Shown piece after piece: positions 1 to 64,000 of a stretch of 64,000 bases of DNA. The position numbers and the translations under genes are program-made. Source of the DNA: Altererythrobacter sp. C41. Lineage in GTDB: Bacteria; Pseudomonadota; Alphaproteobacteria; Sphingomonadales; Sphingomonadaceae. The first letter of the stretch is position 1, and each line of letters opens with the position of its first letter. The notes under the pieces are model-generated. The model was not told the origin of the DNA. It did no database searches and was given only the letters and a program-made list of their open reading frames with translations. The DNA lies in the NCBI RefSeq assembly GCF_016803135.1, contig NZ_JAEVFE010000002.1, forward strand, positions 186,001 through 250,000. Direction: 5' to 3'.

Positions 1-574
1 CCGGTTCCGGGACGGCGGCGACCATATCGGTGTCGATATAGCCGGGCGCGATCGCGTTGACGGTGACGCCTGAGCGCGCGCCTTCCTGTGCCAGGGCTTT
101 GGTAAAGCCGTGGATGCCGCTCTTGGCCGCGGCGTAGTTGACCTGGCCGTACTGGCCCGCCTGACCGTTGATCGAGCCGATATTGACGATGCGGCCCCAG
201 CCGCGCTCGCGCATCCCGGGGAAGCAGGCCTTGGCCATGTTGAAGCACCCGCCGAGGTTGATTCGCATGACCTCGTTCCAGTCGTCGAAGGTCATCTTGT
301 GCAGTGTGCCGTCGCGGGTGATGCCGGCGTTGTTGACCACGATGTCGACCGCGCCCACCTCCTCGGTCACCCGCCTGCAGCCGTCCTGGCAGGCCTCGTG
401 ATCGCCCACGTCCCATTTGTAGACCGGAATGCCGTGCGCGGCGGAGAAGCGCTGCGCCCGCTCGTCGTTGCCGGCATAGTTGGCGACCACGGTGCGCCCC
501 TGCGCCTTGAGCGCGAGGCTGATCGCCTCGCCGATACCGCGGGTTCCGCCGGTGACGATTGCAACGCGAGCCAT
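1..574 (-). CDS. phaB: Acetoacetyl-CoA reductase PhaB (3' part beyond window)
   Basis: Short-chain dehydrogenase that reduces acetoacetyl-CoA to (R)-3-hydroxybutyryl-CoA with NADPH for polyhydroxybutyrate synthesis in the cytoplasm. The first 191 residues are present, starting MARVAIVTGG at the ATG at 574. The Rossmann motif TGGTRGIG lies at residues 8-15, NNAG at 81-84, a catalytic-type Ser at about 134, and YxxxK at Tyr147/Lys151. The stretches GITRD and INGQAGQYGQVNYAAAKSG are typical of PhaB rather than of generic FabG. Family members are about 240 residues, so roughly 50 are missing past the window edge. phaZ at 23167-24414 belongs to the same pathway. Confidence 0.93.
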   Translation of the reverse strand, partial: MARVAIVTGGTRGIGEAISLALKAQGRTVVANYAGNDERAQRFSAAHGIPVYKWDVGDHEACQDGCRRVTEEVGAVDIVVNNAGITRDGTLHKMTFDDWNEVMRINLGGCFNMAKACFPGMRERGWGRIVNIGSINGQAGQYGQVNYAAAKSGIHGFTKALAQEGARSGVTVNAIAPGYIDTDMVAAVPEP

Positions 575-636
575 GGACTTGTCTCCGCCTGATTTTTGTG
601 GGTCCCGCAGGTCTACGCGAAGGCTGCGCGACACAA

Positions 637-662
637 AAGAAAAACCCCGCCGGAGCGGGGCC
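637..662 (-). terminator. Rho-independent terminator of the exported hypothetical
   Basis: Read on the minus strand, a GC-rich stem (CCCCGCTCCGGCGGGG) runs straight into TTTTTC. It sits 30 bases after the stop of the gene at 692-1447 and 60 bases before the start of phaB, so it separates the two transcripts. Confidence 0.75.
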
Positions 663-691
663 TTGCAGACGAATTCAGGCCTCGATGACGG

Positions 692-1447
692 TCAGAAGCG
701 GAACTGCGTGCCGACATAGACCGCCTGGCTGTCCTGCTCCATGTCAGTGAGCGGCGCGAGCCGGTCGCGATCCTGCGAAAGCCGCACGCCGGCGGTGACG
801 TCGAGATTGCGGGTGACGCGGTAGGCGCCGCCGAGATCGACCGACTGATCGCCCAGCCCTTCCAGCGTGCGCGGCGAGCGGCCGACGCTGCGGTCCCGTT
901 CGAACGCAATGCGCGGCTGGAACCGGCTTGGTTCCTCCTCACGGCCCTGGGCGGGTTCGAAGCTGGCGAGATCGGGAACGTCCATCTCGCGCACGCCCTC
1001 TGGCAGCGAGGTCGCCTTGGCGAAGGTCTGGTAACCGCGGGCAATGCCTAGATTGTAGCGGGTCGATGCGATCGTCGCAGCGCCGGTTCCCGGCTCCCCG
1101 GCGATCGAGGCCAGGGTCGAGCGGAACGAGATCGCGCGTGCGGTCTGCTCGTCGACGCGGACGGCTACGGTCACGGTGCGGTCGAGCGGCTTGGCGGGGC
1201 CGGCGGGTGTGAAACGAAGCGTCTGGCCGCTCGCGGCGACCTGTTGCGCGACTCGCCGGGCGAGCTGCGGGTCGACCGATGCGGGCGTGAAGGGGGCGAA
1301 CTGTGCGGTCGCGGGGGCGGCGGCTTCCCCATTCTCCAGCCCGACGAGCGCCAGGCCGGCCGAAGGGATCGCGAGCGCAAGGCACGCAGCCGACAGCAGC
1401 GTGGGCGCAAACCCACCCTTGCGTGTCATCTTGCGTGACCCAGACAT
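692..1447 (-). CDS. Exported hypothetical protein, possibly outer-membrane associated
   Basis: Function not recognised. The 251-residue product starts MSGSRKMTRKGG, followed by a basic stretch and a hydrophobic segment around residues 15-38 that looks like a signal peptide. A longer reading from 1525 adds a polar stretch without a better start. The last 35 residues alternate polar and hydrophobic positions and end in VGTQFRF; a terminal Phe after a beta-like strand is typical of outer-membrane barrel proteins. The middle is Arg/Ala/Pro-rich without a recognised domain. It is followed by a strong terminator, so it is probably a single-gene unit. Confidence 0.6.
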   Translation of the reverse strand: MSGSRKMTRKGGFAPTLLSAACLALAIPSAGLALVGLENGEAAAPATAQFAPFTPASVDPQLARRVAQQVAASGQTLRFTPAGPAKPLDRTVTVAVRVDEQTARAISFRSTLASIAGEPGTGAATIASTRYNLGIARGYQTFAKATSLPEGVREMDVPDLASFEPAQGREEEPSRFQPRIAFERDRSVGRSPRTLEGLGDQSVDLGGAYRVTRNLDVTAGVRLSQDRDRLAPLTDMEQDSQAVYVGTQFRF

Positions 1448-1786
1448 TGCAGCGCGTCCTTCCCCTTGTTCCCCCGCCATCCAAGCCGATCGGCCCTGAA
1501 CGGTTCCTGACTCTTCACGCACCATCCCCTGTCGGGACTCGGGCGCAGAAGAGTCGAAAGGAAAGTTAGAATCGATCCAATGCCTTGACCAGCATTTTCC
1601 ACAGGACGGAGTCCGTGATTCGGCGCAGGTGTTGCACCATGCACACAGCCCCGGCGATTAAGGCGCGGTTCAAACGCTGGCCGGTCAATCGCGGGCTCCG
1701 AACAAGGAGTCCACGCTGTGCTTGCCGCTCGCGCCGTGGGGGTTATAGAGACGAACGAGCACACTGACAGGATACGACCCGATCAT
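1448..1786. other. Gene-free divergent promoter region
   Basis: These 339 bases separate the minus-strand exported hypothetical from the plus-strand DUF3576 lipoprotein. A possible -35 (TTGACC near 1585) is visible, but no convincing -10, operator or structured RNA. The short open frames crossing it lack ribosome binding sites and gene-like composition. Confidence 0.5.
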
Positions 1787-2236
1787 ATGAACGCGACCCG
1801 CCTTACCTCGACCGTTTCCCGCGGCCTGCTCGTCTCGCTGGCGCTTGCCGGTCTCACGGCGTGCGGCGGCGGTGGCCGCCCCGCCTCGGATCTCGCCGCG
1901 AGCCAGGTGACCACGATCGGCGTCAACTCCTACCTCTGGCGCGCCGCGCTGGAGACGGTGAGCTTCGCACCCCTGCTCCAGGCCGACAGTGCTGGCGGGG
2001 TGATCGTGACCGACTGGTACACGAATCCCGAAAACCCGGGCGAACGCGTCAAGCTGACGGTCTCGATCCTCGACCAGGACCTGCGCGCCGACGCCGTGCG
2101 CGTCGCTGCCAGCCGCCAGGTTGCGCAGGGCGGAACCTGGGTCGATGCGCCGGTTCAGGCGGCGACCGTGCAGAAGCTCGAAGGCATCATCCTCACCAAG
2201 GCGCGCGACCTGCGTCGCCAGGCGGTGGTTTCCTAG
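1787..2236 (+). CDS. DUF3576 family lipoprotein
   Basis: Small lipoprotein of 149 residues of the DUF3576 type, known from alphaproteobacteria and commonly found just before leuS. The start [13 protein letters not shown] gives a compact signal peptide with lipobox LTAC and acylated Cys26; an upstream in-frame ATG at 1718 would put 23 extra residues before it. The mature part contains [20 protein letters not shown] and ends with a segment on arginine-rich helices. It should be anchored in the envelope; its molecular role is unknown. leuS begins 25 bases later and is probably cotranscribed. Confidence 0.8.
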
Positions 2237-2261
2237 TTCAATTCGCCCTAACGGGGTTTCC

Positions 2262-4781
2262 ATGACCGAGAACCGTTTCGATCCGTCGCAGGCCGACGGG
2301 CGCTGGCAGCGCGCGTGGGAAGAAGCGCGCTGTTTCGAAGCCGACAGCAATTCCGCCAAGCCCAAGAGCTACGTGCTCGAGATGTTTCCCTATCCCTCGG
2401 GCCGCATCCATATCGGGCATGTCCGCAACTACACGATGGGTGACGTGCTCGCGCGCTACAAGCGGATGACCGGGCACGAGGTGCTGCATCCGATGGGGTG
2501 GGACGCCTTCGGCATGCCGGCCGAGAACGCCGCGATGGAGAAAGGCGTCCACCCGGGCGGTTGGACCCGCGACAATATCGCCAACATGAAGGCCCAGTTG
2601 AAGCGCATCGGCTTCGCGCTCGACTGGAGCCGCGAGCTCGCGACCTGCGACGCCGACTACTACGGGCACGAGCAGGCGCTGTTCCTCGATCTCTACGAGG
2701 CCGGGCTGGTCTATCGGAAGGAGAGCGAGGTCAACTGGGACCCGGTCGACATGACCGTGCTCGCCAACGAGCAGGTGATCGACGGCAAGGGCTGGCGCTC
2801 CGGCGCCGAGGTCGAGAAGCGCAAGCTCAACCAGTGGTTCCTCAGGATCACGCAGTTCGCCGGGGAACTGCTCGACGGGCTGGGCGAGCTCGAGAACTGG
2901 CCCGACAAAGTCCGTCTGATGCAGGAGAACTGGATCGGCCGGAGTCGCGGACTGGAGTTCTCGTTCGAACTGTCGGACGGGGACAGCCTGGCGGTCTATA
3001 CCACGCGGCCCGACACGATCTTCGGCGCGAGCTTCGTCGCCGTCGCGCCCGACCATCCGGTCGCCCAGCGCGTGGCGATGATCAACTGCGATGCGGCCAA
3101 GTTCGTCGAACTCTGCAAACGCGGCGGGACGACCGCGGCCGAGCTCGAGACGGCGGAGAAGCTCGGCTTCGATACTGGCATCGGCGCGCGCCATCCGTTC
3201 ACTGGTGAATACCTGCCGGTCTACATCGCGAACTTCGTGCTGATGGACTACGGCACCGGCGCGATCATGGCGGTGCCCGGACACGACCAGCGCGACTTCG
3301 AATTCGCGACCAAGTACGGCCTGCCGATCCCGCGCGTCGTTGCGGCGAGTGCGGAAGAGGCGGACAAGCCCTTCGCCGGCGAGGCCGAGTCTGGCGACGG
3401 CATGCTGGTCAACTCGCAGTTCCTCGACGGCATGGAAGTCGAGGCGGCCAAGCGCGAGGTGATCGCGCGCGCCGAGGCCGGCGACTGGGGCCAAGGCACG
3501 ACCGTGTGGCGCCTGCGCGACTGGGGTGTCTCCCGCCAACGCTACTGGGGCACGCCGATTCCGTTCATCCACTGCGCCGCCTGCGGTGTGGTGCCGGTGC
3601 CGAAGGACCAGCTCCCCGTCGTCCTGCCCGAGGACGTCGATTTCAAGACGCCCGGCAATCCGCTGCTGCGTCATCCGACCTGGAAGCACGTCAACTGCCC
3701 CAAATGCGGCGGAAAAGCGGAGCGGGAGACCGATACGCTCGACACGTTCGTCGATTCGAGCTGGTACTTCCTGCGCTTCGCCAGCCGGCCGGCCGACAAG
3801 CCGTTCGACCGCGAGGAAGTCGCCAAGTGGCTGCCGGTCGAGCAGTATATCGGGGGGATCGAGCATGCGATCCTGCACCTGCTCTACGCCCGCTTCTGGA
3901 CTCGCGCGCTGCAGCACATCGGCCAGCTCGACTTCGCCGAGCCTTTCGCCAGCCTGTTCACGCAAGGCATGGTGACGCACGAGACCTACAGCCGCGAGAT
4001 CGACGGGCGCACCGTCTACTACGCGCCGAACGAGGTCAGCCGCGAGGCGGAGCGGGCGCTGCTCAAGGACGACGGCGGCGAGGTCGCGATCGGCCGCGTG
4101 ATCAAGATGTCCAAGTCGAAGAAGAACACGGTCGACCCGGATGAGATCGTCGCCAAATACGGTGCCGACGCGGTGCGCTGGTTCATGCTCTCAGACAGCC
4201 CGCCCGAGCGCGACCTGCCGTGGTCGGAAGCCGGGATCGAGGGCTGCTGGCGCTTCGTCCAGCGCCTCTGGCGGTTGTTCGGCCAGCACGACGCCGCAGC
4301 GAGCGGCGAGGACAAGGCGCTGCTGCGCAAGACGCACCAGACGATCGCCGCGGTGGCCGAGGATATCGAGGCGCTCTCGTTCAACAAGGCCGTCGCGCGG
4401 CTCTACGAGCTGACTGGCGCGATCGAAAAGGCGCAGCCTTCGGCCACGCGCAGCGAAGCGATCCGCACCGTGCTGCTGCTGGCCAGCCCGATGATGCCGC
4501 ACCTGGCCGAGGAAGGCTGGGCCACGATCGGGGGTGAAGGCCTGATCGCGAACGCGTCCTGGCCGCCGGTCGACCCGGCGCTGCTGGTCGAGGATGAGGT
4601 GACGATCGCTATCCAGCACATGGGCAAGCTGCGCGACACGCTTACCGCGCCGAAGGGCGCGGCGAAGGAAGACCTGGAAGCGCTTGCCTTGGCGAGCGAG
4701 AAGGTCCAGCGTTCGATCGATGGAGCAACCGTGCGCAAGGTGATCGTCGTGCCCGATCGGCTGGTGAACATCGTCACGTGA
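2262..4781 (+). CDS. leuS: Leucyl-tRNA synthetase
   Basis: Class I aminoacyl-tRNA synthetase that charges tRNA-Leu with leucine using ATP. The 839 residues from [13 protein letters not shown] contain the HIGH signature at 50-53 and KMSKS at 615-619, with the CP1 editing domain between them and Cys pairs (CAAC and CPKC) of an inserted zinc module around 435-490. The frame is open further upstream, to 2121, but that stretch overlaps the DUF3576 gene and has no family-like sequence, so the ATG at 2262 is chosen. The stop overlaps the GTG of lptE by four bases (GTGA), indicating translational coupling. Confidence 0.97.
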
Positions 4782-5269
4782 TCCGTGCGGCCGCCCTCGC
4801 TGCGGCTCTGGCCGCGCTGTCCGGCTGCTCGCTGCAACCGATGTATGCGGGCGGCGGGAACGGCGCGGTGGCGCGCGGGCTCGCCGCGGTCGACGTGCCG
4901 CCGATCGAAGGGCGTGCGGGCTGGCTGGTGCGCAACGCGCTGCAGGATCGCCTGGGTGCGGCGGGTGAGGCCAATCCGCGCTACCGCCTCGACGTTCGGC
5001 TCGATGACCGACTCGAAGGGCTCGGCGTGCTGAGCGATGACACGATCGGGCGCGAACGCCGCACGCTGCGGGCGCGCTACCAGCTCGTCGACACCGCCGA
5101 CGGTTCGATCCTGCTCGATGCGACCGCCGGGTCGGACGCGGGGATCGACGTCGTCTCCAGCGAATATGCCACCATCGCCGCGGAGCAGACCGCGCTTGAG
5201 AATCTCGCGCAGGAGGTCGCCGACCGTATCGTGACGCAGCTCTCGCTCACGCTGCGCGAAGCGCGGTGA
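4778..5269 (+). CDS. lptE: LPS-assembly lipoprotein LptE
   Basis: Outer-membrane lipoprotein that plugs the LptD barrel and helps place lipopolysaccharide on the cell surface. The 163-residue product starts at a GTG inside the leuS stop. It has a short Ala-rich signal peptide, lipobox LSGC with Cys17, then SLQPMYAGG, the usual start of mature LptE. The body carries the family pattern of [25 protein letters not shown] and a C-terminal helix with [10 protein letters not shown]. It lies in the leuS-lptE-holA unit conserved in many proteobacteria, with GTGA overlaps on both sides. Confidence 0.93.
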
Positions 5270-6309
5270 AGGCGACCCAGCGCGATTTCGCCGCTGCCGC
5301 CCGGCGGGCGGCGCAGCAGTGCCGGGTGTTCTTCTTCTGCGGACCCGACGAAGCCGGCGCCGCGGCCGCGGCGGACAGGATCGTCGAACTGCTCGACGAT
5401 CCGGGCGAACGCATCGAGATGTCGGGCGCGGCCTTACGCAAGGATCCCGTCCTCCTCGGCGACGAGGCCCGCTCGGGCTCGCTGTTCGGCGATGCGCGCC
5501 ACATTTACGTTCGCACGAGCGGCGACGAGGCGCTCGACGCGATCGGCAATCTGCTGCTCGGCACGGGCGAGGCCTGCCCGGTGCTGATCGTCGCCACCTC
5601 CGCCACCGACAAGTCCCGCACCGCCAAGCTGCTCGAGAAGCGCGATGACGCGCTGGTGGCCATGTTCTGGCCGCCCGATCTCGCCTCCGTTACCGCCAGC
5701 GTGCGTGGGATGGCGGATGCGGCCGGCCTGCGTCTCAACGGCGATCTTGCCGAACGGATCGCGCGTGCCGCCGGGCTCGACGTGCGGCTCGCGCAGTCCG
5801 AGGTGGACAAGCTCGCGCTCTATCTCGACGCCTCGCCGGCGGCGCCCAGGAACGCCGATGCCGCCGCGCTCGACGCCATCGGTGCCTCGAGCGAGGAAGA
5901 CGGCTTCATGCCCCTAGTCAACGCAGTGCTCGCGGGCGAGACGCGCAAGATCCCGGCCGAGCTTCACCGGCTGCGTGAATTGTCGCTCAACCCGGTCGGC
6001 GTGCTGCTCGCGATCGAGCGGCGCGCGGCCCAGCTCGCGCAGATCGCGGCGAAGATCGGGCCGCGCGGCAACGTGGCGGCGGCGCTGGAGGCGGAGAAAC
6101 GCGCTCGCCGTATCTTCTGGAAGGACGAGCGCGACATTGCCGCCCAGCTCAAGCACTGGCGCGGGCGCGAGCTCGACCGGCTGGTGGCCAAGCTGGTGGC
6201 GCTCCACCGCGCGCTGCTCGCCAACAGCCAGTCGGCCGAACTGCTGCTGTCGCAGGGTCTTGCCGAAATCGCCCGCCGCGCCGCGGCCCGGCGGTGTCGA
6301 ATCCGATAG
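5266..6309 (+). CDS. holA: DNA polymerase III subunit delta
   Basis: Clamp-loader delta subunit, which opens the beta sliding clamp in the DnaX complex. The 347-residue product starts at a GTG overlapping the lptE stop (GTGA). Family features are the N-terminal VFFFCGPDEAGAAAAADRI, the segment SGSLFGDARHIYVR, the ELDKL-like QSEVDKLALYL, and the C-terminal helical collar including FWKDERDIAAQLKHW. Standard delta is 330-350 residues, so it looks complete. It converges on lptA with only nine bases between the stops. Confidence 0.93.
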   Translation: MKATQRDFAAAARRAAQQCRVFFFCGPDEAGAAAAADRIVELLDDPGERIEMSGAALRKDPVLLGDEARSGSLFGDARHIYVRTSGDEALDAIGNLLLGTGEACPVLIVATSATDKSRTAKLLEKRDDALVAMFWPPDLASVTASVRGMADAAGLRLNGDLAERIARAAGLDVRLAQSEVDKLALYLDASPAAPRNADAAALDAIGASSEEDGFMPLVNAVLAGETRKIPAELHRLRELSLNPVGVLLAIERRAAQLAQIAAKIGPRGNVAAALEAEKRARRIFWKDERDIAAQLKHWRGRELDRLVAKLVALHRALLANSQSAELLLSQGLAEIARRAAARRCRIR

Positions 6310-6318
6310 TGAGGCAGC

Positions 6319-6870
6319 CTAGTTTTCGGGAACCTGGAAGGTGCCCGATACGCGCCCGTCCGACGTGGTCGATGTGCCCGAGGCGCTTCCGTCGACGCTC
6401 GACACGCCGGTCCGCAGGTCGATCACCAGCCGCCCGCCGTTGAGCGTGTCGGTGCCGCGGCGCAGGCGGACGTTGCCGGCCATCGTGATGATCCGGCGGT
6501 TGAAGTCGTAGACCGCGACGTCGCCGGTCGCAGATTCGCTCCCGCGTGTCACCCGCACACCGCCCGTCGCGGTGATGCGCTGGATGCTCAGCGAACCTGC
6601 GTCGCTGTAGTTGACCAGCGTACGCGCGGCGCGCAGGCGCAGGTCGGCCTGGGTGATGTCGACGTTGCCCGACAGGACGACGCGGTTCTGCCGGTCCTGC
6701 AACTCGATCCGGTCGGCGGCGTAGTTGACCGGCGCGTTCGAATTGTGCCCGGCGATCGCCTGGGCGTTGATCTGCATGCCCGCGAACACGGCGAGGGCGC
6801 CGACGAAGCCGGCGATGGCCCAACGCAATGCGGTGGAAATGTGCGACGCGGTGGAAAGGTGCGATGTCAT
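6319..6870 (-). CDS. lptA: LPS transport periplasmic protein LptA
   Basis: OstA/LptA-type beta-jellyroll protein that forms the periplasmic bridge carrying LPS from LptC to LptD. The 183-residue product has a transmembrane or signal segment at about residues 15-38 ending in AQA, followed by repeated strands such as NYAADRIELQDRQNRVVLSG and ITATGGVRVTRGSESATGDV. It overlaps lptC by four bases (ATGA). The common downstream partners lptB and rpoN are absent; the next gene is the opposing holA. Confidence 0.92.
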   Translation of the reverse strand: MTSHLSTASHISTALRWAIAGFVGALAVFAGMQINAQAIAGHNSNAPVNYAADRIELQDRQNRVVLSGNVDITQADLRLRAARTLVNYSDAGSLSIQRITATGGVRVTRGSESATGDVAVYDFNRRIITMAGNVRLRRGTDTLNGGRLVIDLRTGVSSVDGSASGTSTTSDGRVSGTFQVPEN

Positions 6871-7535
6871 GAGGGCATCCTCAGTTCGCCCGGAATCATC
6901 CGCAGGCGGGCGTTGCCGTCAAGCGTGACCGTGCGTTCGGTCATGTCGGCGATCAGGCGGTCGGCGGAGAACGTGCCGGCCGGGATCTCCCCTTCGACCC
7001 CGCCGCGCCCGACCATGCGCTTCGCCGCGAGATCGACCGAAACCCCGCGCGCGACCATGCGATAGCCGTCCGCCGCGGTCAGGCGGACCGGGCCGAAAAC
7101 GGACACGACTTCCTCGTCGATATCGTAGGCGCCGGCCTGCGCGCCGAGCCGGGCCGGGCCCTCGGGCAGTGCGATCCGGGCGACGAGGTCGTTCATTCGC
7201 ACGATTCCTTCCGCGCTCGACCGCTGCACGGCCTCGCCGGCGGTCAGCGAGAACGGCCGTCCCTTGTCGTCCTGCCCGCGGTACATCGCGTTGTCGACGC
7301 GCAGGCGCTCGTCGATCATGGCGACTTCGTTGCGATCCAGCAGGAAGCTGACCTCGCCGCGCGGGCTGAGCGGCGTGATCACCATCAGGGCCGCGACCAC
7401 GCCTATACCCATCGGCAGGACTTTGGCGAGAAACGCGACGAGCCGGTCGTGCGACCCGCCGGGCGCGGCGAAGTGCTGCCGCTCGCTCCTCAGCCGGGCT
7501 GCCTCCTGCGTCTCGATGCGCCGCTTCGTCACCAT
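6867..7535 (-). CDS. lptC: LPS export protein LptC
   Basis: Inner-membrane bitopic protein that receives LPS from the LptBFG transporter and hands it to LptA. The 222 residues show a basic N-terminus, one transmembrane helix at about 32-54 (VLPMGIGVVAALMVITPL), and then a periplasmic beta-jellyroll with MYRGQDDKGRPFSLTAGEA, a recognisable LptC strand. It starts 24 bases after the RNase D-like gene and overlaps lptA, so the three form one operon. Confidence 0.92.
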   Translation of the reverse strand: MVTKRRIETQEAARLRSERQHFAAPGGSHDRLVAFLAKVLPMGIGVVAALMVITPLSPRGEVSFLLDRNEVAMIDERLRVDNAMYRGQDDKGRPFSLTAGEAVQRSSAEGIVRMNDLVARIALPEGPARLGAQAGAYDIDEEVVSVFGPVRLTAADGYRMVARGVSVDLAAKRMVGRGGVEGEIPAGTFSADRLIADMTERTVTLDGNARLRMIPGELRMPS

Positions 7536-7559
7536 GATCTGCGTCTACCCTGTGAAGGA

Positions 7560-8177
7560 CTACGCGTGGCTGAAAATATCGTTCTCGGCCCATCCGGCAA
7601 GGTCGAGCCGTGCGCGAGTGGGCAGGAAATCGAAGCAGGCCTGGGCTATCTCGGTGCGACCCTCGCGCGCGAGCCGCTCGACGAAGATGGCGTGCATGCG
7701 GTGGAGGAAGCGCACGTCGGACGCCGCGTATTCGCGCTGTGCCTCGGTGATCTCGGGTGCGCCCCAGTCGGAGCTCTGCTGTGCCTTCGAGATCTCGCCG
7801 CCGAGCAGTTCCTGAACCAGGTTCTTGAGCCCGTGCCGGTCGGTATAGGTCCGTGTCAGCTTGCTCGCGATCTTGGTGCAGAAGACCGGCGCGGCAGTGA
7901 CGCCAAGATAATGTTCGATCGCCGCGAGGTCGAAGCGCGCGAAGTGGTAGAGCTTGAGCCGCGCAGGGTCGGCGAGCACGGCCTTGAGGTTGGGCGCATC
8001 GTAAGGGCTGCCGACGCGGAAGCGCACGAGGTGCTCGTCGCCGTGGCCGTCGCTGAGCTGGACGACGCAGAGCCGGTCGCGCGGCGTGACGAGACCCATC
8101 GTTTCGGTGTCGACCGCGATCGGCCCGTCGGCGAGAACGCCGGCGGGCAGGTCTTCTTCGTGAAAATGCACTGCCAT
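7560..8177 (-). CDS. RNase D-like 3'-5' exonuclease (no HRDC domains)
   Basis: DEDDy-type 3'-5' exonuclease. The 205-residue product has motif I DTET (Asp23, Glu25), motif II Asp83 in HFARFDLAAIE, and motif III Tyr150-AAS-Asp154, which is the complete catalytic set. Full RNase D of about 370 residues has C-terminal HRDC domains; here the protein ends after the exonuclease domain, as in the short alphaproteobacterial form, so it is not a truncation. A tRNA or other structured RNA is the likely substrate. It opens the operon with lptC and lptA, an arrangement common in this class. Confidence 0.88.
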   Translation of the reverse strand: MAVHFHEEDLPAGVLADGPIAVDTETMGLVTPRDRLCVVQLSDGHGDEHLVRFRVGSPYDAPNLKAVLADPARLKLYHFARFDLAAIEHYLGVTAAPVFCTKIASKLTRTYTDRHGLKNLVQELLGGEISKAQQSSDWGAPEITEAQREYAASDVRFLHRMHAIFVERLAREGRTEIAQACFDFLPTRARLDLAGWAENDIFSHA

Positions 8178-8258
8178 AAGGCGCGGCTCTTAGGCGCATT
8201 GGGGATTGAGGGAAAGGGCTGCTGGAACGCGGCGCGCGCGCCGCCTATCCTGCCGCCC

Positions 8259-8942
8259 ATGAGCGACACTCTACCCCAGAGCTGGCGGCCGGTGCTCGAT
8301 CCGGTCCTTGCCGCCCCCGAAGCGAGGCGGCTGGGCGGCTGGCTTCGCGCCGAGGAAGCTGCCGGGCGGACGATCTACCCCCCGCGCGGCACGCGCCTCG
8401 CCGCGCTCGACCTGACGCCGCTGGAGGACGTGAAAGTCGTGATCCTCGGACAGGATCCCTACCACGGGCCGGATCAGGCGATGGGCCTGTGCTTCGCCGT
8501 GCCCGAAGGCGTCCGTGTGCCGCCGAGCCTGGTCAACATCTACAAGGAACTGGAAAGCGATCTCGGCCTGCCCCCACCGGGGCACGGCGATCTGAGCGCC
8601 TGGGCGCGGCAGGGCGTGCTCCTGCTCAACAATTCGCTGACCGTGGAGGCGGGGCGCGCGGGCAGCCATGCCGGCAAGGGGTGGGAGACGATCACCGATG
8701 CCTGCGTCGCGGCGGTCGCCGCGCGGCCCGAGCCGAGCGTGTTCATCCTCTGGGGTAGCCACGCGCAAGGGAAGGCCGCGCGCATTCCCGAACTCGCGCA
8801 GAGCGACCGACATCTCGTGCTGCGCTCGCCGCACCCGAGCCCACTCTCCGCCCACCGCGGCTTCTTCGGCTCGCGCCCCTTCAGCAAGGCCAACGCCTTC
8901 CTCGAGGCGCAGGGCCGCGGCGCGATCAACTGGCGGGTTTAG
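8259..8942 (+). CDS. ung: Uracil-DNA glycosylase (family 1)
   Basis: Removes uracil from DNA at the start of base excision repair. The 227 residues from MSDTLPQSWRPVL contain the water-activating motif GQDPYHG at 64-70 (catalytic Asp66), LLLNNSLTV at 121-129 and the leucine-loop motif HPSPLSAH at 192-199. The open frame continues upstream into the opposing RNase D gene, but only the ATG at 8259 gives a family-like N-terminus. It ends seven bases from gltD, which faces it. Confidence 0.96.
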   Translation: MSDTLPQSWRPVLDPVLAAPEARRLGGWLRAEEAAGRTIYPPRGTRLAALDLTPLEDVKVVILGQDPYHGPDQAMGLCFAVPEGVRVPPSLVNIYKELESDLGLPPPGHGDLSAWARQGVLLLNNSLTVEAGRAGSHAGKGWETITDACVAAVAARPEPSVFILWGSHAQGKAARIPELAQSDRHLVLRSPHPSPLSAHRGFFGSRPFSKANAFLEAQGRGAINWRV

Positions 8943-8949
8943 ACGCGCC

Positions 8950-10386
8950 CTAGCGCGGCAGTTCGCTCGTGCCCATCAGCGCTTCGTCGACGGCCCGGGC
9001 AGCCTGGCGGCCTTCGCGGATCGCCCAGACGACGAGGCTTTGCCCGCGGCGCATGTCGCCGCAGGAGAAGACGTTCGGCTCGCTCGTGGCGTAGCTCCGC
9101 GTGTCGGCGGCGACATTGCCGCGTCCGTCCAGTTCGACGCCCGCGCGGTCGAGCAGACCGCGGCGCTTGGGGCCGGTGAAGCCCATCGCGAGCAGGATCA
9201 GGTCGGCCCGCAGCGTGAATTCGCTGCCTTCGACCTCGTGCATGCGTCCGTCACGCCATTCGACGCGCACGCATTCGAGGCCGGCGACTTCGCCGTTCTC
9301 GGCAACCACGCGCTTCGCCAGCACGGCCCAGTCGCGGTCCACGCCTTCCTGGTGGCTGGAGGACGTGCGCAGCTTGAGCGGCCAGTCGGGCCAGGTCAGC
9401 GCCTTGTCTTCCTTCTCCGGCGGCTTGGGCATGATCTCGAGCTGGGTCACGCTTGCGGCGCCCTGGCGGTTGGAGGTGCCGACACAGTCGCTGCCGGTGT
9501 CGCCGCCGCCGATCACGATCACGTGCTTGCCCGTCGCCGTCAGCGAGCCGCGCGGGGCGGCGCGCACTTCGTCGTCGCCCGCGTTGCGCTTGTTCTGCTG
9601 GGTCAGGAATTCCATCGCCAGCCGCACGCCCGGAAGCTCGGCGCCCGGAATGTCGAGCTGGCGCGCCTTCTCCGCGCCCCCGGCCAGCACGATGGCGTCG
9701 AAATTCTCCTTCAGCGCGCTGAACGAAACCTCGACGCCGACTTCGCTGTTGGTGCGGAACTGGACCCCTTCGGCCTCCATCTGCACCGCACGGCGGTTGA
9801 TGAGGTGCTTCTCCATCTTGAAGTCGGGAATGCCATAGCGCAGCAGGCCGCCGATCCGGTCGGCCTTCTCGAACACCGTGACTGCATGGCCCGCGCGGGC
9901 GAGCTGCTGAGCGCAGGCGAGACCGGCCGGGCCCGATCCGATCACCGCGACCGATTTGCCGGTCGGCTTTTCCGCGATCTGCGGCTTGATCCAGCCTTCC
10001 TGCCAGCCGCGGTCGACGATCGCGCATTCGATCGACTTGATCGTCACCGGGGTGTCGACGATGTTCAGCGTGCAGGCCGCTTCGCACGGGGCCGGGCAGA
10101 CGCGGCCGGTGAACTCGGGGAAATTGTTGGTCGAATGGAGCGTGTCGAGCGCGCGCTTCCAGTCCGCTTCGTAGACGAGATGGTTCCAGTCCGGGATCAG
10201 GTTGTTCACCGGGCAGCCGGTGTGACAGTACGGAATTCCGCAGTTCATGCAGCGCGCCGCCTGGTTGCGCAGCTTGTCGTCCGGCAGGGGGACGACGAAT
10301 TCCTTGTAATGCGCGAGGCGCTCGGCGGGATCGGCATAGCCGCGATCCTCGCGCTCGAATTCGAGGAAGCCTGTTTCCTTGCCCAT
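8950..10386 (-). CDS. gltD: Glutamate synthase (NADPH) small subunit
   Basis: The beta subunit of bacterial glutamate synthase: it oxidises NADPH through FAD and passes electrons to GltB for making two glutamates from glutamine and 2-oxoglutarate. The 478 residues start [14 protein letters not shown]. Two cysteine clusters bind [4Fe-4S] centres (Cys46, 49, 54, 58 and the [10 protein letters not shown] segment); next come an FAD-binding [10 protein letters not shown] motif and an NADPH-binding GGGDTGSDC motif. Extension upstream to 10575 would read through a palindromic repeat and is rejected. It is the second gene after gltB. Confidence 0.96.
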
Positions 10387-10410
10387 GACGGTCAAGTCTC
10401 CGATTTGGCC

Positions 10411-10493
10411 GTCACCCCTGCGCAGGCAGGGGTCCAGTCGACGCCGCCGATATCGACGGACGGTATCTGGATCCCCGCCTTCGCGGGGATGAC
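10411..10493. repeat. Interspersed palindromic repeat, GTCA-CCC family (copy 1)
   Basis: An 83-base element between gltB and gltD bounded by inverted arms, each itself a hairpin: GTCACCCCTGCGCAGGCAGG at the left and a GGATCCCCGCCTTCGCGGGGATGAC-type arm at the right. A related element lies at 60171-60249. In several reading frames these encode the familiar PAKAGIQ/PAFAGMT-like peptides, which explains the spurious extensions of neighbouring frames. In an operon, it may shape differential stability of the gltB and gltD halves of the mRNA. Confidence 0.75.
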
Positions 10494-10510
10494 GAAAAGA
10501 AAATGAAAAG

Positions 10511-15151
<4,641 letters not shown>

Positions 15152-15347
15152 CCAGAAACCTCGTCATGTCAGGTGCCGAAGCGCGTGCCTCCCCCACGCT
15201 CCGGCAATGAAGCGCTTTCCGTGGCGCGCAATCGCGCACGAAAATTATCGCGAAGGCGCTTCATGACGATACGAACGGATTTTTGCAACTGCGAAGGCAG
15301 CGCATAGGTATTAGTAATTCTTGCGCGCGCAAAAGCGCCCCGGGGCC

Positions 15348-16934
15348 TCAGGCGGTGCCGCTGAGGCGCTGAAGCTTGTGCAGGGCCTCGCGCAGGGCGC
15401 GTTCGGCCTGTGCCTGATCGACTGGCGGCAACTCGCCTGCCGGCGGCGCGGCGCGCACGCCGCGAGGCGCGTCGAAGGGGCGCTCCAGCGCCATGAGCGG
15501 CGACGCCGCCGGCGCGACACGGCGCTCCTCCTGTCCGGGAAAGACCACGACCGGCTCGAACGCTTCGTTTTCACCGTCCTCCGGATCGTCTTCGATGCGC
15601 ACGAACTCGCGCTCGCGTTCCGGCCGCCGGATGCTGAGCAGCGAGCTGTAGGTACCGTCGACAGGCGAGTCGTCGCTCTCGTCCTCCCCGGGGTCGGACG
15701 GGGGCGCGGCGAACGGACGCGTCTCAGGCGTCAGCGACAAGGTGAGCGCGAGATCGTCCTGCTCCTCGTCGATGAAATCGTCGTCCAGCGCGAGCGGGCG
15801 CAGCGCGGCGGGAATCGCTTCCGCCGGTGCTGCGCCTTCGGCCGACGACACCGGTTTCGGCGCAGGCTTCGGCTCGAGGCGCGGCGCTTCCTCCGCCTCC
15901 ACACCGAGGTCGGGCACGTAGCGGGCCGGCATCTCGACGGGAGGAAGTTCCGTCTGGGCCCGTTCGGCCGCACGCTGGAGCGAGATCGCGAATCGATCGA
16001 CGAGCTCGGCGATGGACAGTTCGCGCAGTGGCCGGTCTTCCGCGCCGATGGGCCCGCCAGCGGGCGCCGGCGATGGCTCGCCTGCTTCGCCGTCAGTGGC
16101 CATCAACGGGTGGCCGAACGGTGCGGGCGTTGCCGCGGGGTCAAATTCGTCGCGCAGGGCATCGACGGGCGTTTCCGCGCCGAGCGGCACGTCGATCGGG
16201 TCGATTTCCGGCGCGGCGAAGGCGGATGGCACGTCGAAGGGACGCGTCGGCTCGGCTGCGACCGGCGTCGACGCGACCACAGGGTCTTCGATTCGGTGCA
16301 CAGGTGCTTCCGCGGTTTCGGGTTCCTCGACCGGTTCGGGCGAGTGGTCCGCAAACGCCGTGAGATCGAGCGCCTCGTCTTCCAGCGCTGGCGGTTCTTC
16401 CTCGGCGAGCATCACGATCTCGGCATCCGCACCCGGCAGGGGCGCGTAGTCGAGCAGTTCACTCGGCCCGCTTTCCTCGGTCAGCGAAAGCGCGCGGCGG
16501 CGCCCGGGGATCGGCGCGGAACGCAAATCCTCGACCGGCTCGTCGAAGCCGTCGGCACCGAGTTCCTCGTGCGCCGAGATCGGACGCTTCGCGGGCTCGG
16601 CGCTTTTCGGCTCGCGTCGCACGGATACAGGTACGAAGCGCGGCGCAGCCTGAGCGGCAGCGACCTTGCGCGCGATGTAGAGCCCGGCGAGGGCGCCGAG
16701 GCCCGCACCGACCAGCGCGATCAGGATGCGGGCGGCAACCCCCAGCGGCGGTTCCGCGGCCGAAACGACCGTGTGCAGGCCCGTCGCGATTACGAGACTC
16801 TCGAACAGGGCCACGGGCAGGACGAGGCTGCCGATGCCGAGCAGCGCGGCGAACCATAGCGCCACGATGGCGGGAAACGCCGGATGCTGGCTGATGGGCG
16901 GCTTGCTGGCGATCGTGCCGATGTGCGTGGCTGC
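15348..16934 (-). CDS. Membrane-anchored protein with long acidic tail, function unknown
   Basis: Function not recognised. From a GTG at 16934 with a GGGGAAG ribosome binding site the product is 528 residues; an ATG at 16997 would add 21 residues and overlap the glycosyltransferase. Two hydrophobic helices lie at about residues 22-45 and 66-88, with the segment GLYIARKVAAAQ leading into the cytoplasm. The remaining ~430 residues are rich in Glu, Asp, Pro and Ala and probably disordered, with a short helix LSIAELVDRFAISLQRAAER near the middle and another (QAERALREALHKLQRLSG) at the end. It may be a scaffold. Confidence 0.6.
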   Translation of the reverse strand, partial: AATHIGTIASKPPISQHPAFPAIVALWFAALLGIGSLVLPVALFESLVIATGLHTVVSAAEPPLGVAARILIALVGAGLGALAGLYIARKVAAAQAAPRFVPVSVRREPKSAEPAKRPISAHEELGADGFDEPVEDLRSAPIPGRRRALSLTEESGPSELLDYAPLPGADAEIVMLAEEEPPALEDEALDLTAFADHSPEPVEEPETAEAPVHRIEDPVVASTPVAAEPTRPFDVPSAFAAPEIDPIDVPLGAETPVDALRDEFDPAATPAPFGHPLMATDGEAGEPSPAPAGGPIGAEDRPLRELSIAELVDRFAISLQRAAERAQTELPPVEMPARYVPDLGVEAEEAPRLEPKPAPKPVSSAEGAAPAEAIPAALRPLALDDDFIDEEQDDLALTLSLTPETRPFAAPPSDPGEDESDDSPVDGTYSSLLSIRRPEREREFVRIEDDPEDGENEAFEPVVVFPGQEERRVAPAASPLMALERPFDAPRGVRAAPPAGELPPVDQAQAERALREALHKLQRLSGTA

Positions 16935-16971
16935 CACTTCGTTCTTCCCCGTTGCGCGGGCGATGCGCGCC

Positions 16972-18201
16972 TTATGCGGCGGCGGGCACGGCCCCATTCG
17001 GCATGGGGGCTAACAGGCGATGGTAAACGTCTTGATAACGACGAACGTTGCGCGCCCAGTCATGGTGTTCCGCCACGTGAGCCCGCGCCTGCGCGCGCAT
17101 TGCATCCCAAGCGCCGCGGTTCCGCAGGAGGTTGGCCAGCGTGGCGGCGCAGGCGGCCGGATCGTCGGCGGCGAACAGGGCGCCGGTCTTCCCGTCCGGG
17201 ATCAGCTCCCGGTGACCGCCGACGTCGGACGCCGCGACGAGCCTGTGCTGCGCCATGGCCTCGAGCGGCTTGAGCGGCGTCACGAGGTCCGTCAGGCGGC
17301 TGCGCTTGCGCGGATAGGCGAGCACGTCGATCAGCGAATAGTATCGCTCGACCACTTGGTGCGGCACCCGCCCGGTAAAGCGAATCGCCTCGCCAGCGGG
17401 GCTCGCGTGGGCTTGCGCGCGCAGCGCATCGTCCATCGGTCCGCCCCCGACCAGAAGAAGCTGCGCACCCGGTATCTCGGCGCGCAGAAGGGGCATGGCG
17501 GCGATCAGATCGTCCAGCCCTTCGTAGTCGTAGAAGCTGCCGATGAAGCCGATCACAGGGCCGCTCCCGAGATCCAGCTCCTGGACCAGCGCCTCGTCGC
17601 GAGCGACGGGTTCGCCGAACAGCGACAGATCGACGCCATTGGGGGAGAGGCCAATCTTGCCCGGCGCGAAGCCGCGCACGACGAGATCGTCCTTCAACCC
17701 CCAGCAGATCGTGAACACTGCGTCCGCCCCCGCGACCACGCGGTTCTCCAGTGCGCGTGTCAGCCGGTACTTGAGCGAGCCTTCGCGCCCGGTGCCGTTG
17801 CCGACCGCCGCGTCCTCCCAGAAAGCGCGGATCTCGTAGACCAGGGGAATGCCATGGCGGCGCGCGACCTTCATCGCCGCGGCGCCGCACAAAGCGGGGG
17901 AGTGCGCGTGGAGCACGTCGGGCCGCCATTCGCGCGCGACTCGCTCGATCGATTCCGCGAAACGCGCGATCTCGCGCCATTCGCGCAGGCCAGCCGGCCC
18001 CGATGCCGAACCGGACGCGCGGTGGAAGGTGAGCCCGTCCACCGTCTCCACGGGCGGGCCGTCCGCCGCATGGCGCAGGCCGGTCACGCCGCGCACCTCC
18101 AGCCCCGCGGCTTCCTGGCTCTTCAGGATTGCGCGCGTGCGGAAGGTGTAGCCGCTGTGCAGCGGCAGCGAGTGGTCTAGGACGTGCAGCACCCGGGTCA
18201 T
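16972..18201 (-). CDS. Exosortase A-associated glycosyltransferase, GT4 family
   Basis: GT-B fold glycosyltransferase of the type tied to exosortase/PEP-CTERM export systems, probably adding a sugar in exopolysaccharide or glycoprotein assembly. The 409 residues from MTRVLHVLDHSLPLHSGYTF include an N-terminal acceptor half with DVLHAHSPALCGAAA, a donor half with GFIGSFYDYEGLDDLI and GGGPMDDAL, and the segment SRLTDLVTPLKPLEAMA, which I associate with this subfamily. The facing O-ligase gene supports the assignment; exosortase and PEP-CTERM substrates are not in the window. Confidence 0.82.
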   Translation of the reverse strand: MTRVLHVLDHSLPLHSGYTFRTRAILKSQEAAGLEVRGVTGLRHAADGPPVETVDGLTFHRASGSASGPAGLREWREIARFAESIERVAREWRPDVLHAHSPALCGAAAMKVARRHGIPLVYEIRAFWEDAAVGNGTGREGSLKYRLTRALENRVVAGADAVFTICWGLKDDLVVRGFAPGKIGLSPNGVDLSLFGEPVARDEALVQELDLGSGPVIGFIGSFYDYEGLDDLIAAMPLLRAEIPGAQLLLVGGGPMDDALRAQAHASPAGEAIRFTGRVPHQVVERYYSLIDVLAYPRKRSRLTDLVTPLKPLEAMAQHRLVAASDVGGHRELIPDGKTGALFAADDPAACAATLANLLRNRGAWDAMRAQARAHVAEHHDWARNVRRYQDVYHRLLAPMPNGAVPAAA

Positions 18202-18292
18202 CGCGCCGCGTGGTGCCACGGCAACCTTAACGGCGCGTCAACCGCCGGGTGCTAGTCGGCCTCGACGCGCCAATCGAAAGCACTTTTCCGGT

Positions 18293-18442
18293 TTGATCGA
18301 CTACTTCGCCCTCGGTTTGATCCACGCGCTGATCGCGATCGCACTGCTGCGGCTCGCGGGGCGCGACGCGACCGACCGCGATCCGGCTCTCGAGGAGGCG
18401 CGCGGCGACAGCGGCGACAGCGGGCAGGCGCCCGATGCTTGA
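18293..18442 (+). CDS. Possible 49-residue single-pass membrane protein
   Basis: A short open frame from a TTG start at 18293 gives LIDYFALGLIHALIAIALLR, one hydrophobic helix, then about 25 polar Asp/Glu-rich residues. Its TGA at 18440-18442 overlaps the ATG of the O-ligase at 18435 by eight bases, as expected for a coupled upstream gene. A weak AAAG about 12 bases ahead is the only ribosome-binding signal, so the start is uncertain. I do not recognise a family; the membrane helix and coupling suggest a helper of the O-ligase. Confidence 0.45.
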   Translation: MIDYFALGLIHALIAIALLRLAGRDATDRDPALEEARGDSGDSGQAPDA

Positions 18443-19832
18443 CCTCGCGCTGTTCTGCTTCGTCATGGCGTTCCTCGTGGTCGGCCTGCGCCGCCCGTTC
18501 CTCTGGGTGCTTGCCTACTGCTACATCGACATCCTCGCGCCGCAGAAGATCGGCTGGTCGATCACCTCGGCGCTGCCGATCTCGCTGATCGCCTTCTGCG
18601 CCGCCTTCGCCGGATGGCTGCTGACCGACAGCAAGAAGGACCTGGGCTTCACTTTCCGCCAGTTCCTGTTGGCGGTGCTGCTGCTCTACTGCTTCTGGAC
18701 CACGCAGATAGCCGATTTCCCGGTCGAGGCGCAGGTGAAGTGGGACTGGGTGTGGAAGGCGCTGGTCTTCGCGATCTTCCTGCCGTTCACGCTTACCACG
18801 CGCCTGCGCATCGAAGGCGTCGCGCTGATCATGGTGCTGACCGCAGGCGCGATCATCATCAGCGCAGGGATGAAGACCGCGCTGGGCGGCGGCGGCTATG
18901 CCTCGCTCTATTTCTTCGTCAACGACAACAGCGGGATGTACGAAAGCTCGACGCTGGCGACGGTGGCGATCGCGATCATACCGCTGATCGTCTGGTTCAC
19001 GCGCCACGGCACCGTGTTCCCTCCCGACTGGCGGGTGAAGGCGTTCGGCTACGCGCTGATCTTCGCCTGCCTGCTCATCCCGGTTGGGACGGAGGCGCGC
19101 ACCGGCCTCCTGTGCCTTGCCGTACTGGCCGTGATCTCGCTGCGCGACGTCAAGCGGCGCTTTACCTACATCGTCGCGGGCGCCGCGCTGGGGCTGATGG
19201 CGCTGCCGTTCCTGCCGCAGAGTTACTACGAGCGCATGGCGACGATCGGCACACACGACCAGAATCAGTCCGCCTCCACCCGCGTCGCAGTGTGGCGCTG
19301 GACATACGATTACGCGAAGGAGAATCCCTTCGGCGGCGGGTTCGATGCCTATCGCGGCAACAGCTTCACCTACAAGCTGCCGGTCCTCGTCGAGCAGCGC
19401 GGCACGACCGCGATCGAATACAAGGACGTCGTCGACAAGGCGCGGGCCTACCACTCCGCGATATTCGAGATGCTGGGCGAGCAGGGCTGGCCTGGCCTTG
19501 GGCTGTGGCTCTGGATCCACGCGCTCGGCCTGTGGCAGATGGAGCGAATCCGTCGCCGGTGGCGCGGCCGGACCGGCGCGGCAGAGCAATGGCAGGCGCC
19601 GCTCGCCAGCGCCTTGCAGGTGGCGCAGATCATCTACCTCGTCGGATCGCTGTTCCAGGGCATCGCCTATCAGCCGTTCGTGCTCATGCTGATCGGCCTC
19701 CAGATCGGCCTCTGGTCCTATTGCAAACGGCTCGATTCGCGGGCCCGGGAGGCCCGCCGCGTCCGTCGGCCGCAGGCCCCGCCGATCTCCGGCGGCGATG
19801 CCGTAGCGGCAGGCGCGGGCGCGTTGCGCTAG
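18435..19832 (+). CDS. Putative O-glycosylation ligase, exosortase A system-associated
   Basis: Polytopic membrane protein of the Wzy/O-antigen-ligase type, predicted to polymerise or transfer glycans at the periplasmic face. The 465 residues from MLDLALFCFVMAF contain roughly ten transmembrane helices, beginning with the family-like APQKIGWSITSALP segment, a periplasmic loop with TRVAVWRWTYDYAKENPFGGG typical of the Wzy_C region, and a basic C-terminal tail. The sequence fits the exosortase-associated O-ligase family. It is divergent from the associated glycosyltransferase, and the two are part of the same surface-glycan pathway by inference. Confidence 0.85.
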   Translation: MLDLALFCFVMAFLVVGLRRPFLWVLAYCYIDILAPQKIGWSITSALPISLIAFCAAFAGWLLTDSKKDLGFTFRQFLLAVLLLYCFWTTQIADFPVEAQVKWDWVWKALVFAIFLPFTLTTRLRIEGVALIMVLTAGAIIISAGMKTALGGGGYASLYFFVNDNSGMYESSTLATVAIAIIPLIVWFTRHGTVFPPDWRVKAFGYALIFACLLIPVGTEARTGLLCLAVLAVISLRDVKRRFTYIVAGAALGLMALPFLPQSYYERMATIGTHDQNQSASTRVAVWRWTYDYAKENPFGGGFDAYRGNSFTYKLPVLVEQRGTTAIEYKDVVDKARAYHSAIFEMLGEQGWPGLGLWLWIHALGLWQMERIRRRWRGRTGAAEQWQAPLASALQVAQIIYLVGSLFQGIAYQPFVLMLIGLQIGLWSYCKRLDSRAREARRVRRPQAPPISGGDAVAAGAGALR

Positions 19833-19893
19833 CTCCGGCGATGCGTCATGAAGCCGCGGTTTCTAGTCAGACTCGCGGCAAAGGAGAGGCGCA

Positions 19894-20343
19894 GTGACCC
19901 CGCAGGAAATCGCAGAAAAGGTCGGCCAGCAGATCGGCACCAGCGAATGGGTCGAAATGAGCCAGGAGCGGATCAACCAGTTCGCCGAAGCGACGGGCGA
20001 TCACCAGTTCATCCATGTCGACGAGGAAAAGGCGAAGATGACGCCCTTCGGCGGCACGATCGCCCACGGCTTCCTGACGCTGTCGATGATCCCTTATCTT
20101 GGCGCCAAGTCGGACCTGCCGCGGCCCGAGGGCGTGAAGATGGGCGTCAACTACGGCGGCAACAAGACGCGCTTCATCAACCCGGTCCGCTCGGGCAAGC
20201 GCATCCGCGGGCACTGGAAGCTGATCGAAATGGTCGAGAAGCGCCCGGGCCAGTGGCAGCAGACGCACGAGATCACGATCGAGATCGAAGGCGAGGAGAA
20301 GCCTGCCCTCATCGCCGAGTGGATCACGCAGCTTTTCGTCTGA
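19894..20343 (+). CDS. MaoC family (R)-specific enoyl-CoA hydratase
   Basis: Hot-dog fold hydratase that adds water to enoyl-CoA thioesters giving (R)-3-hydroxyacyl-CoA. The 149-residue product starts at a GTG with an AAGGAGAG ribosome binding site. The catalytic pair appears in ATGDHQFIHVDEEKA as Asp36 and His41, followed by GGTIAHGFLTLSMI, the classic MaoC signature. The thiolase gene follows after 117 bases, consistent with fatty-acid or polyhydroxyalkanoate precursor metabolism. Substrate chain length cannot be inferred. Confidence 0.92.
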   Translation: MTPQEIAEKVGQQIGTSEWVEMSQERINQFAEATGDHQFIHVDEEKAKMTPFGGTIAHGFLTLSMIPYLGAKSDLPRPEGVKMGVNYGGNKTRFINPVRSGKRIRGHWKLIEMVEKRPGQWQQTHEITIEIEGEEKPALIAEWITQLFV

Positions 20344-20412
20344 ACGAGCACCCCCCATTTGGGGAGGGAAGGCGGCGGCGGGTGCCGCTACCGGTGGTGC
20401 GAGGCCTTTCCC

Positions 20413-20444
20413 GATCCGCTCTCCGAAGGGCGGATCTGATTTTC
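20413..20444 (+). terminator. Hairpin with T-run between MaoC gene and thiolase
   Basis: GATCCGC and GCGGATC form a perfect stem around a ten-base loop, followed by TGATTTT, ending 16 bases before the thiolase start. It may end the MaoC transcript or act as a leader structure for the thiolase. The upstream spacer (about 20350-20380) carries a CCCCCCATTTGGGGAGGG palindrome like that at 23003-23162. Confidence 0.5.
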
Positions 20445-20460
20445 GAAGGAGTTTGTTTCC

Positions 20461-21642
20461 ATGTCACGCGACGCAGTCATCGTATCCACCGCCCGCACTG
20501 CCATCGGCCGCGCCTACAAGGGCGGGTTCAACGACACCAGGGGCGCCACGCTCGGCTCCTATTCGCTTGCGCCCGCCATCGAGCGCGCCGGGATCGAGCC
20601 GGGTGAGATCGACGATGTGCTCTGGGGCTCGGCGCTCCAGCAGGGCACGCAGGCGGGCAATCTCGCGCGCCAGGTCGCGCTGCGTGCCGGGTGCCCGATC
20701 GGCACCTCGGGCATGACGATCGACCGCCAGTGCTCGTCCGGCCTGATGTCGATCGCCACGGCGGCCAAGCAGATCATCATCGACAACATGGACGTCGTCG
20801 CCGCCGGCGGGCAGGAATCGATCAGCCTCGTGCAGACCAAGGAAATGCGCGTGATGCCCGATCCCGAACTCATCAACATGCACGGCGCGATCTACATGCC
20901 GATGCTGCAGACCGCGGAGACGGTCGCCCAGCGCTACGGCATCACTCGCGAGGCGCAGGACGAATACGCCCTGCAATCGCAGCAGCGCACGGCTGCGGCG
21001 CAGGCCGCTGGCAAGTTCGACGGCGAGATCGTGCCGGTCACCACGACGATGAAGGTGACGAACAAGGAAACCGGCGAGGTTTCCGACCGCGAAGTCACCA
21101 TCGCCAAGGACGAAGGCAACCGGCCCGAGACCACGCTAGAAGGCCTCGCCGCCCTGCAGCCGGTCATGGGCCCGGGCACCACGATCACCGCGGGCAACGC
21201 CAGCCAGCTCAGCGACGGCTCCTCGGCCAGCGTACTGATGGAAGCCAGGCTCGCCGAGAAGCGCGGCCTCACCCCGCTCGGCCGCTATGTCGGCATGGCG
21301 GTCGCGGGTACCGAGCCCGACGAGATGGGCATCGGCCCGATCTTCGCGATCCCCAAGCTGCTCGAGCGCACCGGCATCAAGCTCGAGGACGTCGGCCTGT
21401 GGGAACTCAACGAAGCGTTCGCGGTCCAGGTGCTTTATTGCCGCGACAAGCTGGGCATTCCGAACGAACTGCTCAACGTCAACGGCGGCTCGATTTCGAT
21501 CGGCCATCCCTATGGCATGACCGGCGCGCGCTGCGTCGGCCACGCGCTGATCGAAGGCAAGCGGCGCGGCGCGAAATATGTCGTCGTGACGATGTGCGTG
21601 GGCGGCGGCATGGGCGCGGCGGGGATGTTCGAAGTCCTCTGA
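20461..21642 (+). CDS. Acetyl-CoA C-acyltransferase (thiolase)
   Basis: Thiolase that cleaves 3-ketoacyl-CoA or condenses acyl-CoA units. The 393 residues have the acylated nucleophile Cys91 in DRQCSSG, the [12 protein letters not shown] segment with the catalytic His, and [10 protein letters not shown] near the C-terminus carrying the proton-transfer Cys. The ribosome binding site is GAAGGAG, eight bases upstream. The protein resembles beta-oxidation thiolases rather than PhaA by overall flavour ([19 protein letters not shown]), but the distinction needs phylogeny. A MaoC hydratase gene precedes it. Confidence 0.93.
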
Positions 21643-21711
21643 TTCATCCGCATTTGAACGGGCGGGCGGTTCATGCGTTCTTCTTCGTGCGTCTTGCCGA
21701 AGGAGAACCGC

Positions 21712-22356
21712 ATGCGCCGCCCTTTCGTTTGGCTATGGCTTGCAGCCGTGCTGCCGCTCGCCGGGTGCTCGCAGGAAGCCCCGGAGCGTGAGCCGGTGGA
21801 GGCGCCGCCCTCGCCTGCTGCGCGGGACGCCGGAACCCCCGCCGCGGAGCGAGCGCCCGATCCTGCAGCCGAAGAACCCGCCCGCGCGGACGGCTACTCG
21901 TCCGCCTATACCGCGTTCGACCTCGAAGCCTGCCGTCTAACCGGCGAATCGAGCGAGGGCGCGAGCGCCGACTATGCGTGCCCCGGCCGCGGGGATGTCC
22001 CGATCTTCGTCCATCTCGGCGACGGGCGGCTCGATATCGATGCAGGCATCGACGGCGAGGAATTCACGACCATCGGCGCCTTCAACGAACTCGGGGAGGG
22101 GCTCGAATGGCGAATGAAGGACGGGACGCCGTTCGCGGTGATCTTCCGCTACCGCGACGTCGCCCCGCAAAGCGAGGGCCGCACGGTGATCGGAATCGAG
22201 AAGATCGGACAGGCGGGCGAACCGGGCTGCCGCGTGGCGCAGATCGGCGGTGAAACGCCGGGCGCGAACCGCGTCGCGCGCGAAATCGCCGACACGCGCG
22301 CGGAAGACTTCCGCTGCGGCGCCGACGAGATGCGGGTGGTGGGCAACGCACGCTAG
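21712..22356 (+). CDS. Lipoprotein of unknown function
   Basis: The 214-residue product starts MRRPFVWLWLAAVLPLAGC with lipobox LAGC and acylated Cys19, behind a GAAGGAGAA ribosome binding site; an in-frame ATG at 21673 is less likely. After an Ala/Pro/Glu-rich linker (residues 20-60) comes a globular part with four Cys residues (in FDLEACRL, DYACPGRGD, PGCRVAQ and DFRCGADE) that could form disulfides. No family was recognised. It should be an envelope-anchored protein. Confidence 0.75.
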   Translation: MRRPFVWLWLAAVLPLAGCSQEAPEREPVEAPPSPAARDAGTPAAERAPDPAAEEPARADGYSSAYTAFDLEACRLTGESSEGASADYACPGRGDVPIFVHLGDGRLDIDAGIDGEEFTTIGAFNELGEGLEWRMKDGTPFAVIFRYRDVAPQSEGRTVIGIEKIGQAGEPGCRVAQIGGETPGANRVAREIADTRAEDFRCGADEMRVVGNAR

Positions 22357-22407
22357 CGCTTGCCGTGCCTCCGTTTGCGGCGCATTCTCGCGGCGAAGGA
22401 GAGTGCG

Positions 22408-23004
22408 ATGGGCGTGATGGAGATCATCGGCATCGCAGGCAGCGTCAGTCTGCTTGCCGGATGGCGCCTCTACCTGTGCGTCTTCGCCACCGGGCTCGCC
22501 ATGCGGCTCGACGCGATCCCGGTGCCCGAGCATCTGGCGAGTCTCGCCGTGCTCGAAAACCCGTGGGTCATGGGTATCGCGGCGGTGGCTGCGCTGTGCG
22601 AGTTCTTTGCCGACAAGATCATGTGGCTCGATTCGGTGTGGGACGCGGTGCACACCTTCGTCCGCCCCGTTGGCGGCGCGCTGCTGGCGCTGGCGATCGT
22701 CGATCCGTCCGACCCGGCGACCCAGGTGATCGCCTTCCTCCTGGGCGGCAGCGCGGCTTTCGCGGCACATGCCGGGAAGGCCGGCGCGCGCGGCGTGGTC
22801 AACACCAGCCCCGAGCCCGTCTCCAACATCGCCGTGTCGACCGTGGAGGACGTCGCGACCGCGGGCCTGCTCTGGGCGGCGTACGAGTATCCCTACGTGG
22901 CCGGCGCGATCGCGCTGGTGCTGCTGGCACTGACCGTGTGGCTCCTGCTGCTGGCGCGCCGGATGGTGCGGCGGTTCTTCGGCCAGAGGGACAGGACGGG
23001 TTAG
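22408..23004 (+). CDS. DUF4126 family membrane protein
   Basis: Small polytopic inner-membrane protein of 198 residues, starting MGVMEIIGIAGSVSLLAGWR after a CGAAGGAGAG ribosome binding site. Hydrophobic segments lie near 5-35, 50-70, 85-130 and 160-185. The pattern LAGWRLYLCVFATGLA, EFFADKIMWLDSVWDAVHTF and the repeat-like ARGVVNTSPEPVSNI is typical of DUF4126. Molecular function is unknown. A 160-base composite palindromic repeat follows directly. Confidence 0.85.
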   Translation: MGVMEIIGIAGSVSLLAGWRLYLCVFATGLAMRLDAIPVPEHLASLAVLENPWVMGIAAVAALCEFFADKIMWLDSVWDAVHTFVRPVGGALLALAIVDPSDPATQVIAFLLGGSAAFAAHAGKAGARGVVNTSPEPVSNIAVSTVEDVATAGLLWAAYEYPYVAGAIALVLLALTVWLLLLARRMVRRFFGQRDRTG

Positions 23005-23162
23005 ATCCTCCCCCATTTTCGCGTAGCGCAAATGGGGAGGTGGCAGACGCCGAAGGCGGCTGACGGAGGGGCAAGCGCGGCGCGAGGCCCCCTCCACCAC
23101 GAGCCGCTTGCGCGCCTCGCGGTCCCCCTCCCCATTTGGCTGACGCAAAATGGGGAGGATCT
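23003..23162. repeat. Composite palindromic repeat, CCCCATTT family
   Basis: Outer inverted arms (AGATCCTCCCCCATTTT at the left, AAAATGGGGAGGATCT at the right) enclose two further CCCCATTTG/CAAATGGGG hairpins and a GC-rich centre around 23045-23120. It fills the gap between the convergent DUF4126 and phaZ genes and may act as a bidirectional terminator. A shorter relative lies near 20350-20370. Confidence 0.75.
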
Positions 23163-23166
23163 TGGC

Positions 23167-24414
23167 TCAGGCCGTCGCTCCGCGGTGCTTCGCCATGAAA
23201 GCCTCGACCGCGGGCGCGATCTTCGTGCGCCAGCGGCTGCCGTTGAAGATGCCGTAGTGGCCGGCGCCCTCGGCGAGCTGGTATTGCTTCCTGGTCTTCG
23301 CAAGGCCCGTAGCGAGCGTAAGCGCGGCTTTCGTCTGCCCGATGCCGGAAATGTCGTCCCGCTCGCCTTCGATCGCGAGCAGCGCGGTGTCGCGGATCGC
23401 CCCTAGATCGACCGGCGCGCCGCGGTGGGTGAAGGTACCGGTCGCCAGCGAATGCTTCTGGAATACCTCCTCCACTGTCTGGAGGTAGAATTCGGCGGTC
23501 ATGTCGCAGACCGAGCGGTATTCGTCGTAGAAATCCTTGGTCGCCTGCGCGCTATCCTCGTCGCCCACCGTGAGATGCTTGAACATCTCGTAGTGGCTGA
23601 GGATGTGCTGGCCGAGATTCATGCTCATGAACCCTGCGAGCTGAAGGAAGCCCGGATAGACCCGCCGCCCCGCGCCGCGGTGCTGCATCGGCACGGTGGC
23701 GATCACCGTGTTGCGGAACCATTCGATCGGGCGGTCCATGGCGACGTCGTTGACCGAGGTCGGGCTCTCGCGCGTATCGATCGGCCCGCCCATCATGGTC
23801 AGCGTCGCGGGGCGGCAGGGATGCTCCTGCGCCCCCATGATCGCGGTAGCTGCGAGCGCGGGCACCGATGGCTGGCACACCGCCATCATGTGCGTGCCCG
23901 ATCCGTCTTTCTGGGGCCCGATGTGTTCGAGGAACTCGATCAGGTAGTCGATGTAGTCGTCGAGGTCGAAGCGGCCTTCCGACAGCGGCACCGTCTTCGC
24001 GTCGGCCCAGTCGGTCACATAGACCTCGCAGCTCTCGACCATCCGCCGCACGGTGCCGCGCAGCAGGGTAGCATAGTGCCCGCTCATCGGCGCGACGATC
24101 AGCAGCTTGGGCGCGCCTTCGGGCAGCCCTTCGCGGGTGAAGCGCTTGAGATCGCCGAACGGGCGGTTGACGACGGTGGCTTCCTCCACCGCGCGCGGTT
24201 CGCCGGCGATCTCCACGAACTCGATCCCGAACGCCGGCTTGTCGCGCGGCGCGGTGGCGTGGGCGAAGACCTCGAGCGCACTGGCGCCGATCTGGCCGGC
24301 GCCCAGATAGCTCGCCGGCAGATAGGGGCTCGAAAGCGCCTCGGCGCCGATCGAGGCGAGCGCGCTCGCGCCGCTGAGCCAGGCGCGCTGCAGTTCGTAG
24401 GCGTGATAAAGCAA
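23167..24414 (-). CDS. phaZ: Intracellular poly(3-hydroxybutyrate) depolymerase
   Basis: Intracellular PHB depolymerase that mobilises the storage polymer. The 415 residues show the PhaZ pattern: N-terminal MLYHAYELQRAWLSGASALA, a hydrolase fold with LLIVAPMSGHYATLLRGTVR, YVTDWADAKTVPLSEGRF, and a catalytic Cys180 in MAVCQPS where most alpha/beta hydrolases have Ser. The start is a TTG with an AAGGAA ribosome binding site eight bases upstream, unusual but supported by the family-typical N-terminus. phaB at the window start belongs to the same pathway. A tandem operator-like repeat precedes it. Confidence 0.95.
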   Translation of the reverse strand: MLYHAYELQRAWLSGASALASIGAEALSSPYLPASYLGAGQIGASALEVFAHATAPRDKPAFGIEFVEIAGEPRAVEEATVVNRPFGDLKRFTREGLPEGAPKLLIVAPMSGHYATLLRGTVRRMVESCEVYVTDWADAKTVPLSEGRFDLDDYIDYLIEFLEHIGPQKDGSGTHMMAVCQPSVPALAATAIMGAQEHPCRPATLTMMGGPIDTRESPTSVNDVAMDRPIEWFRNTVIATVPMQHRGAGRRVYPGFLQLAGFMSMNLGQHILSHYEMFKHLTVGDEDSAQATKDFYDEYRSVCDMTAEFYLQTVEEVFQKHSLATGTFTHRGAPVDLGAIRDTALLAIEGERDDISGIGQTKAALTLATGLAKTRKQYQLAEGAGHYGIFNGSRWRTKIAPAVEAFMAKHRGATA

Positions 24415-24463
24415 GTCGCGGGTTCCTTGCCGGGCGTCTCTTCATGGACGCTTTCCGTCGTCG

Positions 24464-24507
24464 TTGTGCACTGCACAGTGACGGGTCGCGGCCAATTGTG
24501 CAATGCA
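24464..24507. promoter_or_regulatory. Two tandem TTGTGCAnTGCA sites upstream of phaZ
   Basis: TTGTGCACTGCA at 24464-24475 and TTGTGCAATGCA at 24496-24507 differ in one base and are exactly 32 bases apart, three helical turns. They lie 50-93 bases before the phaZ start and on the other side 74-117 bases before the ABC transporter start. TGC-rich repeats of this kind are reported as operators of PhaR, the PHB-responsive repressor, in other alphaproteobacteria; PhaR itself is not in the window, so this is an inference. Confidence 0.55.
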
Positions 24508-24580
24508 TCATTTGCGGATTCGTGCCGGTCCCGCGCGGGATGAGTGGATTTTGCCGCGCTGCATCGCTACCTGCCCTGGC

Positions 24581-26422
24581 ATGGACGCGGACACCCCCCA
24601 GCCCGACGCGCCGCCCGCGCGCCGGGGCTTTTTCCGCCGGAGCGCGGCGATCGAGGGCGAGGCGAAGCCGGCGCGCACGCTCGGCCCGCTGAAGATGATC
24701 TTTCGCGAGGCGGCGAACTATCCGGGCCGGGTCGCGATGGCGCTGGTTGCGCTGATCGTCACCGCCGCGGCGACACTGGCGATTCCGAACGGCTTCAAGC
24801 TCATCATCGACCGCGGCTTTGCGCAGGGCGACCCGGGCGACGTGGCCCGCTGGTTCCAGTACTTGCTGATGATCGTCGGCGTGCTCGCGATCGGAACCGC
24901 GCTGCGGTTCTATTTCGTGAGCTGGCTCGGGGAGCGGGTGGTCGCCGATATCCGCTTGAAAGTGCAGAACAACCTGCTGCGCCTCGCACCGGGCTTCTAC
25001 GAGGAGAACAGCCCGAAGGAGATCGCGAGCCGGATGACGGCCGACACCGCGCTGATCGAGCAGGTGGTCGGCACGACGATCTCGACCGCGCTGCGCAACG
25101 CGCTGATGGCCGTGGGCGGCACGGCCTATCTGTTCTGGCTCGCCCCGCAGCTCACCGTGGGGCTGGTGATCGGCATTCCGGTCGTGATCCTGCCGATCAT
25201 GTTCTTCGGCCGCCGCATCCGCAACGTCTCGCGCTCGAGCCAGGACCGGATCGCCGACGTCGGGGCGATGGTCGCGGAAGTGCTCGCGGCGATGAAGATC
25301 GTCCAGGCGTTCAATCAGGAAAGGCGCGAGGGCGAGCGCTTTGCCGTCGCAGTCGAACGCACGTTCGCCACTGCGAAACGCCGCATCCTGCTGCGCGCGG
25401 TGATGACGGCGACGATCATCTTCGTCGTCTTCGGCGCGATCACGCTGGTCATGTGGCGCGGCGCGATCGCGGTGACGAGCGGTGAGATCAGCGGCGGCAC
25501 GATCGCCGCCTTCGTCATCACCGGCATTCTGGTGGCGGGAGCCTTCGGCGCGCTCACCGAAGTCTACGGCGAGCTCCTGCGCGGCGCGGGCGCGGCCAGC
25601 CGGCTCGAGGAATTGCTGGAGGAAAAGCCTGCGATCGCCCCTCCGGCGCGCCCGCTCGCGCTGCCCGAGCCGCCGCGCGGCAGCCTTTCGTTCCGCGGCG
25701 TCTCCTTCCGCTATCCGACGCGGCTCGAGACCCCGGCGCTCAAGGAATTCACGCTCGAGATCGAGCCCGGCGAAACGGTCGCGCTGGTCGGCCCCTCGGG
25801 TGCGGGCAAGTCGACCGTGTTCCAGCTCGCCGAGCGGTTCTACGATCCGCAAGCGGGCACGATCCGGCTCGACGGGATCCCACTCACCAGTGCCGATCCG
25901 GCGGAGGTTCGCAAGCGCATCGCGCTCGTCCCGCAGGACGGCGTGCTGTTCTCGGCCAATGCGCGCGACAACCTGCGCTACGGTGCCTGGGATGCGAGCG
26001 ACGAGGATATCTGGGAAGCGGCCCGCGCGGCCAATGCCGAGCGGTTCCTGCGCGAGCTTCCCGAGGGGCTCGACACTTATCTCGGCGAGAGCGGCACGCG
26101 GCTGTCCGGCGGGCAGCAGCAGCGCCTCGCCATCGCCCGCGCGCTGTTGCGCGATGCGCCGATCCTGTTGCTCGACGAAGCGACCAGTGCGCTCGACGCG
26201 GAGAGCGAGCGGCTGGTGCAGCAGGCGCTCGACCGGCTGATGGCGCAGCGCACGACGCTCGTCATCGCGCACCGCCTTGCCACCGTTCGCGCGGCCGACC
26301 GGATCGTGGTGATGGACGAGGGGCGGATCGTGGAGCAGGGCACGCATGCCCAGCTTGCCGAAGCGGGCGGGCTCTACAGCCGACTCGCTGCACTCCAGTT
26401 CGCCCCCAGCGAAGCCGCCTGA
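24581..26422 (+). CDS. ABC transporter, fused permease and ATPase (MsbA-like exporter)
   Basis: Half-transporter of 613 residues that should work as a homodimer to export a lipid or hydrophobic compound. Six transmembrane helices fill residues ~45-310, followed by a nucleotide-binding domain with Walker A GPSGAGKST at about 404-412, signature LSGGQQQR at about 508, and Walker B ILLLDEATSALD at about 528. The start at 24581 follows poor ribosome-binding sequence, so it could shift. It is divergent from phaZ; the substrate cannot be told from sequence. Confidence 0.9.
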   Translation: MDADTPQPDAPPARRGFFRRSAAIEGEAKPARTLGPLKMIFREAANYPGRVAMALVALIVTAAATLAIPNGFKLIIDRGFAQGDPGDVARWFQYLLMIVGVLAIGTALRFYFVSWLGERVVADIRLKVQNNLLRLAPGFYEENSPKEIASRMTADTALIEQVVGTTISTALRNALMAVGGTAYLFWLAPQLTVGLVIGIPVVILPIMFFGRRIRNVSRSSQDRIADVGAMVAEVLAAMKIVQAFNQERREGERFAVAVERTFATAKRRILLRAVMTATIIFVVFGAITLVMWRGAIAVTSGEISGGTIAAFVITGILVAGAFGALTEVYGELLRGAGAASRLEELLEEKPAIAPPARPLALPEPPRGSLSFRGVSFRYPTRLETPALKEFTLEIEPGETVALVGPSGAGKSTVFQLAERFYDPQAGTIRLDGIPLTSADPAEVRKRIALVPQDGVLFSANARDNLRYGAWDASDEDIWEAARAANAERFLRELPEGLDTYLGESGTRLSGGQQQRLAIARALLRDAPILLLDEATSALDAESERLVQQALDRLMAQRTTLVIAHRLATVRAADRIVVMDEGRIVEQGTHAQLAEAGGLYSRLAALQFAPSEAA

Positions 26423-26582
26423 ACCGATGGCCATGCGTTCAGCCCAGACACAGGCTGGACAATCTATGAAGTTGCAACTGAAACCGACGAACGGCGACGC
26501 GCCGGGCGCGCCGTCGCCTATGCTGGGGGCAGAGGATCTCTGCATCCTTGGGGCTGACTGAAATTTCCGGGAGTATTCCGAC

Positions 26583-28733
26583 ATGATCCGCACCATGCTT
26601 GCCGCGGGGGCCAGCGCTCTCGCCTTGACCTTTGCCGTTCCGGCGCTGGCGCAGGACGCCGGCGCCGCGGCGCCGGCCGCCAAGGCGGAGGAAACTCCGC
26701 TGCCGACGATGAGCTTCGGCGAATGGGGCTTCGATCCCGCCTATCTCGACAAGACCGTCGATCCGGGCGACGACTTCTTCGCCTACGCGAACGAGAAGTG
26801 GCTCGAAGCCAACCCGCTGCCGCCCGAGTTCTCGCGCTTCGGCGCGTTCAACCTGCTGCGTGAGAAATCGACCAGCGACGTGAAGACTCTGGTCGACGAA
26901 CTCGTGGCGAAGGACCCGGCGAGCCTCTCGGCCGACGAGAAGCGCATCGTCGATGCCTACAACGCCTTCCTCGATACCGCCGCGATCGATGCCGCCGGCC
27001 TCGCGCCGGCCAAGCCTTACCTCGACCGGATCGAAAGCGCCGGGACCCTGGCGGACCTCGCGACGCTGTGGGGCACGCCCGGCTACTCCTCGCCCGTCGG
27101 CGGCTTCGTGACGGTCGATGCCAAGGAACCGACGCGTTACTCGGTCTATGTCGCCTCCGGCGGCCTCGGCCTGCCCGACCGCGACTACTATCTCGACAAG
27201 ACCGAGAAGGGCCGCGAGATTCAGGCCAAGTACCGCGAATACCTCGCCTTCCTGTTCCAGCAGGCCGGCTACGCCGATCCTGCCGCGACCGCGCAGCAGG
27301 TCTACGCGCTCGAAGACGCGATCGCGCGCAACATCGCGTGGGACCGCGCGACGCGCCGCAACCGCGACCTGACCTACAATCCCGTGACGCCGGCTGAGCT
27401 TGGCGATCTGGCCGGCGGCTTCCCGCTGACCGCAATGCTCGAGGCGAGTGGGTTCGGCGAGACCGACCGCTTCGTCATCTACGACCTTCCGCCGACCGAG
27501 CAGGAAGCGGCTGCACTCGGCCTCGCCGAAGATACGCTCGCCAAGATCGGTGGCGGCACGCCGGCGATGCTGGCGCTGCTGGCGAAAACGCCGGTCGAGG
27601 TGCTGCAGGCGTGGACCGTCAAGGAATTCCTCGTCGCCAATGCCGCCGTCCTGCCAAGCGCGATCGACGAGGCGGACTTCGCCTTCTACGGCCAGACGCT
27701 CACCGGCACGCCCGAGCAGCGCGCGCGCTGGAAGCGGGCGACCGCGGAAACCGAGGGTCTGCTCGGCGAACTGGTCGGCGCCTCCTACGTCGAGCGCTAC
27801 TTCCCGCCCGAGAACAAGGCGGCGATGGAGGACCTGGTCGTCAACCTGCGCAAGGCGCTGGCGATCAGCATCGAAGAGAACGACTGGATGAGCGCGGCGA
27901 CCAAGCAGGAAGCCGTCGCCAAGCTCGACAGCTTCGATCCCAAGATCGGCTACCGCGAAAACCTCGAGACGTATCCCGGCCTCGCGATCGATGCCGGCGC
28001 GCCGCTCGCCAACCGCATGGCCGCGGCCGCGTGGCAGTGGAACGACATGCTCTCGAAGCTCGGCGGGCCGATCGACCGCACCGAGTGGGGCATGCTGCCG
28101 CAGACGGTGAACGCCTACTACAACTCGACCAAGAACGAGATCGTCTTCCCGGCCGCGATCCTGCAGCCGCCGTTCTACAACGTGTCCGCGGATCCGGCGG
28201 TGAACTACGGCGGCATCGGCGCGGTGATCGGGCACGAGATGGGTCACGGCTTCGACGACCAGGGCTCCAAGTCCGACGGCACCGGCATGCTGCGCAACTG
28301 GTGGACCGAGGCGGACCGCGCCGCGTTCGACAAGCTCGGCAATGCGCTGGTCGAGCAGTACGGCGAGTTCTGCCCGCTCGACGACGGCACGACCTGCGTC
28401 AACGGACGCCTGACGCTGGGCGAGAATATCGGTGACGTGGGCGGTCTCAGCCTCGCCTACCGCGCCTACAAGCTCTCGCTGAACGGCAAGGAAGCGCCGG
28501 TGATCGACGGCCTGACCGGCGACCAGCGCTTCTTCCTCGCCTGGGCGCAGGTCTGGCGCTCGCAGCAGCGCGAGGACGCCGCGCGCCAGCGGCTGCGGAC
28601 CGATCCGCACAGCCCCGAGCAGTACCGCACCAACGGCGCGGTACGGCAGATGGACGCATGGTACGAGGCGTTCAACGTGACCGCCGACGATGCGCTCTAC
28701 CTGCCGCCCGAGGAGCGCGTGCATATCTGGTAA
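26583..28733 (+). CDS. M13 family zinc metallopeptidase (PepO/neprilysin-like)
   Basis: Secreted zinc endopeptidase of 716 residues. A signal peptide ends at about ALA-Q, residues 23-24. The zinc motif HEMGH lies at 551-555 with the third ligand Glu614 in ENIGD, the substrate-binding NAYYNSTKNEIVFPA lies upstream, and the C-terminus contains ...RVHIW, typical for the family. It should cleave small peptides in the periplasm or outside. A perfect terminator follows, so it is a single-gene unit. Confidence 0.95.
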   Translation: MIRTMLAAGASALALTFAVPALAQDAGAAAPAAKAEETPLPTMSFGEWGFDPAYLDKTVDPGDDFFAYANEKWLEANPLPPEFSRFGAFNLLREKSTSDVKTLVDELVAKDPASLSADEKRIVDAYNAFLDTAAIDAAGLAPAKPYLDRIESAGTLADLATLWGTPGYSSPVGGFVTVDAKEPTRYSVYVASGGLGLPDRDYYLDKTEKGREIQAKYREYLAFLFQQAGYADPAATAQQVYALEDAIARNIAWDRATRRNRDLTYNPVTPAELGDLAGGFPLTAMLEASGFGETDRFVIYDLPPTEQEAAALGLAEDTLAKIGGGTPAMLALLAKTPVEVLQAWTVKEFLVANAAVLPSAIDEADFAFYGQTLTGTPEQRARWKRATAETEGLLGELVGASYVERYFPPENKAAMEDLVVNLRKALAISIEENDWMSAATKQEAVAKLDSFDPKIGYRENLETYPGLAIDAGAPLANRMAAAAWQWNDMLSKLGGPIDRTEWGMLPQTVNAYYNSTKNEIVFPAAILQPPFYNVSADPAVNYGGIGAVIGHEMGHGFDDQGSKSDGTGMLRNWWTEADRAAFDKLGNALVEQYGEFCPLDDGTTCVNGRLTLGENIGDVGGLSLAYRAYKLSLNGKEAPVIDGLTGDQRFFLAWAQVWRSQQREDAARQRLRTDPHSPEQYRTNGAVRQMDAWYEAFNVTADDALYLPPEERVHIW

Positions 28734-28754
28734 GGCACTATTGCTGTCGCCAAA

Positions 28755-28791
28755 GATTGCCCCCGGCCACGCGGTCGGGGGCAATTTTTAT
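28755..28791 (+). terminator. Rho-independent terminator of the M13 peptidase gene
   Basis: The stem ATTGCCCCCGGCC/GGTCGGGGGCAAT with a short CACGC loop is followed by a run of T (TTTTTATG). It begins 22 bases after the stop codon, and is one of the strongest terminators in the window. Confidence 0.9.
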
Positions 28792-28848
28792 GTGCGGCGG
28801 CCGATTTGCGTTTGACACGCCGCGCACCATCGCCATGACCCGCAGGCA

Positions 28849-29658
28849 ATGAGCCTTACCCTGACCGCGATCCTGCTCGGCATCCTCGAAGGGCTGACCG
28901 AGTTCCTCCCCGTCTCCTCGACCGGCCACCTGATCCTCGCGCAGGCCTTCTTCGGCTATGACCCGGCGCAGTGGCGGCAGTTCAACATCGTCATCCAGCT
29001 CGGCGCGATCCTCGCGGTCGTGGTGACGTACTGGAAGACGTTCTGGACCATGGGCATGGGCTTTCTCCGCCTCGAGCCGGAAGCCCTGCGGTTCGTGCGC
29101 AACATCCTGCTCGGCTTCCTTCCGGCGGCGGTGATTGGACTGCTGGCGAAGGATGCGATCGACGTGATGCTGGGAACGCCGATGATCGTGGCCGTCGCCC
29201 TGGTGATCGGCGGCATCGCGATCCTCGCGCTCGAGAAGACGATCCCGGTGCGCGAGGACGTGGGCGTGGCGGGCCTCTCGTGGAAGACGGCGATCGCGGT
29301 CGGCTTCGCCCAGTGCCTGGCGATGATCCCGGGCACGAGCCGTTCGGCGGCGACCATTCTCGGCGCGCTCGCCATGGGCGTGGGGCGCAAGACGGCGGCC
29401 GAATTCTCGTTCTTCCTAGCGGTCCCGACGATGCTGGGCGCGGCGACGGTCAAGATCCTCGACGAACCCGCGCTGCTGGCGGGCGAGGCGGCCGTCGGCT
29501 GGGGTGAGATCGCGCTCGGCTTCTTTTCCGCCTTCCTGGTTGCGCTGGTCGTGATTCGGGCGTTCGTCGCCTACGTCAGCCGCCACGGTTTCGCGCCGTT
29601 CGCCTGGTACCGTATCGTGCTCGGCGCGGGTGCGATCGCCTGGCTCGCTCTCGGCTGA
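28849..29658 (+). CDS. uppP: Undecaprenyl-diphosphatase
   Basis: BacA/UppP integral membrane enzyme that dephosphorylates undecaprenyl diphosphate, recycling the lipid carrier for cell-wall and glycan synthesis. The 269 residues contain the active-site motif EGLTEFLPVSSTGH at 14-27 and the second motif PGTSRSA near residue 160, and about eight transmembrane helices. The length matches the family. The ATG at 28849 lacks a clear Shine-Dalgarno sequence, but the N-terminus is standard. Confidence 0.96.
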   Translation: MSLTLTAILLGILEGLTEFLPVSSTGHLILAQAFFGYDPAQWRQFNIVIQLGAILAVVVTYWKTFWTMGMGFLRLEPEALRFVRNILLGFLPAAVIGLLAKDAIDVMLGTPMIVAVALVIGGIAILALEKTIPVREDVGVAGLSWKTAIAVGFAQCLAMIPGTSRSAATILGALAMGVGRKTAAEFSFFLAVPTMLGAATVKILDEPALLAGEAAVGWGEIALGFFSAFLVALVVIRAFVAYVSRHGFAPFAWYRIVLGAGAIAWLALG

Positions 29659-29777
29659 TCCATCCTGGCGGATCGTTGCCCGCGTGCAACTATCCTACTC
29701 GACCGGTCGCAAGCTCCGGAACGTTTGGCGACCAACCCGGGTTGTATCGGGAAGGATGGTTCACAGACGATAACACG

Positions 29778-30041
29778 ATGGGTTTGATCTTTTTTCTAGC
29801 GGGTGGCGCGGTTCTCGGCTGGCTCGCGGCAATCGTGCTGCGCGTCGAGAACGGGCGCGGCATCATGGCCAACGTCGCCGCGGGCAGCCTCGGGGCCGTC
29901 ATCGGCGGTGTGGTCGGCAATCGCGGGTCGATACTTTCCGGCCTCAGCGCGATCTCGATACCCGTCGCCGCCGTTGGCGCGCTGGTCCTCATCGGTGCCC
30001 TGGCCCTGTTTCGAAACCGGCTCGACGGGCGCCGCAGGTAA
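29778..30041 (+). CDS. GlsB/YeaQ/YmgE family membrane protein
   Basis: Small transglycosylase-associated-type membrane protein of 87 residues, MGLIFFLAGGAVLGWLAAIV onward, with three hydrophobic helices and short Gly-rich turns (GRGIMANVAAGSLGAVIGGV). This family is common in stress and envelope contexts; no enzyme activity is established. The ATG is chosen over a farther upstream one (29676), which would add a polar stretch absent from the family. Confidence 0.82.
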   Translation: MGLIFFLAGGAVLGWLAAIVLRVENGRGIMANVAAGSLGAVIGGVVGNRGSILSGLSAISIPVAAVGALVLIGALALFRNRLDGRRR

Positions 30042-30109
30042 ACGCTATTCACGCCGGGTCGACATAGTGTACAGGTCGGCCCACCCAACAGCAAAGGGGA
30101 AAGACTGAG

Positions 30110-30400
30110 ATGAAGAGCATTTTCAAGAGCGCGATGGTTGCTTCCGTTGCCGCAATGGGCCTCAGCCTCGCTGCCTGCGATAGCGCGCAGGAGAACGCGG
30201 CCGAGGATGCCGGCGAGCAGAACGCCGAGATGGTGAACGAGCAGGCCGAAGCGATGGAAGACACCGGCCAGATCACCGACGCCGAAGCCGATGCGATGAC
30301 CGACGCGGCCGAAGATCAGGCGGACGCGATGGAAGAGCAGGCCGAAGCCGCTGCCGAGGGCGATGCCGCCACCGACGCCGCGACGCCGCCGGCCGAGTAA
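30110..30400 (+). CDS. Small acidic lipoprotein, coiled-coil-like
   Basis: The 96-residue product has a signal peptide and lipobox LAAC (Cys23 in SLAACDSAQ). The mature part is very acidic and Ala-rich, with Glu/Gln/Met spaced as in an amphipathic helix (EMVNEQAEAMEDTGQ). No domain is recognised. A terminator follows 24 bases on, so it is its own unit. Similar A/D/E-rich exported proteins are at 56897 and 61170. Confidence 0.75.
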   Translation: MKSIFKSAMVASVAAMGLSLAACDSAQENAAEDAGEQNAEMVNEQAEAMEDTGQITDAEADAMTDAAEDQADAMEEQAEAAAEGDAATDAATPPAE

Positions 30401-30423
30401 GCTTCGCTTCTCGAATTCGGGAG

Positions 30424-30458
30424 AGCCGGTCCGGGTCACCCCGGGCCGGCTTTTCTTT
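30424..30458 (+). terminator. Rho-independent terminator of the acidic lipoprotein gene
   Basis: The stem GCCGGTCCGGG/CCCGGGCCGGC is followed by TTTTCTTTT. It lies 24 bases after the stop and just before the opposing end of phhA. Confidence 0.85.
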
Positions 30459-30467
30459 TGCCGCCGG

Positions 30468-31406
30468 TCAGACCGGCGCCGCACCGCTCCCGCGGCCGCC
30501 GCGCAGGAGGTATTCCTGGGTGCCGCGGTGGATCACGTTGTCGACGTCGATCACGGCCGAGTTGGCGTACGTGAAGGCGGGCGGCAGGTTGCGGTAGAGG
30601 CGGTCGAAGTCGCGCTCCACCGTCTGGCGGTAGAGATCCTCGAAGCTCTCGATGACGAAGTAGGTCGGCTGCAGGTCGCTGATCACGTAATCGGTGCGCA
30701 TCACCCGGTCGACGTTGAGCATGATCCGGTTGGGGCTCTTGCCCTCGACCGCGAAGACCACCTCGGTCGGGCCCGAGAGAATGCCCGCGCCGTAGGCCCG
30801 CACTTCGCCGTGTTCGAGCATCAGGCCGAATTCCACCGTGTACCAGTAGAGCGCGCCGAGCGCCTTCAGCCGGTTGTAGCGCATCGCCTTCCACCCGGCC
30901 TTGCCGTATTCCTGCATGTAGTCGGCATAGACCTGGTCGGTCAGCATCGGGACGTGGCCGAAGACGTCGTGGAACACGTCGGGTTCCTGGATGTAGTCGA
31001 ACGTCTCGCGGGTGCGGATGAAGTTGCCGGCAGGGAAGCGGCGGTTGGCGAGATGCCAGAAAAACACGTGATCGGGGATCAGCATCGGCACCGGCACGAC
31101 GCTCCACCCGGTCAGCTTGCCAAGATCCTCCGACAGCCGCCCGAACTCGGGCACGCCGCCCTGGCCGAGGTCGAGCTTGTCCAGCCCCTCCAGGAAAGCG
31201 CTCGCCGCGTGGCCGGGCAGGACCGCCATCTGCCGGGCGAAGAGATCGTTCCAGATCGCATCGTCCTCGGCCGTATAGTCGGTCTGCTTCGGCTCCAGCC
31301 AGTCGTCGCCGACATGGGCCGGCTTCCTGAGCGGGGCGGTGAAGACGTCCGCCGGCATCTCGGGGAGAGCCGTGAAGTCGTGTTCCTGAGGTGCGATCGT
31401 TGCCAT
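30468..31406 (-). CDS. phhA: Phenylalanine 4-monooxygenase
   Basis: Iron- and tetrahydrobiopterin-dependent hydroxylase that converts phenylalanine to tyrosine. The 312 residues from MATIAPQEHDF contain the iron ligands His146 and His151 in FHDVFGHVPML and Glu192 in WYTVEFGL. The catalytic-domain stretches PDVFHDVFGH and PTYFVIESFEDLYRQT fit the bacterial monomeric form without a regulatory domain. The start has AGGAGA eight bases upstream. The neighbour is a zinc-ribbon protein on the same strand; no functional link is known. Confidence 0.96.
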   Translation of the reverse strand: MATIAPQEHDFTALPEMPADVFTAPLRKPAHVGDDWLEPKQTDYTAEDDAIWNDLFARQMAVLPGHAASAFLEGLDKLDLGQGGVPEFGRLSEDLGKLTGWSVVPVPMLIPDHVFFWHLANRRFPAGNFIRTRETFDYIQEPDVFHDVFGHVPMLTDQVYADYMQEYGKAGWKAMRYNRLKALGALYWYTVEFGLMLEHGEVRAYGAGILSGPTEVVFAVEGKSPNRIMLNVDRVMRTDYVISDLQPTYFVIESFEDLYRQTVERDFDRLYRNLPPAFTYANSAVIDVDNVIHRGTQEYLLRGGRGSGAAPV

Positions 31407-31467
31407 GGTTTCTCCTGTAACCAATAACACCGCCGCGGGTGACTGACAAACGGCGTGCGGCCCGCCG

Positions 31468-31761
31468 TCAGTCGAAGATATCCTCGAGCCAGCTCTTGCG
31501 CCGCTTGTAGGGCTTGCCGTGATGGCCGTGGCCGTAGCCCGCGTGCGCCTGCCCGCCGTGGCGCGCGTAGTCGGGCGCGGGGCGCTGCGGGGCGGCCTGG
31601 GGCGCGCTGCGCTCCACGATCTTGTCGAGCTCCCCGCGGTCGAGCCAGACGCCGCGGCACTGCGGGCAATAGTCGATCTCGATCCCCTGCCGGTCGCTCA
31701 TGGCGAGGGGCACGCGGCAGACGGGGCATTGCATGGCGGCGACTTCGGCTTCGGTGCGCAT
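31468..31761 (-). CDS. TFIIB-type zinc-ribbon protein
   Basis: The 97-residue protein has a four-cysteine zinc ribbon, CPVCR at 12-16 and CPQCRGVWLDRGEL beginning near 32, the pattern of the zf-TFIIB group. The C-terminal half is His/Gly-rich (GYGHGHHGKPYKRRK) and ends SWLEDIFD. Function unknown; such proteins often occur as solitary bacterial genes. A second start at MQCPVCR, nine residues in, is possible. Confidence 0.75.
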   Translation of the reverse strand: MRTEAEVAAMQCPVCRVPLAMSDRQGIEIDYCPQCRGVWLDRGELDKIVERSAPQAAPQRPAPDYARHGGQAHAGYGHGHHGKPYKRRKSWLEDIFD

Positions 31762-31868
31762 CGGCGGATCGGTCCTCTCTCTAGCCTGGTATCTCTAGCA
31801 GATGGGGGCGGCGGCGCCGCGATCAAGCGGGCGGCCGGTGTTGACGCTCCGCCAAGTTTTACGCCGTG

Positions 31869-32351
31869 TCACCTTGTGGCGGAAGCGGGGGTCCGGCGCC
31901 CCAGCCGGTCCAGCCGCGCGAGATGCTGAAGCAGCGCATTCATGTCGGGTTTCCAATACCTTGCGGCATAGTGCCCGCGGCCCATGACGATCTGGATCAT
32001 CCCGTGCTCGGCGCGGTAACCGGCATCGAGGCCTGTGGACTTCGCCGAGGCCAAGTTGACAGGCGAGTGTAACCTTCCGAGCGCCGCGTCCCAGGCGGCG
32101 GCGAAACCCGCCGCGCCCGGGCGCTTGCGCAGGCGGTAGGCGCTTTCCCGCCCCATGCCGACCGCCCGCGCTGCGGCGAGGACCGAACGCGTTTCGGCGA
32201 GGTAGCCGATGAAGGCCGCCTGCCGTTCGGGCACCCAGCCGTCGCGGCGCGGGCCGACCGGCACCGGATGAAAGGCGGGGATACGGCGGCGGGTGCGCCG
32301 CGGCTCGGATGCCGGCTCGGGGGCCGGCTGACGGGAGGAATTGCGCTTCAT
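31869..32351 (-). CDS. Helix-turn-helix protein paired with a ClpP-like gene
   Basis: The 160-residue product from MKRNSSRQPAPE has an Arg/Pro-rich N-terminus (residues 1-45), then RQAAFIGYLAETRSVLAAA and VGMGRESAYRLRKRPGAAGF, a clear helix-turn-helix with a recognition helix, and a C-terminal part with MIQIVMGRGHYAARYWKPDM. It resembles small terminase-like or resolvase-like DNA-binding proteins, but I do not recognise a named family. The ClpP-like gene starts upstream with 68 bases between, so the two are probably cotranscribed. Confidence 0.6.
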   Translation of the reverse strand: MKRNSSRQPAPEPASEPRRTRRRIPAFHPVPVGPRRDGWVPERQAAFIGYLAETRSVLAAARAVGMGRESAYRLRKRPGAAGFAAAWDAALGRLHSPVNLASAKSTGLDAGYRAEHGMIQIVMGRGHYAARYWKPDMNALLQHLARLDRLGRRTPASATR

Positions 32352-32419
32352 TCGGCATGATGAACCACATTTGTTCCATGTAGGAAAATGGTTTCTGCCG
32401 CGACGGCCGGGCGGTTCGG

Positions 32420-33025
32420 TCAGCCGCCGTCGACGATCCCGGCGATCAACTTTCGCTCCAGCGCGTCCTCGGCGGTGAGGTACCAGTTGTGCAGCGCCTT
32501 CTCGAGCAGTTCGTCGATCGTGATCTCGCTGCCGGCGATCAGGCGCTCGAACCCGTCGATCTCCATCTCGCAGCCCAGCTTGAGCTGGCGGCACAGCGCC
32601 TCCACCAGCGGCAGGCTGCCGCGCATCGGGCCGGAGAGCTCGACCGTCTTCTGAAGCTGGCGGCAATGGATCAGGAACACGCCGTCCGCCGTGACGAAGC
32701 GGTCGCCGCGGGGGAAGGCGCTCATGATCGTCACCCCGGCGGAATAGACGGTCGTCTTGCCGATGAAGACCAGGCGCCGGCCCTTCAGCCGCTCGCGCGC
32801 GAGGCCGATCTCCAGCACCATGCGGCGCCCCACTTCGGCATCGCCGCCGAGCGTGCAGACCTCGATCGCGACCGGGCCCTCGCCCCCTTCGGCGGAGGCA
32901 AAGCCGTCAAGCAGTGTGTCGAGCATCGGGTGGCCGACCTCGCCGTGGAGGCGGATGGTCGGGTGGTGCAGCAATTCGCGCGCCGGGGCGTCAACGCCCG
33001 GGCGGCGCGGTTCCTCGTCGGCCAT
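32420..33025 (-). CDS. ClpP-like (S14) serine protease homologue
   Basis: The 201 residues from MADEEPRRPGVDA, after an AGGGGAGA ribosome binding site, have the crotonase/ClpP fold: VAIEVCTLGGDAEVGRR (oxyanion Gly-Gly), the VYSAGVTIMSAFPRG segment with the likely nucleophile Ser, and FLIHCRQ with the likely His. It ends ITIDELLEKALHNWYLTAEDALE, like ClpP helix and dimer handles. It is divergent from housekeeping ClpP and has no ClpX/A partner here. The HTH gene follows. Confidence 0.72.
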   Translation of the reverse strand: MADEEPRRPGVDAPARELLHHPTIRLHGEVGHPMLDTLLDGFASAEGGEGPVAIEVCTLGGDAEVGRRMVLEIGLARERLKGRRLVFIGKTTVYSAGVTIMSAFPRGDRFVTADGVFLIHCRQLQKTVELSGPMRGSLPLVEALCRQLKLGCEMEIDGFERLIAGSEITIDELLEKALHNWYLTAEDALERKLIAGIVDGG

Positions 33026-33109
33026 GGCCGATCTCCCCTGTCGCACAGCGCAGCGGCCGCCCCCGGCACGAGAGCGGCCACTGTCTGCATTTTGCGTGCG
33101 TCGGGCGCC

Positions 33110-33271
33110 TTAGCGCTGCTGGTCGTCGCGGTCCTGCTGGCCGCGCTGACGGTTCTGCTGGCCGCCCTGCTGCTGGCGCTGGTTGCCACCCTGCTGCTCG
33201 CGCTGGCGTTCCTGCTGACCACCGCCCTGCTGGCGCTGATCGCCACCCTTGTTGTTGTTGTTCTGATTCAC
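33110..33271 (-). CDS. Q/R/G-rich disordered micro-protein
   Basis: A GTG at 33271 with a near-perfect ribosome binding site (GGAGAAGGAGA, six bases upstream) opens a 53-residue frame beginning VNQNNNNKGGDQRQQGGGQQ. It consists almost entirely of Gln, Arg, Gly, Asn and Asp, in irregular tandem units of GGNQRQQ type, and ends RDDQQR. It carries one KGG tripeptide, as in some stress-related low-complexity proteins. It could bind RNA or condense; no family is recognised. The excellent translation signal argues that it is real. Confidence 0.65.
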   Translation of the reverse strand: MNQNNNNKGGDQRQQGGGQQERQREQQGGNQRQQQGGQQNRQRGQQDRDDQQR

Positions 33272-33434
33272 GGTTCGTCTCCTTCTCCAACGGTCCGCTC
33301 GTCGCGGGACCTGTTCTATCAAGGCGCGGCCGGCCCGGCGGTTCCGTGCTTGCGCCCAAGCGATGATCGGGAGCGTCAAGTTGCTGAATTCCGGTAGAAA
33401 ATTCACTTATGTTTGATTCGTGGCGGAGGCGATG

Positions 33435-33662
33435 TCAGGCGGCGTCCTCGCGGCTCTCGTCCCAGCCCGGCAGGCGCTCGAAGCGGTAGCGGTCGCGGAT
33501 CGCGCGGTTGAAGTAACCGCCCTTCGATCCCGACCGGGCGAACGCCTGCGCGACCTGCTCCGGCATGTCGAAGTAACGATAGACCCGCCCGCCGACGAAC
33601 TGCACGTCGAGCGCCCCGAGCGCGGGGCGATAGGCCAAGCGTGCGATCGCGGTCGACGGCAT
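33435..33662 (-). CDS. KTSC domain protein
   Basis: The 75-residue product MPSTAIARLAYRPALGALDV matches the KTSC domain of short bacterial proteins: VQFVGGRVYRYFDMPEQVAQ, then GSKGGYFNRAIRDRYRFERL. The family often sits next to or fused with nucleic-acid enzymes, and a lysyl-tRNA synthetase C-terminal link gave the name. The upstream ATG at 33716 would add Pro/Arg-rich residues with no homology. Confidence 0.75.
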   Translation of the reverse strand: MPSTAIARLAYRPALGALDVQFVGGRVYRYFDMPEQVAQAFARSGSKGGYFNRAIRDRYRFERLPGWDESREDAA

Positions 33663-33760
33663 GCCGGGACAACGCGCAGGGCGGGCGGAGGGGGCCGGGG
33701 GATTCCTGTCACGCAAGGGCGCCTTGCGTGAAAAAACCCTCTAGCGAACGCTGCGGACGA

Positions 33761-34453
33761 TCACTCGTCCTCGATCTCGCGCCGCATGACCTCATGCCCG
33801 GTCGGGTTCGGCCCTTCGATCTGGCGCGCGATATCGGCCGCCATGAGCTGCGCCACCGGATCCTCCGCGAGAGCGGCAAGGCGCGCCCGCTCGGCTTCGA
33901 GCAGGGCCGTCCGCTCACCCTCGGGCGCGGCGGCGACTTCGGCATAGAACCGGGTGAGCCGCAGCCACGGCGCATCCTCGACCAGCACGTCCTCCGCCCA
34001 GCGCGAGAACGGCCTGCCCGACGGCCGCCAGCCCTCGCCGTCCGGCGCGCGCTCGAGGAAGAACAGCGCCGTGGTGCCGGCAGGGAAAGCGCGGCGGATG
34101 CAGGCGCCGGACAGGCTCTCCGGATGCGGTTCGGCCAACTCATAGGGATTGCTGAGCGTCACGCTGCGTCGCTCGCCCGGATGCAGCAGCCCGACGCCGG
34201 TGATCCATACGGCGCTGTCGGGCATGGTTCCCTTGACTGCTAGCACCGGCGCGACCCGCAGCGAAGTATGCCAAGGCTTCACCCCGGCCGCCTCGTCGAC
34301 CACCCGCCCCAACAGGATCAACTCGGCATCCGCGGCAAGTTCAAGATTGGTGGGCGCGCGATAATCGGCCGTGACGGAGCACGCGACGGCGGGGGTGGCG
34401 AGGGTGAGGGTGAAAGTGAGGGCGGCGATGCCAAGAGGCAGGAAGAATCGCAT
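33761..34453 (-). CDS. Exported hypothetical protein
   Basis: The 230 residues from MRFFLPLGIAALTFTLTLATP show a classical signal peptide ending PAVA-C. The mature part begins with SVTADYRAPTNLELAADAEL and contains GLLHPGERRSVTLSNPYEL and ESLSGACIRRAFPAGTTALF, with two Cys residues that could pair. A C-terminal stretch of about 60 residues is alpha-helical and Glu/Arg-rich. I do not recognise a family. It is the last gene of normal base composition before the AT-richer pair. Confidence 0.65.
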   Translation of the reverse strand: MRFFLPLGIAALTFTLTLATPAVACSVTADYRAPTNLELAADAELILLGRVVDEAAGVKPWHTSLRVAPVLAVKGTMPDSAVWITGVGLLHPGERRSVTLSNPYELAEPHPESLSGACIRRAFPAGTTALFFLERAPDGEGWRPSGRPFSRWAEDVLVEDAPWLRLTRFYAEVAAAPEGERTALLEAERARLAALAEDPVAQLMAADIARQIEGPNPTGHEVMRREIEDE

Positions 34454-34464
34454 AGTTATTCCAG

Positions 34465-35061
34465 TCAGGAATTGGCTTCGGTCCATCTTTCGATATGTCG
34501 CATCAGCCGCGCCAAGCTATCCGCTCGATCAGAGGCACGTACCGCGTCCCAATGTGAGGTGACGAACTTCTGTAGAATGGCGTTATACTCGGGGCCTACC
34601 CTCGCTCCCGACCCTTCGCGTGGGATCAAGCCCTCTCGCAAACGGCGATGCCTTGAGTGAGCCGCCAAGGCCATCAGAGTTTGCTTTGGTTTTTCCACGC
34701 TTTCCGGTTGAGCCGGAATATGAACTTGCGAGATTCCGAGAAAATTTGCAAAGACTGCGCGATCAGCGAGTATCCAAGACTCGATCTCTCGAACGACGAC
34801 TCTGAACAATAAATTTTGGTAGTTATGCCTATTCGGAATTAGTTGATCGGCTAAGCTGACAGGACACTCGGCCGCATCCATATCTCTCAAGACCAGCCAA
34901 GGGCACTGCTGTGAAGCATTCGCGTACCCTGGAAGATTAGCATCCAATTTGGCATGCCCACCTTTGTTAAAAGATCCATAGACTTCATAGCCAAAATGAC
35001 TGAGAATTTTATGGGCTACGGAGAGATCAAGTTCGCTCTCGCCTGCAATCATGAATGCCAT
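34465..35061 (-). CDS. TOPRIM-like protein, putative nuclease partner of AAA ATPase
   Basis: The 198-residue product starts MAFMIAGESELDLSVAHKIL, with an acidic residue after strand 1 (Glu8) and RDMD later (Asp60, Asp62), the spacing of a TOPRIM fold. A conserved REIESWILAD follows at 91-100, and the C-terminus has GPEYNAILQKFV. It looks like the DUF4276/OLD-like group that accompanies ATPases. Its ATG overlaps the stop of the ATPase gene by one base (TAATG). Base composition is visibly AT-richer than flanking genes. A nuclease or primase-like role is an inference from fold and neighbour. Confidence 0.6.
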   Translation of the reverse strand: MAFMIAGESELDLSVAHKILSHFGYEVYGSFNKGGHAKLDANLPGYANASQQCPWLVLRDMDAAECPVSLADQLIPNRHNYQNLLFRVVVREIESWILADRAVFANFLGISQVHIPAQPESVEKPKQTLMALAAHSRHRRLREGLIPREGSGARVGPEYNAILQKFVTSHWDAVRASDRADSLARLMRHIERWTEANS

Positions 35062-36230
35062 TATTCTGCTATGGCATCGAACAATGAGAGCTGATTGCTA
35101 CGCGATGGACGGACGAGGGGGAATACCGCGTCCGCTACAGTAATGCCGCCCTCGAGGAGAAGCCGGACCTGTGACACGTTAACAGCGGTTTGGACTCTCG
35201 TCCCTTCATGAGCACTCGCGAGGAGATGTACCTCATCAAGGCCAACCCCGCGGTCAGCGAGAAGAGCCTCAGAATGAGTAGTGACCAAAATTTGCCTACC
35301 GCTTCGACGTGACACTCGGCTGAAAACGGAGGGAAGGTGCTGAACCACCGCCGGATGAAGCGACAACTCGGGTTCTTCTAAAAGCAGCGCGCCTCCAGAC
35401 TCCATCAGTGCCCATAGGAGGCCCATGAGTCGGAGAGTGCCGTCGCTAAACTGGTCCTCTGTCTGCCACGCTCCGGTGGCACGCCAGTGCTCATATCTGC
35501 CCTTAAGGTGCCAAAAGCCTTTTGTGTCTTGTTCCAGCGTAAGCTCGCTCAACTGCGGAACAGCAAACTTGATACTCTCTGCGATGCGCCGCAATCGCGA
35601 ATCCCGAGTTCTCTTGGGAGTATTCGCAACAGTCTCTAGAAAATCTCCACCAAACGGATCCTCCAAGCGACCGAACGATCTGTCTGGCTCCCTTACAATT
35701 TGTGGTACAATGTGTCGATAATTTATAGAAGAAAAAAAGGAAACAAGCTGGCGAAATTCTTTATTAGCACTAATTTGCTCTAAATGCGTTTGGCTTAAGA
35801 GGGCTTCGTCGTTCTTATCATCTTGGTCCGGACGATTCCGAATCAGGACGCCTGATCGCCATATCTTTTCTTCAATGATAAATGGATTGCGGTTGTTATC
35901 TTGCGAGAAGGCTAATCGGTAGCGCCAAATTTCTGGACTGCCGTCAGTTCCAATCGCCACTTCAATTACAACGTCACTCTTCTTGCGCGAGAAGAGGCTT
36001 CTTATGGCGGATACCCCCCCCCGGCTCTCGACGGCCTCTCGGAATCCTCCGCCCGTGCGAGCCAAATCCCTTAGGAATCGGAATATATCTAGGATGTTTG
36101 ACTTGCCTGCAGCGTTTGCTCCCACAAAGAATGCTCTTCTCTGAAGCGAGATCGTGAAATCGCTAAAGTTCTTCCAGCGCGCGGCATGAAGCTGCGTGAA
36201 GTATAAGTTGGTGTGAGGGGTATCAGCCAT
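35061..36230 (-). CDS. AAA_21/SMC-like ATPase, defence-type candidate
   Basis: The 389-residue ATPase starts MADTPHTNLYFTQLHAARWK, with Walker A GANAAGKS at 37-44, an ABC-type signature region FSDGTLRLMGLLWA at 261-274, Walker B LLLEEPELSLHP at 283-294 and the switch TTHSEALLA at 317-325. This is the RecF/OLD-type ATPase layout. Its ATG overlaps the nrdB stop (TGATG), so translation is coupled to nrdB. The AT-rich composition contrasts with nrdB. The adjacent TOPRIM-like gene suggests an ATPase/nuclease pair. Confidence 0.75.
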   Translation of the reverse strand: MADTPHTNLYFTQLHAARWKNFSDFTISLQRRAFFVGANAAGKSNILDIFRFLRDLARTGGGFREAVESRGGVSAIRSLFSRKKSDVVIEVAIGTDGSPEIWRYRLAFSQDNNRNPFIIEEKIWRSGVLIRNRPDQDDKNDEALLSQTHLEQISANKEFRQLVSFFSSINYRHIVPQIVREPDRSFGRLEDPFGGDFLETVANTPKRTRDSRLRRIAESIKFAVPQLSELTLEQDTKGFWHLKGRYEHWRATGAWQTEDQFSDGTLRLMGLLWALMESGGALLLEEPELSLHPAVVQHLPSVFSRVSRRSGRQILVTTHSEALLADRGVGLDEVHLLASAHEGTRVQTAVNVSQVRLLLEGGITVADAVFPLVRPSRSNQLSLFDAIAE

Positions 36231-37297
36231 CACTCCGCCGCCACGCTCCCGCTCTCGCCGCCGTCGCCGAACAGCCCCGGCCCCTCGTCGCCGAGGTCGT
36301 TCGCTTCCTCGCCCTTCTTGGCCTTCTGGCGCTTGTCGAAGCTCGACCAGACGTCCTGCCAGTTGCCCTTGGTCGCGCCCTTCGAATACTCGGTCGCGCG
36401 GGTTTCGAAGAAGTTGGCGTGCTCCACGCCGTTGAGCAGCGGGGCGAGCCAGGGGAGGGGGTGGTCCTCGACCATGTAGATCGCGGGCAGGCCGAGCTGG
36501 CCCAGGCGCCAGTCGGCGATGTAGCGGATGTAGTGCTTGATCTCCTTCGCCGTCATCCCCGGGACCGGGCCCTGCTCGAACGCGAGGTCGATGAAGGCAT
36601 CCTCCAGCCGCACCGTCTTCTGGCACATGTCCATGATGTCTTCCTTGACCGCCTTGGTCAGGCAGTCGCGCTCCTGCACGAAAGCGTGGAACAGGCGGGT
36701 GATGCCTTCGCAGTGCAGGCTCTCGTCGCGGACCGACCAGCTCACGATCTGACCCATGCCCTTCATCTTGTTGAAGCGCGGGAAGTTCATCAGCATGGCG
36801 AAGCTGGCGAAGAGCTGCAGCCCCTCGGTGAAGCCGCCGAACATCGCCAGCGTGCGGGCGATGTCCTCGTCGCTGTCGACGCCGAACTGCTGCAGGTAGT
36901 CGTGCTTGGCCTTCATCTCCTCGTACTCGAGGAACATGCCGTATTCGCTTTCCGGCATGCCGATCGTGTCGAGCAGGTGCGAATAGGCGGCGATGTGCAC
37001 CGTCTCCATGTTGGAGAAGGCGGCGAGCATCATCTTGATCTCGGTCGGCTTGAACACGCGGCCGTATTTCTCGTGGTAGCAGTCCTGCACCTCGACGTCG
37101 GCCTGGGTGAAGAAGCGGAAGATCTGGGTGAGCAGGTTGCGCTCGTGGTCGGAGAGCTTCTGCGCCCAGTCGCGGCAGTCCTCGCCCAGCGGCACTTCCT
37201 CGGGCATCCAGTGGATCTGCTGCTGGCGCTTCCAGAAGTCGTAGGCCCACGGATATTCGAAGGGTTTGTAGGTCTTGCGGGCTTCGAGAAGGGACAT
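36230..37297 (-). CDS. nrdB: Ribonucleotide reductase class Ia, beta subunit
   Basis: Small subunit of class Ia ribonucleotide reductase, which holds the diiron-tyrosyl radical cofactor for making deoxynucleotides. The 355 residues from MSLLEARKTYKPFEYPWAYD include the iron ligands Glu98 and His101 in NMETVH and the radical Tyr105. The C-terminal tail is longer than usual and Gly/Glu-rich. The stop TGA overlaps the next ATG by one base. The start is 24 bases downstream of an NrdR-like box. Its partner nrdA is 2.5 kb away instead of adjacent. Confidence 0.95.
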   Translation of the reverse strand: MSLLEARKTYKPFEYPWAYDFWKRQQQIHWMPEEVPLGEDCRDWAQKLSDHERNLLTQIFRFFTQADVEVQDCYHEKYGRVFKPTEIKMMLAAFSNMETVHIAAYSHLLDTIGMPESEYGMFLEYEEMKAKHDYLQQFGVDSDEDIARTLAMFGGFTEGLQLFASFAMLMNFPRFNKMKGMGQIVSWSVRDESLHCEGITRLFHAFVQERDCLTKAVKEDIMDMCQKTVRLEDAFIDLAFEQGPVPGMTAKEIKHYIRYIADWRLGQLGLPAIYMVEDHPLPWLAPLLNGVEHANFFETRATEYSKGATKGNWQDVWSSFDKRQKAKKGEEANDLGDEGPGLFGDGGESGSVAAE

Positions 37298-37320
37298 CTG
37301 GCGTCTCCGGTTGGCGTTGG

Positions 37321-37336
37321 CCCCAATATATAGCGT
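37321..37336. promoter_or_regulatory. NrdR-like box upstream of nrdB
   Basis: Read on the minus strand, ACGCTATATATTGGGG matches the NrdR box ACACwATATATwGTGT in about 13 of 16 positions. It lies 24 bases before the nrdB start, overlapping the likely -10 region (TATATA). No equally good second box is visible at 16 or 31-32 bases away. Confidence 0.6.
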
Positions 37337-37582
37337 ATCGGGGGGCATATGTGAATCGGTTTGCGGCGCCGGGGGAGACATTGGTGGGAGGTTGAGTCGC
37401 GCGGGCCGCAGCCCGCACCCGCCCGCGAATCGCTCCCCCGGCGCCCGCGTCAGGCCGGCAAGTCTATGCCCGCCGCCCGGCGCGCCAAAACGGGCGCTGG
37501 CGATAGAGTGGGGATAACCGGGGGCGGCCGCGGAACGCCCGGGCGCGGCCGGCCGTTGGTCGCTCGCGAAAGGAGAATTTCC

Positions 37583-37840
37583 ATGGGCGAATACGAACCG
37601 GACGACAGCCGCAACGTCACTCTGAAGCCGGGGCCCGAGCCGGGCGGCATCGAGCGCACCGGCCCGCGCGAGCATGAGACGCGGCCCGGCGACAAGGGCA
37701 AGCCCGAAGGCGGCAAGGTGCAGGACCTCAACACCGGCGCGATCGGCGAGCGGCAGGCGCAGGCGGGGGAGCCGGTGGTCGGCGAGACCTCCGGCGATCC
37801 GGCGCGCCGGGCCCGGGCCGACGCCGAGCGGCCGGCCTGA
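37583..37840 (+). CDS. Small Gly/Pro/Glu-rich hypothetical protein
   Basis: The 85-residue product MGEYEPDDSRNVTLKPGPEP is almost entirely polar, with Gly, Pro, Glu, Asp and Arg, so probably disordered. The ribosome binding site AAAGGAGAA fits well; the frame upstream of it is not credible. I have no function. It lies between nrdB and the DUF2171 gene, on the opposite strand to the reductase genes. Confidence 0.6.
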   Translation: MGEYEPDDSRNVTLKPGPEPGGIERTGPREHETRPGDKGKPEGGKVQDLNTGAIGERQAQAGEPVVGETSGDPARRARADAERPA

Positions 37841-37946
37841 TCCCGCGGCATCTCGAACGAGCCGTTCCTCGCGTGCGCCCAGTCACGGAACGGGCGCCCG
37901 CCGGCCTCCGTTGGTTTCGCGTGGGGCAAGCGAAAGGACCGGAATC

Positions 37947-38186
37947 ATGTTCGAGAAAATGCGCATCAAGGAACACATGGAAGTGGCCGACAGCAACGGC
38001 CAGCACGTCGGCACGGTCGACGAAGTGGACGGCGACGCGATCAAGCTGACGCGGTCGGACAGTGCGGACGAGATGCACCACTTCCTCGCGATCGACGACA
38101 TTGAATCGATCGACGACAACCGCATCTATCTGAAAGCGGGCGCGCGGGTCCCGAGCGGCCTCGGCACCAGCGCCACGCGGGCCTGA
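37947..38186 (+). CDS. DUF2171 domain protein
   Basis: The 79-residue protein starts MFEKMRIKEHMEVADSNGQH and has the PRC-barrel-like pattern HVGTVDEVDGDAIKLTRSDS followed by HHFLAIDDIESID, typical of DUF2171. Such proteins are small and often stress-linked. The ribosome binding site is CGAAAGGACC. The genes before and after differ in strand and composition. Confidence 0.85.
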   Translation: MFEKMRIKEHMEVADSNGQHVGTVDEVDGDAIKLTRSDSADEMHHFLAIDDIESIDDNRIYLKAGARVPSGLGTSATRA

Positions 38187-38232
38187 ACTCGCGGGGCAGG
38201 AGTCCCGGCGTCCGTGGGCGCCGGGGCCTCGC

Positions 38233-38517
38233 CTAGCTACGCTTGCGCGAACCGAACCAGGATCCGCCGCCGAGCACGGTGATCCCGAGGAAGAACCCGA
38301 AGTCGTACCATCCGCCGCGGTTGGGCACGGCATAGACCGCGATGTCCGGATCGAACAGCGAACCGATCCAGGCGAACGGGAAGACGAATCCGTGCCACAG
38401 GCCCCAGAGGAAGCCGGGCGCGCTCGCCTCCTGCGAGACACCCGCGTCGACTTGCGACGCGCAACTTGCGAGCAGCACAATGGCAAGCGCGCCAAAGATC
38501 AGACGTGAATAGTTCAT
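38233..38517 (-). CDS. Small lipoprotein with aromatic-rich hydrophobic segment
   Basis: The 94-residue product MNYSRLIFGALAIVLLASCA has lipobox LASC (Cys19), then Gln/Ser-rich spacing and an aromatic stretch (GFLWGLWHGFVFPFAWIGSL) and a second hydrophobic segment (GGWYDFGFFLGITVLGGG). It ends SRKRS. The layout suggests a lipoprotein with two membrane-associated turns; no family assigned. It is convergent with the DUF2171 gene. Confidence 0.75.
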   Translation of the reverse strand: MNYSRLIFGALAIVLLASCASQVDAGVSQEASAPGFLWGLWHGFVFPFAWIGSLFDPDIAVYAVPNRGGWYDFGFFLGITVLGGGSWFGSRKRS

Positions 38518-38616
38518 GGAAACTCTCCCCGGTGAAGGCGCTTTTAGCGGGTTCTTCAGTTCGAGTCACCGAGCGCCCGTGAAGGGGGGATTCCAGTTCC
38601 TGTACTCGACAGGCGG

Positions 38617-39405
38617 TCAGGAGAGCGGCATTCTGGATTCGCCCCAAGCGTGACGAAGAATAAAGACAGCCGCCATATCGGGTAAAATCTTCCATCGGCT
38701 GCGGGCAGCCAACATCACGCTTTGCGGCGCTGCTCTATCTTCATAATTGCTCGAGAAAAGTTCTCGAAATTGTCTTCGACCAATCTGATCCGCAACTTGG
38801 ATATCCTTATACTGGTGGCATGCGAAATATCGCTTCCCCGACTCGCAGCCGCACCATTCATCCGGTTTGAACTCTTGGCGACGATAATAGGCACACGCTC
38901 CGACCTGCGGGCCGGGCCAAAGATCGAGATGCGTTCTGTGCCAGCTCTTGATGATCCAGAGGGAATAATGATCGAGTAGTGCTGTGAGACCATCCTTAGG
39001 CTCCCATGCACCGCTCTCTTTAGTAAACGCGCAAACCGAGGCATCCGGGAAATTCGTATGCTTGAGCGGAAACAACTCTGCTTGGTTTCCAATGGCCTCA
39101 AACGCCCATGTACGGGGCGATATTGTCTCTTCAAACGGTAATGCCACCAGAAGGTGTACTTGTGGGCCGCCTCGACCTAGCGGTCGGGTTTTTACGGCGA
39201 CCCACAAGCCATTTGGATCTTCGAAAGCTAGCGCTTCGTAATGGTGTGCCAGAATTCGAAACTGATCTCCGAAAGCGGTCTCGTGGGCAACGGAGCGGAG
39301 GGACTCGGCTTGACGGGCCGGCCCTGGCCGTGTCCGTGCTCGTTGTCCTTTCCGCGGTCCGGCTTCGGATCGGTGCCCGGCGTATGATTGGGAGGCATCC
39401 TTCAC
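38617..39405 (-). CDS. E2/UBC-like domain protein with C-terminal SEC-C zinc motif
   Basis: Not a named gene to me. The core RILAHHYEALAFEDPNGLWV leads to GPQVHLLVALPFEE and then KHTNFPDASVCAFTKESGAW, the order seen around the active-site Cys of E2 ubiquitin-conjugating enzymes (His, Asn, Asp, then Cys). The segment DHYSLWIIKSWHRTHLDLWP and CGCESGKRYFACH, a SEC-C-type zinc motif, follow. Prokaryotic E2-like proteins are known in CBASS-type and ubiquitin-like modules; no E1, JAB peptidase, ubiquitin-like protein or CD-NTase is in the window. The GTG start at 39405 is a choice; the frame is open to 39570. Composition is AT-richer than the flanks. Confidence 0.55.
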   Translation of the reverse strand: MKDASQSYAGHRSEAGPRKGQRARTRPGPARQAESLRSVAHETAFGDQFRILAHHYEALAFEDPNGLWVAVKTRPLGRGGPQVHLLVALPFEETISPRTWAFEAIGNQAELFPLKHTNFPDASVCAFTKESGAWEPKDGLTALLDHYSLWIIKSWHRTHLDLWPGPQVGACAYYRRQEFKPDEWCGCESGKRYFACHQYKDIQVADQIGRRQFRELFSSNYEDRAAPQSVMLAARSRWKILPDMAAVFILRHAWGESRMPLS

Positions 39406-39526
39406 TTTACCTTTCTGGCCATTGTCTCGGCCGACGAAGCCACCGTCAAAGACGAGCGGTTGCCGCTCAGCATCGATATCGATGCCAAGGTCGCGCAAAT
39501 GATTGAAAGCACTCTGGGAAAATTTA

Positions 39527-39697
39527 GTTTTTCCACAGGCTTTGCCCATCTTGCGCACGGCTCCATCCACCCCGCTTGGGGTGGCTTTCGGTTGACCCGA
39601 ACATCAGCGCGTGCGAGGCAAAGAGTGCACCGTGAGCCTCGAACGCACCAACGTTCAGCTTACGAGGGGGCCAGCCATCGGCTGGTCCCCATTTTTC
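39527..39697 (+). ncRNA. Putative small RNA with strong terminator
   Basis: On the plus strand, four hairpins follow one another: CCACCCC-GCTT-GGGGTGG at 39567-39584, TTCGG-TTGAC-CCGAA at 39587-39601, GCGTGCGAGGC/GCCTCGAACGC (39609-39619 with 39636-39646, one mismatch), and an 11-bp stem at 39666-39690 followed by ATTTTT. No plus-strand gene precedes this terminator. A TTGAAA at about 39503 could be the -35. The transcript would be near 165 nucleotides. I do not recognise an Rfam family. Its left end overlaps the N-terminal extension of the E2-like frame. Confidence 0.42.
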
Positions 39698-39730
39698 ACA
39701 TCACACGCGATTCGCATGATGCGATTCATG

Positions 39731-39753
39731 TAAATAATCGTTCACCTGAACGA
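39731..39753 (-). terminator. Possible terminator of nrdA
   Basis: On the minus strand TCGTTCAGGTGAACGA is a perfect palindrome followed by TTATTTA. It is 53 bases after the nrdA stop. The stem is short, so termination would be partial. Confidence 0.4.
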
Positions 39754-39805
39754 ATCCGAATCACAGAGCATCGCCGCAGGCGTTTATCCACATTTTCCGC
39801 CTTCC

Positions 39806-41848
39806 TCACTGGCAGGCCAGGCATTCCTCGTAGTCGGTCTGCTCGCCGCCGGCGGTGAGTTCGTACTTGGCCGCGTCGGGGGTGTTGTCGGCCTCGACGC
39901 CGCCGGCGAAGCCGGCGCGCTGCACGGACTTCGACCGCAGGTAGTAGAGCGACTTGATGCCCTTCTCCCACGCCTGGAAGTGGAGCATCATCAGGTCCCA
40001 CTTGTCGACGTCGGCCGGGATGAACAGGTTCAGGCTCTGCGCCTGGTCGATATAGGGCGTGCGGTCGGCCGCGAATTCGAGCAGCCAGCGCTGGTCGATC
40101 TCGAAACTGGTCTTGAAGGTCGCTTTCTCCTCCGCCGTCAGGAAGTCGAGGTGCTGGACCGAGCCGCCGCGCTCGAGGATCGAGTTCCACACGTTGGTCG
40201 AATCCTTCGACTTCTCGCGCAGAACCTTCTCGAGGTAAGGGTTCTTGACCACGAACGAGCCCGACAGGGTCTTGTGCGTGTAGATGTTCGCCGGGATCGG
40301 CTCGATGCACGCGCTGGTGCCGCCGCAGATGATCGAGATCGACGCGGTCGGCGCGATCGCCATCTTGCAGGAGAAGCGCTCCATCGCGCCCATGTCCTCG
40401 GCATCGGGGCAGGGGCCGCGCTCTTTCGCCAGCATCATCGAGGCCTCGTTGGCCTTGGCGTTGACGTGCTTGAACATCTTGAGGTTCCACACTTTCGCCA
40501 TCGGGCTTTCGAAGCCGATGCCCTTCGACTGAAGGAAGGAGTGGAAGCCCATCACGCCCATGCCGACGCTGCGTTCGCGCATGGCCGAATACTTCGCCCG
40601 CGCCATTTCCGGCGGCGCGCGGTCGATATAGTCCTGCAGCACGTTGTCGAGGAAGCGCATCACGTCCTCGATGAACAGCTTGTCGCCTTCCCACTCTTCC
40701 CACTTTTCCAAGTTGAGCGAGGACAGGCAGCAGACCGCCGTGCGATCGTTGCCGAGGTGGTCGCGGCCGGTCGGCAGGGTGATTTCCGAGCACAGGTTCG
40801 AGGTCGAGACCTTGAGACCCAGATCGCGGTGATGCTTGGGCATCATCCGGTTCACCGTGTCGGAGAAAACGATGTAGGGCTCGCCGGTGGCAAGCCGCGT
40901 CTCGACCAGCTTCTGGAACAGGCTGCGCGCGTCGATCGTCTTGCGCACACTGCCGTCGCGCGGGGAGACGAGATCGAAGGTCTCGCCGGCGCGCACCGCT
41001 TCCATGAAGGTGTCGCTCACCAGCACGCCGTGGTGCAGGTTGAGCGCCTTGCGGTTGAAGTCGCCCGAAGGTTTGCGGATCTCGAGGAATTCCTCGATCT
41101 CGGGGTGCGAGATGTCGATGTAGCAGGCGGCCGAGCCGCGCCGCAGCGAGCCCTGGCTGATCGCCAGCGTCAGGCTGTCCATCACGCGCACGAAGGGGAT
41201 GATGCCGCTGGTCTTGCCGTTGAGGCCGACGGGTTCCCCGATCCCGCGCACCTGGCCCCAGTAGGTGCCGATGCCGCCGCCGCGGCTGGCGAGCCAGACG
41301 TTCTCGTTCCAGGTGCCGACGATCCCTTCGAGGCTGTCCTCGACCGAGTTGAGGTAGCAGGAGATCGGCAGGCCGCGGTTGGTGCCGCCATTCGACAGCA
41401 CCGGCGTCGCGGGCATGAACCACAGCTTGGAGATATAGTCGTAGAGCCGCTGCGCGTGGTCCTGGTCGTCGGCATAGGCGTCGGCGACGCGGGCGAAGAG
41501 GTCCTGGAACTTCTCGCCGGGCAGCAGGTAGCGGTCGACCAGGGTTTCCTTGCCGAATTCGGTCAGCAGCGCGTCGCGCGATTCGTCGATCGCGATGTCG
41601 AACCGGCGGTCGAGGATCTTCTTCGAATCATGCTGCTCGGCAGACGCCTTGGCCGCTTCGGCCATGGCGCCGGCGATCGCCTCGCCCGCCTTTTCCGCGA
41701 CGAGCTGCTCGCTGCCCTTGTCCGTCTTGTCCATCTTCATCGCCGCCTTCCCGGGCTTGGCGTCCGCCAGGGTTTCATCACCCTCGAGCGTCATGCCATC
41801 CGTCTGATCGAGTCCCATCGCCGCATCGTCCCCGGTTCTGAAATCCAT
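39806..41848 (-). CDS. nrdA: Ribonucleotide reductase class Ia, alpha subunit
   Basis: Large catalytic subunit that reduces ribonucleoside diphosphates. The 680 residues have the barrel signatures SKLWFMPATPVLSNGG, SGIIPFVRVMDSLTLAISQG, STSNLCSEITLP and FMPATP, and a C-terminal CLAC redox pair that relays electrons. The N-terminal ~80 residues are acidic and do not look like a full ATP cone, so allosteric overall control may differ from the E. coli enzyme. It is separated from nrdB by 2.5 kb. A 490-base upstream region carries NrdR-like boxes. Confidence 0.95.
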   Translation of the reverse strand: MDFRTGDDAAMGLDQTDGMTLEGDETLADAKPGKAAMKMDKTDKGSEQLVAEKAGEAIAGAMAEAAKASAEQHDSKKILDRRFDIAIDESRDALLTEFGKETLVDRYLLPGEKFQDLFARVADAYADDQDHAQRLYDYISKLWFMPATPVLSNGGTNRGLPISCYLNSVEDSLEGIVGTWNENVWLASRGGGIGTYWGQVRGIGEPVGLNGKTSGIIPFVRVMDSLTLAISQGSLRRGSAACYIDISHPEIEEFLEIRKPSGDFNRKALNLHHGVLVSDTFMEAVRAGETFDLVSPRDGSVRKTIDARSLFQKLVETRLATGEPYIVFSDTVNRMMPKHHRDLGLKVSTSNLCSEITLPTGRDHLGNDRTAVCCLSSLNLEKWEEWEGDKLFIEDVMRFLDNVLQDYIDRAPPEMARAKYSAMRERSVGMGVMGFHSFLQSKGIGFESPMAKVWNLKMFKHVNAKANEASMMLAKERGPCPDAEDMGAMERFSCKMAIAPTASISIICGGTSACIEPIPANIYTHKTLSGSFVVKNPYLEKVLREKSKDSTNVWNSILERGGSVQHLDFLTAEEKATFKTSFEIDQRWLLEFAADRTPYIDQAQSLNLFIPADVDKWDLMMLHFQAWEKGIKSLYYLRSKSVQRAGFAGGVEADNTPDAAKYELTAGGEQTDYEECLACQ

Positions 41849-42063
41849 GTTCGCCCCACCCGTTCTCGCGCTATTCGGACAACCGCGCCGCCGGCACGAT
41901 GTTCCGTTTCCGTTCGATTCGGCGGAAGCCTGCTCCCGCCTAGCATTTCCCGGCGGAAGGGGGGCAATTACTTATCCCCCGATCCGCCCCGGCCCGGCTC
42001 TTGCGAGGGTGTTTCCGAGACCGCTCGTCGCCTGCGCCCCAGAGAGACATTGGCTCGGCGGCA

Positions 42064-42111
42064 ACACGATCTAGTGGGTCCCCCCGCGTTCCAGACCACT
42101 AGATACTGAAT
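42064..42111. promoter_or_regulatory. NrdR-like box pair upstream of nrdA
   Basis: ACACGATCTAGTGGGT at 42064-42079 and CCACTAGATACTGAAT at 42096-42111 match the NrdR consensus at about 12 and 11 of 16 positions. They start exactly 32 bases apart, which is the usual NrdR spacing of three turns. Their cores are inverted copies (ATCTAGTGG and CCACTAGAT). They lie about 215 bases before the nrdA start. Confidence 0.5.
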
Positions 42112-42298
42112 CACCGGCGAGTCGGGTGCAAGGGGGTAAATGCCCCGAAACCGCTACCGGGCGAGGTGTTCTATCCGCCTGCCACACCGCGACGCGTGGG
42201 AACTCCTTGGGTCTGCGCGGGTGCAAGCCCCAAAATGAATCCGTGAAAAAATTTATATGCGGAAAGTGGGTATCGCCGGCCTTTGAATCAATCGAATC

Positions 42299-42330
42299 GG
42301 GCCGCGCAATTTCGTGGCGCTGCGCGGCCC
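42299..42330 (-). terminator. Hairpin after the alpha/beta hydrolase gene
   Basis: A stem of GGGCCGCGC paired with GCGCGGCCC encloses about 14 bases, nine bases after the hydrolase stop. The trailing bases CGATTCGATT give a weak T-tract, so it may be a partial terminator. Confidence 0.4.
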
Positions 42331-42337
42331 TCCGGCG

Positions 42338-43231
42338 TCATGCCGCGGCGGCCATGCGGGTATGTCCGGCGATGGCGTCTGCGATCGGCTCGACCAGTTC
42401 GAGCGGCAGGTCGTGGCCCATGCCGGGGAAGCTCCGCAGCGTCGCACCGGCGATCGATGCCGCGGTGTCCCGCCCGCCCGGGAAGGGGACCAGCGGATCG
42501 TCCTCCCCGTGTATCACCAGGGTCGGGGCGGTCACGCCTTTGAGTCGCGCGCGCCGGTCGCCATCGGCGAGGATTGCCGCGAGCTGCCGCGACAGCCCCT
42601 CGGGATAATAGCTGCGCCGCACGCCGGCGGTGACATTCGCGCGCAGCCGCGCCTCGTCGGCCGGGTAGCCGGGGCTGCCGATCGTGCGTGCGATCGTCAT
42701 ACCGTGCGCGACCAGCACTTCCTCGTCGCCCGACACGGGGCGCTTGGTCAGGACCTCGATCGCCTGCTTCTGCGCGGACGGCAGACGGCGGTTGCCGGTG
42801 GTCGACATGATCGAGGTGAGCGAGAGCACGCGTTCGGGATGGGTGAAGGCGATGTGCTGCGCGATCATCCCGCCCATGCTCGCGCCGACCACGTGCGCCT
42901 TGCCGATCCCGAGCGCATCGAGCAGCCCGACGCCGTCCGCCGCCATGTCGGCCAGCGTATAGGGCACGCGCGGGGTCAGGCCGAGGCGGCCGAGCAGCAT
43001 GAGCTTGAGAATACCGGGCGCCTTCACCCCGTGGAACTTGTGGCTGAGACCGATGTCGCGGTTGTCGTAGCGGATCACCCGGAAACCCCGCGCCACCAGA
43101 GCCTCGACCAGCTCCATCGGCCACAAGGTCAATTGCGCGCCGAGCCCCATGACCAGCAGCACCGGCGGATCGCCTGGGTTGCCGTAATCCTCGTATTCCA
43201 GCGTGATGCCGTTGGCGGTGATCTGTGTCAT
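42338..43231 (-). CDS. Alpha/beta hydrolase
   Basis: The 297-residue hydrolase starts MTQITANGITLEYEDYGNPG, with an oxyanion-loop VLLVMGLGAQLTLWP, the nucleophile elbow GASMGG, an acid in GEDDPLVP and the catalytic His in FPGMGHDL. The fold is the epoxide-hydrolase/esterase type; the substrate is unknown. It lies upstream of nrdA in the same direction and downstream of nadB across a palindromic repeat. Confidence 0.85.
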   Translation of the reverse strand: MTQITANGITLEYEDYGNPGDPPVLLVMGLGAQLTLWPMELVEALVARGFRVIRYDNRDIGLSHKFHGVKAPGILKLMLLGRLGLTPRVPYTLADMAADGVGLLDALGIGKAHVVGASMGGMIAQHIAFTHPERVLSLTSIMSTTGNRRLPSAQKQAIEVLTKRPVSGDEEVLVAHGMTIARTIGSPGYPADEARLRANVTAGVRRSYYPEGLSRQLAAILADGDRRARLKGVTAPTLVIHGEDDPLVPFPGGRDTAASIAGATLRSFPGMGHDLPLELVEPIADAIAGHTRMAAAA

Positions 43232-43319
43232 TTGTCCCCCTCCTCCCCTTCCGTTCGCGGAAGGTGTGAGGGGGACATAGCGCGCCGGCGCCGAGCTTCA
43301 AACTGTGGCGTGGCGCGAG

Positions 43320-43398
43320 CCCACCCCGCTGCGACTAGGTTCGCTGCGCTCACCAAGTCTCGCTCCCCTCCCGCTTGCGGGAGGGGTTGGCGGTGGGT
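43320..43398. repeat. Palindromic repeat, CCCACCCCGCTGCGACTAG family (copy 1)
   Basis: Between nadB and the hydrolase, this element starts CCCACCCCGCTGCGACTAG, carries TCTCGCTCCCCTCCCGCTTG with a TGCGGGAGGGG stem, and ends GGTGGGTC. A related copy lies inverted at 58765-58877. A further short CCTTCCGTTCGCGGAAGG hairpin lies at 43249-43266. Confidence 0.75.
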
Positions 43399-43410
43399 CT
43401 GGAACGTTAG

Positions 43411-44988
43411 TTACGGCACCAGCACCGTGTCGCGCGCCTCCGTCAGTGTCTCCGGGTAGTCCAGCGTGAAGTGCAGGCCGCGGCTTTCGTGGCGCTTGAG
43501 GGCGCTGCGGACGATCAGGTCGGCGCACTGGTGGAGGTTGCGCAGCTCGATCAGGTCGGTCGTGACGCGGAAGGAGCCGTAATAGTCCTCGATCTCCTGC
43601 GCGAGCAGTTCGATCCGGTGCTGCGCGCGCTCGAGGCGCTTGGTGGTGCGCACGATGCCGACGTAGTTCCACATCATCCGCCGGATCTCGGTCCAGTTCT
43701 GCTTGATGACGACTTCCTCGTCGGAATCGGTCACGCGGCTCTCGTCCCACTCGCGGATCGGTGGCGGGTCGTCGAGCCGGTCCCAGCAGTCCGCGATGTC
43801 GCGCGCGGCCGCCTCGCCGAAGACGAAGCATTCGAGCAGGCTGTTGGAGGCGAGGCGATTGGCGCCGTGGAGGCCGGATTCGGTGCATTCGCCCGCGGCC
43901 CACAGGCCCGGCAGGTCGGTGCGCGCGTCGAGGCCGACCGGAATGCCGCCGCAAGTGTAGTGCTGCGCGGGCACGACCGGGATCGGCTCCTTCGTCATGT
44001 CGATGCCGAGGCCGAGCAGCTTCTCGTGGATCGTCGGGAAGTGCTGGCGGACGAATTCGGGCGGCTTGTGGCTGATGTCGAGGTGCACGCAGTCGAGGCC
44101 GTAGCGCTTGATCTGGTCGTCGTTGGCGCGGGCGACGATGTCGCGCGGGGCGAGCTCGGCACGCGGGTCGTAGTCCGGCATGTAGCGGTGGCCGGTCTCC
44201 GGGTGGAGCAGATGCCCGCCTTCACCGCGCACGGCCTCGGTGATGAGGAAGTTCTTGACCTCGAGATTGTAGAGGCAGGTCGGGTGGAACTGCATCATCT
44301 CCATGTTGGCGACCCGGCACCCCGCGCGCCAGGCCATGGCGATGCCGTCGCCGGTCGCGCCGCGCGGGGCGGTCGAGAACTGGTAGACGCGGCCCGCCCC
44401 GCCGGTCGCGAGCACGGTCGCGCGGGCGACATGGGCGACGACCTTGCCGCTGGCCTCGTCCAGCGCGTAGGCGCCCCAGACGCGGCCCGAGCCGGAAAAG
44501 GTCTGCTGGTTGCGACCGGTGATCAGGTCGATGCAGGCCTGGCCGGGCACGAGCGTGATGTTGGGATGCGCCTCGGCCGCCTTGAGCAGAGCTTCCTGCA
44601 CCGCCCAGCCGGTCGCGTCGTCGACGTGGACGATGCGGCGGTGCGAGTGGCCGCCCTCGCGGGTCAGGTGCAGGTCCCCGCTCTCGCGGTTGAAGGGGAC
44701 GCCCAGTTCGACCAGCCGGTCGATCGCGTGCGGCGCGCGTTCGATCACGAACTCGACCGTCTCGCGCCGGTTGAGGCCAGCACCGGCGACCATCGTGTCG
44801 TGGATGTGGTTCTCGAAAGTGTCGCCCGCGTCGAGCACTGCGGCGATCCCGCCCTGCGCCCAGGCGGTGCTGCCGCCGGTCAGCGAACCCTTGGCGAGCA
44901 CGCGCACTTTCCTGGTTTCCGCCAGCGCGAGTGCGGCGCTGAGCCCGGCCGCGCCCGAGCCGATGACGAGGATATCGGTATCGTTCAT
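43411..44988 (-). CDS. nadB: L-aspartate oxidase
   Basis: FAD enzyme that oxidises aspartate to iminoaspartate in NAD synthesis from aspartate. The 525 residues start MNDTDILVIGSGAAGLSAAL with the FAD-binding motif GSGAAG, contain the quinolinate-path HRIVHVDDATGW, the substrate Arg region PAQHYTCGGIPVGLDARTDL, and a C-terminal helical domain with EIRRMMWNYVGIVRT. The length and motifs match NadB rather than succinate dehydrogenase. nadA and nadC are not in the window. Confidence 0.94.
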   Translation of the reverse strand: MNDTDILVIGSGAAGLSAALALAETRKVRVLAKGSLTGGSTAWAQGGIAAVLDAGDTFENHIHDTMVAGAGLNRRETVEFVIERAPHAIDRLVELGVPFNRESGDLHLTREGGHSHRRIVHVDDATGWAVQEALLKAAEAHPNITLVPGQACIDLITGRNQQTFSGSGRVWGAYALDEASGKVVAHVARATVLATGGAGRVYQFSTAPRGATGDGIAMAWRAGCRVANMEMMQFHPTCLYNLEVKNFLITEAVRGEGGHLLHPETGHRYMPDYDPRAELAPRDIVARANDDQIKRYGLDCVHLDISHKPPEFVRQHFPTIHEKLLGLGIDMTKEPIPVVPAQHYTCGGIPVGLDARTDLPGLWAAGECTESGLHGANRLASNSLLECFVFGEAAARDIADCWDRLDDPPPIREWDESRVTDSDEEVVIKQNWTEIRRMMWNYVGIVRTTKRLERAQHRIELLAQEIEDYYGSFRVTTDLIELRNLHQCADLIVRSALKRHESRGLHFTLDYPETLTEARDTVLVP

Positions 44989-45062
44989 GGCACTTCTGTT
45001 GCACAGCGCGCCGCGGGGCGACAGAGAGGATTCGATGAGGGTCGCGAAGAGGAATCATCGCC

Positions 45063-45887
45063 ATGGGTGACGCAGGATACGGCCGCCGCGCGGTGCTCGC
45101 CGGGATGGCCGCGCTTCCGCTCGCCGCCTGCGCGTCGGGTCTCGCGGCCGGAGCGAAGGGGACCCTGCGCGCCGCGACCTTCAACATCTGGCACGACGCG
45201 GGCGGCAACTGGCGGGTACGGCTGGGGCTGCTCGCCGATGCCCTGCGCGCGGCCGATCCCGACGTGATCGCGCTGCAGGAAGTGCTCGAGGATGCAGGCA
45301 AGGGGCTGCCCAATCAGGCCGACGCGATCGCAGCGGAACTCGGCTATCCCGAAGTGCATTTCGTCGCCGTCGAGCCCGAGGGGGCGCCCAAGCGCTACGG
45401 CAATGCGATCCTCACGCGCTTGCCGGTGATCGAGGTCGCGCGGCGCAAGCTGGAGCCGCTGTCCGACTACCGCACTGCGATCCGCGTCCGGGTGCAGACC
45501 GGCGCCGGGCCGGTCGACGTGGTCGGCACGCATCTGGCGTGGAAGCCGGATCAGGGCCCGGTGCGCGCGCAGCAGCTTGCCGACCTGCTCGCCTGGTTGC
45601 CCGACGACGGCGTGCCGCTGATCGTGATGGGCGATTTCAACGCGCCGCTCGACGATCCGGGGCTGAAGGCGATGGGGCCGCCGCGGTTCGAGACGGCGCT
45701 CCCGCCGGGCGCGGCCGAGACGACGCTGAATCCGGCGCGCGGGCACGAGCCGCGGGTGATCGACCATATTTTCGCCGAACGCGCCGCCTTCGCCGTTGCC
45801 GACGCCCATGTGATCGGCGCCCAGCCGGTGGACGGCGAGTATCCTTCCGACCACTTCGGCGTTGCCGCCACCCTGACGAGGCGCTGA
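45063..45887 (+). CDS. Exported endonuclease/exonuclease/phosphatase family protein
   Basis: The 274-residue protein starts MGDAGYGRRAVLAGMAALPL, a twin-arginine motif (GRRAVLAG) followed by LAAC, so a Tat-exported lipoprotein is likely. The catalytic domain has FNIWHDAGG, the metal-binding VIALQEVLED, GDFNAPLDDP and the C-terminal SDHFG, the set of the DNase I-like phosphatase superfamily. It could be a phosphodiesterase or nuclease at the cell envelope. The esterase gene follows after four bases. Confidence 0.85.
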   Translation: MGDAGYGRRAVLAGMAALPLAACASGLAAGAKGTLRAATFNIWHDAGGNWRVRLGLLADALRAADPDVIALQEVLEDAGKGLPNQADAIAAELGYPEVHFVAVEPEGAPKRYGNAILTRLPVIEVARRKLEPLSDYRTAIRVRVQTGAGPVDVVGTHLAWKPDQGPVRAQQLADLLAWLPDDGVPLIVMGDFNAPLDDPGLKAMGPPRFETALPPGAAETTLNPARGHEPRVIDHIFAERAAFAVADAHVIGAQPVDGEYPSDHFGVAATLTRR

Positions 45888-45891
45888 TCCG

Positions 45892-46806
45892 ATGACGCTT
45901 GTCCGCTTTACCGCCTGCCTCGCCTTCCTCCTCGGCCTCGCCGCTCTTGCGCAGCCCGCCGCCGCCGCGCCCGTGTGCGCGATCGGTGCGCCGGGCACGA
46001 CCCAGCGCGTCGCGATAGGCGAGACGGGCCGGTCCATGCTGATCCACATCCCCGTCGGCGTGGAGCGCGTACGCGAGCTGCCGCTGGTGTTCCTGCTCCA
46101 CGGCAGCGGCGGCACGGGCGCGGCGATGCTCGACAGTTCGGGGCTGGCCGCGACCTCCGACCATCATGGCTTCCTGCTCGCCGCGCCCGACGCGGGCATT
46201 CCGGTGGGCGAGGGCTTCGTATGGAACATCCCCGGCGTGCCGACGATCACCGGCGAAATCCCGACCGCGGAGGATCCCGACGACGTCGCTTTCCTCACCG
46301 CCGCGATCGACTGGCTCGCGGAAAGCGGCTGCATCGATCCCGAGCGGGTCTACGCGACCGGTCTTTCGGGCGGCGGGCGGATGACGTCGTGGCTGGGCTG
46401 CGTCGCGTCGGATCGTTTCGCGGCGATCGCGCCGGTCGTGGGCCTGCGCGCGGGCAATCCGCTCGCCTCCGATCCGCAGCGCCCCGATCCGGCGACGTGC
46501 CAGCCCGAACACCCGATGCCGGTGCTGGCGTTTGCGGGTGAGACCGACACGGTCAATCCGGTCGCCGGCGGCGGCGCGGGATACTGGCAGTATTCGATGG
46601 ACGCGGCGCTCACCCGCTGGGCCGAGCTCGGCGATTGCCGCGCCGGGCCCGAGACGGCTGCCCTGTCGGAAACGGTCGAGGAGCAGCGCTACGGCCGATG
46701 CCGCGACCGAGTGCGGGTGATCGGCCGGGTGACCGAGGGACGGGGCCACGAATGGGTCGCCGACAACGAGGCGATGTGGTATTTCTTCTGGCGTCATCGC
46801 CGCTGA
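45892..46806 (+). CDS. Secreted PHB depolymerase/esterase-like alpha/beta hydrolase
   Basis: The 304-residue product has a signal peptide ending about QPAAAA, then an oxyanion-type HGSGGTG, the nucleophile TGLSGGG and the C-terminal GRGHEWV with the catalytic His. This matches the LpqC/feruloyl-esterase/PHB-depolymerase type. Cys residues in DPATCQPEHP and GDCRAGP may form disulfides. It may release hydroxy acids or phenolic esters outside; this is unlike the intracellular phaZ. It follows the EEP phosphatase gene after four bases and is likely cotranscribed. Confidence 0.82.
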   Translation: MTLVRFTACLAFLLGLAALAQPAAAAPVCAIGAPGTTQRVAIGETGRSMLIHIPVGVERVRELPLVFLLHGSGGTGAAMLDSSGLAATSDHHGFLLAAPDAGIPVGEGFVWNIPGVPTITGEIPTAEDPDDVAFLTAAIDWLAESGCIDPERVYATGLSGGGRMTSWLGCVASDRFAAIAPVVGLRAGNPLASDPQRPDPATCQPEHPMPVLAFAGETDTVNPVAGGGAGYWQYSMDAALTRWAELGDCRAGPETAALSETVEEQRYGRCRDRVRVIGRVTEGRGHEWVADNEAMWYFFWRHRR

Positions 46807-46841
46807 GGCACGGCCCGAATCGCGGCAAAGGGGCAGGGGAC

Positions 46842-47039
46842 ATGGAAAATTCGAATTCGAAGGCGGAACGGCTTCGCAAGGAACGCGATGAGGCCGAGCA
46901 TGACAAGGCGATCATGCAGCGCCTGCTGAATCGTGCCGCAGCGGAAATCGAGGAGCTCGCCGACGCCGATTGCGACGAGGATGCGAAGGATCAGGCGCTG
47001 GCGGCCGCCAAGCGCTTCCGCCGCGCGGCGACGCCCTGA
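46842..47039 (+). CDS. Small charged helical hypothetical protein
   Basis: The 65-residue protein starts MENSNSKAERLRKERDEAEH and is a nearly continuous charged helix, with Glu/Lys/Arg spacing of coiled-coil type and DADCDEDAKDQAL near the end. Function unknown. The ribosome binding site GGCAGGGGA is good. It converges with the ABC ATPase gene six bases away. Confidence 0.65.
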   Translation: MENSNSKAERLRKERDEAEHDKAIMQRLLNRAAAEIEELADADCDEDAKDQALAAAKRFRRAATP

Positions 47040-47045
47040 CCGCCC

Positions 47046-47993
47046 TCAGGGCGCGGCGGTGAGCTGGACGAACACGTCCTCCAGGTCCGGCTCGCGCGTG
47101 GTCACGTCCTCGATCGCATAGCCGTGCGACTGGATGCGCGCGAGCACTTGCCCGGCGCTCGCCTTGTCGCGGTCGTAAGTGATCTCCAGCGTGCGCGGAT
47201 CGAGCGCCTCGGCCTTGACGAAGCCCTCCTCCATCGGCGGTCCGGCGAGATCCTTGTCGAGCGTCACCCGCACGATCTTCTCGCGCGCCATGCCGACCAG
47301 TTCGCGAGTCGGCTTGTTGGCGATCAGCTTGCCGCGGTTGATGATCGCGATCCGGTCGCAAAGCTGCTCGGCTTCCTCGAGGTAGTGGGTCGTCAGCACC
47401 ACGGTGACGCCCTGGCGGTTCAGATCGGTGACGAGTTCCCACAACTGCCGCCGCAGTTCCACGTCGACCCCGGCAGTCGGCTCGTCGAGCACCAGGATCG
47501 GCGGCGAATGGACCATCGCCTTGGCGATCAGCAGGCGCCGCTTCATTCCGCCCGACAGGGTGCGCGCATAGGCGTCGCGCTTGTCCGCCAGGTGCACCGC
47601 GGCGAGCAGTTCCTCGCTGCGCCGGTCGCGCTTGCCGATGCCGTAGAAGCCGCCCTGGTTCTCGAGCACCTCGAACGGGGTAAAGAACGGGTCGAAGACG
47701 ATTTCCTGCGGGACGATGCCGATCATCCGCTTGGCGTTGCGCGGATTGCGGTCGATGTCGAAGCCCCAGATCTCGGCGCTGCCACCGGTCTTGGTCACCA
47801 GCCCGGCGAGGATGTTGATCAGCGTCGACTTGCCCGCCCCGTTGGGGCCGAGAAGGCCGAAGATCTGCCCCTGCGGCACGTCGAAGCTGACTCCGTCGAG
47901 CGCGAGCTTGCCCGGTTTGCCCTTCTCCCCGGCGTAGCGCTTGGTCAGGTCGCGGATGGCGATTGCGGGTTCGGCAGCGGGGGAGGTCGTCAT
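47046..47993 (-). CDS. ABC transporter ATP-binding protein (ABC-2 type)
   Basis: The 315-residue ATPase has Walker [10 protein letters not shown] at about 49-57, signature [14 protein letters not shown], Walker [13 protein letters not shown] and the H-loop TTHYLEE. The C-terminal ~90 residues form the extra domain of ABC-2-type ATPases (drug, polysaccharide or heme exporters). No permease gene is adjacent in the window, so its partner lies elsewhere. It is divergent from the zinc-finger gene at 48090. Confidence 0.9.
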
Positions 47994-48089
47994 GGCGCCT
48001 CACTTGGCGTCCGGCGGGCGATCCGTAAAGGGTGTGACGCTGTGCAGGCCCAGTTGCACGCGGGCGCGCTTCGGATTATCGGCGGGCCC

Positions 48090-48350
48090 ATGGACATTCC
48101 ACCGCCCGAAGTGACCCTGGTCGACCATCGCCGCGTCAAGTGCGACGGCGCGCAAGCGATCCGCGGCGGCGACCGCTATCGCCCCTCCGCCCTCGGCCAT
48201 CCCCGCGTCTGGCTCGAGATCGACGAGCACGGCTACGTCGACTGCGGCTATTGCGACCGCCGCTTCGTGCTGCGCGGCGGACCGGCCGACGGCGCGGCGC
48301 AGGCCGCGCTGGAGGACATCTCCGCCGGCAGCGATCCCGGGCATCGCTGA
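48090..48350 (+). CDS. CHCC-type zinc-finger domain protein
   Basis: The 86-residue protein [20 protein letters not shown] has the zf-CHCC pattern: Cys in KCDG, His in [10 protein letters not shown] and [10 protein letters not shown] (Cys-x2-Cys). This family is the bacterial relative of NDUFS6 of complex I; here it is a free-standing form. It follows an intergenic space shared with the divergent ABC gene. Function is probably structural or metal-binding. Confidence 0.85.
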
Positions 48351-48395
48351 CGGGTCACGGCTGACATTCGCGCGGGCATGCCTATATCGCATGCC

Positions 48396-49820
48396 ATGAC
48401 CCCATCGGATCCCCGCGCCTTCCTCTACGGTGAAGGCAAGCTCGACCCCGAACGCGCGCCCGCGCTCGCGGCCGAGATGCTCAAGCGCTGCGACGACGGC
48501 GAGCTCTACCTGCAATATACCGCGCGCGAGGCGCTCGCGTTCGAGGACGGCCGGCTCAGGACCGCCGACTACGCGCGCGATTCGGGCTTCGGCCTGCGCG
48601 GCGTTTCGGGCGAGACGACCGGCTTCGCCCATGCCAACGAGATCAGCGACGCGGCGATCCGCCGCGCGGGCGAGACGCTGCAACTGCTCGACCCGGCGGC
48701 CCGCGCGCTTGCCGCGCCGCCGCGCCGGAGCAACCGCCACCTCTACACCGCCGACAATCCGCTCGATGCAGTGCCCTTCGCGGAAAAGGTCCGGCTGCTG
48801 CAGGCGATCGACGCCGCCGCCCGCGCGCGCGATCCGCGAGTCGTGCAGGTCAACGTCAGCCTGCTGGCGAGCTGGAGCGTGGTCGAGATCGTGCGGCCCG
48901 ACGGCTTCATCGCCACCGACGTGCGGCCGCTGGTGCGGCTCAACGTCGGCGTGGTCGCCGAAGCAAACGGCCGGCGCGAGCGCGGCAGCTTCGGCTTCGG
49001 TGGGCGCTACCTCTACGATCCGCTGTTCGAGCCTGCCGGTTGGAGCCGCGCGGTCGACGAAGCGGTGCGCCAGGCGCTGGTCAACCTCGACAGCGTGGAC
49101 GCCCCGGCGGGCGAGATGACCGTGCTGCTCGGCCCCGGCTGGCCCGGCGTGCTGCTGCACGAGGCGGTCGGCCACGGGCTCGAGGGCGATTTCAATCGCA
49201 AGGGCACCAGCGCCTTTTCCGGCCGGATCGGCGAGCGCGTCGCCGCGCCCGGCGTGACGGTGGTCGACGACGGATCGATCCGCGATCGGCGCGGGTCGCT
49301 CTCCATCGACGACGAGGGCACGCCGACGGCCGAGACGGTGCTGATCGAGGACGGCATCCTCAAGGGCTACATGCAGGATCGGCTCAACGCGCGGCTGATG
49401 GGCGTTGAGGCGACCGGCAACGGCCGCCGCGAAAGCTATCAGCACGCGCCGATGCCGCGCATGACCAATACGTTCATGCGCGCGGGGAACGACGATCCGG
49501 CCGAACTGCTCGGGCGGGTGAAGAACGGCATCTACGCCAAGAGCTTCGGTGGCGGACAGGTCGATATCGTCTCGGGCAAGTTCGTGTTCTCGTGCACCGA
49601 GGCCTACAAGGTCGAGAACGGCGTGATCGGCGCGCCGATCAAGGGTGCAACGCTGATCGGCGACGGGCCGAGCGTGCTGACGCGCGTCTCGGGCATCGGC
49701 AACGATCTCGCGCTCGACGAAGGTGTGGGCGTGTGCGGCAAGGCCGGGCAGAGCGTGCCCGCCGGTGTGGGCCAGCCCACGCTGCTGGTCGACCGGCTTA
49801 CCGTGGGCGGAACGGCCTGA
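48396..49820 (+). CDS. tldD: Metalloprotease TldD
   Basis: Zinc metalloprotease that works with TldE to degrade peptides and to process modified peptides. The 474 residues carry HEAVGHGLEGDF at about 255, with HEAVGH giving the zinc ligands, and a long C-terminal beta-sheet domain including KSFGGGQVDIVSGKFVFSCTEAYKVENG. The start MTPSDPRAF is chosen over an ATG 18 bases earlier. The gene for the partner TldE is not in the window. Confidence 0.94.
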   Translation: MTPSDPRAFLYGEGKLDPERAPALAAEMLKRCDDGELYLQYTAREALAFEDGRLRTADYARDSGFGLRGVSGETTGFAHANEISDAAIRRAGETLQLLDPAARALAAPPRRSNRHLYTADNPLDAVPFAEKVRLLQAIDAAARARDPRVVQVNVSLLASWSVVEIVRPDGFIATDVRPLVRLNVGVVAEANGRRERGSFGFGGRYLYDPLFEPAGWSRAVDEAVRQALVNLDSVDAPAGEMTVLLGPGWPGVLLHEAVGHGLEGDFNRKGTSAFSGRIGERVAAPGVTVVDDGSIRDRRGSLSIDDEGTPTAETVLIEDGILKGYMQDRLNARLMGVEATGNGRRESYQHAPMPRMTNTFMRAGNDDPAELLGRVKNGIYAKSFGGGQVDIVSGKFVFSCTEAYKVENGVIGAPIKGATLIGDGPSVLTRVSGIGNDLALDEGVGVCGKAGQSVPAGVGQPTLLVDRLTVGGTA

Positions 49821-49876
49821 CGCGGCTGCGCCGCCGCTCATCGCGCATTCACCCCCGTTGTGCTATAGGGGCGGGC

Positions 49877-50305
49877 ATGATCGGTACGAAGTCCATCTCT
49901 GTCCTGCTGGCCTCGCTCACGCTCGCCGGCGCGGTGTCCGCTTCCGCGGAGGAGCCGCCGCGCGGCGAGGCGAAGCTCGCCGAAATGCTGGAAGGGCGCG
50001 TGGCCGGCGAGCCGGCCGAATGCCTGAGCGAGTCGCAGCGCGATTCGATCCAGATCGTCGACGGCACCGCGATCGTGTTCCGCGACGGCGGCACGCTGTG
50101 GGTGAACCGCCCGGCCGGCGCGCAGTTTCTCTCGCGCGGCGACCTGCCGGTGTTCCACCAGTTCAGCTCGCAGCTTTGCCGCCTCGATCAGGTCGAACTG
50201 CGCGATCGGATCGGCAGCGGCACGATGCCCGGACCAAGGCTGGCGCTCGGTGACTTCGTCCCATACACGAAGGCGGACCATCAGGAGGCCGCCGAAGGAG
50301 GCTGA
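49877..50305 (+). CDS. Exported hypothetical, paralogue A of a tandem pair
   Basis: The 142-residue product has a signal peptide ending SASA-E, then ARG-rich GEAKLAEMLEGRVAGEPAEC. It contains the pattern IDGTAIVF and ends with LALGDFVPYTKADHQEA. The next gene is a paralogue with the same framework (KLLEGRVAGEPQSC, LGDFVPYKKVEG), three bases downstream. Two Cys residues may form a disulfide. No family is recognised; both should be periplasmic or outer membrane-associated. Confidence 0.7.
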   Translation: MIGTKSISVLLASLTLAGAVSASAEEPPRGEAKLAEMLEGRVAGEPAECLSESQRDSIQIVDGTAIVFRDGGTLWVNRPAGAQFLSRGDLPVFHQFSSQLCRLDQVELRDRIGSGTMPGPRLALGDFVPYTKADHQEAAEGG

Positions 50306-50308
50306 CCG

Positions 50309-50707
50309 ATGAAAACAGCAACCCTCATTGCCGCAATCGCCGCGGGCGCCGTGTTCGCAGCGCCGGCCGCGGCCGAGGAAGCCAAGCCCAAGGGTGAGGC
50401 CGAGCTCGCCAAGCTGCTCGAAGGCCGCGTCGCCGGCGAACCGCAGAGCTGCGTCCCGACTTTTCCGAACACGCACATGCGCATCATCGACGGCACGGCG
50501 CTCGTGATCGAGCGGGGCAGCACGCTCTACGTGAACATCCCGCAGGATCCCGAATCGCTCGACGAGAGCGACGCGATGACGATCCGCCGGACCAGCAACC
50601 AGCTCTGCCGGACCGATATCGTGACGACCTTCGATCGCACGGGCGGGTTCTACACCGGCAATATCTTCCTCGGCGATTTCGTCCCGTACAAGAAGGTCGA
50701 AGGCTAA
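50309..50707 (+). CDS. Exported hypothetical, paralogue B of a tandem pair
   Basis: The 132-residue protein has a signal peptide ending AAAA, then GEAELAKLLEGRVAGEPQSC, RIIDGTALVIERGSTLYVNI and LGDFVPYKKVEG at the end. It is about half identical to the gene before it, with the same Cys positions. A tandem duplication explains it. Function unknown; both open with the same KLLEGRVAGE motif. Confidence 0.7.
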   Translation: MKTATLIAAIAAGAVFAAPAAAEEAKPKGEAELAKLLEGRVAGEPQSCVPTFPNTHMRIIDGTALVIERGSTLYVNIPQDPESLDESDAMTIRRTSNQLCRTDIVTTFDRTGGFYTGNIFLGDFVPYKKVEG

Positions 50708-50716
50708 GACCGAAGC

Positions 50717-51265
50717 ATGACCGCCGCCCCGCGCCGCTGGGCGGCGGACCTGCTGCATCTCTGGTTCCACACGCTCGGCCCGGCCGACTGGTTCGGCGGC
50801 GGCGCCGAAGTCGACGCACTGCTGCGCCGCCGCTTCGCGCGTGGATGGCAGGCGTTGCGGCACCGGCATGCGCGTGAGTTCCTGAGCGACCCGTTGACGG
50901 CCCAGGCGGCGGTGCTGCTGTTCGACCAGGTGCCGCGCAATCTCTTCCGCGGCGATCCGCGCGCTTTCGCCTCAGACCGGCTCGCGCTCGCCATCGCCAA
51001 AGGCATGATCGCGCGCGGCTGGCACGAGCGACTGCCGCGGCGGATGCGCGCCTTCGCCGGCATGCCGCTGATGCACAGCGAGGCGATCGCGGATCAGCTC
51101 GCCTCGCTCGCATTCTTCGCGCGCGAGCCGGGAAATCGCGCTTTCGCGGTGAGCCACCACCGAATGATCGCCCGCTTCGGCCGCTTCCCGCACCGTAATC
51201 CGGTGCTCGGCCGGCGCTCGACCCCGGCGGAGGAGCGCGCAGTGGCGCAGGGCTTCGCCTGGTAG
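50717..51265 (+). CDS. DUF924 family protein
   Basis: The 182-residue protein starts MTAAPRRWAADLLHLWFHTL and has the DUF924 pattern: LHLWFHTLGPADWFGGG, then FDQVPRNLFRGDPRAFASD with TPR-like helices, and AGMPLMHSE and FGRFPHRNPVLGR at the C-terminus. Members are of unknown function. The nitronate monooxygenase gene converges with it five bases away. Confidence 0.88.
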   Translation: MTAAPRRWAADLLHLWFHTLGPADWFGGGAEVDALLRRRFARGWQALRHRHAREFLSDPLTAQAAVLLFDQVPRNLFRGDPRAFASDRLALAIAKGMIARGWHERLPRRMRAFAGMPLMHSEAIADQLASLAFFAREPGNRAFAVSHHRMIARFGRFPHRNPVLGRRSTPAEERAVAQGFAW

Positions 51266-51269
51266 CGCC

Positions 51270-52244
51270 TCAGGCGCGGCGCAGCGTGTCCATCCGGTCG
51301 ATGATCTCGCTCGCCTGGCGCATGATCCTCTCGATCAGCTCCCGGCAGGTCGGGATATCGTAGACCAGCCCGGCGACCATGCCGCAGCTCCATGCGCCGC
51401 GGTCCATCTCGCCCTCGCGCATGATCGAGGGATAGACGCCGGCGACTTCCTCGATGATGTCCTCGAACTTGAGGTCCGCGCCGAGTTCCCGCTCCTTCTC
51501 CAGCAGGCGCTCGACCGCAGCGTTGTTGAGCACGCGTTCGGTGTTGCGCAGCGGGCGCATGACGAGCCGCGTGTCGAGCTCGCTCGCGGCGAGGATCGCC
51601 TGCTTCACGTTGTCGTGCACCGGCGCTTCCTTCGTGGCGATGAAGCGCGTGCCCATGTTCATGCCCGCCGCGCCGAACGCCAGGCTGGCGACGAGGCTGC
51701 GCCCGTCGGCCATGCCGCCGCTGGAGACGAACGGGATCTCAAGCTCGTCCGCCGCGCGGGGCAGGAGGATGAAGTTCGGCACGTCGTCCTCGCCCGGATG
51801 GCCGCCGCATTCGAACCCGTCGACCGAGACCGCGTCGCAGCCGATCGACTGTGCCTTCAGCGCGTGGCGCACGCTGGTGCACTTGTGGATCACCCTGATC
51901 CCCGCGTCCTTCAGATATGGAAGCACCGCCTGCGGATTGTTGCCGGCGGTCTCGACCACCTTGACCCCGCCCTCGATGATCGCGCGGACGTAGCCCGGAT
52001 AGTCGGGCGCGTTGACCGTGGGCAGGAAGGTCAGGTTCACGCCGAAGGGCTTGTCGGTCATGTCCCGGCAGCGCGCGATCTCGTTGGCAAGGTCGCCCGG
52101 CGTCTTCTGCGTGAGCCCGGTGATGATCCCCAGTCCGCCCGCGTTCGACACCGCCGCGGCCATTTCGGCCAGTCCGACGAAGTGCATCCCGCCCTGGATG
52201 ATCGGATGCTCGATCCCGAACATTTCGGTAATCGCGGTCTTCAT
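51270..52244 (-). CDS. Nitronate monooxygenase family protein
   Basis: FMN-dependent TIM-barrel oxidoreductase. The 324 residues start MKTAITEMFGIEHPIIQGGM, with the FMN motifs GGLGIITG, KVVETAGNNP, DGFECGGHPGEDDV and SSGGMADGRSL, typical of the nitronate monooxygenase/2-nitropropane dioxygenase family. It may oxidise alkyl nitronates. The NhaC antiporter gene is upstream with 59 bases between; no shared job is obvious. Confidence 0.9.
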   Translation of the reverse strand: MKTAITEMFGIEHPIIQGGMHFVGLAEMAAAVSNAGGLGIITGLTQKTPGDLANEIARCRDMTDKPFGVNLTFLPTVNAPDYPGYVRAIIEGGVKVVETAGNNPQAVLPYLKDAGIRVIHKCTSVRHALKAQSIGCDAVSVDGFECGGHPGEDDVPNFILLPRAADELEIPFVSSGGMADGRSLVASLAFGAAGMNMGTRFIATKEAPVHDNVKQAILAASELDTRLVMRPLRNTERVLNNAAVERLLEKERELGADLKFEDIIEEVAGVYPSIMREGEMDRGAWSCGMVAGLVYDIPTCRELIERIMRQASEIIDRMDTLRRA

Positions 52245-52303
52245 GGTGTCCCTTCCTGCGGATCGTGCCGAGGGGACTGTCGCAATTCGCCGCGGGTGGC
52301 AAG

Positions 52304-53728
52304 TCAGGCGGCGGGCTTCAGCCCCTTGCCGGTCAGGCGGTGACGCAGGGCCATCAGGAGGCCGAACACGGGGCCGAGCCAGCAGAACACCGCCCATGGT
52401 GCGTAGGCGAGGGTCGCGACGCCGAGGGTGGAGGCCATGAACAGGCCGGAGACGGTCCACGGCATCAGCGGCTCGGTGATCGTGACCGAATCGGCCAGCG
52501 CGCGGCCGAGGTTTTCGGGGGCGAGATCGCGTTCGGCATAGGACGGGCGAAACAGGCCGCCGACGACTAGCGAGGTGACGCCGCCGTGGCTCGTCATCCC
52601 GACCATCGTCGCGCCCGCGGCCATGGTCGCGGCCACCAGCCCGAAGGCACCGCGCACCGCGCCCAGCAGCCGCGCCAGCAGCGTGTCGAGCGCACCCGAG
52701 ACTTCCATGCCGGCGGCCAGCAGGAAGGCGGCGAGGATGAAGACCAGCGTCGGCGCCATGGCATAGAGGCCGCCTCGCTCGACGAGGCCGGTCAGTTGCT
52801 CGCTCACGGCCCCGCCCGGCGCCACCTGATCGAGCGTGAAGCCGGCAACGAAGGCGTGGACCGCGGCGGTGGCGGGAAAGCCGTTGACGGTCACCCCGAT
52901 GACCAGTGCCACCAGCGCGGAGCCGATGATCACCGGCGCCGGCGGCCAGCGCAGCGCGATCCCGCCGATGGCGACGGCGAGCGGCAGCGCGGCCCAGAGG
53001 CCCGGCGCGAAGAGGCCGACGAGCTCGGCCCGGATCGCGTCCGCCGGGTTCGCCCCGGTCAGCGCCGCGCCAGGCGCGAGCAGCGCGAAGGCGGCGAGCG
53101 CGAGCAGCGCGGGCGGCAGGCTGGTCGGCAGCATGTGGCGGATATGCGCATAGAGCTCCGCCCCCGCGCCGATCGCGGTGATATTGGTCATGTCGGAGAT
53201 CGGCGAAAGCTTGTCCCCGAAATAGGCGCCCGAAACGACTGCGCCGGCGATCGGCGCGAGCGGCAGGCCCATGGCCTCGGCCGCACCCATCAGCGCCACG
53301 CCGATCGTGCCCGCCGAGCCCCACGAGGTGCCCGAGACGACCGACATCACCGCCGTCGCGAGAAAGGCGGTCAGCGCCATCCACTGCGGGCTGATGAGGT
53401 CGATCCCGAGCACGACCAGCAGCGGGATGGTGCCCGCGAACATCCAGCTCCCCAGCAGCGCGCCGATGCTGAGCAGGATCAGCACCGCCGGCAGCGCCTC
53501 GGCCAGCAGCCGCCCGGCCGCGACCTGGACCTCTGCCCAGCCGTGCCCGCGCATGCGCGCGATCCCGGCAGCGACCGCCGCCGCGAAGAGCAGCGCGAGC
53601 AGCAGGGGCTCACCCCCGAAGCCGAAGACGGCCGCGGAGGCGACCACGCCGAGGAACAGCGCGGCGATCGGCGCCAGCGCGAGCAGGAGCGGCAGCGGCG
53701 CGCGTTCGGTCTGTTCGATCTCACTCAT
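52304..53728 (-). CDS. NhaC family Na+/H+ antiporter
   Basis: Polytopic antiporter of 474 residues with about 11-12 hydrophobic helices. Family-like segments are SGTSWGSAGTIGVALMG, SGAYFGDKLSPISDMTNI and VGMTSHGGVTSLVVGGL. It probably exchanges Na+ for H+ and aids pH or osmotic homeostasis. Its ATG overlaps the stop of the upstream PLP-enzyme gene by four bases (ATGA), so the two are translationally coupled. Confidence 0.88.
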   Translation of the reverse strand: MSEIEQTERAPLPLLLALAPIAALFLGVVASAAVFGFGGEPLLLALLFAAAVAAGIARMRGHGWAEVQVAAGRLLAEALPAVLILLSIGALLGSWMFAGTIPLLVVLGIDLISPQWMALTAFLATAVMSVVSGTSWGSAGTIGVALMGAAEAMGLPLAPIAGAVVSGAYFGDKLSPISDMTNITAIGAGAELYAHIRHMLPTSLPPALLALAAFALLAPGAALTGANPADAIRAELVGLFAPGLWAALPLAVAIGGIALRWPPAPVIIGSALVALVIGVTVNGFPATAAVHAFVAGFTLDQVAPGGAVSEQLTGLVERGGLYAMAPTLVFILAAFLLAAGMEVSGALDTLLARLLGAVRGAFGLVAATMAAGATMVGMTSHGGVTSLVVGGLFRPSYAERDLAPENLGRALADSVTITEPLMPWTVSGLFMASTLGVATLAYAPWAVFCWLGPVFGLLMALRHRLTGKGLKPAA

Positions 53729-54876
53729 GCCAGGGCCTGCTCCAGATCGGCGATCAGGGCGTCCGCGCCTTCGAGCCCGACTGAGAAGCGCAACAGCGTG
53801 CGCGGCATGCGGCCGTCGTGATCCGGCCCGGGATCGGTCCGGTGCGCGCTCGACACGAGGCTTTCAACGCCGCCCCAGCTTATCGCCTTGCCAAACAGAC
53901 GCAGGCGGTTGCCGAACGTGAGCGCCGCGGCATGGTCGGGAAAGTCGAACTCGGCGGAGAGGAGCCCGGAATGGCCGCGCATCTGCTTCGCGAACAAGGC
54001 CGCCTGCTCCCCTTCGGCCAGCGCCGGATGGAACACGCGGCAGACCTTGGGGTGATCGGCGAGGAAACGCGCCACGGCGAGCGCGTCGGCCTGCTGCCGT
54101 GCAAGCCGCGCGGGCAAGGTCGCCAGCCCGCGCAGCAGCAGCCAGGCGTCGAACGGCGCCATCGCCGCGCCCATCAGCATGTAGCCGCGCCGGAACACGC
54201 GCTCGACCAGCTCGGCCGAGCCCATGACCGCGCCGCCGAGCGTGTCCGAATGGCCACCGATATACTTGGTCAGCGAATGGAGCACGAGATCGCAGCCCAT
54301 CGCGAGCGGCTTCTGCAGCAGCGGCGTCGCCACCGTGTTGTCGACCGCGGTCAGAATGCCGCGCCGCTTGGCGAGCGTGCAGATCTCCGCGATCGGCAGA
54401 AGCTCGAACCGCATCGAGCCGGGGCTCTCGAAGTAGATCATCTTCGTAGTGGGCGTCAGCGCCGCCTCGATCTCCTCGATACTGGCGGCAAAGCAGCGGC
54501 TGTGCGTGACGCCGTAATCCTCCAGCCGCTGGGCGAACTCGATCGTGGGGCCGTAGATGTCGCCGCAGAACAGCAGGTGATCGCCCTGGGCCAGCAGCGC
54601 GAAGAGCGTCGCGGAGATCGCGCCCATGCCGCTGGCGAAGCACTTGGCGGCTTCGGCACATTCGAGCCGCGCCAGCGTCTCCTCCAGCTCGCGCACGGTC
54701 GGGTTGGTGCCGCGCGAATAGACGCAGATCTCGTTCTCGCGCGCCTGCGCGCCGTGCAGCTCCTCGAGCGTTTCGAAGCGGAACAGCGAGGCCTGCACGA
54801 TCGGCGGCATGACCGGCCCCGCGGCATCGCCGGCGCGCAGGCAGGTCAGCGCATCCTCCGCATCGATCGGATTCAT
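53725..54876 (-). CDS. Cys/Met metabolism PLP-dependent enzyme
   Basis: Gamma-family PLP enzyme of 383 residues from MNPIDAEDALTCLRAGDAAG. The Schiff-base lysine lies in SLTKYIGGHSD; GTNPTVRELEETLARLE and FASGMGAISATLFAL are typical of cystathionine gamma-synthase, beta-lyase and methionine gamma-lyase relatives. Which reaction it runs is undecided. A longer start at 54969 overlaps recQ and lacks homology. It is coupled to NhaC. Confidence 0.85.
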   Translation of the reverse strand: MNPIDAEDALTCLRAGDAAGPVMPPIVQASLFRFETLEELHGAQARENEICVYSRGTNPTVRELEETLARLECAEAAKCFASGMGAISATLFALLAQGDHLLFCGDIYGPTIEFAQRLEDYGVTHSRCFAASIEEIEAALTPTTKMIYFESPGSMRFELLPIAEICTLAKRRGILTAVDNTVATPLLQKPLAMGCDLVLHSLTKYIGGHSDTLGGAVMGSAELVERVFRRGYMLMGAAMAPFDAWLLLRGLATLPARLARQQADALAVARFLADHPKVCRVFHPALAEGEQAALFAKQMRGHSGLLSAEFDFPDHAAALTFGNRLRLFGKAISWGGVESLVSSAHRTDPGPDHDGRMPRTLLRFSVGLEGADALIADLEQALA

Positions 54877-54965
54877 CGGCGCCAAACTCCCCCTCACCTC
54901 GTGCAACGTCGGTCGCGCGACATCGACGAGATCGCGCCGCCATGCAACCCCGACCCGCGGGTCCG

Positions 54966-56759
54966 TCAATGCCGCCTGATCGCGTCGAGGAAGCGTTCGC
55001 CGTAAGCCTGGAGCTTCTTCGCGCCGACGCCGCCGATCTCGCCCAGTTCTGCGAGGGAGGACGGGCGCCGCGCCGCCATCTCGCGCAAGGTCGCATCGTG
55101 GAAGATGACGTAGGGGGGCACCTGCGCCTCTATCGCGAGCTCGCGGCGCAGTTCGCGCAGCGCGTCGAACAGCGGATCGCCGACCGGGTTCGGTCCACTG
55201 TCGCGGCGGCGACGCTGGCGTTCGCTGCGGGGAGGAACGACGATCTCGACCGTCTGCTCGCCTTTCAGGATTGCGCGTGCATCGCCGGCGAGCGCGAGTC
55301 CGCCGTGCTCGGTCGAGACCAGGGCTCCGCGCGCCTGCAACGCGCGGGAAAGCGGCTGGAGCAGGCGCGCCTCCTCGCCATCGACGATCCCGAACACGCT
55401 CAACCGGTCGTGGCCCCGCTGGAGCACGCGCTCGTCCTCCGCGCCGGTGAGCACTTTCTGCAAGTGGCCGAAGCCGAAGCTCTGCCCGGTGCGGTAGGCG
55501 GCCGAGAGCAGCTTGCGTGCGGTTTCGGTGGCATCGGTGACGCCAGGCGGGGAGAGACAGTTATCGCAGTTGCCGCAGCTCTCGGGCGGGCTTTCGCCGA
55601 AGTGGCGCAGCAAAACCGCGCGGCGGCAGCCGGCGGTCTCGACCAGGCCGGCGAGTGCATCGAGCCGTGCGCGTTCGCCGGCGCGCCTCGCCTCGTCCAC
55701 TTCGCTCAGCCGCTGGCGCGCCTGCGCGAAGTCGCCCGCACCCCACAGCATGACCGCGCGTGCCGGATCGCCGTCGCGCCCGGCGCGGCCGGTTTCCTGA
55801 TAATAGCCCTCGATCGACTTGGGGATGCCCGCATGGGCGACGAAACGGACATCGGGCTTGTCGATCCCCATGCCGAAAGCGACCGTGGCGACGATCACCA
55901 TGTCCTCGCTGGCGACGAAAGCGGCCTGGTTGGCGGACCGCACGGCGGGATCGAGACCGGCGTGGTAGGGCAGCACCGCCCGCCCGGTCGTCGCCGCCAG
56001 CTTGTCGGCCAGGTCCTCCACTTTGCGGCGGGTCGGGGCGTAGACGATCCCGGGGCCCTGCTCCTCCGCCATCAGCGCGGCGAGCTGGCGCACGGAATTG
56101 TCGCGGTGGCGCATCACGTAGCGGATGTTGGGCCGGTCGAACCCGGCCAGCACCAGCCCCTCGGCCGGAATGCCGAGCTGTTCGAGGATATCCGCTCGCG
56201 TATGCGCGTCCGCCGTCGCGGTGAGCGCGAGGCGCGGCACCTGCGGAAAGGCGTCCATCAGGGAGCGCAACTGGCGGTAATCGGGGCGGAAATCGTGACC
56301 CCATTCGGACACGCAGTGCGCCTCGTCCACCGCGAACAGCGCGAGGCGGGCGGAGGCAAGCAGCTCGCGGAAACCGGGCTGGCTGGCGCGTTCGGGCGCG
56401 ACGTAGAGCAGGTCGAGTGCACCGGCCCGGAAGCGGTCGAGGGTCTCGCGCCAGTCGGCATCGACGCTGGTGAGCGTCGCCGCCTCGATCCCGTTCGCGC
56501 GCGCGGCGCGGAGCTGGTCGTGCATCAGCGCGATCAGCGGCGAGACGACGACGCAAGTGCCCGGCAGCATCGTCGCGGGGAGCTGATAGGTCAGCGACTT
56601 GCCCGCGCCGGTCGGCATCACGGCCAGCGTCGATTCGCCGCCGAGCACGCGTTCGACCACGCGCGCCTGAACGCCGCGGAAGTCGTCGTGCCCGAACAGA
56701 CGGCGCAGTTCCGCGCGCGCCGTGTCGAGCGGCTGAATCCTGTCGTGCCCCGCGTCCAT
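54966..56759 (-). CDS. recQ: ATP-dependent DNA helicase RecQ
   Basis: RecQ family 3'-5' DNA helicase for recombination and repair. The 597 residues from [20 protein letters not shown] have Walker [15 protein letters not shown], the DEAH box in [17 protein letters not shown], the motif [15 protein letters not shown], the RecQ-C-terminal zinc Cys cluster in CGNCDNC, and an HRDC domain at the end ([13 protein letters not shown]...). It is complete. A TTG two codons earlier is an alternative start. Confidence 0.95.
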
Positions 56760-56896
56760 CGCCAAAGGGCATGGCAGATGCGGCGCGGCAGGTGAACGGC
56801 CAATCGGATCAATTGCCGTTTGCCGGAGGACTTGTGCGCCGCTAGCGTGCGCGCGCCCTGGCCGTGCCGGGGCGGAAATTCACAGGAGAACAATCG

Positions 56897-57196
56897 ATGA
56901 GGAAGATCCTTGCCAGCGCGTTCGCGGCCTCGGCGGCGCTTGCGCTCGCCGCTTGCGGCAGCACCGAAGATGCGTCGGCCGATGCCGAGGCGGACACGGT
57001 CGAAATGCCGGCCGACGAGGCGCTCGCGCCCGTGACCGAAGAGCCGGTCGAAGCGCCGGTGGCCGAGCCGACCGCCGAGGAAACGGCGGCCGTCGACGCC
57101 AACGCCGCCGCCGACGAAGCGGGTGAAGCCGCCGCCGCCGCGGCCGCCGACGTTGCAGCCGAAGCTGCCGCCGCTTCGGCAGAGACGACCGAGTAA
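56897..57196 (+). CDS. Small acidic Ala/Glu-rich lipoprotein
   Basis: The 99-residue product MRKILASAFAASAALALAAC has lipobox LAAC with Cys20, then about 80 residues of Ala, Glu, Asp, Thr and Val, with no Cys, Arg or aromatic residues, so it is likely disordered or a helical spacer. Similar in style to the genes at 30110 and 61170. The ribosome binding site ACAGGAGAA fits. A terminator follows 45 bases on. Confidence 0.7.
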   Translation: MRKILASAFAASAALALAACGSTEDASADAEADTVEMPADEALAPVTEEPVEAPVAEPTAEETAAVDANAAADEAGEAAAAAAADVAAEAAAASAETTE

Positions 57197-57240
57197 GCCT
57201 GTTTGCGCGCCCCTTCGCGGGGTCCCGCAGCAACCGGTGA

Positions 57241-57279
57241 AGCGGGCGGATCGTTCAGGCGATTCGCCCGCTTTTCCTT
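57241..57279 (+). terminator. Rho-independent terminator of the Ala/Glu-rich lipoprotein gene
   Basis: The stem AGCGGGCGGATCG/CGATTCGCCCGCT with loop TTCAGG is followed by TTTTCCTTT. It lies 45 bases after the stop codon. Confidence 0.85.
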
Positions 57280-57307
57280 TGTCCGCCGTTCGCTATGGTG
57301 CGCGGCG

Positions 57308-57535
57308 ATGACGCGCCTCGCCTTTCTCGCCTTCCCGCTCCTGCTCGCCGCCTGCGAGCCGGCCGACAACGAGCCCGGCCCGGGCGGGGTCACGGTGGGC
57401 GAGGCCAGGGCGCTCGACGACGCGGCCGAGATGCTCGATCAGCAGCGACTGCGGCCCGCCGCGCTCGACGAGAGCGCCGAAACCCCATCCTCCCCAGCCG
57501 CGACCCCGCGGGCGGAGCCGGCACCCGCCGGATAA
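57308..57535 (+). CDS. Short lipoprotein of unknown function
   Basis: The 75-residue product MTRLAFLAFPLLLAACEPAD has lipobox LAAC (Cys16). The mature part is Pro/Ala/Glu-rich with a short helix-like GEARALDDAAEMLDQQRLRP and a Pro/Ala-rich tail. No homology recognised. It is followed after 38 bases by the acyl-CoA dehydrogenase gene. Confidence 0.65.
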   Translation: MTRLAFLAFPLLLAACEPADNEPGPGGVTVGEARALDDAAEMLDQQRLRPAALDESAETPSSPAATPRAEPAPAG

Positions 57536-57573
57536 CTCCGCCCGATTCATCACAGCGAGAGGACAAGACACAG

Positions 57574-58749
57574 ATGGTTCAAAGCGGCATGGATGCGGAA
57601 CTCTTCGAGCAGTTCATCGACCAACTCGAACGCTACGTCCGCGAACGGCTGATCCCGGCCGAACTCGAGGTGATCGAGAACGATTCCATTCCCGAGCCGA
57701 TCCTGACCGAGATGCGCGACATGGGGTTGTTCGGCCTCACAGTGCCGGAGGAGTACGGCGGCGCCGGCCTCAACACCAGCCAATATGCCCGTGTCGTCAG
57801 GACGATGGCCTATGCCGCGCCCGCCTTCCGCTCGATCTTCTCGATCAACGTCGGCATGTTCAATTCGGCGATCAAGAACGGCGCGACCGAGGCGCAGAAG
57901 GCGGAATGGTGGCCGCGCATCGCCGCCGGCGAGATCGCCTGTTTCGGCCTGACCGAGCCCGGTTCGGGCAGCGACAGCGCCGCCATGCAGACGACCGCCC
58001 GGCCCGATCCCGAGGGCAACGGCTGGATACTCAACGGCACCAAGCGCTACATAACCAATGCACCGCAGGCCAATGTCGGCCTTATCATGGCCCGCACCGA
58101 GAAGGAGGCGCTGCCCAAGAACGCGCACGTCTCCGCCTTCATCGTGCCGATGGATGCACCCGGGGTCTCGGTCGGCAGCGCGGACAGGAAGATGGGTCAG
58201 TCGGGGGCCCAGATCGCCGACATCATTCTGGAGGATGTGCACGTGCCGGGCGACGCGCTGCTCGGCGGGGAGACCGGCAAGGGCTTCGTGTTCGCGATGA
58301 AGAGCCTCGACAACGGGCGTATCTCGGTCGGCGCGGCGTCGACCGGCTACGCGCGGCGGGCGCTCGATTCGGCGCTGCGCTATGCGACCGAGCGCAAGGC
58401 GTTCGGCGAGCCGATCGCCAACTTCCAGCTCATCCAGCAGATGCTCGCCGAAAGCGAGACCGAGATCTATGCCGCCGAATGCATGATGGCCGACGTCACC
58501 GCGCGCGCCGACCGCGGCGAGAACATCCTGAGGAAAGCGGCCGCGTTCAAGGTCTTCGCGAGCGAGATGTGCGGCCGGGTGGTCGACCGCGTGGTGCAGA
58601 TCCACGGCGGCGCGGGCTACCTCGCCGAATACGACGCCGAGCGCTTCTTCCGCGATGCGCGGATCTACCGCATCTACGAGGGGACCACGCAGATCCTCCA
58701 GCTCCAGATCGCCAAGCACATGCTGCGCGATTTCGCAGCGGGGGTGTGA
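57574..58749 (+). CDS. Acyl-CoA dehydrogenase
   Basis: FAD-dependent acyl-CoA dehydrogenase of 391 residues, catalysing the alpha,beta-oxidation step of acyl-CoA. The N-terminus MVQSGMDAELFEQFIDQLER leads to TVPEEYGGAGLN, GLTEPGSGSDSAAMQT (FAD/substrate) and the C-terminal RIYRIYEGTTQIL with the catalytic Glu. The thiolase and MaoC-like genes that follow suggest a shared acyl-CoA route. Chain length specificity is unresolved. Confidence 0.93.
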   Translation: MVQSGMDAELFEQFIDQLERYVRERLIPAELEVIENDSIPEPILTEMRDMGLFGLTVPEEYGGAGLNTSQYARVVRTMAYAAPAFRSIFSINVGMFNSAIKNGATEAQKAEWWPRIAAGEIACFGLTEPGSGSDSAAMQTTARPDPEGNGWILNGTKRYITNAPQANVGLIMARTEKEALPKNAHVSAFIVPMDAPGVSVGSADRKMGQSGAQIADIILEDVHVPGDALLGGETGKGFVFAMKSLDNGRISVGAASTGYARRALDSALRYATERKAFGEPIANFQLIQQMLAESETEIYAAECMMADVTARADRGENILRKAAAFKVFASEMCGRVVDRVVQIHGGAGYLAEYDAERFFRDARIYRIYEGTTQILQLQIAKHMLRDFAAGV

Positions 58750-58764
58750 CGAGAGTGCGGGGCA

Positions 58765-58877
58765 GACCCACCCCATTGCAGCCAGGCTCGCCTGCGGCTC
58801 GCCAAGCTTCTTTCCCCTCCCGCATGCGGGAGGGGAGCGAGACTTGCCGCCGGCCGGCTAGTCGCAGCGGGGTGGGC
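58765..58877. repeat. Palindromic repeat, CCCACCCCGCTGCGACTAG family (copy 2, inverted)
   Basis: On the minus strand this copy begins GCCCACCCCGCTGCGACTAG and carries AAGTCTCGCTCCCCTCCCGC with a TGCGGGAGGGG stem, matching the element at 43320-43398. It lies between the acyl-CoA dehydrogenase and thiolase genes, in the opposite orientation to copy 1. Confidence 0.75.
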
Positions 58878-58936
58878 ACAGCGCCCGACCTGACTTTATT
58901 CGGTTGCTAGACCGACCGGGATTCGGAGATTTGCAG

Positions 58937-60151
58937 ATGACCAAACGCCGCGCCGCCATCGTCAGTCCCTTGCGTACGCCGGTCGGACGCTTTCTCGGCA
59001 CGCTTGCGCCGCTGACGGCGGGAGATCTCGGGGCGGCGATTCTGAAGGCGCTGATCGAACGCAGCGGGATCGATCCGGCGCGGGTGGACGATGTCGTGTT
59101 CAGCCAAGGCTACGGCAACGGCGAGGCGCCGGCGATCGGGCACTGGGCGTGGCTCGCAGCGGGGCTGCCTCTGGAGGTTCCCGGCTATCAGCTCGACCGG
59201 CGCTGCGGGTCGGGGCTGCAGGCGGTGGTCAATGCGGCGATGATGATCGAGGCTGGACATGCCGACGTGGTGGTGGCGGGTGGGTGCGAATCGATGTCCA
59301 ACGTCGAGCATTACACCACGGCGCTGCGCGGCGGGGTCAAGGCGGGCAATGTCGAGCTGTGGGACCGGCTGACGCGCGGGCGGCTGATGAGCCAGCCGGT
59401 CGAGCGCTTCGGCGTGATCAGCGGGATGATCGAGACCGCGGAGAACCTCGCAAAAGATTACGGGATCACGCGCGAGGCGGCCGATGCCTTCGCGGTTCGC
59501 TCGCACGGGAATGCGGCGGCGGCGTGGGATGCGGGGCGGTTCGACGCGCAGCTCGTTCCGCTCGAGGTGCCGCAGCGCAAGGGTGACCCGATCGTGTTCG
59601 ACCGCGACGAGGGTTTCCGCGCCGATGCGAGCATGGAGACGCTGGCCAAGCTGCGGCCGATCGAAGGCGGCGTGGTCACCGCCGGCAATGCCAGCCAGCA
59701 GAACGACGCGGCGGCCGCGTGCCTGGTCGTGGCCGAGGACAAGCTGGAGGAACTGGGGCTCGAACCGATGCTGTGGTTCGCCGGCTATGCCGCGGCGGGC
59801 TGCGACCCGAGCCGGATGGGCATCGGCCCGGTTCCAGCGGTCGAACGCCTGTTCGCGCGCACCGGCAAAGGCTGGGACGACGTCGGCCTGGTCGAACTCA
59901 ACGAGGCGTTCGCACCGCAAGTGCTGGCCGTGCTCAAGGGCTGGGGCTGGTCGGAGGACGACAGCCGGCGGGAGATTCTCAACGTCAACGGCTCGGGCAT
60001 CTCGCTCGGCCACCCGATCGGCGCGACGGGCGGGCGTATCCTGGCCGACATGGCCCACGAGATGCACCGGCGCGAGGCGCGCTACGGACTCGAGACCATG
60101 TGCGTCGGCGGCGGCCAGGGCCTCGCGGCGCTGTTCGAGCGGGCGGCGTGA
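58937..60151 (+). CDS. Acetyl-CoA acetyltransferase (thiolase)
   Basis: Thiolase of 404 residues, starting MTKRRAAIVSPLRTPVGRFL. The nucleophile is Cys90 in DRRCGSGLQA; NVNGSGISLGHPIGATGGRI contains the catalytic His and CVGGGQGLAALFE the second Cys. It differs clearly from the first thiolase at 20461. It may work in PhaA-type condensation or in beta-oxidation. A palindromic repeat follows it. Confidence 0.92.
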   Translation: MTKRRAAIVSPLRTPVGRFLGTLAPLTAGDLGAAILKALIERSGIDPARVDDVVFSQGYGNGEAPAIGHWAWLAAGLPLEVPGYQLDRRCGSGLQAVVNAAMMIEAGHADVVVAGGCESMSNVEHYTTALRGGVKAGNVELWDRLTRGRLMSQPVERFGVISGMIETAENLAKDYGITREAADAFAVRSHGNAAAAWDAGRFDAQLVPLEVPQRKGDPIVFDRDEGFRADASMETLAKLRPIEGGVVTAGNASQQNDAAAACLVVAEDKLEELGLEPMLWFAGYAAAGCDPSRMGIGPVPAVERLFARTGKGWDDVGLVELNEAFAPQVLAVLKGWGWSEDDSRREILNVNGSGISLGHPIGATGGRILADMAHEMHRREARYGLETMCVGGGQGLAALFERAA

Positions 60152-60170
60152 GGCGCACGGGCCTTCGTCC

Positions 60171-60249
60171 GTCATCCCGGCGAAAGCCGGGATCGCGCGC
60201 CGCACCGTACGACCTAGCGGACGGCGATCCCAGCTTTCGCTGGGATGAC
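60171..60249. repeat. Interspersed palindromic repeat, GTCA-CCC family (copy 2)
   Basis: A 79-base element between the thiolase and the hydratase gene, with arms GTCATCCCGGCGAAAGCCGG at the left and GATCCCAGCTTTCGCTGGGATGAC-type sequence at the right. It shares the arm design of the element at 10411-10493. Confidence 0.75.
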
Positions 60250-60266
60250 GAATGCAGGAGTGCAGC

Positions 60267-61118
60267 ATGACCGAATGGAACGCCTGGATCGGCCGCGAGC
60301 AGCGGAGCACCGACCGGCTCGATCCCTCGTTGGCGGCGCGGTGGTGCGCGACGTTCGACCTGCCGGCGCCCTCGGACGAGGCCATGCCGCAGGGGATTCA
60401 CTTCTGCCTCTGCACGCCAGAGGCGCCGACGGCGCAGCTCGGCGAGGACGGGCATCCGCGGCGCGATGACAGTGCCGCGAGTTTCCTGCCGCCCGTGTCG
60501 CTGCCGCGCCGGATGTGGGCCGCGAGCGAGATCGAGTTTCTCGGCCCCATCGCGGTCGGGGCGGCGGTCGAGCGCGTCTCGCGCGTGGCCGCGATCGCGG
60601 CGAAGGACGGGCGCAGCGGGCCGATGACCTTCGTCGAGGTCGTTCATGAGACGTCGGCAGACGGCGCGCTTGCCGTGCGCGAGACGCAGACGCTGGTCTA
60701 CCGCGAGGCGGCGGCTGGGGACGCGCCGCTCGCGCCGCCGCCCGTCGGTGAAAGCAGGTTCGCCCCGGCGGGCTGGGATGCGCACCGCGTCGTCCACCCC
60801 GATCCGCGGCTGCTGTTCCGCTACTCGGCCGTGACCTTCAACACGCACCGCATTCACTACGACGCGCCGTACGCGCGCGAGGTCGAGCGCTATCGCGGGC
60901 TGGTGGTCCACGGGCCGCTGACCGCGAGCCTGCTGCTGCAGCTCGCCGCTCGCGAACTCGGCGACAACGTGCTGAAACGTTTCGCCTTCCGCGGCCTTAG
61001 CCCGGCGATCGCCGGCGAGCCGCTGCATCTTGTCATGCGCGGAACGGGCGACGCAATCGAGCTTGCCGCCTTCGCGGACGACGGGCGGCAGGTGACCGGG
61101 GCCAGCGCGGCCGCATAA
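60267..61118 (+). CDS. MaoC/HTD2-like dehydratase (mesaconyl-CoA hydratase type)
   Basis: The 283-residue protein starts MTEWNAWIGREQRSTDRLDP, with a double hot-dog fold: an N-terminal half with PQGIHFCLCTPEAP and a C-terminal half with FNTHRIHYDAPYAREVERYR and GLVVHGPLTASLLLQLAA, the hydratase signature. It resembles the HTD2 and mesaconyl-C4-CoA hydratase group that works in C4/C5 dicarboxylic-acid or acyl-CoA pathways. It follows thiolase and acyl-CoA dehydrogenase genes. The exact substrate is not clear. Confidence 0.8.
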   Translation: MTEWNAWIGREQRSTDRLDPSLAARWCATFDLPAPSDEAMPQGIHFCLCTPEAPTAQLGEDGHPRRDDSAASFLPPVSLPRRMWAASEIEFLGPIAVGAAVERVSRVAAIAAKDGRSGPMTFVEVVHETSADGALAVRETQTLVYREAAAGDAPLAPPPVGESRFAPAGWDAHRVVHPDPRLLFRYSAVTFNTHRIHYDAPYAREVERYRGLVVHGPLTASLLLQLAARELGDNVLKRFAFRGLSPAIAGEPLHLVMRGTGDAIELAAFADDGRQVTGASAAA

Positions 61119-61153
61119 GAAAAGGGCGGCAAAATCGCCGCCCTTCCCTTTAT
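61118..61153. terminator. Bidirectional terminator between converging genes
   Basis: The stem AAGGGCGGC/GCCGCCCTT with an AAAATC loop is flanked by A-rich sequence on the left and CCCTTTATT on the right, so it can serve the hydratase gene and the opposing gene at 61170. Confidence 0.8.
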
Positions 61154-61169
61154 TCCAGATCCTGAAACC

Positions 61170-61463
61170 TTACGCTTCGGGATCGGCGTCCGCGTTGGGA
61201 TCCGCCTCTACTTCGGCATCCGCCGAGGCATCGGCATCGGCGCTTGCGTCGGCCGCGTCGTCGGCAGCATGCTCGGTGTGGTCGATCGTCTCGTCCACTG
61301 CGTCACTGGCCGTGTTCACCGGACCGGTCACGTCGGTCTGCGCTTCGACGCTGGCGTCGACTTCGCCGGTCACCGGGTCGGCCGGATCGGCCGATTGGGC
61401 GTAGGCCGCCGAACCGGCAGCACCAAGCGCGAGAGCGAGCGAAAGCGAAATCATCTTCTTCAT
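61170..61463 (-). CDS. Acidic exported hypothetical protein
   Basis: The 97-residue product from MKKMISLSLALALGAAGSAA has a signal peptide ending AYA-Q. The mature part is low-complexity and acidic (Asp, Ala, Glu, Thr, Val), with segments such as DAVDETIDHTEHAADDAADA, and no Cys, Lys or Arg. It is like the two other acidic exported proteins of the window, at 30110 and 56897, but is not a lipoprotein. Confidence 0.65.
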   Translation of the reverse strand: MKKMISLSLALALGAAGSAAYAQSADPADPVTGEVDASVEAQTDVTGPVNTASDAVDETIDHTEHAADDAADASADADASADAEVEADPNADADPEA

Positions 61464-61673
61464 CGAGTCCATCCTTAATCCCGTTGGCTGGGACCCCTAG
61501 GACGCGCTAGCTCTCGCGAAGCTCCCGAATTTGCGGCAATCCGCGCCGCAGGGCCGCCGAGGTGAGCCCGTTAATCGGAGGTTTAGCTTCCGCGGCTCCC
61601 CGTCGATCACGCTTTCCAGCGCGCGGCGCAGCGGCTAAGCGTGCCGGGCTTGCGCCAGGCAGGAGGTTTTCGA

Positions 61674-62573
61674 ATGAGCGGCAGCGACGAGACGGCGACG
61701 ATCGCCAAGGCCCAGGTGCTGATCGAGGCGCTGCCCTATTTCCAGCGATATGCCGGGCGGACCTTCGTGGTCAAATACGGCGGACACGCGATGGGCGATC
61801 CCGCTGCCGCGCGCGATTTCGCGGAAGACATCGTGCTGCTGAAGGCGGTCGGGATCAACCCGGTGGTGGTCCATGGCGGCGGGCCGCAGATCGGGGCCAT
61901 GCTCAAGAAGCTCGGGGTCGAGAGCACTTTCGTCGACGGCCTGCGGGTGACCGACGCGCAGACGGCGCAAGTCGCCGAAATGGTCCTGTCGGGCGCGATC
62001 AACAAGGAACTGGTCGGCTGGATCAACCAGGCCGGCGGCAAGGGGCTGGGCATCTCGGGCAAGGACGGGCGGCTCGTCACCGCGAGGAAGGTCCAGCGCA
62101 CGGTCAAGGATCCGGACAGCAACATCGAGCAGGCGATCGATCTCGGCTTCGTCGGCGAGCCCTCGGCGGTCGACACCGGCGTGATCGACACCGCGGTCGC
62201 GGCCGGGATGATCCCGATCGTCGCCCCGATCGGCGCGGGCGAGGACGGGCAGACCTACAACATCAATGCCGACACCATGGCCGGCGCGATCGCCGCCGCG
62301 CTGGGCGCGGCCCGCCTGCTGCTGCTGACCGACGTTCCCGGCGTGCTCGACAAGCAGGGCGAACTGCTGACCGACCTCAAGCCGAGCGACATCGAGCGGC
62401 TGCGCGAGGACGGGACGATCGGCGGCGGGATGATCCCCAAGCTGGAGACCTGCGTCCACGCGGTCGAGGCGGGCTGCGAAGCGGCGGTCGTGCTCGACGG
62501 GCGCGTGCCGCATGCCATGCTGCTCGAATTTTTCACCGCGCGTGGGGCAGGCACGCTGATCCATGCGGAATGA
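61674..62573 (+). CDS. argB: Acetylglutamate kinase
   Basis: Second step of arginine biosynthesis: phosphorylation of N-acetylglutamate. The 299 residues start [20 protein letters not shown]. The substrate and nucleotide motifs [23 protein letters not shown] and [14 protein letters not shown], with GGGMIPKL near the end, are the standard ArgB set; the length is typical. The start is chosen at 61674 behind a GCAGGAGG ribosome binding site. yggT follows after 82 bases. Confidence 0.96.
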
Positions 62574-62655
62574 GCCGTCTTAGGCGGTTGATACAGCCGC
62601 CACGAAGCGGGTAGGAAGGCGGCCGAACCGCAACGCGGCCAGGAAAGGACAATAC

Positions 62656-62940
62656 GTGGGTCTCATCATCGACATCCTCGGCATGCTGATCAACGTGATC
62701 GTGATGCTGGTGATCATCCAGTTCATCATCGGCCTGCTGTTCGCGTTCAACGTGATCAACCAGCGCAACGAGTTCCTCTGGCAGGTCTACAACTCGATCA
62801 ACTCGCTGCTGGAGCCGGTGCTGGCGCCGATCCGCCGCATCCTGCCGCGGACCGGGACGATCGACTTCTCGCCGCTGGTGCTGATCATCGGCCTGCAGAT
62901 CTTCATGCGCATCCTGATCTACGTGGTCTACGGCCAGTAA
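62656..62940 (+). CDS. YggT family membrane protein
   Basis: The 94-residue protein starts at a GTG with an AGGAAAGGA ribosome binding site and has two hydrophobic helices (residues 5-32 and 72-92) joined by the loop [40 protein letters not shown] is the family signature. YggT proteins are linked to osmotic and division contexts; exact role unclear. Its stop overlaps the folD start by one base. Confidence 0.9.
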
Positions 62941-63836
62941 TGGCGGCCGAGATCATCGACGGGAAGGCGTTCGCCGCCACCCTGCGCGAGAAAGTCGGCG
63001 CACTGGCGGCCGTGTTCGAGGCGCAGGCCGGGCGCAAGGCGGGCCTCGCGGTCGTGCTGGTGGGCGAGGACCCGGCGAGCCAGGTCTATGTCGGCAGCAA
63101 GGGCAAGGCGACGCTCGCCGCCAACATGGCGAGCTTCGAGCACCGCCTTCCGGCCGAGACGAGCGCGGCGGAACTGCTGGCGCTGGTCGACCGGCTGAAC
63201 CGCGATCCGGCCGTCGACGGCATCCTGGTGCAGCTTCCGCTGCCCGGCCACCTCGACGAACAGGCGGTGATCGCGGCGATCGATCCGAGCAAGGACGTCG
63301 ACGGCTTCCACGTCATCAATGCCGGTCGGCTCGCGGTCGGCCAGCCGGGGTTCGTGCCCTGCACGCCGCTCGGCTGCATCATGCTGCTCGCCGATCGGCT
63401 GGGCGATCTCTCGGGGCTTGAGGCGGTCGTGATCGGCCGCTCGAACATCGTCGGCAAGCCGATGGCGCAGCTCCTGCTGGGCGCCAACGCGACCGTTACC
63501 ATGGCGCACAGCCGCACGAAGAACCTGGCCGATGTGGTGCGGCGGGCGGACATCGTCGTCGCAGCGGTCGGGCGCGCGGAAATGGTGAAGGGCGACTGGC
63601 TCAAGCCCGGCGCGACCGTGATCGATGTGGGCATCAACCGGCTGGAGCCGGAGCCGGGCGCGGCGAAAGGCCGCCTGGTGGGCGACGTTGCGTTCGGCGA
63701 AGCGAGCCAAGTCGCCGGCGCGATCACCCCGGTGCCCGGCGGGGTCGGGCCGATGACGATCGCGGTCCTGCTCAGGAACACGCTCGTCGCCGCGCACCGC
63801 AATGCGGGAATCGCGCTGGCGGAGGACGCGATATGA
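62940..63836 (+). CDS. folD: Methylenetetrahydrofolate dehydrogenase/cyclohydrolase
   Basis: Bifunctional FolD, which interconverts methylene-, methenyl- and formyl-tetrahydrofolate using NADP. The 298 residues carry [11 protein letters not shown] with the catalytic Lys, the FolD signature VQLPLPGHL, the NADP loop [16 protein letters not shown] and [16 protein letters not shown] near the end. The start overlaps the yggT stop (TAATG) and its stop overlaps the next ATG by four bases (ATGA), so the three are translationally linked. Confidence 0.96.
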
Positions 63837-64000
63837 AGCGCGCGATCGGCGCTGTGCTCCTCGCCAGCCTGCTCGCCTCGTGCGCATCGGGCAGCAGCGA
63901 TCCGCGCGAACGCTTCTACCGCTCGCTCGCGCCGCGGGCGAACCCGAGCGCGGTGATCGCCACCGAGCTAGCCTTCGCGCGCGAGGCGCGGGAGGAAGGG
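63833..64000 (+). CDS. Lipoprotein, N-terminal part (SnoaL/NTF2-like candidate)
   Basis: The window ends 56 residues into this gene. It starts [20 protein letters not shown] with lipobox LASC (Cys17), then [20 protein letters not shown] and [11 protein letters not shown]. The [19 protein letters not shown] stretch resembles nuclear-transport-factor-2-like lipoproteins seen after folD in related bacteria, but that is from memory and only 39 mature residues can be seen. The start overlaps the folD stop. Confidence 0.65.

Follow-up and report, generated by a model that had tools for sequence, protein, structure and literature searches.

The closest described counterparts of the gene pair studied here are systems that combine an ATPase with a TOPRIM-type protein. 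In PARIS the two parts, AriA and AriB, are encoded by separate genes, and the accessible part of PMC12409363 proposes AriB to be a two-metal tRNA nuclease. In Gabija both parts are fused in GajA, which is accompanied by the helicase GajB. TOPRIM_OLD/RloB toxins are neutralised by their ATPase partner according to the accessible part of PMC10440598, which provides a model for the pair. HEC-01, a PADLOC 'Hma-embedded candidate', goes back to the preprint of Payne et al. 2024, as cited in PMC12988326, excerpts of which report antiviral activity for several HECs and name HEC-06; a description of the HEC-01 mechanism was not met in the accessible parts of the literature searched. The genomic setting has counterparts in the core defence hotspots of P. 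aeruginosa, with medians of 26 and 6 kb (PMC10250203, in excerpt), and in the integration hotspots of E. coli, which are sites of phages and other mobile elements and lie in tRNA loci in 18 of 41 cases (PMC10121019, in excerpt). For the DNA analysed here, we consider it rather probable that a two-gene HEC-01 system occupies the 3′ end of nrdB, a site that acts throughout the family as a swappable defence slot.

The gene pair behind nrdB

The window, a stretch of 64,000 nucleotides from Altererythrobacter sp. C41, contains on its minus strand the gene nrdB (36230..37297), encoding the small subunit of class I ribonucleotide reductase as judged from annotated relatives, which forms the constant left anchor of the slot. 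It is followed by the AT-rich cargo of the window genome (34465..36230, minus), delimited by base composition and sister loci. The cargo consists of a gene for a 389-residue AAA_21/Rad50-type ATPase (HEC-01A; 35061..36230, minus) and a gene for a DUF4276-like, TOPRIM-like putative nuclease of 198 residues (HEC-01B; 34465..35061, minus). The far side of the slot is occupied by a native gene with a signal-peptide-like start (33761..34453, minus), which is present in five of six congener loci. As the preliminary description had proposed, the pair forms a two-gene unit with overlapping joints: the nrdB stop and the ATPase start have one base in common (TGATG), leaving no gap between the genes, and the ATPase stop and the start of the small protein likewise share one base (TAATG). 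The string TGATG also follows nrdB in two congeners (L040 and L041), whose first open reading frame starts elsewhere than at that ATG, and occurs at the nrdB end in 6 of 101 family loci, the window counted. Because it is present behind nrdB in other loci, the overlap may be older than the insertion of the pair.

The pair is AT-richer than its surroundings, as had been remarked for nrdB and the gene at 33761: GC3 is 0.53 (ATPase) and 0.51 (small protein), versus 0.95 (nrdB), 0.92 (nrdA) and 0.84 (the 33761 gene). In a profile with 1-kb steps the GC minimum of the whole window, 0.51, falls at the two genes. No Rfam family was matched between 33000 and 40500. Elsewhere, an ORF at 33110-33406 (minus) encodes a low-complexity protein with many Gln, Arg and Gly residues, and a 94-nt tRNA-Gly call by ARAGORN (42760-42853, plus), lying antisense inside an alpha/beta hydrolase-like ORF (42338-43231, minus), is probably false.

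The ATPase, present in a single copy in the window genome, matches the PADLOC HEC-01A model over residues 10-383 of 389 (E-value 3.5e-156) and the expected Pfam domain AAA_21 (1.6e-33), with weaker PADLOC matches to AriA (1.1e-30) and AbiLi (1.8e-24). The nearest folds to the predicted model (pLDDT 91.9) are one chain of the PtuA complex from retron Ec78 (8.1e-15) and Rad50 (1.3e-13). Over short stretches, a profile built from 48 sequences matches GajA (1.8e-13), AriA (1.2e-5) and a nuclease of the OLD family. The previously noticed motifs GANAAGKS, LLLEEPELSLHP and TTHS are present and conserved, with G37, N39, A40, G42-N45, L282-L291 and T318-S320 invariant in seven HEC-01A sequences.

The small protein matches the HEC-01B model over residues 3-195 of 198 (3.5e-72), and all of its 12 PADLOC matches at E 1 are HEC-01 models. 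An assignment to DUF4276 is weak and below cut-off for the single sequence (0.0015), and gains from the family, since all 73 rows of the small-protein alignment match DUF4276 at E≤0.1, the best at 3e-9. The predicted model (pLDDT 96.3) shows strands alternating with helices. In TOPRIM domains the characteristic acids are a Glu after strand 1 and a DxD motif after strand 3. The model fits this placement, with E8 following strand 1 (residues 2-7) and D60-x-D62 following strand 3 (residues 55-60). The acids E8 and D60-M-D62, pointed out earlier, are indeed conserved: E8, D60 and D62 do not vary among 11 small-protein sequences whose identity falls as low as 16%, and in the 73 rows E8, D60, C66, R87, E92, E94 and W96 are invariant, with D62 at 90% or more.

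A Foldseek search of the PDB with this model gave no match at E≤0.001 and no TOPRIM name among the top 50; the best matches, from E 0.023 upward, are mostly receiver domains. The best viral fold match is a RloB-like protein (E 0.039, prob 0.94; not significant), and the OLD-like_TOPRIM profile is matched weakly (0.076) by one of the 73 rows. The suggestion that the small protein has a TOPRIM fold is therefore borne out for the placement of the acids and not for a significant match to a known TOPRIM structure. We regard the protein as TOPRIM-like rather than as a proven TOPRIM protein, on the strength of E8 and D60/D62 in a confidently predicted model.

Both window proteins match the HEC-01 models end to end and adjoin each other; by these models, the pair belongs to the candidate family HEC-01. 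It differs from the naming context in lying outside any Hma operon, with nrdB and the native gene as neighbours. PARIS is similar in having separate ATPase and TOPRIM-type genes and in the resemblance of AriA to the window ATPase noted above. It differs in that no AriB model is found among the matches of the small protein at E 1 and in ATPase length (464 residues versus 389 in the window). AbiL and RloA-RloB are approached by the AbiLi match of the ATPase and the RloB-like viral fold match of the small protein, but the latter has no AbiLii/RloB sequence match at E 1. The N-terminus of the ATPase resembles GajA of the Gabija/OLD group, but in the window the ATPase and TOPRIM-like parts are on separate genes, and the pair is flanked by nrdB and a gene for a short secreted-like protein, with no helicase gene as a counterpart of GajB. 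By the tests run, the pair is a member of neither PARIS nor Gabija, and by analogy it would work like both.

Distribution of the pair

Among 197 related genomes the small protein was found in the window genome alone, from which it follows that the pair was acquired. The HEC-01B model matches 6 of 385 genomes of the class (E 1e-5) and 6 of 398 genomes of the phylum (E 1e-15), the window genome counted in both. One homologue (L035:1495-2037, minus), in which the N-terminal acid is unaligned and which has no ATPase ORF alongside in its 3.5-kb locus, is maybe a remnant. A scan of named genomes gave 330 relatives of the small protein, of which the best 80 (34-43% identity) were analysed; these come from Acidobacteria, Cyanobacteria, Bacteroidetes, Nitrospirae, archaea and others. 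In 77 of the best 80 an ATPase gene lies directly upstream at a distance of ≤60 nt, mostly overlapping or within 10 nt, where the start codon nearest to the ATPase stop was chosen and small gaps are thereby favoured. Of the other three, one has the ATPase but yielded no start, and in two the contig begins only 62 and 280 nt ahead of the match. The pair is spread widely but sparsely, and is tightly packed.

The 95 genes flanking these homologues match 125 PADLOC models at 1e-10, the commonest of which (HmaA, type III methyltransferase and others) are found in three genes each. With HmaA in 3 of the 95, the Hma link is the origin of the name and not a functional criterion. Carriage by a phage or plasmid was set aside: in phages and plasmids the small protein has no match at 1e-5, the ATPase has none in phages at 1e-20, and viral contigs gave no relative.

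nrdB is present in none of the best 80 loci (flanks up to 6 kb, shorter at contig ends). On these grounds functional coupling to nrdB has been set aside as the main explanation, and we conclude that the pair was acquired without an intrinsic tie to that gene. The pair was suspected from the outset to be foreign, and this agrees with its non-native codon usage, seen in GC3, and with its presence in one of 197 relatives, by which it is not universal. The accompanying idea of a specific tie to a nucleotide-pool gene is not supported by the homologous loci or by the many unrelated cargos that the slot takes. A partnership with ribonucleotide reductase would have the pair sense or act on dNTP pools in infected cells and would give its position in the nrdB operon a function. 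Such a partnership could draw on the overlap of the ATPase start with the nrdB stop and on the NrdR-box-like site before nrdB described below. It could also draw on the escape of phage nrdA/nrdB mutants from DRT9 (PMC12483538, in excerpt) and the inhibition of GajA by NTPs and dNTPs (PMC10440598, in excerpt). The lack of nrdB from the flanks covered in the best 80 loci, the different genes or none behind nrdB in the 100 other family loci, and the occurrence of TGATG where the cargo leaves it unused make such a partnership very improbable.

The preliminary description also took the pair for an anti-phage ATPase/TOPRIM system. The HEC-01A and HEC-01B matches agree with this, and the anti-phage role itself is assigned by resemblance only. 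The pair could instead be a host-cell toxin-antitoxin or repair module, since AAA and TOPRIM_OLD/RloB proteins act as antitoxin and toxin in assays (PMC10440598, accessible part) and an archaeal ATPase of the OLD family acts in the cell cycle (PMC12796447, accessible part). The presence of the small protein in one of 197 relatives indicates that it is not essential, however; its slot is otherwise rich in defence genes, some genes flanking its homologues match PADLOC models, and in the same excerpt of PMC10440598 the authors themselves suspect phage defence. We consider a host module unlikely.

The position behind nrdB in the family

The suggested comparison with sister strains shows that in six congeners the nrdB locus lacks the pair and either carries different cargo or is nearly empty: a small membrane protein (G001), a 283-residue protein (G003), a 488-residue P-loop protein (G004), a gene pair that we take to be DUF4160/DUF2442-like (G002), a shortened membrane protein of the G001 type plus a DUF4160-like pair (G006), or 46 nt followed by the likely next start (G005). 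Over the final 100 nt of nrdB, five congeners show 84-95% identity with the window (L040 carries an indel there and has an ungapped value of 55), and of the 20 nt past the stop 2-8 agree; nrdB identity stops at the stop codon.

The survey was extended to 101 nrdB loci (100 and the window) from 54 genera of one Sphingomonadales family, in which 179 of 189 genomes gave a match; the loci are not a random sample and are mostly higher-identity nrdB matches, so that closer relatives are favoured. With AT-rich defined as GC <0.56 in 500 nt, the first 500 nt behind nrdB are AT-rich in 73 of the 101 loci, versus 7% for the 500 nt just before the stop and 3% (of 100) for +2000 to +2500. Behind nrdA the figure is 22% of 89, and behind the control genes 9 of 89 (M13 peptidase 4/30, NadB 2/29, UppP 3/30). 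A GC fall >0.06 across the stop (500 nt before versus after) occurs at nrdB in 65 of 101 loci and at M13 peptidase, NadB and UppP in 1/30, 2/29 and 9/30, respectively, the last value making UppP a less clean control. In the 76 loci measured, the median AT-rich block is 1450 nt long. Its first gene is on the strand of nrdB in 64 of 75 loci (p 3e-10), and 49 of these 64 start ≤100 nt from the nrdB stop and 6 overlap it, as called by a home-made ORF picker that favours early starts. Clustering of the 150 AT-rich ORFs picked within the first 1600 nt gives 111 groups, of which 90 have a single member. A cargo gene has a counterpart in a locus of its own genus in 10 of 114 comparisons; for genes lying 2.3-5.5 kb downstream the figure is 48 of 111. 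In other families of the order (19 loci) a GC drop is seen in 21% for the first 500 nt and 0% for the next 500, compared with 65% and 59% within the family, a weak test because background GC is lower in the other families.

Taking one first cargo gene per AT-rich slot with an ORF ≥100 aa and leaving out the window, 74 genes were compared with PADLOC at 1e-10. They match 172 models (a count of models, not genes), while 72 control genes from the same loci give one model in one gene. The kinds of cargo include restriction-modification, TIR, SIR2, NACHT, OLD, DarT and Abi. Among the Pfam matches listed at 1e-5 (25 of 33 families), C5 methyltransferase occurs five times, MT-A70 four times, AAA_15, AAA_21 and TIR_2 three times each, GmrSD and HipA_2 twice each, and Abi_alpha, Abi_C, FRG, DUF4062, DarT, SocA_Panacea, SIR2_2 and ThsB_TIR once each, alongside ordinary families such as aldo-keto reductase, DUF1294 and DUF559. 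A random draw of 30 of the 74 includes NACHT, OLD-like ATPases, GmrSD, ThsB_TIR, TIR, SIR2 and C5 methylases; Pfam leaves 11 of the 30 without a match at 0.001, and DsrE, DUF1294 and DUF559 seem to be ordinary cargo. An MT-A70 pair stands right behind nrdB in five genera (L046, L054, L072, L099 and L129), with an enzyme 76-84% identical across genera and a neighbour at 24-76%, in both orientations; it looks like a restriction-modification pair with a fast-changing partner.

The position right behind the nrdB stop holds differing AT-rich, often defence-like cargo in most relatives examined, and for this reason the site as such may act as an exchangeable socket into which immunity genes fit. One could object that it is an ordinary gene boundary, open to any acquired gene, and that drift and annotation choices mislead. 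The AT-rich nrdA 3′ ends, the 9/30 for UppP by the GC-fall measure, the ordinary part of the cargo and a choice of loci favouring closer relatives all lend themselves to this objection. Set against it are the 73 of 101 loci behind nrdB versus 9 of 89 behind three control genes, the defence models found in the cargo and hardly in the control genes, and the strand bias of 64 in 75. We hold an ordinary boundary to be quite unlikely.

The nrdA 3′ end may also receive insertions, to a lesser degree. A second AT-rich gene (38617-39570, minus; GC 0.55, GC3 0.53) separates nrdA from a small lipoprotein-like gene; it is absent from the six congener loci, has no Pfam or NCBIfam match, and carries a SEC-C-like motif. 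Two further nrdB observations concern gene copies. In one genome (L051, G013) contig C1 carries two nrdB-like matches, at 382590-383630 (+) and 393876-394856 (-), about 10 kb apart in opposite orientation, the second gene being 81% identical to the window nrdB. The nearest named nrdB in the plasmid collection (92%) is that of Qipengyuania citrea (Erythrobacteraceae); in L244 (NZ_CP098495.1, locus 5001-6600) it lies on a 270-kb plasmid record, and a convergent DUF1643 gene starts 2 nt past its stop.

As in a defence hotspot, the same core gene stands beside varied defence-like cargo, enriched over control sites, and we read the slot as a defence hotspot that takes single cassettes and lies where an operon ends. 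It shares with the hotspots of P. aeruginosa and E. coli the flanking of interchangeable defence genes by conserved core genes. It differs from them in its median of 1450 nt, its content of mostly one gene or pair, its place behind a protein gene and the lack of an integrase motif in the search made. nrdA and nrdB are not mentioned in the main texts of PMC10121019 and PMC10250203, and no report of a defence slot at nrdB was found in the literature searched. What is new here is the place: a short slot for single cassettes that lies, across a family, behind the last gene of a protein operon.

Proposed mechanism and meaning

The cargo could have been brought in by a specific mobile element, an integrase or transposon targeting the nrdB end in the manner of tRNA genes, as the sharp end of identity at the nrdB stop within the genus would fit. 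In 21 loci (the window and L040-L059) exact downstream copies of the nrdB end reach 8-12 nt at most and do not exceed the controls in length, and on this basis site-specific integration duplicating the nrdB end was rejected. A tyrosine-recombinase motif (an ad hoc pattern, with no positive control) was found in 0 of 101 loci within 5 kb behind nrdB, and the 74 cargo genes include no recombinase or transposase among the Pfam matches listed (25 of 33 families). Such an element is therefore a rather improbable carrier. In the preferred reading, that of a HEC-01 system in a swappable slot, cargo would be exchanged by homologous recombination anchored in the conserved end of nrdB; the divergence of nrdB at four-fold sites is about that of nrdA and gives no clear signal of recombination.

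Lying just behind nrdB in reading direction, the slot cargo is probably co-transcribed with it; it would be read off the nrdB transcript, and in the window translational coupling may contribute. A NrdR-box-like palindrome (37321..37336, unstranded), 24-39 nt upstream of nrdB, is the sole site of the window with ≤3 mismatches to the NrdR-box consensus, 0.07 being expected, and the window genome has an nrdR gene; given both, expression of the pair together with ribonucleotide reductase is possible. Across the family the motif is modestly enriched, with ≤5 mismatches in 27 of 100 loci versus 5 of 100 shuffles.

Judged from PARIS, AbiL and OLD, the role of infection sensor and scaffold may fall to the ABC-type ATPase, which would keep the TOPRIM-like metal nuclease inactive until a phage trigger frees it. 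E8, D60, D62, E92 and E94 would be the metal ligands of the small protein. The freed nuclease would cut nucleic acid, for which tRNA is the best guess by comparison with AriB, and the infection would thereby abort.

A wider and more tentative proposal, which we put forward as possible and somewhat doubtful, is that the nrdB stop is a privileged docking point for interchangeable immune cassettes throughout the family. The cassettes would be brought in by recombination anchored in the nrdB end, with no integrase of their own, and wired into the ribonucleotide reductase transcript, so that defence would keep pace with the making of DNA precursors (NrdR control, replication stress, dNTP demand of phages). 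If this is true, undescribed defence systems should be plentiful among the unnamed AT-rich cargo genes.

The analysis places HEC-01 beside the two-gene ATPase/TOPRIM systems and names residues for mutation. It also makes testable whether sharing the ribonucleotide reductase transcript gives immune genes a useful timing. If the slot is real, asking what follows nrdB would list known and unknown defence genes in a large environmental family, whose immunity genes would be exchangeable cassette by cassette at the tail of an essential operon and not on large islands.
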